IMG/VR virus record: IMGVR_UViG_3300026512_000043
Span: 1 to 32,793 of that record
Reading direction: 5' to 3' (one strand)
Length of the DNA stretch: 32,793 bases
Source of the DNA: a virus
The notes beneath the pieces are model-generated. The model was not told the origin of the DNA. It saw only the letters and a list, made by a program, of their open reading frames with translations, and did no database searches. The translations under genes and the position numbers were made by a program. Shown piece after piece: positions 1-32,793 of the stretch (positions are counted from its first letter, which is position 1; each line of letters opens with the position of its first letter).

Positions 1-1
1 T

Positions 2-178
2 GACTTAGGTTTTAGTTATCATGAGAATTTACTTTTACTTGCAGAAATAATAGGTGAATTAGATGAAAAACCAAGAGATAATTTCTTGCCATCATTAGAG
101 TCTCAACGTAAACAAGCTTATATCAGAATGCATGGTCCTACTTATTTTGAAGATTTAGAAAACAATATCGAGGATTAA
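2..178 (+). CDS. C-terminal end of an unknown phage protein (partial)
   Basis: An open frame enters from the left edge and stops at a TAA three bases before the exonuclease ATG, giving the last 58 residues of a protein that starts outside the window. The tail is charged and helix-prone, with a Leu-rich stretch near its start (ENLLLLAEIIGELDE) and an acidic end (FEDLENNIED). I do not recognise the family. Its place directly before the exonuclease suggests a replication gene, but nothing in the fragment proves that. Confidence 0.6.
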   Translation, partial: DLGFSYHENLLLLAEIIGELDEKPRDNFLPSLESQRKQAYIRMHGPTYFEDLENNIED

Positions 179-180
179 TC

Positions 181-1218
181 ATGAGTTATGATAGAGAAGA
201 TTTTTCAAGTAGAGAATATATTATTCCATATAATAACTTCAAAATTAATTTCTATGAAAAGCATGGACTATTAAATAGAGTATGCAAGGGCTCTGGTACT
301 GATGCAGATTATGGTAAATGTCCATACTGTGGAGGTACTGGAGTACTTTGTCATACATTTTGGCTTGGGGATAAACCAGTAAACGAACATGTATGTGGCA
401 ATTGTTATGTACAACAAACAAAAGGAGATAATGTGATTTATAAAATCGCAATAGATGCCGATAGCTTAATATATAAGTCACTTTATCGACATCAAGACAT
501 ATGGGAAAGCAATAAAAATCAAGCATTAGAAAATTCATATGCGGAATTCTGTGGTGAAATTGCTAAGATTAAAGGAGCTGTATTTAACGGTCCACATACA
601 TATCAATATAAGGATGAAGTTAAAGCAATAATTGCCTTAAGTCCATCTAAAAGTTTTAGGCATGATATATACCCAGAGTATAAAGCAAATAGATTAGGTA
701 AACCAACTGTAGTGCAGGGGATAAAAGAACTTAAGGATATAGTTAGACTTAGATTAAAACCTGTAGTATATGAAAAACCGAAAATAGAAGCTGATGATTT
801 AGTTATATATTTGGCTATAAACAAAGGATATATGGTTGCTGCTATAGATAAAGACGTTCTTAATGCATGTCCTACATCTGCTTATAATTATAACAAGTTT
901 ACATGGCAAGATGGAAGAACAAATGCAGAAATAGAAAAATGGTACTTAATGCAGACATTAATGGGTGACAAAGATGACAATATTAAGGGAGTTGCTGGAA
1001 TAGGTGAAAAAGGAGCATTTAACATAGTTCATGGGCTACAACCAGAACAACGAAATGTAACATTAAGCTTTGAGCAATTAAATTATATTTGTACTTTTGA
1101 TGAAATAGTGAAATGGTTTGATAGCGAATATGATGCTATATTGAATCATATGTTAGTAAGAATGGACCAATTTGATGGAAAAGAAATAAAACTGTGGCAA
1201 AGACCTAAGGAGTTGTGA
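181..1218 (+). CDS. Phage 5'-3' exonuclease (FEN/PIN fold) with an N-terminal Cys-rich extension
   Basis: This is a flap-endonuclease-family nuclease, expected to remove RNA primers and resect 5' ends during phage DNA replication and recombination. Acidic metal-site residues are visible: Asp92 and Asp94 in IDADSLIY, Glu203/Asp205/Asp206 in EADDLV, Asp223/Asp225 in AIDKD, and Asp263/Asp265/Asp266. The helix-hairpin-helix signature GDKDDNIKGVAGIGEKGA lies at residues 262-279. Residues 35-75 form a Cys-rich, probably zinc-binding segment (C35, C47, C50, C57, C72, C75) that such nucleases normally lack. The ATG at 181 has a GAGGA ribosome binding site. A second strong site (AAAGGAG at 421-427) sits five bases before an in-frame GTG at 433, which would give the bare 261-residue nuclease. 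It is followed by recombination genes, which fits the role. Confidence 0.9.
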   Translation: MSYDREDFSSREYIIPYNNFKINFYEKHGLLNRVCKGSGTDADYGKCPYCGGTGVLCHTFWLGDKPVNEHVCGNCYVQQTKGDNVIYKIAIDADSLIYKSLYRHQDIWESNKNQALENSYAEFCGEIAKIKGAVFNGPHTYQYKDEVKAIIALSPSKSFRHDIYPEYKANRLGKPTVVQGIKELKDIVRLRLKPVVYEKPKIEADDLVIYLAINKGYMVAAIDKDVLNACPTSAYNYNKFTWQDGRTNAEIEKWYLMQTLMGDKDDNIKGVAGIGEKGAFNIVHGLQPEQRNVTLSFEQLNYICTFDEIVKWFDSEYDAILNHMLVRMDQFDGKEIKLWQRPKEL

Positions 1219-1219
1219 T

Positions 1220-1447
1220 ATGTCAAAAAAAGTTAAAGTAGGTGATTATGTTCACTGTGTTTTAGATGAAGAGGATTCATATGCTCATAGATTTAACGAA
1301 TATAAAGGATTAGTATCTGATATATCTTCTTTTAGATATATTCATGTTGACTCTAAATACTTTTTTCAAGGAAATTTATCTAACTTTAAATATAGAATCA
1401 AAAGAACTAAAAGGTTTGGACCATGGATATATTCGAAGTCGAAGTAA
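1220..1447 (+). CDS. Small basic protein of unknown function
   Basis: The 75-residue product starts one base after the exonuclease stop, so it is probably translationally coupled. It opens with KVKVGDYVHCVLDEE, a pattern seen in small beta-barrel (SH3/KOW-like) proteins, and ends in a basic segment (YRIKRTKRFGPW). A small nucleic-acid-binding protein is possible, but this is only composition-based. Its last 25 bases overlap the next small frame. Confidence 0.6.
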   Translation: MSKKVKVGDYVHCVLDEEDSYAHRFNEYKGLVSDISSFRYIHVDSKYFFQGNLSNFKYRIKRTKRFGPWIYSKSK

Positions 1448-1569
1448 ATGAAGATGAGTATATTGCAATAAAGGAACATGAAACTGAACGTTCAGATGAA
1501 CTTGATATATTAATGTTTGGACTTGAACCATTTTTTGAACCAATAGTTACTGTATTAGATGAAAAATAA
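1423..1569 (+). CDS. Small acidic protein of unknown function
   Basis: This 48-codon frame overlaps the end of the preceding gene by 25 bases. It encodes an acidic protein (MDIFEVEVNEDEY start, VLDEK end). An AAAAGG stretch lies about seven bases before the ATG, and the frame fills a gap that would otherwise be empty in a tightly packed region. I do not recognise a family. Confidence is moderate because of its length. Confidence 0.45.
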   Translation: MDIFEVEVNEDEYIAIKEHETERSDELDILMFGLEPFFEPIVTVLDEK

Positions 1570-1583
1570 ATAAAGGATTGCTT

Positions 1584-2336
1584 ATGGCAGAAGATAAAAT
1601 AGAAAGAAGAGAATACGAACATAAAGGTATTCCTGTGCTTATTGTTGGAGATACTGGTACTGGAAAAAGTACTATGTTTGGAAAGGATGATGCATGTGGA
1701 ATTAAAGGTTTACCTGCAGATAGAACTATAATAATAAATACAGAAGACCAAGTAATGCCTTTTGCTAATGAGGGCGATTTTAAAGTCGTTCATATAACTA
1801 GCAGTAAAGGTGTTTTGTCTATACTAGATAGACTTGCTGGTCCAGAAGGAGATAAATATGATTATGTGATTATGGATTCAATAAGTGCAACACTTGAATT
1901 AGTTGAAACTTACACTAACTTTGCATTTACTAACTTTGATGTATGGGCTAATTATAATGAGATAACTAAATCTATAATGAAAAAGATAAAGGCTTTAAAG
2001 CAACAAGTTTTTATAACTGGTCATCCAGAACAGAAGAATGAGAACTTTGGTGAAATAAAGTCATATGCTAAAATTAAAGGTAGAGAACTGAAGTATGGAT
2101 ATATAGAAAAGCAATTTATTATTGTGATGTATACTCGTCCTGTGTATGATGATATGACTGGTGAAGTTACAGATATCAATCTAGTATATAAAGGAAATAA
2201 GTTCAACACTGCAAAATCCCCTACTGGTATGTTTGCCAATACAGTAAAGAATGACGCAGGTCATATTGTAAAAGCTATAAGGAAGTTCTATGGAACTAGC
2301 AACAAAAAAGAAGCTATTAATACAGCAACTAAGTAA
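1584..2336 (+). CDS. sak4: Sak4-like RecA-fold ATPase (phage recombinase)
   Basis: This is a RecA-core ATPase of the phage Sak4 type, which promotes single-strand annealing and recombination together with a phage ssDNA-binding protein. The Walker A motif GDTGTGKST is at residues 22-30, and a Walker B-like strand YDYVIMDSIS lies in the middle. The 250-residue length matches a minimal RecA core without extra DNA-binding domains. I chose the ATG at 1584 because AAAGGA (1572-1577) lies six bases upstream. A TTG at 1578 would touch the ribosome site. The exonuclease upstream and the ssDNA-binding-like protein downstream make a typical phage recombination set. A generic phage AAA ATPase is the alternative. 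Confidence 0.8.
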   Translation: MAEDKIERREYEHKGIPVLIVGDTGTGKSTMFGKDDACGIKGLPADRTIIINTEDQVMPFANEGDFKVVHITSSKGVLSILDRLAGPEGDKYDYVIMDSISATLELVETYTNFAFTNFDVWANYNEITKSIMKKIKALKQQVFITGHPEQKNENFGEIKSYAKIKGRELKYGYIEKQFIIVMYTRPVYDDMTGEVTDINLVYKGNKFNTAKSPTGMFANTVKNDAGHIVKAIRKFYGTSNKKEAINTATK

Positions 2337-2529
2337 CTATTACAATGGGGACTCGGCAAAAGTACAACAATTAGCTAATGAATGCAAAGCTCTTGGATTT
2401 CCATTAGGAGACGAAAAGAACATTGATTCAATAGCAGAGAAACCTGAAGCTTTTTTTAGCCTAATGACTTTCTCTGACTTTGGTATATTAGCTAAGATAG
2501 GTGAGTCACTAAAGACTTTAACTAAATAA
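2290..2529 (+). CDS. Small helical protein of unknown function
   Basis: The 79-residue frame overlaps the ATPase gene by 47 bases. The ATG at 2290 has AAGGAAG just upstream. The product looks mostly helical, with no Cys clusters or membrane segment. Its position inside the recombination block suggests an accessory role, but I recognise no family. A shorter product starting after the ATPase stop would need a rare start codon. Confidence 0.5.
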   Translation: MELATKKKLLIQQLSNYYNGDSAKVQQLANECKALGFPLGDEKNIDSIAEKPEAFFSLMTFSDFGILAKIGESLKTLTK

Positions 2530-2555
2530 GAAATGTCAACAACAAAAGGATTTAA

Positions 2556-3101
2556 ATGACAAAAGCAGAATCGTTTGAGTACCTAAAAGGTATTAAAGCA
2601 CAAATCGTAAATTTAGCAAGTGATAGTGGCGAACTAAAACTAGCTGATATAACTCCAATTTTAGATGGAGCAATTGGTACATTCGAACCAAAACAAGGTG
2701 GTGGTGTATCTAAAAATCCTCCACAAATTATTGATGGAGTAACTTTCCATTATTGTAGATTCTTCCAAGATTATATGCCTGAAGATGAAATGGTAATGAG
2801 TGGTGGTAAATCAAAAGGTGCTAGTATTTATGCTAGTAAATATAATTATGAACTTGGAAAGCAAGTACAATCTAAGAAAGAAGAAGCACTTAAATTTCTA
2901 ACTAGTGGCAATCCAGAAGACATGACTAAGGGTATTGAAGCTAATGCTGAAGCTCTTAGAATTGAAGCTAGTAGAGAAAAAGTTGAGACCTACAAATCAG
3001 ATGCATTTGAGGAATTCAAGGCTGGACTTATAGCAAAAGAAGAAGAAAAAAGACAAAAAGCTGAAGAAGCTAAATCAAATGAAAATGGAGAAAATATATA
3101 A
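2556..3101 (+). CDS. Unknown protein of the recombination block with a charged helical tail
   Basis: The 181-residue product has a folded-looking N-terminal part with a conserved-looking patch around VTFHYCRFFQDYMPEDE. Its C-terminal third is highly charged, Lys/Glu/Ala-rich and probably a long helix or coiled coil. The stop codon overlaps the ATG of the next gene by one base (TAATG), so the two are translationally coupled. Linkage to the putative ssDNA-binding protein suggests a partner in replication or recombination. I do not recognise the family. Confidence 0.65.
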   Translation: MTKAESFEYLKGIKAQIVNLASDSGELKLADITPILDGAIGTFEPKQGGGVSKNPPQIIDGVTFHYCRFFQDYMPEDEMVMSGGKSKGASIYASKYNYELGKQVQSKKEEALKFLTSGNPEDMTKGIEANAEALRIEASREKVETYKSDAFEEFKAGLIAKEEEKRQKAEEAKSNENGENI

Positions 3102-3727
3102 TGAGTTTTGTATTTAAAAAAGATGAAGCAGCAATTGCTGCAGCAACGGCAGGTGGAAGCTTAGATACTGGAGTTCATTCAGTTACAATTACAGGAGCTT
3201 ATCTTGTGCAAGATGCTTCAGATAACTATAGAATGGATCTAGAATTAGAATCAAATACTGGTGCTAAAGCTAGTATTTATGGTTTGTGTGTTCAAGAAAA
3301 ATGGAATACAGGTAAAGACAACTTTGATTATCCTAGATTTCAAGAGCTTGTAGCAGTTACAAACCCTGCTTTTACTGGCGCTGTTGTAGACGGGAAAAGA
3401 AAAAATTTTGAAGGCAAAGAAAATGATGCTAAAATTTTGACTGAACTTGTTGGAAAATCATTTATGGTTGCAATTCAAATTGAGCTTGATTACTATAATG
3501 GAAAAGAAAAGATACTAAGAAAATTAAATAGAAGTTTCTTTGCAGATGGTACAACTACGGCTGAAAAAGCTGCTGGAGCTCCTGCATTAACTAGTGAGAA
3601 ATTAAAAACAACTTTAAAAGATTATTCAAACAAGAGACATCAAGCATTTTTAGCTGGTGGTTCACCAACTGCAGGTGTTGCTAGTGCCGCTGACACAACT
3701 GCTCAAGATGATGACATAGAGCTTTAG
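3101..3727 (+). CDS. Putative phage single-stranded DNA-binding protein
   Basis: The 208-residue protein has a beta-rich N-terminal two thirds (alternating strands such as VHSVTITGAYLV and YRMDLELES). A low-complexity Ala/Gly/Thr linker follows, and it ends in an acidic tail, DDDIEL. That layout (OB-like body, flexible linker, acidic tip) is typical of bacterial SSB and phage proteins such as T7 gp2.5, where the tip recruits replication partners. The position just after a Sak4-like ATPase and an exonuclease supports this. No motif proves DNA binding, so the call rests on architecture and context. Confidence 0.65.
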   Translation: MSFVFKKDEAAIAAATAGGSLDTGVHSVTITGAYLVQDASDNYRMDLELESNTGAKASIYGLCVQEKWNTGKDNFDYPRFQELVAVTNPAFTGAVVDGKRKNFEGKENDAKILTELVGKSFMVAIQIELDYYNGKEKILRKLNRSFFADGTTTAEKAAGAPALTSEKLKTTLKDYSNKRHQAFLAGGSPTAGVASAADTTAQDDDIEL

Positions 3728-3728
3728 T

Positions 3729-4088
3729 ATGGAGGAAGATTTTTTAGAAGTTGAACAACAAATTGACCTGAACGAAAAACTAGAAGTAGAAAGAACTCAT
3801 GCAAAACTTGGATTGGCTATGAAGAATCTTTTAGTAAATCCTGATTTTAACTTAGTCTTCAGTGATACTTTTATAGATAATTGGTCTTTGTCTCAGATAC
3901 ATAATCTTCATTCATATGATATTAATAAAAAACAAAAATATATGGAAAATGCTATGGCACGTTCTATATTTTCTCAATTCATAGATGAAGTTATTGCTGA
4001 TGGTAATAGAGCTGCAGAAGCAATTAGGGTTATGCAGACTGATTTAGATGAATTAAATAAACCTAAAGACAATGAACAATCAGAATAA
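3729..4088 (+). CDS. Hypothetical protein, mostly helical
   Basis: The 119-residue acidic product begins two bases after the putative ssDNA-binding gene. The sequence looks helical throughout, with no Cys motifs and no membrane segment. Its end overlaps the next gene by 17 bases. It is unrecognised. The tight spacing shows that it belongs to the same transcription unit as the recombination genes. Confidence 0.6.
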   Translation: MEEDFLEVEQQIDLNEKLEVERTHAKLGLAMKNLLVNPDFNLVFSDTFIDNWSLSQIHNLHSYDINKKQKYMENAMARSIFSQFIDEVIADGNRAAEAIRVMQTDLDELNKPKDNEQSE

Positions 4089-4398
4089 TCCAAAGATAAT
4101 ATCTGTATATGGAAAGAAGCCTCGTGCAAGTAAGACTAGTAAGAGAGCTTCTATTCTGGGATTAGAATTGTTTTATCAATGTTCAAAAGGTGCGACTGGT
4201 GGTGGTATATTAATATGGCATGACAAACCACCGTATCAATTAATCAAAGGTATATGGGATTTTGGTCTAGATAATCATATTACAGCTAATGATTGGGTTA
4301 GAGATAATATAGATGAAATACGAAAAAGACTAGCTGATACAAAAGGCTATATCTTTTTTGAACACGATATGGTTAAGAGGATGAATGAAAATACTTAA
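4072..4398 (+). CDS. Hypothetical protein with a basic N-terminus
   Basis: The 108-residue product has a basic N-terminal stretch (KKPRASKTSKRAS) that could contact nucleic acid. A Gly-rich turn with aromatic residues follows (GATGGGILIWHDKPPY), then a helical C-terminus. It overlaps both neighbours by 14-17 bases. I do not recognise a family. Confidence 0.55.
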   Translation: MNNQNNPKIISVYGKKPRASKTSKRASILGLELFYQCSKGATGGGILIWHDKPPYQLIKGIWDFGLDNHITANDWVRDNIDEIRKRLADTKGYIFFEHDMVKRMNENT

Positions 4399-4828
4399 GA
4401 AATTGCTAGACTTTAATACTGATAGAGAACTTGATAAACAAAAGTTTGACATAGAAGTTGCAAGTCTGAATATAATAGAAGAACTTCTTGAAGCACATGG
4501 AGTTCATGATAACAAAAAGAGAACATACTCTAAAAATGTATATGAATCACTTGTATTTGAAGTTGATATGGCTATTCAATCTAATGATAAAAATAGATAT
4601 ATCAAACCAACAGTTTACGATATACTTGATGCATTTGGCGACATTATGGTCTATGCCTTTGGTGAACCACTTAAACTTGGGTATAATCCTATAAAAGTTT
4701 TGTCAGAGGTAGCAAAAGAAATATCTACTAGAGTTGGAACTATAATTAATGGAAAATTTGTTAAAGATAAAAGTGAAAAAGCTAGGAGTTTATGGTATAT
4801 TGCTGATTTTTCCTCTACCAAAATTTAA
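4385..4828 (+). CDS. MazG-like nucleotide pyrophosphohydrolase
   Basis: This is a likely all-alpha NTP pyrophosphohydrolase, which hydrolyses (d)NTPs to monophosphate and pyrophosphate. Phage MazG proteins are thought to adjust nucleotide pools or alarmone levels during infection. The metal-binding signature is visible: EExxE (IIEELLEA, Glu32/Glu33/Glu36) on one helix and DxxGD (LDAFGDIMVYAFGEP, Asp82 and Asp86) on the next. The 147-residue length fits a single-domain member. It sits directly before the ribonucleotide reductase gene, forming a small nucleotide-metabolism unit. The exact substrate cannot be told. Confidence 0.75.
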   Translation: MKILKKLLDFNTDRELDKQKFDIEVASLNIIEELLEAHGVHDNKKRTYSKNVYESLVFEVDMAIQSNDKNRYIKPTVYDILDAFGDIMVYAFGEPLKLGYNPIKVLSEVAKEISTRVGTIINGKFVKDKSEKARSLWYIADFSSTKI

Positions 4829-4836
4829 AAGGAGAA

Positions 4837-6834
4837 TTGTTGGTTAACAAAGGAATGCAAACTAGAGCTGATGTGGTAATAAGAAGAACATATGCACGAC
4901 CATTAGATGAAGATGAAACAAAGTTTGAAACTTGGGAAGATATATGTAGACGAGTAAGATTACATCAAGAATGGCTATGGGTTAGAGCACTAGAACGAGA
5001 GCTTAATTTTGTAGAAGAAAATGAGCTTGCTGAATTAGAAACAATGATGTTAGCTAGAGAAGTGTCGGTAAGTGGAAGAACTCTATGGCTAGGAAATACT
5101 AAGATTGCAAAAACTAGAGAGGCATCTCAATTTAATTGTAGTTTTACTGAAGTTGAAACTGTATATGATGTTGTCGATGTTCTCTGGTTGCTTATGCAGG
5201 GATGTGGCGTTGGATTTAAACCAATAGTTGGTTCACTTAATGGATTTTTTAAACCTATAGAAAATATAGAAGTAATAAGAACAAAGAGAACTACTAAAGG
5301 TGGTATTGAGCATAATGTCGAAACATATAACAAAGAAACAAAACATTGGACAATCAAAGTTGGAGACTCAGCTGAAGCATGGTCTAAATCAATCGGAAAA
5401 TTACTTGCAGGGAAAAACGATGTTGATACCCTTACTTTCGACTTCTCAGAGTTACGACCAGCTGGTGAGAGGCTTAAAGGGTATGGCTGGATAAGTTCTG
5501 GCGATGAAGCAATATCTATTGCATTTGTAGCTATAGCTAAGATACTTAATAGAAAAGCTGGTGAATTATTAACTAGGATTGATATATTAGACTTAGTAAA
5601 TTGGTTAGGAACTATACTTTCAAGTAGACGAAGTGCTCAGATAGCATTATTCGAATATGGAAAACCTGAATGGGAAGAATTTAGTATAGCTAAAAGAGAG
5701 TATTGGGTAAACAATCCGCAGAGAGTACAATCTAATAATAGCATAGTATTTTATGATAAACCAAGTAGAGATGAGCTTAAACATATTTTTCAGTTAATGG
5801 AAGATAGTGGAGGTTCTGAACCTGGTTTTGTTAATGGTGAAACTGCACTTGCAAGAGCTCCTTGGTTTAAAGGTAGCAATCCATGTTGTGAGATATTACT
5901 TGGAAATAAAGCTTTCTGTAACTTAATTGAAATAGATATTGCCAAGTTTAGAGGTAATACTGTCCATATGAATAGAGTCATAGAACTTGCTTCTAGAGCT
6001 AATTATAGACAGACATTAGTTAATCTAAAAGATGGTATACTACAAGAAGCTTGGCATTTAAATAATGAATTTTTAAGACTCATGGGTGTAGGACTTACTG
6101 GAATATGTCAAAGAGATGACTTGTCGGAATATGATATACAAAGCATGAAAAATATAGCTATACATAGTGCATATACTATGGCTGATGAACTCGGTTTTCA
6201 AAGACCAAAGAATGTGACTACGGTAAAGCCATCTGGAACATTATCAAAAGTAATGAGCACTACAGAAGGTGTTCATAAACCACTAGGTAGATATATATTC
6301 AATAATATAAACTTTGGTAAGAATGACCCTATACTTCCAAGATTAAAGGAAGCTGGTTACGAAGTCAGGGATAATCCAAACATGCCAGATGAAGGAACTA
6401 TAGTTAAATTTCCAGTAGAATGGAATCAAGTAAAATTTGACAAAGCAATAAGAACTGATGGTGAAGTTGTTGAAGTTAATAATGATACTGCTGTATCTCA
6501 GCTTGAAAGATATAAGAAATATAATGTGTATTGGTGTCAGCAAAATGTAAGTAATACAATAAGTTATAGTCCAGATGAAGTTCCAGATATTATAGATTGG
6601 CTTCTTGACAATTGGGAACATTACGTTGGAGTATCTTTTCTTTACAGAATGGACCCAAGTAAGACTGCTATGGATTTAGGATATTTGTACTTACCACAAG
6701 AAGTTACAACTAAAACATTATATGAAGAATATATTAGTCAGCTTAAAGATGTTAATTTTAACAACATAGAGGATTCATTAGACAATGAAATGGAGACTCA
6801 AGAATGTGCAGGTGGCTCATGTCCAGTGAAATAA
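4837..6834 (+). CDS. nrdJ: Adenosylcobalamin-dependent (class II) ribonucleoside triphosphate reductase
   Basis: It reduces ribonucleotides to deoxyribonucleotides using a B12-derived radical, supplying dNTPs without needing oxygen. The sequence follows the monomeric Lactobacillus-type enzyme: Cys101 in FNCSF is the first redox cysteine, NPCCEI gives the thiyl-radical Cys350 and Glu352, and Cys361 in FCNL is the second redox cysteine. The 11-residue spacing from Cys350 to Cys361 equals C408 to C419 of the L. leichmannii enzyme. PSGTLSKV is also present, and the C-terminal shuttle pair is Cys657/Cys662 (CAGGSC). The start is probably TTG at 4837 or 4840, because AAAAGGAGAA lies immediately upstream. 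The ATG at 4855 has only a cramped ribosome site. At 665 residues it is slightly shorter than the 738-residue reference enzyme. Confidence 0.93.
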   Translation: MLVNKGMQTRADVVIRRTYARPLDEDETKFETWEDICRRVRLHQEWLWVRALERELNFVEENELAELETMMLAREVSVSGRTLWLGNTKIAKTREASQFNCSFTEVETVYDVVDVLWLLMQGCGVGFKPIVGSLNGFFKPIENIEVIRTKRTTKGGIEHNVETYNKETKHWTIKVGDSAEAWSKSIGKLLAGKNDVDTLTFDFSELRPAGERLKGYGWISSGDEAISIAFVAIAKILNRKAGELLTRIDILDLVNWLGTILSSRRSAQIALFEYGKPEWEEFSIAKREYWVNNPQRVQSNNSIVFYDKPSRDELKHIFQLMEDSGGSEPGFVNGETALARAPWFKGSNPCCEILLGNKAFCNLIEIDIAKFRGNTVHMNRVIELASRANYRQTLVNLKDGILQEAWHLNNEFLRLMGVGLTGICQRDDLSEYDIQSMKNIAIHSAYTMADELGFQRPKNVTTVKPSGTLSKVMSTTEGVHKPLGRYIFNNINFGKNDPILPRLKEAGYEVRDNPNMPDEGTIVKFPVEWNQVKFDKAIRTDGEVVEVNNDTAVSQLERYKKYNVYWCQQNVSNTISYSPDEVPDIIDWLLDNWEHYVGVSFLYRMDPSKTAMDLGYLYLPQEVTTKTLYEEYISQLKDVNFNNIEDSLDNEMETQECAGGSCPVK

Positions 6835-6911
6835 CTGATGCATGTAGCTTTCTGGAATATTTAAGAGCTTATCAACTAGAAGATATACTAGGTAAATATA
6901 AAATATTTTAG
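6819..6911 (+). CDS. Possible 30-residue peptide overlapping the reductase stop
   Basis: A 30-codon frame starts inside the last codons of the reductase gene. AGGTGG lies three bases before its ATG, and it ends just before the hairpin at 6923. The peptide is helix-prone with a short basic end. It may be a real tiny gene or chance. Length gives little power, so confidence is low. Confidence 0.25.
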   Translation: MSSEITDACSFLEYLRAYQLEDILGKYKIF

Positions 6912-6922
6912 TATGTTTCATG

Positions 6923-6944
6923 GAGTCTACAATATAGTAGGCTC
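6923..6944 (+). other. RNA hairpin upstream of the small-gene cluster
   Basis: The 8-bp stem GAGTCTAC/GTAGGCTC (one G-U pair) has a 6-nt loop and lies between the reductase and the small-gene cluster. It is followed by an A/T-rich stretch rather than a T run, so it is a poor intrinsic terminator. An RNA processing or mRNA-end-protecting hairpin fits better. Its right arm overlaps the CTGT-centred motif at 6938-6954. Confidence 0.5.
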
Positions 6945-6954
6945 TGTAAAATAT
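6938..6954 (+). promoter_or_regulatory. CTGT-centred intergenic motif, copy 1 (candidate phage promoter)
   Basis: TAGG-N2-CTGTAA-N2-TAT matches similar stretches upstream of the capsid gene (16468-16487), upstream of the endolysin gene (31337-31355) and in the right-hand noncoding region (32308-32326). It lies 18 bases before the gene at 6972. A promoter for a phage RNA polymerase is one reading. The match was found by eye and is short. Confidence 0.25.
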
Positions 6955-6971
6955 ATATAAAAAGGAATAAT

Positions 6972-7211
6972 ATGAAAATAACTGAAGCAATGATTGATAA
7001 ATTTTATGAAGTATCTATAGATATAGAATTTGGAAATTGGTCAGATGCCGCAAATATTTGTGTTGATAATGGATTTGATGTCTTCACCTTATTAGATATA
7101 AAAGACCATGTTGCCGAAGAAGGTCAAATACAAATGTCTTATAGAGACTTAGCCATTATATCAGTATATGCAGAAAGGCTAAGATATGAAAAAAAAAGTT
7201 CTGGAAAATAA
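6972..7211 (+). CDS. Small acidic hypothetical protein
   Basis: The 79-residue product has a good ribosome site (AAAAAGGA, six bases before the ATG). It is acidic and looks mostly helical, and it ends in a basic patch (YEKKSSGK) encoded where the next small frame begins. It is the first gene of a run of tiny genes between the reductase and the terminase. Such clusters often hold host-takeover or anti-defence proteins. No family is recognised. Confidence 0.6.
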   Translation: MKITEAMIDKFYEVSIDIEFGNWSDAANICVDNGFDVFTLLDIKDHVAEEGQIQMSYRDLAIISVYAERLRYEKKSSGK

Positions 7212-7344
7212 AAGGTATTTTGCTTCATGTATTTTTTGTAAAACTAAGTATGATAGTCATGTAGATATAGAGCCATGTTGTACGTCAATAGTAGTTAATG
7301 ACAGAAAAAATCTTAGAAGTATATATAAGACGATAATAGAATAA
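7186..7344 (+). CDS. 52-residue Cys-rich protein, possible zinc knuckle
   Basis: The frame starts 26 bases inside the preceding gene, with AGAAAGG about eight bases before the ATG. It encodes a basic protein with C15-x2-C18 and a CC pair at 31-32, a spacing that could bind one zinc ion. Several unrelated phage regulators are this small and this type, but I cannot assign a function. The lack of any other gene in this gap supports it. Confidence 0.5.
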   Translation: MKKKVLENKRYFASCIFCKTKYDSHVDIEPCCTSIVVNDRKNLRSIYKTIIE

Positions 7345-7366
7345 TAATAAAACAAAAGGAAAATAA

Positions 7367-7483
7367 ATGGGTAATGAGTTTTTATCAGGACTAGGAATTG
7401 GTCTTGCCTTTTTTCCAGCTACAGTTTTCTGGGGATTAGGATTAATGAAGTTGATAGAACTGCTCGAAAGGAAACAAAAATGA
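7367..7483 (+). CDS. 38-residue predicted membrane protein
   Basis: The ATG follows AAAAGGA by six bases, and the stop overlaps the next ATG in an ATGA junction, which strongly suggests a real coupled gene. Residues 5-30 are a single hydrophobic Gly/Phe-rich membrane helix (LGIGLAFFPATVFWGLGL) with a charged tail, ELLERKQK. A single-span inner-membrane peptide of unknown role is likely. The tail should face the cytoplasm by the positive-inside rule. Confidence 0.5.
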   Translation: MGNEFLSGLGIGLAFFPATVFWGLGLMKLIELLERKQK

Positions 7484-7671
7484 TGAGTAATATTAAAGTT
7501 TTAATTGAAGAATTAGAGCGACATAAAAACAAAGTATTAGTTGGAACTGTAGGTTCACTTGATAATACTTTTAATGGTACAATTTATATAAATACTTCAA
7601 ATGGTAAAGTAGAATTTCATATTCAACTTCCAGATGATTTAAAAATAATAAAAAGGAAAGAAAATGAATAA
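7480..7671 (+). CDS. Small hypothetical protein
   Basis: The 63-residue product begins within the ATGA overlap with the membrane peptide. A second ATG one codon later is equally usable. It has an N-terminal helix, a beta-like middle (TIYINTSNGKVEFHIQ) and a basic end. The next gene overlaps it by eight bases. It is unrecognised. Confidence 0.55.
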   Translation: MMSNIKVLIEELERHKNKVLVGTVGSLDNTFNGTIYINTSNGKVEFHIQLPDDLKIIKRKENE

Positions 7672-7855
7672 AATAGAAACTGCTCATAGTTTAGAAGAAG
7701 CTAATGATTTAGAATTATTAGGATACAAATTGTTCAGCACTGAAATAATTAGAAGATACTCAAAGAATGAACATTCATTTAGTACTGAAGCAACAATGGA
7801 TTTAATCGTTTATATAATGGTTAAAAAAGATAGTTTTTTAAATAAGATATTTTAG
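7664..7855 (+). CDS. Small hypothetical protein
   Basis: The 63-residue product has an AAAAGGAAAG ribosome site. It begins with a pattern (IETAHSLEEANDLELLGYKLFST) reminiscent of short phage proteins that adopt a beta-alpha fold, but I cannot name a family. It is the last of the small-gene run and is followed by an 11-bp hairpin and the terminase genes. Confidence 0.55.
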   Translation: MNKIETAHSLEEANDLELLGYKLFSTEIIRRYSKNEHSFSTEATMDLIVYIMVKKDSFLNKIF

Positions 7856-7865
7856 TTATCTGACT

Positions 7866-7893
7866 GCTGGCTATGGAGCATCCCATAGTTAGC
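7866..7893 (+). other. Strong RNA hairpin before the terminase genes
   Basis: An 11-bp stem (GCTGGCTATGG with CCATAGTTAGC, two G-U pairs) with a 6-nt loop separates the small-gene cluster from the packaging genes. No T run follows, so it is more likely an RNA-processing or stability element, like RNase III sites between T7 gene blocks, than a terminator. Confidence 0.5.
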
Positions 7894-7922
7894 CTTGAAA
7901 TAATAAATACAAAAGGAGGTTC

Positions 7923-8456
7923 ATGGACTTAGTCGTGACAAAAGAACAAGAACCCGAGTTGCTTGCTATTCAAGCAAAAGCCAAGGTCGATGACGATAGA
8001 TTTCAAGGCGGATTAAAGTTCGCACATCTTGTCATTGACGGCTCAAAAGTTAATGCTGCATATGCTGAAGCATTTAATGTAGATGCTGAAGTTGCAAAGA
8101 AAGTATCATCTCAATTTCATAGAAGTAAATGGGTACAGAATCTTGTTTTATTTTTAACTCCAGATGATGGAACTATTAATCAGGCTGAATGTAGAGTTGT
8201 TATACGTAAACTTATGGCTATAGTAAATAGTGAACGAACTACACCTAGAGAGAAGACTGAAGCTGCAAAAGCTCTTCAGCCATATATTAAGCAGGAAAAG
8301 CAAAGAGCTGAGACTGAACTTAATCTTACTATAGGTGAATTAAATGTTGGTGAAACTGCTTCAACTAATCTAAGTAAACAAATAGCATTGCTTCATGATG
8401 CAGGAAAAATGGTAAATAGTAATGGGGAGGTTATAGATGTCGACGTTATCTATTAG
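7923..8456 (+). CDS. terS: Terminase small subunit
   Basis: This 177-residue protein should bind the phage DNA packaging site and load the large subunit. It has a helix-rich N-terminal region that reads like a helix-turn-helix (KVNAAYAEAFNVDAEVAKKVSSQ), a central helical oligomerisation region, and a tail expected to contact the motor. The start has a perfect AAAGGAGG ribosome site. It overlaps the large-subunit gene by 20 bases, the usual terS-terL arrangement. The call rests mainly on this position plus the helix-turn-helix-like N-terminus. Confidence 0.75.
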   Translation: MDLVVTKEQEPELLAIQAKAKVDDDRFQGGLKFAHLVIDGSKVNAAYAEAFNVDAEVAKKVSSQFHRSKWVQNLVLFLTPDDGTINQAECRVVIRKLMAIVNSERTTPREKTEAAKALQPYIKQEKQRAETELNLTIGELNVGETASTNLSKQIALLHDAGKMVNSNGEVIDVDVIY

Positions 8457-10008
8457 GAAAAAAGTTGAACATTTCATAAGACCTAGCTATACTGAGGGAT
8501 ATAGACCACGCAAAGAGTCAATAGAATTCTTTTCATGGATTAACATACATATACCTCAAGAACAAAACTCTACTCCTAGAATGCACTATCAAATGATAGA
8601 TGAAATGTATTCTAAAGAGCAAAACGTTCAAGCTATGGTTCATCGTGGTGGTGCTAAATCGACTGTAATGACAAACTATACTCCATTGTATGTTGCTGTA
8701 AGAGGGAACTTACCTAATTTTGGTGAAGTTCATAACTTAGTTATCTTTTCAGCAACTATAGACCAAGCAAAAGAACAATTACGTGGAATACGTGACTTGT
8801 GGGATAACAGTGAAATATTACAGGAGTTCTTAAAGTTAGCAAAAGACAAGCAAGGAAGAGTAATTGCCGACAAGGTAGACTATATAGCTTGGGAGAATCA
8901 AGACGGACACGTTATACACATTCAAGCAAAAGGTGCTGGGCAGTCAATGCGTGGTACTAAAAAGAATGGTAAACGTCCACAGCTTTTAATTTTTGATGAT
9001 ATTCTAGTTGATGAAATATTAACTAGTGAAAATGAAAGGAAAAAGCTTAAAACTTGGTATTACTCAACTGTAGCCAACTCTGTAGATGTTACTCACTATA
9101 AAAAGATGGTAGTTGGAACTCCAATGACAGATGATGACTTATTAATGGAAATGTTAAGAAGTAAAACTTATAAGTCAGTGAAGTTTCCAGTTGCAGATAA
9201 GTTTCCAGTTCCTGAGGAAGATATTGTCTCTTCATGGAAAGACAGATTTACACCTAGTGCTATAATTCAGCAATTTACTGAAGCTAAAGAAATGGGTGCT
9301 GAAGCTGACTTTTATCGAGAGATGATGCTTGAAGTAGTTAACGATGATATGCGTATTTTTGAAGAATCATTCTTTAAGTATTACTATTATGCTGAGAAAA
9401 AACCAGACTTTAATAAGATGAATTTCTTTACAAGTATGGACTTGGCTATTAGTAAGAAACAAAGTGGTGATTATACAACTATTATAACTATAGGTGTAGA
9501 CAAAAATAAGCATTGGTGGATAGTTAAGTGTGACGTTGGTAGGTTTAATCCTACTGAGGTAATAAATAAACTATTCAATCATGTAGCAAAATTCAAGCCT
9601 CTTGAAACTAGAGCTGAGAAAGCAGCATTACAACAAGTATTAGACCATTTCATTCAACAGAAGATGATGGCAACTAATACGTATTTCAATTATGATGGAT
9701 TGGTAAATAACTCTGTAAATTCAAAAGAGTTTAGGATTAACTCACTTCAACCAAAGATGAAGATGGGACACATTCACTTTCCACTAGATGTAGACTTAGG
9801 TTCAATAGCTGAGCTTGAGTATGAAATGAAAGGATACATTAAAACTGGACCGACAACAGCTCATGATGATGCAGTGGACTGTTTGGCTAACTTTTTAGAC
9901 CCTGACTTTGTATATAGTTCAATGTCAGAAGTAGGTACTGAAGTTGGTCATGGTCAAGATAATATGTCCGACCTCTTTGAAGAGGGATATAATGATGATT
10001 ATTGTTAA
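8437..10008 (+). CDS. terL: Terminase large subunit (packaging ATPase and nuclease)
   Basis: This is the motor that pumps DNA through the portal and cuts the concatemer. The ATPase domain has a Walker A-like RGGAKST (residues 70-76) and Walker B LLIFDD (Asp187/Asp188). The RNase H-like nuclease domain shows Asp335 in SMDLAIS and a C-terminal HDDAVD (Asp477, Asp478, Asp481). The 523-residue length is normal. The ATG lies within the terS end, with GGGGAGG six bases upstream, so translation is coupled. Confidence 0.93.
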   Translation: MSTLSIRKKVEHFIRPSYTEGYRPRKESIEFFSWINIHIPQEQNSTPRMHYQMIDEMYSKEQNVQAMVHRGGAKSTVMTNYTPLYVAVRGNLPNFGEVHNLVIFSATIDQAKEQLRGIRDLWDNSEILQEFLKLAKDKQGRVIADKVDYIAWENQDGHVIHIQAKGAGQSMRGTKKNGKRPQLLIFDDILVDEILTSENERKKLKTWYYSTVANSVDVTHYKKMVVGTPMTDDDLLMEMLRSKTYKSVKFPVADKFPVPEEDIVSSWKDRFTPSAIIQQFTEAKEMGAEADFYREMMLEVVNDDMRIFEESFFKYYYYAEKKPDFNKMNFFTSMDLAISKKQSGDYTTIITIGVDKNKHWWIVKCDVGRFNPTEVINKLFNHVAKFKPLETRAEKAALQQVLDHFIQQKMMATNTYFNYDGLVNNSVNSKEFRINSLQPKMKMGHIHFPLDVDLGSIAELEYEMKGYIKTGPTTAHDDAVDCLANFLDPDFVYSSMSEVGTEVGHGQDNMSDLFEEGYNDDYC

Positions 10009-10017
10009 AGGAGAAAC

Positions 10018-10488
10018 ATGACGTATTCAACATTTGAGGGATTAATTCTCTCCAAAACAATAAATAGAACAACTCTACCAGCTGATGGTAGCATGGTTCA
10101 TAGACTTCAAACGGCATTAGAACATGTAGGTCAAGAAACATTACCTATAGTTTTACAGTTTGATGTCGAACCAATAACTGGAACATGGAGGTACGTAGTT
10201 GATAAAGTTCTTAATACTGAGACATTTCTTAGAAAACCAATTGCTTCGGTTGTTTCTACTGATGAGGTGGACATGGACGAAGAGCTATTAAGTGCTGTAG
10301 CATTATACATAATGGCAGGACTCGAAAGAACTGTAGCTGGTACACATATGTCACTATATAAAAAAGAAATAGACTTATATAATAATAGACAAATAGCTAA
10401 TGAGCTTCATGATGAGACTCAAGATGCTACTGCTATAGGACAATTTGGAACAAATACAGAAGAAGCTATTTACGGCTTTAAAATCTAA
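10018..10488 (+). CDS. Unknown virion-region protein, possible head-tail adaptor
   Basis: The 156-residue product lies between the large terminase and a glycine-rich protein. It mixes beta segments in the N-terminal two thirds (LPIVLQFDVEPITGTWRYVV) with a helical C-terminal third. Its size and place in the late block suggest a head-completion or tail-adaptor protein, but no motif confirms this. The ribosome site is AAAGGAG, and its stop overlaps the next ATG by one base. Confidence 0.5.
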   Translation: MTYSTFEGLILSKTINRTTLPADGSMVHRLQTALEHVGQETLPIVLQFDVEPITGTWRYVVDKVLNTETFLRKPIASVVSTDEVDMDEELLSAVALYIMAGLERTVAGTHMSLYKKEIDLYNNRQIANELHDETQDATAIGQFGTNTEEAIYGFKI

Positions 10489-12800
10489 TGGCTTATAATA
10501 ATGATGGTGATTTTATCGAAATATTATCGTCTACTACTTTAACTGCTGGTGTTGATTTTCCATTTGACAGAGATTTGACTATAACAATGTATGGTGGAGG
10601 TGGTGGTGGAGCAGGAGCAATAATATTGCATCACTCTACACACAATACTCCAATAAGCATAATGATAGGACGTGGTGGTTCTGCTGGTCAAAGACGTAGT
10701 TTTATTATAGACAAGAATGAATTATATGATGGAATAACTATTACAATATCAATTGGAAATGGAGGAGCAGGCTCAGACAATGTTGGAACATATTGGGACG
10801 GCTCTAGTCATACTTTTGATTGGTATAAACCATTTTATAGTTACGGCAGTGATGGAACTGATAGTACTATAGTTCTATCTACAGGCAAGATATATACAGC
10901 GCAGGGTGGAAGCGGTGGCGGATTTAGTTCAGCTGGTGAATATTATTCTGACCCAAGAGATGGAACAAAAGGAGAAGATTCAACTCCTCCATCTGCAAAT
11001 AATCCAATTACTGGTGAAGTCTTTCATCTGACTGGTAAAGGAGGGGATGGAGGAATCCATGCATATCAAGTTGGAAGTAAATTTGATGCTATAACTGTAG
11101 ACGGTCAACCTGGAAAGGTAGGTTCTGGACTTGGTTCTGGTGGTGGCGGAGGAGGTTCATCAGATAGATTATTAAGGGAAAAGGTTTGGGATGATGCCGC
11201 TCAAGACTATGATTATTTATATAGTGATGCTGGTTCAGGCATTGGAGGAAGAGGTGCTTCTGGCGCTGCTTTTATAAGCTGGGGTGATGTACGGTTATCA
11301 TATGATGAAGTTAATCCTCTAGTTATGCCACCAAACTTCTTTAGTACAATAAATATTGCTGATGCTTTCCGTGAAACAATAATAGGAAATATTCTTGGTT
11401 TTACTTCCGCATACAATAAAGCAAAAATAGATATCATAGATGGATTAGAAAAATCTTTAGCTCCAGACCCAATAGTTGTTGTTGATGGAATAGACTGTTA
11501 TAGAAATATAGATAGTGTAGATTATTTATTAAATTCTAGTGTAGAAGATGATGCTACTGCATATCTTAAGTTATTAGGATACACAACTTCACAAATAGCT
11601 GAAATTAAAGTATCATATAGCGACCCTACAATAGAACGAGTTAGTTTTTTGATAGAGCCTAACTTTCAATACAATTTACAAGATATTGAATTTATCTGTG
11701 ACTTTATACGTGGACAATTTAGTGCATATAATATTACAAGATTTACAATAGAGCATGAGTCAAATGCTTACATGTCTTGGAGCGTATTCAACTCGGCTAA
11801 TGCAACATTCCTTAAGTCTATGGCTTCTGGTGATGATGTTTTTGATGGAATAAAAAATTGGATACCGTTTACTGATGATACCTACAAGTATTCTCCTTCA
11901 TCTATATATGGTGACGCAAGTAGTATTCAATTTTATGATTCTTCTAATAATTTAATTGTTTTTCCAGAACAATATTTATATAAGTCTGTGCTTGGATTAA
12001 TGATATGCGGACTGGATACATTCTGTACTTCTATATCTAATGTGAATATATCAAGCAGAGATGATGGTAATGGATTAAGGATATTAAAGTATTTAGAAAC
12101 TTTTGATATAACATGGGATAATAGTTTTGAATTAATAAATCTTTCAAATATTCAATCTCATGACGGAACTAATGATACTGCTCCACCTGTACTTGAGGAA
12201 ATATACAAGAATACTGCAGGTCAATATAAGAAAACATATGCTAATTTAATATGGTCAATAAGAGATATAGCTTTATATAATGAAGAAAATGGATTTATTC
12301 ATGCTTCAAAACCAAGTGCACTATATCATTCTGGAACAAGATTTTTTATAAAAGACAAGATGATTAGTGCTGAATCTTCAGATGTATTCTATACACTTGG
12401 TGCAACATATTATTTGAAGGTTTATAAGAAGAGTATAAATTATTGGAAGAGAGTTACACTTACTTTTTTTTCATCATTGTTGCAATTTGTTGGAATGGTC
12501 ATTGGTGCTAATTTAACTCCTATAATTAATGTAGCATTGGGAATATCTGTAAGCCTTGTTCAGACACTTATAACATCTGAGTTATCAGCTGGTCAACAAG
12601 ATTATTCTGATGCCGTCAATAGCAACTACGCAGATTTAATATATGAGGAAGAAGATAGTGAAGATGAGTCGTCATATAATGTTGATTTTTTTGATAAGGA
12701 AAATGAGAAACTTAAAAATTATTATAACCCATATATTCAAATTGAAAAAGATATGTCTATAGAATACAACATAAAGGAAAACAATGGCAATAAACGTTGA
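10488..12800 (+). CDS. Large glycine-rich protein with C-terminal membrane stretch, probable host-contact or entry protein
   Basis: The 770-residue product has a glycine-rich domain at about residues 35-265, with repeated blocks such as GGGGGGAG, GGSGGGFSSAG, GKGGDGGI and GIGGRGASGAAF. This is the pattern of phage tail-tip adhesins built from polyglycine helices. About 380 residues of ordinary mixed sequence follow. Next comes a long hydrophobic stretch at about 650-700 (LLQFVGMVIGANLTPIINVA), enough for one or two membrane spans, and a very acidic, Asn/Lys-rich tail. An adhesin would not normally carry a membrane stretch, so a protein that contacts and then enters the envelope is possible. 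Its place between terminase and portal is odd for a fibre. Confidence 0.55.
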   Translation: MAYNNDGDFIEILSSTTLTAGVDFPFDRDLTITMYGGGGGGAGAIILHHSTHNTPISIMIGRGGSAGQRRSFIIDKNELYDGITITISIGNGGAGSDNVGTYWDGSSHTFDWYKPFYSYGSDGTDSTIVLSTGKIYTAQGGSGGGFSSAGEYYSDPRDGTKGEDSTPPSANNPITGEVFHLTGKGGDGGIHAYQVGSKFDAITVDGQPGKVGSGLGSGGGGGGSSDRLLREKVWDDAAQDYDYLYSDAGSGIGGRGASGAAFISWGDVRLSYDEVNPLVMPPNFFSTINIADAFRETIIGNILGFTSAYNKAKIDIIDGLEKSLAPDPIVVVDGIDCYRNIDSVDYLLNSSVEDDATAYLKLLGYTTSQIAEIKVSYSDPTIERVSFLIEPNFQYNLQDIEFICDFIRGQFSAYNITRFTIEHESNAYMSWSVFNSANATFLKSMASGDDVFDGIKNWIPFTDDTYKYSPSSIYGDASSIQFYDSSNNLIVFPEQYLYKSVLGLMICGLDTFCTSISNVNISSRDDGNGLRILKYLETFDITWDNSFELINLSNIQSHDGTNDTAPPVLEEIYKNTAGQYKKTYANLIWSIRDIALYNEENGFIHASKPSALYHSGTRFFIKDKMISAESSDVFYTLGATYYLKVYKKSINYWKRVTLTFFSSLLQFVGMVIGANLTPIINVALGISVSLVQTLITSELSAGQQDYSDAVNSNYADLIYEEEDSEDESSYNVDFFDKENEKLKNYYNPYIQIEKDMSIEYNIKENNGNKR

Positions 12801-13194
12801 TACAGCTTTGACAGAGTACAACAAGACTATGGCTGATTTAATAAAAGATGGTTCACTGTATAAAACAAGTCTAGATAGATTTCTAGGAGAAATGAGTGAT
12901 TTTGGATTAACTCCAGAAGAAAAAGCTAATTCTTATATACAATATATCACTCAAGCTGATGGACAACTACATGCAGTTGCTACGCAATTGGTTGAATTAT
13001 CTAGAAAACTACAAGGCTTTGATGATAATATGCTTATGGAATTATCCAAGATGCAAGGAAATGTAGCTTCATTTTTTGTTAATTCAAATCCATCTGGAGC
13101 ACAATCAGTTTTAGATGACCTTAAGAATATGATGCAAATCGTGTCTAAAAGGGCAGATGAAGTAACTGGTACACAACCGCAGATTCCAACATAA
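12784..13194 (+). CDS. Helical virion-region protein of unknown function
   Basis: The 136-residue product overlaps the glycine-rich gene by 17 bases, with AAAGGA five bases before the ATG. It appears almost entirely helical with heptad-like hydrophobic spacing (LVELSRKLQGFDDNMLMELSK) and ends in a short Pro/Thr tail. It could be an oligomeric chaperone or minor virion protein for its neighbour. I do not recognise a family. Confidence 0.55.
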   Translation: MAINVDTALTEYNKTMADLIKDGSLYKTSLDRFLGEMSDFGLTPEEKANSYIQYITQADGQLHAVATQLVELSRKLQGFDDNMLMELSKMQGNVASFFVNSNPSGAQSVLDDLKNMMQIVSKRADEVTGTQPQIPT

Positions 13195-13319
13195 TGGATT
13201 TTTTAAAAAAGAGTGATGGAACATATTTTAGGTATTACTTGTTATTTCCTGTAGGAAGTACATATATGCCTGATATTATATCTGAAAAATATTGCTCACA
13301 AATTGAAAGGAGTTTATAA
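13194..13319 (+). CDS. Possible 41-residue small protein before the portal gene
   Basis: The ATG shares its first base with the preceding stop (TAATG), and the frame fills the gap up to the portal gene. The product is aromatic-rich (YFRYYLLFPVGSTYM) with one Cys. The junction geometry favours a real coupled gene, but no homology is recognisable. The strong AAAGGAG near its end belongs to the portal gene. Confidence 0.4.
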   Translation: MDFLKKSDGTYFRYYLLFPVGSTYMPDIISEKYCSQIERSL

Positions 13320-13339
13320 TCATAGATGATGAAATTGAA

Positions 13340-15367
13340 ATGACTGAATCTGAAAGGCGAACAAAAGCTTTTAAGGATTTTAGACATGATTATAAAAAGG
13401 CAAAGTCTGCAAAGACTGAAATAGATGGACTTATTTCTGATTGGAATGACCTTTATTATGGTAAAGGAAATAAGAACTCAAACACTAATGGTTCTAAGAT
13501 AGTTATGAAGGAAATAGCTAAACAAATTGAATGGCAGAAGCCAAACATAAGCGAACCTTTCATTGGTACTTCACACCCTATAAGAATAAGTGGAAATATA
13601 CCATCTTCTCAAAAGAGAATAATACAAAAATATGCAAACAATCAGTTTACTAATGACTTTGATAGAGATACATTTATTAATCAATTAACAGATGTGATGA
13701 TTAGAGAAGGAACTGTGTGGACTAGGACTTCATGGAAGTTTGAAGAGGAATTGCAAGAAGACAACTTTCCAAGCATGACTATGCAAGAGATTTTAGAGCG
13801 TTCTCAATTAGGTGAAGACCCGTCAAAGATTGAACAAAATAAATCTAAAGCTGGACAACCTGAGACATTTAATGTTATTTATGCTTCATATTCTGATTTA
13901 GATAATAAACCTTTTGTTGAGGTTTGTAGAAATGAGCATATATTTCCAGACCCTGCTGCAAGAAGTGAACAAGAATTAAGATTTGTCATTCATAGAAGAT
14001 ATGAAACGCTGTCTGACTTGAGAGCTTCTGGAAAATATGATGAAGAAGATTTAGATAGATTAAAGGATAAGATATCTGCTGGTGATGATACTATACTTGG
14101 TAGCGCTAGAGATAGTGACTCTCAATCGAATGGTGTTGATGCAACTTCTCAAACTCAAGATTCCGTAAGACAGAAGATAGAAATATTAGAGTATTGGGGA
14201 TATTATGATTTTGATGGAGATGGAATTGCGGAGCCGATAATGGCTTCATGGAGTGCTAAGCATGATGTAGATTTAATGTTAGAAGATAATCCTATGCCTA
14301 GTAAAAAGATACCATTTCAGCGTGCAGTTTATTCTGAGCGTTCATATTCATTATGGGGAAATGCACTTGCATTCTTTTTAGGAGATAATCAAAAGGCTAA
14401 GACTGGTTTAGTTCGTGGTATTATAGATAATATGTCACTTGCAAATAATGGTCAAAAGTTAATACAACAAGGTGGACTTGATTATGTAAACTTTAAGAGA
14501 CTTAGGAATAAAGAGAGACATGTATTTACAACTAAAAATCCAAAAGATATAGTTTATGAAGTAAAACACAATAGTGTATCTTCTGATGTTTTCAGTTCAA
14601 TACAAATGTTTAACAATGAAACTGAACAATTATCTGGAGTAGGGGCTGGTGGTCCTGCATTGACACAGGGAAGTCTTAACAAAGACGACAACGGAGATAT
14701 GCAGTTAACAATGTCTCAACAAAGAATGGCAGGAACTGTGAGAAATATAGCTAACCTTATGGGTAAAGTTGTATTTGAGTGGATAACGATGGCTGAAAAT
14801 TGGCTTACTAATGAACAAGTAGAGTCTTTGTTTAGTGAAAATGAACAGGCTGATTATTACGCATTTAGAAGTTCAAAAAGAGCTGGTGTAAGTTGTAAGG
14901 TTGGAACTGAAGTAGTTAGAGGGATGAAGCTTAAGCAATTAAATATGCTTATGCAACAAGCTAAAGTACTTGGTGAGAAAACTCCTCCAGGAACAATAGA
15001 GAGTTTAACTGCTGAAATGTTTGAATTATTTGATAAGTATGATGAAGCTGAAGCTATAAGAAATTATAAGCCAGAGCCTGATCCTATGGCTCAAATGATA
15101 CAAGAACTTGAGTTAAAGAAACTTAAGCTAGAATTAGCTAAGCTTGAAACTGATATTAGAAATTCTCAGACTGAAGGACAATTAAACGTTGCTAAAGCTG
15201 AAAATGAAAGAGCTGATGCTATATCTACATTAAAGTACAAAGAAGCTCAGTCTGCTGAGAAATGGGCTAAGACTGAAGGTCATGGAGTAGATAGTGCATT
15301 GAAGCCTGCTAAAGCAGTTGCTGAAATAGATTCAATTCTAAAATCTGCAAATAGCACACGAATATAA
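13340..15367 (+). CDS. Portal protein (head-tail connector)
   Basis: This protein should form the dodecameric ring at the capsid vertex through which DNA enters and leaves. The 675-residue product fits large podovirus portals: a helical N-terminus, an alpha/beta core with a Gly-rich turn (SGVGAGGPALTQGSLNKDD), and a long Lys/Glu/Ala coiled C-terminal barrel region (LELKKLKLELAKLE). It sits immediately before the scaffold and capsid genes, as expected. The nearest good ribosome site (GGAG at 13309-13312) is 27 bases from the ATG at 13340. Translation may really begin at an in-frame ATC at 13319, adding seven residues. No Walker or nuclease motifs are present. Confidence 0.85.
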   Translation: MTESERRTKAFKDFRHDYKKAKSAKTEIDGLISDWNDLYYGKGNKNSNTNGSKIVMKEIAKQIEWQKPNISEPFIGTSHPIRISGNIPSSQKRIIQKYANNQFTNDFDRDTFINQLTDVMIREGTVWTRTSWKFEEELQEDNFPSMTMQEILERSQLGEDPSKIEQNKSKAGQPETFNVIYASYSDLDNKPFVEVCRNEHIFPDPAARSEQELRFVIHRRYETLSDLRASGKYDEEDLDRLKDKISAGDDTILGSARDSDSQSNGVDATSQTQDSVRQKIEILEYWGYYDFDGDGIAEPIMASWSAKHDVDLMLEDNPMPSKKIPFQRAVYSERSYSLWGNALAFFLGDNQKAKTGLVRGIIDNMSLANNGQKLIQQGGLDYVNFKRLRNKERHVFTTKNPKDIVYEVKHNSVSSDVFSSIQMFNNETEQLSGVGAGGPALTQGSLNKDDNGDMQLTMSQQRMAGTVRNIANLMGKVVFEWITMAENWLTNEQVESLFSENEQADYYAFRSSKRAGVSCKVGTEVVRGMKLKQLNMLMQQAKVLGEKTPPGTIESLTAEMFELFDKYDEAEAIRNYKPEPDPMAQMIQELELKKLKLELAKLETDIRNSQTEGQLNVAKAENERADAISTLKYKEAQSAEKWAKTEGHGVDSALKPAKAVAEIDSILKSANSTRI

Positions 15368-15391
15368 TAAAATTTAAAGGGGGTCAATCAT

Positions 15392-16423
15392 ATGACATTT
15401 GAAGAAGAAATGGAGAAGTTAAAAGCTGATGCTATTGCTGAAGTTGAAGACTTAGATAACGGAGAATTAGTTGATGATAACATCAATGATGAAGATAACG
15501 GAGAAAATAATGATACAATTGAAGAAGATTCTATTGATGATTTGGGAGAAAATGATAACTCCTCTGACAATGATGAATCTGAAAATGGAAGAAACGACGA
15601 TAAATCTGGAGACGACAATTCTGGAGATAATGATTCTGACAATGGTGATAATGACTTTAGTCCAATTGATGTAGATTTTGCTGGACAAAAGATAACATTA
15701 AAAAATAAAGATGAATTAAGTTCTTTTTTAAAACGTGGTGCTGAAGCTTTAACTAGACCTGAAGACACAATGAAGACTGAAAAAGCCATAATTGAACAAG
15801 GACAACTTAACCAAGATGACCTTAAACTTTTAGTTGATATTAAAAATGGAGACCTTAATGCTCTGGCTAAACTTGCTGAAAGTTCAAAGATTGACCATTT
15901 AGATATAGTTGATTCATCTGCTAGTGAGTATAAAGGAACTTTTGAACCTACATCTCCGTCTGCTGTAGAAGAAGTTGCTGCTGAAATAGTAAGAGATAAA
16001 GAACATGCTGTTAAATTTCAAGATGTTTTACATAGCTCTGGAAGTAACGATTTTGTTAATTCCCTTAGTTCTAATGCAGACCATTTACGTTCGTTTTCAA
16101 TGCACGTCAAAAGTGGATTAGCTGAAAAAGCTATGCCTGAAGCAAGAACTAATTTTGCTTTATATGGTGGTAATTTTTTCGAACATTATAAGGCTTCAGC
16201 TATTAAGATAGCTCAGTCTGAGTTAGATACTCAACCAAATTTGGATAAGTCTACTAAAAATAATGAGAGAACATTAACAGAAAAGGAGAAAGAACTGCGT
16301 AAAAAAGCTAGTTCTAATTCAACTATAAATAAGAACTCTGGCTCTAATGCTAAAACTTATGATGATGTAATGGACTTATCAAATGAAGACTTTGAATCTT
16401 TAAAGAGAAACATTAAGAAGTAA
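15392..16423 (+). CDS. Capsid assembly scaffold protein
   Basis: The 343-residue product has a very acidic, Asp/Glu/Asn-rich first 90 residues (runs such as DDNINDEDNGENNDTIEED). A folded middle and a basic helical C-terminus (RTLTEKEKELRKKASS, ending SLKRNIKK) follow. Acidic body and basic C-terminal helix are typical of scaffolds that bind the capsid protein through the basic end and leave before packaging. Position between portal and major capsid protein agrees. The start has an AAAGGGGG ribosome site 8 bases upstream. Confidence 0.8.
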   Translation: MTFEEEMEKLKADAIAEVEDLDNGELVDDNINDEDNGENNDTIEEDSIDDLGENDNSSDNDESENGRNDDKSGDDNSGDNDSDNGDNDFSPIDVDFAGQKITLKNKDELSSFLKRGAEALTRPEDTMKTEKAIIEQGQLNQDDLKLLVDIKNGDLNALAKLAESSKIDHLDIVDSSASEYKGTFEPTSPSAVEEVAAEIVRDKEHAVKFQDVLHSSGSNDFVNSLSSNADHLRSFSMHVKSGLAEKAMPEARTNFALYGGNFFEHYKASAIKIAQSELDTQPNLDKSTKNNERTLTEKEKELRKKASSNSTINKNSGSNAKTYDDVMDLSNEDFESLKRNIKK

Positions 16424-16544
16424 TATTAACCCCCTTTAGTTATGCGACCGAAATAGTCGTTAAACTAGAGGTTCTGTGACTATGTTACATTTAACAAGTG
16501 TAACTTATGCGACACATAGGTTACTAATACTTTAAAGGATTTAT
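16424..16544 (+). promoter_or_regulatory. Structured leader of the major capsid gene
   Basis: These 121 bases hold no gene. A 9-nt direct repeat TTATGCGAC occurs at 16440-16448 and 16505-16513. The first copy can form a hairpin with GTCGT at 16456-16460, and the second copy could compete for the same partner. A longer stem pairs GTGACTATG (16476-16484) with CATAGGTTAC (16515-16524), enclosing a 7-bp hairpin with arms TTACATT and AGTGTAA. CCTTTA at the left and TAAAGG at the right can close the whole element next to the ribosome site. A leader controlling or stabilising the most abundant message is likely, and a promoter may also lie here. Confidence 0.5.
16468..16487 (+). promoter_or_regulatory. 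CTGT-centred intergenic motif, copy 2
   Basis: GAGG-TT-CTGTGA followed by CTATGTTA resembles the motif at 6938, 31337 and 32308. It stands 57 bases before the major capsid ATG, a plausible place for a late promoter. Evidence is by-eye similarity only. Confidence 0.25.
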
Positions 16545-17591
16545 ATGTCAGGATTAATTGGAAGAACACCAGTACAAGGCTCAGCAAGTTATTTGTCAGC
16601 TAAGGTTACAGCTGTATACGATAGAACGTTATTAGAAAGAGCTGTTGCAAATCAAATATTTGATATGTTTGGTCAGTCAAAAGTAGTTCCAGCAAATAGT
16701 AATGCTAAAAAAGCATTTGCTTATAGATATAAAAATATCTTACCTGCTACTACTCCATTGGCTGAGTATAATGGTTCAAATATAAAAGCTCCAAATAAGA
16801 TAGTTAGAGAAGAAGTTGAATATGGTGTAGCTCATTATGGTGATTATATCACTTATACTGATGAATTAGATTTATATGACTTTGACACTATAGAGTCGTC
16901 TTTTCTGGATATTCTTGGTGACCAAGCGTCATTAACTATCGATACAATAACAAGAGATACTCTTAGAGCTGGTACAAATGTTGTATATGCTGATGGTGCC
17001 GTTAGTAGACTTGAAGTTGCTGACAGTAAGAAAGTTCATGTTTCTAAAGACTTTGATATTATGGCTATTAAGCTTAAAAATCAAGGTGGTAAGAAATTTA
17101 AGAAAGTTATTACTGCAAGTACAAAAGTTGGAACTGCTGCTGTTAGAAGTGCGTATGTTGGTATTGTTGACCCATCGTTAACTCCAGATTTAAGAGCTCT
17201 TCCAGGATGGCAGAATGTAGAGAATTACTCTGATTATTCTAAAGCTTATCCAAATGAGATTGGTAGAATTGGTGATTTCCGTATCATAGAATCTGACAAT
17301 AACGAACCTATTGCTAACCAAGGTACTAATACAGATACAAATGTATACCTATCTTTATTCTTTGCAGAAAATGCTTATGCAACTGTAACGCTTAGAGGTA
17401 AAGGTGGTATTGTTACTAAGGTTAAACCATTAGGTTCATCTGGAGCTGAAGACCCACTAGACCAATATGGTACTATAGGTTGGAAAGCTATCCATGGTGC
17501 AGCAATCTTAAACGAAGCTTGGTTGATTAGAACTGAAGCTACAGCAACTGTTGAAGATGCTACTGCTAAACACTACTACGACTATTCTTAG
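16545..17591 (+). CDS. Major capsid protein, N4-gp56 family
   Basis: This is the HK97-fold shell protein. Family hallmarks of the N4-gp56 group are visible in order: a start with RTLLERAVANQIFDMFGQ, then LPATTPLAEYNG, a segment like YGDYITYTDELDLYDFD, then LGDQASLTIDTITRDTLRAGTNVVYADG. The 348-residue length is slightly short for the group but complete. The preceding scaffold gene, the structured leader and the strong hairpin after the stop suggest separate high-level expression. Presence of this family agrees with the N4-like virion polymerase, though it also occurs in other phages. Confidence 0.9.
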   Translation: MSGLIGRTPVQGSASYLSAKVTAVYDRTLLERAVANQIFDMFGQSKVVPANSNAKKAFAYRYKNILPATTPLAEYNGSNIKAPNKIVREEVEYGVAHYGDYITYTDELDLYDFDTIESSFLDILGDQASLTIDTITRDTLRAGTNVVYADGAVSRLEVADSKKVHVSKDFDIMAIKLKNQGGKKFKKVITASTKVGTAAVRSAYVGIVDPSLTPDLRALPGWQNVENYSDYSKAYPNEIGRIGDFRIIESDNNEPIANQGTNTDTNVYLSLFFAENAYATVTLRGKGGIVTKVKPLGSSGAEDPLDQYGTIGWKAIHGAAILNEAWLIRTEATATVEDATAKHYYDYS

Positions 17592-17608
17592 TCCTTTAGT
17601 GTAACCAC

Positions 17609-17640
17609 GTAGGGGGGATAATTCTCCTCTACTTTAATAA
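17609..17640 (+). terminator. Probable terminator after the capsid gene
   Basis: A 10-bp stem GTAGGGGGGA/TCTCCTCTAC (17609-17632, two G-U pairs) with a 4-nt TAAT loop is followed by TTTAATAA. It is by far the most GC-rich hairpin near a gene end here. The T tract is weak, so read-through is expected, leaving capsid message more abundant than downstream message. Confidence 0.65.
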
Positions 17641-17657
17641 TATAAATAAGGATATTT

Positions 17658-18146
17658 ATGGCTACAGGCTTAAATAGCATGACAAAAAAAACACTAGACC
17701 AAATGAATCTTGCAGAATTGGAAGACATTTGTGTTTCACTTAAGATTCAAATGGACAGTGAAGATAAAGAATCTACTTTAGTCTCAAAGATTAAAGCTAC
17801 TGGTAAATATAAAACTACAAATGAAAAGCCTGGTGCTTCTGTGCAAGTTAAAGATGGTGTTAAGAAACACAAAATTCTTGGTAAATACATCAAGGTTAGA
17901 GTTCATCCAACTCAAAATGCACAGCAGAATACATCGGTTTTTGCATCTATAGGATTGTACACGGTTGAATTTCAACCACATGAGGAAGTAGAACTACCTA
18001 TTGGTATAGTTAAATTTCTAAAATCATCTTTTGTTCCAGAGCACTATTATGACCCAAAATCTATTAGTGAAAATGGTAACATTGGAGCACACTTAACTAG
18101 AAGTGTTCCTAAGTATATTGTTGAAGTGGTTACTGATTTAGAATAA
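17658..18146 (+). CDS. Minor head protein candidate with SAP/HeH-like N-terminus
   Basis: The 162-residue product opens with a helix-extended-loop-helix pattern (MNLAELEDICVSLKIQ then ESTLVSKIK) of the kind often joined to phage head proteins. A basic linker and a beta-rich C-terminal domain (YTVEFQPHEEVELP) follow. Its position after the capsid gene suggests a head decoration or DNA-contacting minor capsid protein. The ribosome site is AAGGA. Function is inferred from position and the N-terminal pattern only. Confidence 0.5.
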   Translation: MATGLNSMTKKTLDQMNLAELEDICVSLKIQMDSEDKESTLVSKIKATGKYKTTNEKPGASVQVKDGVKKHKILGKYIKVRVHPTQNAQQNTSVFASIGLYTVEFQPHEEVELPIGIVKFLKSSFVPEHYYDPKSISENGNIGAHLTRSVPKYIVEVVTDLE

Positions 18147-18165
18147 CTAATTTAAAAGGACAATA

Positions 18166-18573
18166 ATGTTTGATAGTATACTTGGAGGGTTATCATCACT
18201 TGGTAGCTCTATAGGAAGTGGCTTGGGATCTGCTTATGATAGCATACTTGGCTCTTTTGGCGGAGGTGGTGCACAAGGTGCAGGAAACTTCATTAATCAA
18301 TCTACACTACAAGGTACACAACCAAATATGTCACTTTTCGGTGACATGGCAAATACGTCGGGTAATAGTTCATTTGATAGCATACTTGGTACTTTAGGTA
18401 GTCCAGGTTTTGCTAACTTGGCTAAAGGCGTTGGTTCTTTGTATCAAATAAATACAGCAAGAAATGCACAAAAAAATGCTGAAAATATTGCAAATAAATC
18501 AATGGCATTACAGACTGATGCATATAATAGAAGTGTAGCTGAAGATGAAGCTCGCCAAAATTTAACTTTTTAA
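18166..18573 (+). CDS. Small internal virion / ejection protein
   Basis: The 135-residue product has a Gly/Ser-rich amphipathic N-terminus with an internal repeat of FDSILGxL-type units (near residues 2, 24 and 67). The second half is Ala/Asn-rich and helical (ARNAQKNAENIANKSMALQ). This is the composition of small podovirus ejection proteins, like T7 gp14, that help form the trans-envelope channel. It is the first of three genes of this type. The assignment rests on composition and order. Confidence 0.55.
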   Translation: MFDSILGGLSSLGSSIGSGLGSAYDSILGSFGGGGAQGAGNFINQSTLQGTQPNMSLFGDMANTSGNSSFDSILGTLGSPGFANLAKGVGSLYQINTARNAQKNAENIANKSMALQTDAYNRSVAEDEARQNLTF

Positions 18574-18583
18574 GGTTGGATAT

Positions 18584-19648
18584 ATGTTACAATTTAATCC
18601 AAGTTTAAAACCAAAAGCTCCTGACTTTAGCGGTATCGCTGCTTTATTAGGTCAGGCAAATGTTGCTAGTCAGAACGTAAATGCAGGAGTTAATTCTCTT
18701 GTGTCTACGTTTGATGACTATGGAAAGCAACGAAGGTCTAGTGCTGTAACCGATTTATTTGGAAGCGGACAATTAGACGGACTCTCTGAACAAGAGCAAC
18801 GAGCACTGATTGCGAAGACTGCAGGTGGTTCGACCACTGCTCAAAATCAACAACTCGTAAAAAATTTATTAGGCTCTACAAGAGCAACAACTGAAGCTGA
18901 AGCAAAGGTTAAATCTGATGCATTAGCTCAACAAAATCTTTTTGAAATGCTTTCAAGAAAGCAAGACTTTAGTTCTACTGAAGCTGAAAAAAAAAGAAAG
19001 TTTTCTGGCGGTGAAACTGAAAAAGAACGAAATCTTAAAATTAAGCTAGCTGGTGAATCTAATTCGTTACAGGAATTGCTTGCAAAAATGAGAGAACAAA
19101 CAACAATTAGAGGTCAAGATATATCAAGTGCAACAACTAGACGTGGTCAAAACATATCTAGCGGTGATGCTGCTGCTGGACGTCAAGTTCAGTATGCTGG
19201 ACAAGAAGTTCAGAAACGTGGGCAAGATATTCAACAGCAAATGTCTAAAGACAGTATTGCTAGTAAATTGCTTGCAGCTAAATATAGCAAACCGAAAGAG
19301 GACACAATGTCTAAACTTGGTGTAGCTGAATTGACTGGAAAAGATGGCAATGCTGTTGATGCACTTACTGAGGAGTTTAATGATTATCTAAATAATGTCA
19401 ACGACCCCTGGTTCAATACTGAGCTTGACAAGACTTCAAAGTCTTTCGTTAAAGAGTCTATTCTGAAGTATATAATTACTCCCGAAGGACAAAGAAGCTA
19501 TTACGCTGGAGGCATAGAAAGTGTCTATAATAAAGTCAAGAGTGACTTTTTAGGCAAGGGATATACGTTGGAGGATTTGCCTATCAACCTGTGGAACATG
19601 TTTCCAGGTGGAGAAAGTCCATTTCAGCAAGCCCTAGTAAAACAATAG
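18584..19648 (+). CDS. Internal virion / ejection protein with coiled repeats
   Basis: The 354-residue product is Gln/Ala/Ser-rich and helical. In the middle it carries imperfect RGQ repeats (TIRGQDISSAT, RRGQNISSGD, AAGRQVQYAGQ, QKRGQDIQQQ, about residues 170-215) at roughly 10-14 residue spacing, probably a coiled coil. The C-terminal part is globular (NDPWFNTELDKTSKSF). It is comparable in place to T7 gp15-type proteins ejected with the DNA. No enzyme motif is seen. The ribosome site is AAGGTTGG, weaker than its neighbours. Confidence 0.55.
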   Translation: MLQFNPSLKPKAPDFSGIAALLGQANVASQNVNAGVNSLVSTFDDYGKQRRSSAVTDLFGSGQLDGLSEQEQRALIAKTAGGSTTAQNQQLVKNLLGSTRATTEAEAKVKSDALAQQNLFEMLSRKQDFSSTEAEKKRKFSGGETEKERNLKIKLAGESNSLQELLAKMREQTTIRGQDISSATTRRGQNISSGDAAAGRQVQYAGQEVQKRGQDIQQQMSKDSIASKLLAAKYSKPKEDTMSKLGVAELTGKDGNAVDALTEEFNDYLNNVNDPWFNTELDKTSKSFVKESILKYIITPEGQRSYYAGGIESVYNKVKSDFLGKGYTLEDLPINLWNMFPGGESPFQQALVKQ

Positions 19649-19660
19649 GAGGTTATTTAT

Positions 19661-19948
19661 ATGAAATATGAATACAATGATACTAATACAATAAGATTAA
19701 TGGTTCCACCTTGTGGTTTGAAATGCAAGATTGAAATTGATGGTCTTTTTGTTGATGCATCAGTTCATTCTAAGATAGAAAATAGCTTCGGATGGTATGT
19801 TTTTTTACTTAATGATGGCAGTTTTGCTTGCAGTGACAATTATTTCACTGAGGAGAAAGCGATACTTGTTCATCTTTGCGAAAAACATAACATTGATGTG
19901 TTAGAAACTTTCCCAAAGTGTGGATGGTACAAAAAGAATAAGGAATAG
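19661..19948 (+). CDS. Small hypothetical protein between ejection genes
   Basis: The 95-residue product has five Cys residues spread over its length, including CGLKCKIEIDG and a C-terminal FPKCGWYKKNKE, and a beta-like body. It has a strong AGGAGG ribosome site and ends two bases before the giant gene. It could be a chaperone or regulator for the giant protein, but no family is recognised. The Cys content is unlike the neighbouring virion proteins. Confidence 0.55.
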   Translation: MKYEYNDTNTIRLMVPPCGLKCKIEIDGLFVDASVHSKIENSFGWYVFLLNDGSFACSDNYFTEEKAILVHLCEKHNIDVLETFPKCGWYKKNKE

Positions 19949-19950
19949 TT

Positions 19951-22900
19951 ATGGCAATGCCATTAAGTAATGAAGAGGTTTTAGCGTCGCTAATGGGTGA
20001 CAAGACTCCTCTACAGGATTCCTTATTAAACCAAGTTTCTGATTCTGATAGATTTTTAAATCAACTTGAGAAAGCTGGTACTGGTCTTTTATCTAACTAT
20101 AATAACCTTACAGGGAATATAGCTGATGAAATTAATCAATCTGGTTCTAGTGCAACTGCTCAATTATTGTATGATATTAAAGCTAATGAGGAAACAAATT
20201 TAGCTGAAAAGGTATGGGAGGGGTTTAAATCCCCTTTCACCGATACTGATGCAGGAGCTATCAATCAAATATTTGGTGAGAACTTTACTCAGCAATTAAG
20301 AGATTCGGCTCAGAAAAAGAGTCGTGCAATGGATGCTAAGAACGAACTAGCTCAACAATATAGCGGAGGTGGCTTAGGTCAATTCGCTGGTGATATAGTA
20401 ACTATGTTACCTATAGCAAAGTTTGGACGCATGTCTAGAACTAATTCTGCTATAACACAAGGAGCTACGAAGCTTCAAACTGCTAAAGCTGTAGGAGCTG
20501 ATGCACTTGAAAATGCTGGAGTTTTATCTTCTACTGAGTTTTTACTTGGTAAGGCATATGGACAAAGTGATGCTGAAGCAACTGCTAATGCATTAATGGC
20601 TGGTGGTATCGGTTTAGTTGGAACTCCTTTATTAGGTGCAGGTAAGGCATTTATGCATGCGACACCATTAGAGAAAGCTCAAATTAAACTAGAAACTGGT
20701 CAAGCATTAACTGATGAGGACATGGCTATTCTTGGAGGTGGTATAAAAACCAAATCTGGAAGAGAGTTTGAAGCTCCAAAGGTTGAAGAATCTAAGCGAG
20801 CCGTAGAAAATGTCGAATATGATGTAGTTGAGCCTAAGGCTGAAGTAGGCAAGCCTATTCCTGACCAAACTTTTGTACCTGAAGTCAATAATCCTAAGAA
20901 AATATCCTATGGTTATGATGACAGAGGAAGAGTTTATACAGAAGAATCTAGTCTATTAAGTCCACAAGGGGCTTCTACTGAGAAAGCAAGTTTTAAGCAA
21001 AAAGCTAAACCTGAAGTTGAAAATGCTAAGGCAGAAGTAGATAGACGTTTAGAATTTTTTGATAGAGATGAGCAATTGAGGCAACGCTATGGTCAAGCTC
21101 AAGCTAAAACAACTGAGAAACGTACATCTAATCAGACTAGAGACAGCTTTGAGAAAGACCAATATAAAAGCATAAGAGATGATAAGAGTCTACCTCGAGA
21201 AGTTCGCAGTGATGCTAGTGCTAAGCTTAAGGAATTAAATTCAAAAGCTAATAGTGTTAATGTTCCTGATGGACATAACTATTCTTTTGTTTCTCCTGAT
21301 GGAAAAAACATTACTGGAAAAGTAGTAAAGGAAAGTGACGACAGGATTGTTGTTGAATACATTGACCCATATTCTGGAAAGACTAGAAAATCTGTGTTTA
21401 ATAAAAAGACTGGTAAAGCTGAATCAGCTGTCGATGTCAATCATCCTGAGCTTGCAAGCAAAACTTATTCTGGTGGAAAAAAGATTGACACTGCTAGTCA
21501 AAAAAAGTCTAGTAAATCAACCGACAAAGAAGCAAATAAGCGTGCTAAAGCTAAACTTGATGAGCAAACCTCTGTAGAATCTAAGACTTCTTATACTAGA
21601 CAGAATAAACTCTCTGATGAGTATAAAGCTTTTGTTAAGGCTAAGGGTACTCCAAGAAGTACCGTAACAGATGAGATAACTGCGAAATCAATTACTGAAA
21701 AAGCGGAATCTAAGTTAAGCGAAGTAAAGAAAGCAATACGAAAAGTAACAATAGCTGAGAAACAAAAGGCTAAGGACTTTGATATATCTAATATAACTGC
21801 AAGTCAAAGAAAAGCATATCGTGATGATATAGCATTGATTGAGGATTATACTGGAGCTAAACAAGACCTTAACTTATTTCATCAAGGTAAGTTAAGCGGA
21901 GAAGAGTTGCGATATCGTGAGGGTAGACGCATAGATGATAGAATTTCAAGAAGTGGTGAACAACAATTCAAAACTGACGAAGAAGCTATTGCCTATAAGG
22001 AAGCTACTGCGAAAGAATATCGTGACGTTGGTATCGAGGTAAAAGACGACATCAAGATGAAAAAAGAAGCTGGTACTGGGACAGAAAAACCTGAGAAGAA
22101 AGCTGAGAGAGAGTCTAAAGAAATTGCTGAGGCTCAAAGGAGTAATGAATTTCTACAAAAGGCACTTGCTCAAGCTAGAAGAACTGGTGAAAATCCTAAG
22201 TATAAGTCTGGCGAAAAGGCTGGTCAACCTCGTTTAACGGAGAGCCAGTTTAAAGATGCACGCGATAAAATTCTAACAATTGGAGAGATTGCAGATAAAA
22301 CTATTCCTGTTGTGATTAAAGGCAAAAGAACTGGTGCTATAAAACAAGCCAGAGACTTAGCTAATAAAAGAGTTAGTGATAAGCAAAGAGAACTATTAGG
22401 TATAGATGAATCTAAAAAGTTATTGCCTAAAGATATTAATTTCAAGGATACGACTATAGATGCTTCTAATTCGATTATGCAGATAATATCTGTAATACTT
22501 GGAAGCAAAAGGCTTGCTAAGTTATCTAAACTTTATGGTGGAGAAGATGACATTCGTTCTATTATAGGTAAAACTATGGAAAAGAATGGGCTAAAGATGC
22601 CTAAGGTCTTAGGTTCTGATGGCAAAGAAATGTCATGGAAAGAACTTGTTAAGCCGTTATTTATGACAGAGAATTATGGTCAAGGTCGAAAAGGTCTTGT
22701 TCGTAATATAATGAAAGAACAAAAAGTTAATAGAATCGATGCTGAAAAGTTCCTTGCTGAATATAATAAAGCTAGTGATATGCTTATTCCAGAAATGGTT
22801 GAGCTTAGAGATTTAATATATAAGCACATGGATAATAATCAAAACGGTACATTTAAATGGACTTTGCCTGATGGTTTTAAAGTTGAATTCAAACTAACTA

Positions 22901-25900
22901 GAAGAGCTGATGGTACTATATCTATGAGAGGGAAGAATATTCCTTTCAAGGTTGAAACTGGAGATTTAGATGATTTTTCTAGAGCATTAATGCCAAATCT
23001 TATTCACTCAATAGATGCTTATGTAGCTAGAAGAATGAATAAGGAAGGTATACCTACAACTCACGATGCACTTACTGTGCCTAAAGGCATGGAACAAAAA
23101 GCTAAAGATGCATATACTGAAGTTATGGTCGAACTTAATGAGTCTAGCATACTCCATGATATCATGAAGGAACTTGGATATAAAGGCACTCCTAAGAAGG
23201 TTGGAGATTTAGAATCTTCGGCTATTGAGAAATCTGAGTATAAGCTAAGTGTTGAACACGAAGCTGGTATTCCAGAGGTTGCTAAAGTTAGAGAGTTTGA
23301 TGTTTCAAAGCAGAACACTAAAGAAGAAGTCATGCGTGATTTTATGGCTAGTGGTAATGTTAGAAATGCTCCTACTAATCAGCTAATAGATTCAATGGTT
23401 ACTGAAGCTGGCTATAGGACTATGTCTGTAGCTAGAGACTCAGACGATGTATTTGAAAGACAGATAGCATTAGCTCATCAGTCGGCAAAATATAATCCTA
23501 AGCAAGCACTTTCAGCTCCAGAGGGAGTTAATAAGAAAGCTTGGGATGCTACACAAGAACGCATTTTTAATGAGTCTAGAGCCAAGTTAGAATATAACCC
23601 ACTATTGAATGATGTATTGCAGGGAGAACGCAAGTACTTTAAACAAGATGGCAGTATTGTTGGTGGTAAGTTTGAATCTATGGAGGCTGTTCTTAAAAAG
23701 GAACAAGAAGCTATTGAGAAGATGGGCGAAGACCCTAAGACTTATGCTAAAAAGAAAGCTGAAGCTTATTCATATAAGCAAGACCAAGAACTAACTAATG
23801 AGCAACTAAATACTAGAGCTCAAGTTGATGCTGTAACACAAGAAACTTACAAAGATACTAATGCTTATAAAACTTTATGGGATGAGCAGAACTCTGCAAG
23901 TCCTAAGTTTAAGGAGTTTACTGAGCTAGAAAATGTTCGTAATATTCATAAGTCAGATGTTGATAGAAAGGTTGAAGTGTTGTTTGACAGGCTCAAGACT
24001 ATTCCAAAGGAGAAGCAAGCTAAGCTTAAAGTTCTAATGGACAGTGATTATGAGGCTATCAATGGTATGACGAAAGCTCAAGCTGATGAGATGTGGACTA
24101 ACCACAAAGCGTTGCTTGATATAGTTGGCAAAGAAGTAGAACAAACTGCAAAAGGTATAGGCAAAAAGTCTGAACAATATGGGTATTACTTAAATAATCC
24201 TCATCTAATTGCAAAGAGATATGGCTTAGATTCCAGTGCAGAACAAGCTATAGACAAGTTGATTTCTATTAGAGCAATGGAGCTTAACGATGCTTGGAAA
24301 GTTGTAGATGAACTTCAAGGTGATGTTGATATGAAATTTGTTTTAGATACTATGGCTCAAAAGAGACACTTATCTGAGCAATTTTTATTTGCTAATAATT
24401 CTGAGAAGATTGTCAAGGGCTTTCAATCTGAAGTCTATCGTGGTCAAAAGCGCATAGATAAAGATGGTAAGGTTCGTTGGGATGCAGAATCCATGGACGA
24501 AATGGGTATCGTTGGTCGTGAACTAGAAAACAAAAAGGTTGGTACGGTTTACAACAAAGATGTTCAGAAGTTTAATAATCTTGAAGATGAGCTTGAGTTT
24601 ATGACTAAGAATAGACTAAAGAAAGGTCCTGATGTTAATGGTAAATCTACTTATAGATATATAGCTGAAGAGGATATTCGTTTAGAAGCTGGAAAGGTTG
24701 ATGATTTAGCTAACACTTTATCTGAGACTGTACGTTCAGTATCTCAAAAAGTTAAAGATAGAGGACTTATCCTTAGAGTACTTGACACTTTAGAAAGGGA
24801 CGAATCATTACTTTTTTCTAAGACACAAAAACCAGGAATGACTAAGCTTGGAACAGATGAATTACAAAGATTACCTTACGACTTACGAGATACAATGCAG
24901 TATGTTGATAAGGAGCTTGTGGCTAAACTAATTGGTCGTGATGAAGTAAGACTTATTAATACTAAGTTAGCAAGAAAGTATAAGCTAAATGAACAGCAAT
25001 GGGCTAAGGTTTCTGATAGATTGTTAAATAATTTTGGAACAATGTTTAAGCAGAATGTAGTATTGAAAAATGCTTCATCATATGTAAACTCATTCCTAGT
25101 TAATCAATCATATGCATTGGCTCATGGTATATCTCCAAAGAAAATGTTAGAGTCACAGACTGCAGCAATGCGTGATATGAAAGAGCTTGATGATATTCTT
25201 AATAAACTTTCATTGCAACAAATTACTGGAGCAAAACGTGATAAGATTTTAAATGACAAATTGAAAAACAACTTATTGTGGAAAATGGAACGTGCTGGAT
25301 TGTCTACAAATAGGGTAGAAGGTGTTGTTGGTGACAATGACTTACTTAGTGGAATGTTTAAGGACATGACTGAAAAAGCTCATATTCCTGCTGTATTTAC
25401 GGCTGGTCAATATGTTACCTTAAATCAGAAGACTCCGTTAGGTAGAGGTTCATTGAAGTTATTCTCAGTACTTGATACTTCAGGCAGATATATGATTGCT
25501 AAAAAGCATTTAGATGATGGTATGGATATTAAAAGTGCCGTACATGAAGCTAATGGTATTTATGGCAATATGGATAAGATGGTTCCTGAAACTATTGAGC
25601 TAGTTGACAAGTATGGATTTATTCCTTTTGCAAAGTGGTTCAGTTTAACTGCTCCTAAGTTACTACAACATACTAGAAATAATCCTAAAAAGGCTTTTGC
25701 TTTAGCTGTTGTATTATATGCTTTTGGGCAAGAGACTGATACTAACGTTGCTTCATTTAATCCACTTCAGGGAATGGCTGATTTCTTTGAAAGTTCAACA
25801 ATAGGCAAGCTTACAGATATGAAAGAAATGGGCGTTGTTTATTCTGCCAAAAGCAGAGCAATGAATACTGTGCTTCCAAATTACATTACTTCATATACAC

Positions 25901-25995
25901 AAGACCCAATGGGTGGGATATGGAGAGATATAAGAAAGCCAAAACTAAAGGGTCCATTTCGTGGAATCACACAAAAGATTATTGAAGGAGATTAA
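19951..25995 (+). CDS. Giant ejection protein carrying an N4-like virion RNA polymerase domain
   Basis: The 2014-residue product should be packaged in the virion and pass into the cell with the DNA, where its polymerase domain could transcribe the first genes. Single-subunit RNA polymerase motifs occur in order. DDRGR at 323-327 is followed by VY and PQG (338-340), as in T7 (DWRGRVY...PQG). Motif A is DASNS with Asp837. Motif B is K901-P-L-F-M-T-x2-Y909-G, with the T7 spacing K631 to Y639. Motif C is PNLIHS then THDA (His1038, Asp1039). Residues 1-240 are ejection-protein-like with two hydrophobic stretches (about 146-165 and 212-236). The C-terminus (IPFAKWFSLTAPKLLQHTRN, 1891 onward) is typical of podovirus internal proteins. 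DxxGR and motif A are about 510 residues apart (about 116 in T7), separated by a charged, low-complexity segment. N4 gp50 is about 3500 residues, so this is a compact version. No transglycosylase motif is seen. Confidence 0.85.
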   Translation: MAMPLSNEEVLASLMGDKTPLQDSLLNQVSDSDRFLNQLEKAGTGLLSNYNNLTGNIADEINQSGSSATAQLLYDIKANEETNLAEKVWEGFKSPFTDTDAGAINQIFGENFTQQLRDSAQKKSRAMDAKNELAQQYSGGGLGQFAGDIVTMLPIAKFGRMSRTNSAITQGATKLQTAKAVGADALENAGVLSSTEFLLGKAYGQSDAEATANALMAGGIGLVGTPLLGAGKAFMHATPLEKAQIKLETGQALTDEDMAILGGGIKTKSGREFEAPKVEESKRAVENVEYDVVEPKAEVGKPIPDQTFVPEVNNPKKISYGYDDRGRVYTEESSLLSPQGASTEKASFKQKAKPEVENAKAEVDRRLEFFDRDEQLRQRYGQAQAKTTEKRTSNQTRDSFEKDQYKSIRDDKSLPREVRSDASAKLKELNSKANSVNVPDGHNYSFVSPDGKNITGKVVKESDDRIVVEYIDPYSGKTRKSVFNKKTGKAESAVDVNHPELASKTYSGGKKIDTASQKKSSKSTDKEANKRAKAKLDEQTSVESKTSYTRQNKLSDEYKAFVKAKGTPRSTVTDEITAKSITEKAESKLSEVKKAIRKVTIAEKQKAKDFDISNITASQRKAYRDDIALIEDYTGAKQDLNLFHQGKLSGEELRYREGRRIDDRISRSGEQQFKTDEEAIAYKEATAKEYRDVGIEVKDDIKMKKEAGTGTEKPEKKAERESKEIAEAQRSNEFLQKALAQARRTGENPKYKSGEKAGQPRLTESQFKDARDKILTIGEIADKTIPVVIKGKRTGAIKQARDLANKRVSDKQRELLGIDESKKLLPKDINFKDTTIDASNSIMQIISVILGSKRLAKLSKLYGGEDDIRSIIGKTMEKNGLKMPKVLGSDGKEMSWKELVKPLFMTENYGQGRKGLVRNIMKEQKVNRIDAEKFLAEYNKASDMLIPEMVELRDLIYKHMDNNQNGTFKWTLPDGFKVEFKLTRRADGTISMRGKNIPFKVETGDLDDFSRALMPNLIHSIDAYVARRMNKEGIPTTHDALTVPKGMEQKAKDAYTEVMVELNESSILHDIMKELGYKGTPKKVGDLESSAIEKSEYKLSVEHEAGIPEVAKVREFDVSKQNTKEEVMRDFMASGNVRNAPTNQLIDSMVTEAGYRTMSVARDSDDVFERQIALAHQSAKYNPKQALSAPEGVNKKAWDATQERIFNESRAKLEYNPLLNDVLQGERKYFKQDGSIVGGKFESMEAVLKKEQEAIEKMGEDPKTYAKKKAEAYSYKQDQELTNEQLNTRAQVDAVTQETYKDTNAYKTLWDEQNSASPKFKEFTELENVRNIHKSDVDRKVEVLFDRLKTIPKEKQAKLKVLMDSDYEAINGMTKAQADEMWTNHKALLDIVGKEVEQTAKGIGKKSEQYGYYLNNPHLIAKRYGLDSSAEQAIDKLISIRAMELNDAWKVVDELQGDVDMKFVLDTMAQKRHLSEQFLFANNSEKIVKGFQSEVYRGQKRIDKDGKVRWDAESMDEMGIVGRELENKKVGTVYNKDVQKFNNLEDELEFMTKNRLKKGPDVNGKSTYRYIAEEDIRLEAGKVDDLANTLSETVRSVSQKVKDRGLILRVLDTLERDESLLFSKTQKPGMTKLGTDELQRLPYDLRDTMQYVDKELVAKLIGRDEVRLINTKLARKYKLNEQQWAKVSDRLLNNFGTMFKQNVVLKNASSYVNSFLVNQSYALAHGISPKKMLESQTAAMRDMKELDDILNKLSLQQITGAKRDKILNDKLKNNLLWKMERAGLSTNRVEGVVGDNDLLSGMFKDMTEKAHIPAVFTAGQYVTLNQKTPLGRGSLKLFSVLDTSGRYMIAKKHLDDGMDIKSAVHEANGIYGNMDKMVPETIELVDKYGFIPFAKWFSLTAPKLLQHTRNNPKKAFALAVVLYAFGQETDTNVASFNPLQGMADFFESSTIGKLTDMKEMGVVYSAKSRAMNTVLPNYITSYTQDPMGGIWRDIRKPKLKGPFRGITQKIIEGD

Positions 25996-26355
25996 TTGGT
26001 TATAGAATCTTGGATGATTAGTCTTTTGATTGCAGCAGTTGGGGTTATTTCCTCCGCTGCTGTAAATAGGGCTAAAATAAAAGAAAATACTGCTGATATT
26101 GAAAAATTATGGCAACGTAGTGACAAACATTATTCTGACATTAAGTTCTTAAAGACTAAGGATATAGCTTCTATTACGATGAAGCAAGTTGACGACAAGT
26201 TCGTTGAAATAAAAATGTGGGAGCTTCAAAACGACCATATTGATAAAAAATTTGACTCAATGGAAAAAACTATGGAACAAGGTTTTGTTAGTTTGTCTAA
26301 AGACCTTAAGAATATAGTTCCAGTGATATGTCAAAATAGTACAACTGGAGGTTGA
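25996..26355 (+). CDS. Membrane-anchored coiled-coil protein
   Basis: The 119-residue product starts with a TTG directly after the giant gene stop, with GAAGGAG about seven bases upstream. Residues 6-24 form one membrane helix (WMISLLIAAVGVISSAAV) followed by basic residues and a long charged helical region with heptads. One N-terminal anchor plus coiled coil resembles inner-membrane spanin (Rz-like) or haemolysin-type lysis accessories. The basic residues after the helix favour a cytoplasmic tail, which argues against a spanin. Its role is open. Confidence 0.6.
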   Translation: MVIESWMISLLIAAVGVISSAAVNRAKIKENTADIEKLWQRSDKHYSDIKFLKTKDIASITMKQVDDKFVEIKMWELQNDHIDKKFDSMEKTMEQGFVSLSKDLKNIVPVICQNSTTGG

Positions 26356-26356
26356 T

Positions 26357-26542
26357 ATGGCTTATTCGAATCCGCTTATTACAATAGTGTATGAGCGAGA
26401 TTTTTTTCTCGGTGTTAAACTAACCGATTCAAATATTGTACATACTCCTATTGAGTATTTTAAAGTAGCTAATGTTCCTATTGGTGTCGAAAACGAATTT
26501 AGGAATTTTTTAGCAAAAGTAAAGGACGGATATAATGGCTGA
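26357..26542 (+). CDS. Small hypothetical protein
   Basis: The 61-residue product lies between the membrane-anchored protein and the fibre. It has a GGAGG ribosome site, and its end overlaps the fibre start by eight bases. The sequence is mixed alpha/beta with no Cys or membrane segment. It may be a fibre-attachment or assembly helper given its position. No family is recognised. Confidence 0.5.
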   Translation: MAYSNPLITIVYERDFFLGVKLTDSNIVHTPIEYFKVANVPIGVENEFRNFLAKVKDGYNG

Positions 26543-29500
26543 CTTTTTTTTCAAGTCTACAGATAGTGAACAAGAGCGCAGGACAAAACTAAATATGCTT
26601 ATAGGAGCTGTTGCAGATAGTCAAGGTACTCCTGGTACTTCTGTAACTTCATTAGAAAGAACTGGTGGAGATGGTTCTCCTGGAACTGTCGATACCTATA
26701 CATTTGGAATGAGCGATGGCTCAACATTTTCTTTCGATATTTATAATGGTTCTGATGGTATAGATGGAATAGACGGTATAGATGGTAATAGTATTGTTTC
26801 AGTTGCTCTTGCTTCTGGAGATGGAAGCCCTGGAACTACTGATGTATATACTATTACTTATACTAAGTCAAGTCCTACAACTTTTAATGTTTATAATGGT
26901 GCTAATGGAACTGGTACTGGTGATATGCTTGCTGCCAATAATCTTGTTGAACTTACCGATAAGTCTATTTCAAGAAATAATCTTAACGTTTATAGTACAG
27001 AAGTTGTTGATTATAAGACTAAACAAAATGCAGATGCTATAGCTAATCTTGCAAGTGCTCAAGGCACATTCGTTGATGATGGTACTGATATTTTGCTTAC
27101 TATAGCTGAACAAAATGTTCCGTTTAATGTTAGTATTCCTTCGTCTGATTCTTCAATTTTTAATTTTGATGAAATAAATAATCAGATAAGTTTTTTAAAA
27201 GATGGTAGTTATAACTTTAGTACTGAAATGACTTTTTTCTTTCATACAAATGCTCAACGAATTATAACAATTAGAGGCAGAAATGTCCTTGATGATAGCT
27301 TAATTTATGAAAGAACTTTAACTTTAGAGGAAAATAGTGGTGATTACGATAGTATATACAGTAATTTACTTATAACTCCAGGAACTAATGGTTTTCCATC
27401 TGCTCCTTTTGATTTATATTTTACTGCTTCTATAGATGATGATACTTCGACTATAGATATTGTTTCCTTTAATAGTATGCTTGTATCTATGAATGTTAGT
27501 TCTTCTGGTGTGTCATCTGTAAGTAGTTCTGCTAGTAATGTTCTTCTGGGAAAAGACAGTATATCATTAGATAATTTTATAAATACTAAGAACTTTGCAG
27601 CAGTAACATATACTGGTAATGGTAGTTCGCAAGATATAGTTACTGGTATAAGTTCAGTAGACTTTACTGCAAGTGGTAATGGTAGTGGCTTCTGGCATGA
27701 TAGAGGTACTGGAGATTGTGTCGTTAAGAATGATGCTGGTGATGTAGTTGATGAAGGTTCTTGTGTCTGTAGTGTTAGTAAGGTGCATATTAAGAGTAGA
27801 ACTGAAAACGACAATAGTGTGGTTAGTGATGGTGTCAGGGGAGTTGGTGTAAGTATCTCCACAAACCTGACTGATTCGGAACTTGTTACAAATAACTGGT
27901 CTGTTGTTTCGTTTAATAATGGGAGCGTAGGTGTGAGTGGTAACTATGGTACCAACTCAGACACAGAGACTTATGTCCTCTATCAAACATTGTACACTCA
28001 TGTTAAATGGGGACTTACAAATCAGAATAAAAGATATATAGAAGCATATAATCCTGTAACTAGAGAGACTATGGTAATATATGAAGGTTCTGGTAGTGCT
28101 GGTCATGAAATACCACATAGTTTAGGGGTTGAGATTGATTATGTAGAGTTCAAATGTTTAACTGACGCTAGGCAATGGAACGTAGCAACACTTGAAACAT
28201 CTAGACTATCTAGTCGGACGATAAGCGTAGGTTCCGAAGATAACGACGGAACTGCGCTTGTACTAAACTCAAACGGAGCCGCTGGAAATTATGGTATGGA
28301 CAACCAAACAAATGGTGATACACACACTTACATCCTATACGGTAAAGCTAAATCAGAGACATGGACAATAGTAGAATATGTAGGAACTGGTGCAGCTGGT
28401 AATTATGTAGAAGTAGGGTTCAAATCTGCTAGGGTTACCATAAAAGCTGTGAGTGCTACAGGAAATTGGCAAGTTGTTGACAATAGTCGACTACCCACCG
28501 CATCAAGAAGACTACATCTTGACTTAGCAGATGAAGAAAAAACAACTAGTGGAAATGAGATAAATTTCAAAAGTATTGGTTTCTCTGCCGATGGTATAGG
28601 TGATAATTCCAATGCTTTGGGAGTAAAATACATAGCTTTAGTTGAGGCAGATACTAATACAAATGGTGGCGGCTCATACTTTGATTTACCTACAGATGAC
28701 TCGAATTTGAATATCACTGATGGTACATTTACTTATACAGATGGTATAGACGGAAACGGATTTGTTAGAAGTTCAGAACAAGTTACTGCAAGCATAGATT
28801 TTGCTGGTGTATCTGATGGATTTAAATGGGTAGGTAAGAAACTAGATGGTTCTGGGTATATCTTTGAGGATAAAAAACCTAGTGTCGGACTGTATGAAAA
28901 AGAAAGTGCTGATGATAATAGATTGGTGTTTGATATTGAGAGTGGTAAGTATTATACTACAATTGGTGGGGAGCTGGTTACTAATGGTACATTTGATGTT
29001 GATACAAGTGGGTGGAGTGCAAAATATGATGCAACATTATCTATAGTTAATGGGCAGTTATCTGTTAATGCAAATACTACTAATTATCCATATGCAGAGC
29101 AGCTAATAGCTGTTAAAAAGGGGGTTAGATATAAAGTTGTATTAAAAGAAGCTCATGGGACACTGCCTAGATTAAAAGTTTACAACACAGATGTTAGATT
29201 AACCATAGAAGATATTGAAACCACAGGTGGAGAGTGGGAACTTGAAGCTGTTGGAGATGGTAATCTGATAGTTAGATTATCAATGCAAGGAGCGGGAGAT
29301 GACGATACAGCATACTTCGACGACATCTCAGTCTACAAACTAGAACCAACTATTGACCAGCCCCTAGCAACTCCTGTGAGTTTTTTACCTAATCCAGTAA
29401 TAGTAGCAAGTGAGACTCCTATGGACATTAGAGAAGATGATGAGCTACCTACTAATGTGATGGAAAGTCTTGATGTGCAAGGTAAAGTGGCAATGGAGTC

Positions 29501-29930
29501 ACCTATATATGAAGATAAGCCAATATACACAGGTTACGCTGGAGGGACTAACATTACAGCTGTAGGTGTTATATTTAACTGGACAACTGAAGTAGATACA
29601 CATAATGCCTACAATAATGGCTTGTGGACTTGCCCCAAAGATGGTTGGTATAGATTTAATCCTAGAGTATGGAACTGCCATGGCGATACTACATCTACTA
29701 AGATAATATCATCTATGTATATTAATGGAGCAGAAGAAGCTCGTTTTCAGTCTAATGGTACGGATTATCAAAAATACATAAGTATTGAGCCTGCCATTCT
29801 TAAAGAGCTAAAAAAAGGTGACACCATGTACATTGAAAGTGTAACTGCTTCGGATACACACTATATATACTTTGGGAGCGGTAAAAGCTACACAAATATA
29901 GTAATTGAATATATAGGGGAAACAAAATGA
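26535..29930 (+). CDS. Tail fibre / receptor-binding protein
   Basis: The 1131-residue product is modular. An N-terminal virion-attachment part contains two copies of a GDGSPGTxDxYT unit and a short collagen-like run DGIDGIDGIDG (about 73-83). At about 355-710 there are three related beta domains: the first with VSDGVRG...TNLTDSELV, the second with GAAGNYGMDNQTNGDTHTYI, the third with LHLDLADEEKTTSGN. At about 808-937 a carbohydrate-binding-like jelly roll begins GGELVTNGTFDVDTSGW and ends AYFDDISVYKLE. At about 1000-1131 a C1q/TNF-like trimer head ends SYTNIVIEYIGE. Such a layout is typical of host-recognition fibres. The following assembly-like gene supports this. No depolymerase active site was identified. 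Confidence 0.85.
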   Translation: MADFFFKSTDSEQERRTKLNMLIGAVADSQGTPGTSVTSLERTGGDGSPGTVDTYTFGMSDGSTFSFDIYNGSDGIDGIDGIDGNSIVSVALASGDGSPGTTDVYTITYTKSSPTTFNVYNGANGTGTGDMLAANNLVELTDKSISRNNLNVYSTEVVDYKTKQNADAIANLASAQGTFVDDGTDILLTIAEQNVPFNVSIPSSDSSIFNFDEINNQISFLKDGSYNFSTEMTFFFHTNAQRIITIRGRNVLDDSLIYERTLTLEENSGDYDSIYSNLLITPGTNGFPSAPFDLYFTASIDDDTSTIDIVSFNSMLVSMNVSSSGVSSVSSSASNVLLGKDSISLDNFINTKNFAAVTYTGNGSSQDIVTGISSVDFTASGNGSGFWHDRGTGDCVVKNDAGDVVDEGSCVCSVSKVHIKSRTENDNSVVSDGVRGVGVSISTNLTDSELVTNNWSVVSFNNGSVGVSGNYGTNSDTETYVLYQTLYTHVKWGLTNQNKRYIEAYNPVTRETMVIYEGSGSAGHEIPHSLGVEIDYVEFKCLTDARQWNVATLETSRLSSRTISVGSEDNDGTALVLNSNGAAGNYGMDNQTNGDTHTYILYGKAKSETWTIVEYVGTGAAGNYVEVGFKSARVTIKAVSATGNWQVVDNSRLPTASRRLHLDLADEEKTTSGNEINFKSIGFSADGIGDNSNALGVKYIALVEADTNTNGGGSYFDLPTDDSNLNITDGTFTYTDGIDGNGFVRSSEQVTASIDFAGVSDGFKWVGKKLDGSGYIFEDKKPSVGLYEKESADDNRLVFDIESGKYYTTIGGELVTNGTFDVDTSGWSAKYDATLSIVNGQLSVNANTTNYPYAEQLIAVKKGVRYKVVLKEAHGTLPRLKVYNTDVRLTIEDIETTGGEWELEAVGDGNLIVRLSMQGAGDDDTAYFDDISVYKLEPTIDQPLATPVSFLPNPVIVASETPMDIREDDELPTNVMESLDVQGKVAMESPIYEDKPIYTGYAGGTNITAVGVIFNWTTEVDTHNAYNNGLWTCPKDGWYRFNPRVWNCHGDTTSTKIISSMYINGAEEARFQSNGTDYQKYISIEPAILKELKKGDTMYIESVTASDTHYIYFGSGKSYTNIVIEYIGETK

Positions 29931-30373
29931 TTTTAAAAATTACAGATGGAAAATTACATACTTTAGGGGAGGGAACTTTGACAGAGTTCCACATCTCTAA
30001 AGGGTATAAGGAAGTGCCAACGGAGAACATTTTGACTAAAGAAGATGGTTCATACTATGAGTATTACAACGAGGATTTGACTCCAGATTTAGATAAAATA
30101 CAGGCTGGAGTCGATAAGCAAATTCATGCTGAATGGAAGGCTGAGAGAGCTAAATTGGTTGATGAATTAGTAGTCGACACTGACATTGGCTCATGGGACG
30201 CAAATGAGGTAGCACAAGGGCGTATGAGTAGAGCTATACTGAGTATGGATGCTGATGATACCACTACATGGGTTATGGCAGATAATGCTATAGTTAATGT
30301 AACACAAGCCGAGCTAAGTGAAGCCTTGAAGTTAGCGGGACAAGCACAAACTGCTGTATGGGTTAAAGCATAG
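29927..30373 (+). CDS. Fibre-assembly-like protein (DUF4376 type)
   Basis: The 148-residue product starts in an ATGA overlap with the fibre stop. Its first half is beta-rich. The second half matches the pattern of the DUF4376 module found in fibre assembly and fibre-tip proteins: HAEWKAERAKLVDELVVDTD, RMSRAILSMDADDTTTWVMAD and ELSEALKLAGQAQT. It probably helps the fibre trimer fold or attach. The family is known mainly from sequence, so the exact role is inferred from position. Confidence 0.7.
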   Translation: MILKITDGKLHTLGEGTLTEFHISKGYKEVPTENILTKEDGSYYEYYNEDLTPDLDKIQAGVDKQIHAEWKAERAKLVDELVVDTDIGSWDANEVAQGRMSRAILSMDADDTTTWVMADNAIVNVTQAELSEALKLAGQAQTAVWVKA

Positions 30374-30930
30374 TGTTTACCATATTAAATAGACTAAGAG
30401 GCACTTGGTCATGGATGAGCAAAGTAAATGGAGTGGTTCTAGGACTACTCGTTTACCTAGTATTTGGTGATTGGTTTGTAGCGTCTCTGGTAACTATTGG
30501 GTATGTAGCTGGTGAGTCATTTGGCTGGGGAGATTGGGTAGGTACTTTGACTACTAATAGAACCACTGCAATAGAGAATACAGAAGAAGGTAAAAATAAT
30601 GGCATTAGGTTTTTAACTAGGCTAGTGTTTGCCCCTGAAACTGAGTGGAGAAACTACTGTAGGATGGCTTTGACACTTAGAGGACTTTATTGGTGGTTAC
30701 CTACGCTATTGCCATTGGTTATGGTCGGAGTCGATGTGTATATGCTGGCTATTGCAATAGCAGTATTGAGCATAGGATTCCCAATAGCCTGTGAGCTAGA
30801 TAAAAGATACCCACAATATTTAATGCGAAGTAAGTATTTTACTGTATGGGGTCATTGGGAAACTCAAGAACTATACTATGGTTTCTTACAAGATATAACG
30901 TTTGTGTTTTTGTTTCTGCTAATTACTTAA
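30373..30930 (+). CDS. Multi-span membrane protein of unknown function
   Basis: The frame begins with a GTG sharing a base with the previous TAG. An ATG 14 codons later is an alternative. The 185-residue product has four or so hydrophobic segments (near residues 17-45, 100-135 and 170-185) and a soluble loop with GYVAGESFGWGDWVG. It sits just before the holin, so a lysis or superinfection role is possible, but it is longer than usual holins. I do not recognise a characterised family. Confidence 0.65.
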   Translation: MFTILNRLRGTWSWMSKVNGVVLGLLVYLVFGDWFVASLVTIGYVAGESFGWGDWVGTLTTNRTTAIENTEEGKNNGIRFLTRLVFAPETEWRNYCRMALTLRGLYWWLPTLLPLVMVGVDVYMLAIAIAVLSIGFPIACELDKRYPQYLMRSKYFTVWGHWETQELYYGFLQDITFVFLFLLIT

Positions 30931-30940
30931 AAGGATATAT

Positions 30941-31303
30941 ATGGGATTTTTAACAAGTTTATTTACTGGAGGTGCTGTACAATCTATAGAAAATATTGCT
31001 AAAGAATGGATAGATACTCCAGAGGAAAAGGCTCAGGCTAATGCTTTGATGATTAAGACATTAGACCCAAATGGTTTAATGAGAAGACAAATATCTTCTT
31101 CTGTAAGTACTATGTATACAATTTATATTTTTATAATGATTATACTTGTACTTATGCAATCTTTCGGCATAGGTGATATGAATGGAACTAAATTAGCTAT
31201 TAAATCTATGACTGATTTATTCGTTCCAATTACTGCTTCGTTCACTGCTATTGTGTCTGCATCTTTTGGTGTTAATGTGTCTAACAATATGAAAAAAGTA
31301 TAG
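30941..31303 (+). CDS. Holin
   Basis: This inner-membrane protein should form the lesion that triggers lysis. The 120-residue product has an N-terminal amphipathic part with the family-like segment IENIAKEWIDTPEEKAQA. Hydrophobic helices follow at about 62-78 (TIYIFIMIILVLMQSFG) and 92-112 (LFVPITASFTAIVSASFG), then a short basic tail NNMKKV. This is the pattern of three-helix phage holins. It lies before the amidase gene, the normal lysis arrangement. The ribosome site is AAAAGGA. Confidence 0.75.
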   Translation: MGFLTSLFTGGAVQSIENIAKEWIDTPEEKAQANALMIKTLDPNGLMRRQISSSVSTMYTIYIFIMIILVLMQSFGIGDMNGTKLAIKSMTDLFVPITASFTAIVSASFGVNVSNNMKKV

Positions 31304-31335
31304 AGTTTCAACCTTTGGTTGATTAACAGATAAAT

Positions 31336-31442
31336 ATAGGAACTGTGATGTGTTAGCTCGCTAATAGAACGTTATTAATGTCACTATTGTGCACTTATTA
31401 TAGAGCATGGTGTGTTTAATGTTCAGCATTTGCAGTTCCTAT
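31336..31442 (+). ncRNA. Structured RNA element upstream of the endolysin
   Basis: A perfect 10-bp inverted repeat (ATAGGAACTG at 31336-31345, CAGTTCCTAT at 31433-31442) closes a 107-nt element. Inside is a hairpin GTTAG-CTCG-CTAAT (31352-31365), and near the end a hairpin AATG-TTCAG-CATT (31418-31430), so a multi-helix junction is likely. The endolysin ribosome site (AAGGA) starts three bases after the element. A regulatory leader or RNase III-type processing site fits. It shares the layout ACTGTG-N5-TTAG-N4-CTAAT with the element after the gene. Confidence 0.55.
31337..31355 (+). promoter_or_regulatory. CTGT-centred intergenic motif, copy 3
   Basis: TAGG-AA-CTGTGATGTGTTA is nearly the same as the stretch at 32308-32326 and resembles 6938 and 16468. 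It overlaps the left arm of the structured element, so conservation could reflect either RNA structure or a promoter. Confidence 0.25.
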
Positions 31443-31455
31443 TTAAGGATTATAT

Positions 31456-31839
31456 ATGATTGATTTAAAAGGTATAGTTGTCCACTGTAGTGACTCTCCT
31501 CAAGGTAGGGGCGATACTGCTGCAACTATACATAGGTGGCACATTGAGCGTGGCTTTGACGGTATAGGGTATCACTATGTTATACTTGAAGACGGTACTA
31601 TTGAGAACGGTCGTCCATTATATTGGACTGGTGCTCATGCAAAAGGTTATAACCACTATGCTGGTATATGCCTTATTGGTATTGACAAATTTACTCATGC
31701 TCAATTTAAATCGTTGAAAAAGCTTTGCTTTGGTTTGATGGAAGATTATAAAATCTCTCCTTCTAACGTTATAGGTCACTGTGATGTTAGTAATAAGACT
31801 TGTCCTAATTTTGATGTAAAATTACGTTTGGGACTTTAA
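31456..31839 (+). CDS. Endolysin: N-acetylmuramoyl-L-alanine amidase (T7-lysozyme type)
   Basis: It cleaves the amide bond between N-acetylmuramic acid and the peptide stem in the cell wall at the end of infection. The 127-residue product is a single Amidase_2 domain without a signal peptide, so it depends on the holin. Zinc ligands are His10, His108 and Cys116, with catalytic Tyr39 and Lys114. The spacings His10-Tyr39 (29) and His108-Lys114-Cys116 equal those of T7 lysozyme (H17, Y46, H122, K128, C130). GAHAKGYN is also shared. T7 lysozyme additionally inhibits T7 RNA polymerase. Whether this one touches the phage polymerase is unknown. Confidence 0.92.
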   Translation: MIDLKGIVVHCSDSPQGRGDTAATIHRWHIERGFDGIGYHYVILEDGTIENGRPLYWTGAHAKGYNHYAGICLIGIDKFTHAQFKSLKKLCFGLMEDYKISPSNVIGHCDVSNKTCPNFDVKLRLGL

Positions 31840-31847
31840 CAGATGGA

Positions 31848-31922
31848 CATTCACTGTGTGGTATTAGTTTACTAATGGCTTAACATAAGTTTACAAAGTA
31901 TCTTATATTTATACAGTGAATG
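31848..31922 (+). ncRNA. Structured RNA element downstream of the endolysin
   Basis: A perfect 10-bp inverted repeat (CATTCACTGT at 31848-31857, ACAGTGAATG at 31913-31922) closes a 75-nt element. It encloses hairpins ATTAG-TTTA-CTAAT (31863-31876) and ATAAG...CTTAT (31885-31906). The predicted shape is a three-way junction. GGACA and TGTCC just outside offer an extended or alternative outer helix. It shares ACTGTG-N5-TTAG-N4-CTAAT with the element before the gene. Confidence 0.55.
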
Positions 31923-31951
31923 CCTGTCCTTAATCTTTATTTGGATTACAT

Positions 31952-31964
31952 GTTGCGTAGCAAC
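31952..31964. promoter_or_regulatory. Hairpin with 5-bp stem and 3-nt loop (candidate virion-polymerase promoter)
   Basis: GTTGC-GTA-GCAAC forms a perfect 5-bp stem with a 3-nt loop. It is GC-rich compared with its surroundings and needs no bulge. N4 early promoters are recognised as single-strand hairpins of 5-7 bp with 3-nt loops, so this geometry is notable next to a gene for an N4-like polymerase. The loop centre is T on the plus strand and A on the minus strand. N4 prefers a purine there, so a minus-strand promoter would fit better. Confidence 0.3.
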
Positions 31965-31996
31965 CCAATATTCCTCTTATACAATGATTAAAAAAT

Positions 31997-32012
31997 GACC
32001 ATTACTATGGTC
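31997..32012. repeat. Short inverted repeat
   Basis: GACCAT-TACT-ATGGTC is a 6-bp perfect stem with a 4-nt loop. It sits between the 5-bp hairpin and the terminator-like stem, and no T tract follows it. Its function is unknown. Confidence 0.4.
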
Positions 32013-32018
32013 TAAACT

Positions 32019-32067
32019 AGCTGATATTATGCTTTCGTTAGATTGCTTTGATATCAGCTGACTTTTT
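32019..32067 (+). terminator. Probable intrinsic terminator of the late transcript
   Basis: A perfect 9-bp stem AGCTGATAT (32019-32027) / ATATCAGCT (32051-32059) with a 23-nt loop is followed by GAC and five T (32063-32067). It lies 180 bases after the last gene, so it could end the whole late message. The stem is AT-rich and the loop long, which weakens the call. Confidence 0.5.
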
Positions 32068-32113
32068 ACTAAAAAACTATACATATTTATGTATATGTAT
32101 GTGGTAAAAACAT

Positions 32114-32126
32114 AATTAGTAGGTAC
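32114..32126. repeat. 13-base direct repeat, copy 1
   Basis: AATTAGTAGGTAC here and at 32519-32531 is identical, and the preceding bases (CAT versus CAC) are also nearly the same. The copies are 405 bases apart in the noncoding region. They could be a protein binding site or parts of two promoters. Confidence 0.5.
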
Positions 32127-32274
32127 ATAATAGGGTTTTGGAGAACTCCCTATATATACTGAAAAATTATAAAAAAAATACTACTCTTTTAAGCTAGGTT
32201 TAAGTTCCTAGATAGCCTTAAAATTAAAAAAATATTATACATAATAAATGAGTAGTTAAACAGAAGAATACAAG

Positions 32275-32285
32275 CTATGAAGCTT
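32275..32285. repeat. 11-base direct repeat, copy 1
   Basis: CTATGAAGCTT occurs here and at 32452-32462. This copy is embedded in a small stem AAGCT-ATGA-AGCTT. The second copy is followed by CCTTTTT. The repeat is short, so chance is possible. Confidence 0.3.
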
Positions 32286-32307
32286 TATAGGTGGTCTTAT
32301 TGATGGA

Positions 32308-32326
32308 TAGTAACTGTAATGTATTG
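32308..32326 (+). promoter_or_regulatory. CTGT-centred intergenic motif, copy 4
   Basis: TAGT-AA-CTGTAATGTATTG matches the endolysin-leader copy at 15 of 19 positions. Unlike that copy it has no matching right arm nearby. This suggests that the primary sequence, not only the RNA stem, is what is shared. Confidence 0.25.
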
Positions 32327-32404
32327 CTATAACCTTAGATTACTAGCCCGTTTAGGTAAAAATTGTACAAGTAGTGTGACAAGTTATCCTAATCCTGAGA
32401 GCAG

Positions 32405-32415
32405 GAGGTATCCTC
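32405..32415. repeat. Hairpin with 4-bp stem and 3-nt loop
   Basis: GAGG-TAT-CCTC is a small perfect stem with a purine-centred 3-nt loop on the plus strand, shortly before the C8 run. It is comparable in geometry to N4-type promoter hairpins but one pair shorter, so it is weak evidence. Confidence 0.25.
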
Positions 32416-32505
32416 ATGGTACTTCCCCCCCCTCATCAATATAGCATATGTCTATGAAGCTTCCTTTTTAATGTATAGCAAGTCCTATTTATAGGGCATT
32501 TGCAA

Positions 32506-32527
32506 CTACTATTGCCACAATTAGTAG
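32506..32527. repeat. Bulged 9-bp hairpin with 3-nt loop
   Basis: CTACTATTG-CCA-CAA-T-TAGTAG forms nine pairs with one bulged T and a 3-nt loop (TGG on the minus strand, purine-centred). Its right arm is part of the 13-base direct repeat copy 2. Confidence 0.35.
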
Positions 32528-32531
32528 GTAC
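32519..32531. repeat. 13-base direct repeat, copy 2
   Basis: This copy is identical to 32114-32126 (AATTAGTAGGTAC). Here the repeat overlaps the right arm of the bulged hairpin at 32506-32527, whereas the first copy has no such stem. Confidence 0.5.
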
Positions 32532-32568
32532 GTTTACAAAGGTAGTGTAGTCTTATGTGTAGGGTAAC

Positions 32569-32639
32569 CCAAATCCATCCAAATCCATACTATACTATCC
32601 AAACACTACCAAAACCTTACGTTATTGTACCAAATCCAT
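32569..32639. repeat. Iteron-like cluster with 10-bp period
   Basis: CCAAATCCAT occurs exactly three times (32569-32578, 32579-32588, 32630-32639), the first two in tandem. Degenerate CCAAA-starting units lie at 32599 and 32609, in step with a 10-bp period. Spacing of about one helical turn would place all units on one DNA face, as in iteron origins or cooperative operators. Confidence 0.5.
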
Positions 32640-32793
32640 AAATATCTACTTACAATGCTCTACATAATACAATGACCCAATCTTAGCACAATGTCAATCA
32701 GTCCATAGCTTTATCTAAGTATCAACGCCTTCGGCTTTAACTTTAGTGAGTAGTTATAAAACTATTCCGTGGTAAGTCATCAGTACAGCGTTA

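Follow-up and report, generated by a model that had tools for sequence, protein, structure and literature searches.

A putative ejected virion RNA polymerase with an RNAPII/T7-like core at the gp50 position of an N4-related phage

Gene order, relatives and virion-type features

The sequence analysed here, IMGVR_UViG_3300026512_000043, is an incomplete virus record, and the window denotes the whole stretch of 32,793 nt, positions 1 to 32,793. Portal, gp57-type and major capsid genes follow one another in the N4 order, and a single uninterrupted reading frame of 2014 codons lies downstream of them, at a position equivalent to that of N4 gp50. The terminase is closest to those of Schitoviridae phages. 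Judged by the sequences of portal, gp57-type protein, capsid and terminase, the phage thus appears Schitoviridae-like, yet without a gp50-type virion RNA polymerase (vRNAP); we do not claim a formal family.

13340–15367, plus strand: portal protein, same PHROG as N4 gp59 (phrog_1216)
15392–16423, plus strand: probably scaffold, same PHROG as N4 gp57 (phrog_2120)
16545–17591, plus strand: major capsid protein, same PHROG as N4 gp56 (phrog_1357)
19951–25995, plus strand: putative ejected virion RNA polymerase, whole ORF of 2014 aa (ORF call, homologues)

Relatives were obtained from IMG/VR scans, two via the protein itself and two more via the capsid protein:

G001, 3300000502_000003: 1872 aa
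G002, 3300026521_000025: 2308 aa
L032, 3300026521_000022: two ORFs, 1629 and 934 codons
L037, 2893884007_000002: about 2112 aa

The G002 record is probably a whole genome, since the bases at its start are repeated about 128 bp from its end. No relatives were found in GTDB genomes at the sensitivity used, and when the DxxGR island described below was searched for as a DNA pattern, in a strict form that misses AGR codons at one Arg, only a known relative was returned. In L032 (8654–16317), the two ORFs overlap; the first has a single cysteine, within a few residues of its end, and one cysteine of the second is near its start, both at the overlap, and we therefore suspect a frameshift, real or from sequencing, in a cysteine-free chain. 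An extra N-terminal stretch of the KLYKLINPSTGEVKYG...WNRYSNDP type, present in three homologues, L011 (5924–6450), L032 and L033, looks GIY-YIG nuclease-like by eye; Pfam gave no confirmation of such a nuclease.

The composition of the protein is unusual in that cysteine is absent from the window protein and from G001, G002 and L037 (four full-length homologues), where 14 cysteines would be expected in 2014 residues from the 0.70% found in the other proteins of the window (Poisson P ~7e-7). N4 gp50 likewise has no cysteine in 3500 residues, whereas the RNAPII subunits and T7 RNAP contain cysteines. Furthermore, G002 begins with a T7 gp16-like region, its N-terminus giving a match of 2.5e-7 to phrog_342 (internal virion protein with endolysin domain). 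Position, composition and this match are strong but indirect signs of a virion role. An earlier note on this DNA had named the product an ejection protein; the gp50-equivalent locus, the absence of cysteine and the gp16-like N-terminus in one relative bear the name out, while packaging itself is something we infer from them. The same three features speak against an RNA polymerase, or a maker of RNA primers, working inside the infected cell and absent from the virion. Such an enzyme might find a place in a phage like G002, where neither a DNA polymerase nor a primase was recognised among the proteins inspected, but we regard it as very improbable.

Polymerase motifs and the affinity of the core

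All four motifs of the single-subunit RNA polymerases (ssRNAPs), DxxGR, A, B and C, occur in the window protein in canonical order and with their catalytic residues. In the translation, the DxxGR motif reads D323-D-R-G-R327-V-Y and is followed by Q339-G340, while motif B reads K901-P-L-F-M-T-E-N-Y909-G910, that is, K-x7-Y-G with MT within it. The positions below are those of the window, and invariance refers to an alignment of five homologues (the window protein included) and three conventional enzymes.

20875–21006, plus strand: DxxGR island, residues 309–352 (D323–R327, Q339–G340), delimited by conservation and by its match to the RNAPII small-subunit C-terminus
22441–23250, plus strand: ssRNAP palm/fingers core, residues 831–1100 (phrog_2051, phrog_414, PF00940; Foldseek 6dt7_B, E=7e-9)
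22459–22473, plus strand: motif A, D837-A-S-N-S, Asp invariant in all rows
22651–22680, plus strand: motif B, K901-x7-Y909-G910, Lys and Tyr invariant in all rows
22993–23010, plus strand: P1015-N-L-I-H-S1020, Pro and His invariant
23062–23070, plus strand: motif C, H1038-D1039-A, His and Asp invariant

The motif list of the earlier note thus agrees residue by residue with the translation, and its statement that both catalytic Asp residues are retained extends to the whole alignment, where D837 and D1039 are invariant. The Asp of motif A, the Lys and Tyr of motif B and the His-Asp of motif C are kept in five of five homologues, at identities down to 21–27%. The DxxGR motif is DDRGR in two homologues and DEVGR in a third; in the two most distant, it is loosened to DKTHR and DRQAR, but Asp, Arg, Tyr and QG are retained. 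With the three conventional enzymes added, the few invariant columns are the Arg of DxxGR, the Asp of A, the Lys and Tyr of B and the His and Asp of C. Among the three closest homologues, the best-conserved parts are the DxxGR island, the three motifs A, B and C, and residues 1101–1220.

Profile searches place the palm/fingers stretch among the ssRNAPs and suggest to which branch it belongs. In terms of PHROG profiles, phrog_2051 is the family of the N4 RNAPII subunit gp16, phrog_414 is T7-type, phrog_2166 is the family of gp15 and phrog_2206 that of gp50. The stretch matches phrog_2051, 'RNA polymerase', at E=1.8e-24 and phrog_414 at E=3e-14, while the window protein has no phrog_2206 match at E<=10. 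Residues 240–400 alone match positions 388–423 of phrog_414 (E=0.0019), that is, the part containing DxxGR, which precedes the palm match (509–813) in the same linear order. With the core alone as query, Pfam PF00940 (RNA_pol) reaches 24.6 bits, above its cutoff of 22; with the full-length protein, it is not listed. In a sequence search of the PDB, N4 RNAPII is the sole match (E=0.004 with the single sequence, 1e-6 with a three-member profile). The earlier note's reading of a genuine ssRNAP core is thus supported, and the profile E-values, together with the reversed control given below, exclude chance motif matches.

Profile-profile comparison ranks the known enzymes further. The core profile scores 1.3e-29 against the relatives' own RNAPII large subunits and, with hhalign, 8.7e-18 against Schitoviridae gp16 alone, 1.8e-14 against T7-type enzymes and a marginal 0.007 against gp50, the last across 80 columns that cover motif B only. 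On these comparisons, the core seems to belong to the T7/N4-RNAPII branch and not to that of N4's own injected enzyme. The earlier note had described the protein as a compact relative of N4 gp50; with core matches of 9e-18 to gp16 and 2e-14 to T7 RNAP, as opposed to 0.007 to gp50, and no match to the gp50 family, we reject that identity on sequence. Since the core hardly aligns with gp50, any tie between the two lies in gene position and composition.

A maximum-likelihood tree, which is unrooted and short (257 columns), sets the window-protein family apart from RNAPII plus T7 with support of 98.5/100; branching inside the family is weak. An ordinary 780-aa T7-type polymerase (L017) served as reference, and gp50 was left out because it gave no reliable alignment. 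A recent origin from the phage's own RNAPII, which gives the best profile score, was considered and rejected; we do not claim such a derivation because the tree does not nest the family within RNAPII.

The same data bear on whether the window protein is a true orthologue of gp50, both descending from a common ancestral virion polymerase, with gp50 having diverged past recognition and the window lineage having stayed nearer to RNAPII and T7. The two genes share a locus behind homologous capsid genes, the domain order is the same, neither protein has cysteine, Y-G-x-G-x-x-G follows motif B in both, and the family branches outside RNAPII plus T7 and not within RNAPII. On the other hand, the gp50 core is matched at motif B only and far more poorly than gp16, its PHROG is not hit, and its motif A is ExDGxxxG where the window protein has DASNS. 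We hold this orthology to be possible but doubtful; were it correct, the function would be unchanged and only a separate origin would be wrong.

Structure prediction supports a palm/fingers fold in the core. An AlphaFold2 model of residues 285–1099 has a mean pLDDT of 67, with the DxxGR part unresolved, and one of residues 806–1108 reaches a pLDDT of 77 and a pTM of 0.74. For both models, the best PDB match by Foldseek is N4 RNAPII (6dt7_B, E=7e-9 for the core), followed by POLRMT and T7 RNAP. The polymerase fold on whose presence within residues 700–1110 the earlier note had staked its reading is thus predicted at 806–1108. Since two large subunits of RNAPII and a T7-type enzyme were among the sequences in the input alignments, the prediction is support rather than independent proof.

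Domains around the core

The remainder of the chain departs considerably from a conventional ssRNAP.

19951–20670, plus strand: ejection-protein N-terminus, residues 1–240, Gly/Ala-rich and weakly hydrophobic (peak at 210–230); phrog_342 match in G002
21007–21630, plus strand: charged, almost unconserved insert, residues 353–560 (0–8% invariant; mostly missing in G001)
21631–22440, plus strand: conserved helical stretch between DxxGR and motif A, residues 561–830 (20–29% invariant; helical in the model)
23251–25992, plus strand: large C-terminal domain, residues 1101–2014, matching no known family

Residues 1–120 show low conservation among the homologues. Across the 44 residues of the DxxGR island, 52% are invariant in three homologues, compared with 21% before it and 8% after it, and by hhalign the island aligns with the C-terminal ~35 residues of RNAPII small subunits (E=3.7e-6; reversed control, 0.52). 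DxxGR precedes motif A by 514 residues, a distance of about 115 residues in T7 RNAP (T7 numbering). The long insert falls at the natural break of N4 RNAPII, which separates DxxGR in gp15 from motif A in gp16 (PMC4496689). The earlier note mentions neither this spacing nor the insert, nor the lack of a recognisable thumb and N-terminal domain, nor the second polymerase of the relatives. A thumb and an N-terminal, promoter-binding domain could not be recognised, the small-subunit profile matching the DxxGR end and nowhere else in the protein; it is possible that they have been replaced by something unrecognisable.

The missing thumb and N-terminal domain, the loosened DxxGR in two of the five homologues and the fact that the relatives already encode an RNAPII would suit a dead or reduced polymerase domain, kept in an ejection protein for structural or DNA-handling work such as gripping or pulling the entering DNA. 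The columns that are invariant across homologues and enzymes (DxxGR Arg, A Asp, B Lys/Tyr, C His/Asp), however, are those expected of a working active site. We thus consider a dead domain unlikely and, judging from these residues, catalytic activity of the core plausible.

Residues 1101–2014 gave neither a Pfam nor a convincing PHROG match. Directly after the core, a block of 120 residues (1101–1220; 23251–23610) is 44% invariant in three homologues, approximately the level of the catalytic motifs, and matched no known family.

A second polymerase and a proposed role in early transcription

An RNAPII large subunit is encoded in four of the four related records (partial in L037, at the record end), and a gp15-like small subunit in three. 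The window polymerase is one ORF within the structural module, unlike N4 RNAPII with its separate gp15 and gp16 subunits in the early region, and the relatives' true RNAPII is encoded elsewhere; the RNAPII region falls beyond the ends of the window, which is incomplete. With a separate N4-type RNAPII in the relatives, this group of phages seems, like N4, to possess two polymerases. In N4, ejected gp50 makes early RNA, including that for gp15 and gp16, and RNAPII then makes middle RNA (PMC12633501, PMC4496689). By analogy, the product of the ORF would travel in the phage head and be ejected together with the DNA as it enters the host, like gp50; the core would transcribe early genes in the cell ahead of any phage protein synthesis; and the early products would include the phage's own two-subunit RNAPII, which would take over the later genes. 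We consider it fairly probable that the protein is ejected, transcribes early genes and represents a polymerase lineage of its own, which either was captured separately or is an old orthologue of gp50 that has remained T7-like. A search for an early-promoter motif among shared repeats and hairpins with 3–5-nt loops in the gaps gave nothing convincing.

Comparison with known systems brings out the mixed character of the protein. Like gp50 of Schitoviridae, it is very large, cysteine-free and encoded downstream of homologous portal, gp57 and capsid genes in phages that also carry an RNAPII, and it shares the gp50 layout of N-terminal domain, ssRNAP core and large C-terminal domain (PMC12633501). 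Unlike gp50, it has 2014 rather than 3500 aa, DASNS rather than ExDGxxxG, PNxxHS and HDA as in T7 and RNAPII, and the widely separated DxxGR. N4 RNAPII (gp15 plus gp16), on the other hand, is the nearest known core by sequence and fold, and the DxxGR island resembles a gp15-type C-terminus, but the window protein is one chain within a cysteine-free, ejection-type protein on a separate tree branch, and a gp15-type thumb and N-terminus were not found in it. With T7-type single-chain enzymes it shares the four ordered motifs, the K-x7-Y-G spacing and the predicted palm/fingers fold; it differs in lacking a recognised thumb/N-terminal domain and in having a long insert and a fused C-terminal domain.

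Very large proteins encoded downstream of N4-type capsid genes in StenR_269 and vB_PunP_Y3 have been proposed as vRNAPs (PMC10747016, PMC11654794). With the same profiles, neither the protein of StenR_269 (OR838459, L059:2736–9548) nor that of vB_PunP_Y3 (OR779980, L061:24147–34412) gave an ssRNAP motif set or profile match, and both were set aside as relatives of the window protein; their annotation may be wrong, or the proteins may be too divergent. A large protein at the gp50 locus is therefore not automatically a polymerase.

Apart from N4 gp50 and its relatives, no injected T7-type polymerase is known to have been described; other virion polymerases, in phiKZ-like and crAss-like phages, are of multi-subunit or two-barrel type. 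The window protein seems to represent a second type of virion RNA polymerase, and we found no description of such a protein in the open-access literature. An IMG/VR survey of N4-like viruses retained vRNAPs only if they had at least 2,500 aa and ExDGxxxG (PMC10654107); with 2014 aa and DASNS, the window protein would have been dropped, and further such polymerases may thus await discovery among sequences that these filters discard.

We judge it an even chance that ssRNAPs came to be packaged in virions twice, the second time when N4-related phages incorporated a core of RNAPII/T7 type into an ejection protein that stands in for gp50. If so, the core would have been reduced to palm/fingers and a detached DxxGR segment, new domains would supply the thumb and promoter recognition, and each phage would have an injected polymerase and another, from the same branch, that is made once infection has begun. 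The protein may also show the minimum size of an ssRNAP catalytic core. More importantly, gp50 is too divergent to reveal its origin, and an RNAPII/T7-like virion polymerase would be either a second invention or a missing intermediate; because the virion polymerase here is still recognisably RNAPII/T7-like, the question of the origin of gp50 becomes testable.

Some further features of these genomes are recorded here. In G002 (L019–L021; 44764 bp), no DNA polymerase gene was recognised among the subset of ORFs scanned; the genome carries a 5'-3' exonuclease, an AAA protein, a ribonucleotide reductase small chain and ThyX. The small chain is NrdB-type, unlike the ribonucleotide reductase of the window (4837–6834, TTG start), which has weak class II (B12-dependent) domain matches. 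Finally, about 950 bases at 31840–32793 of the window are without a clear gene and contain short direct repeats, CCAAATCCAT three times and AATTAGTAGGTAC twice, as well as a 23-nt imperfect inverted repeat at 32063–32110.
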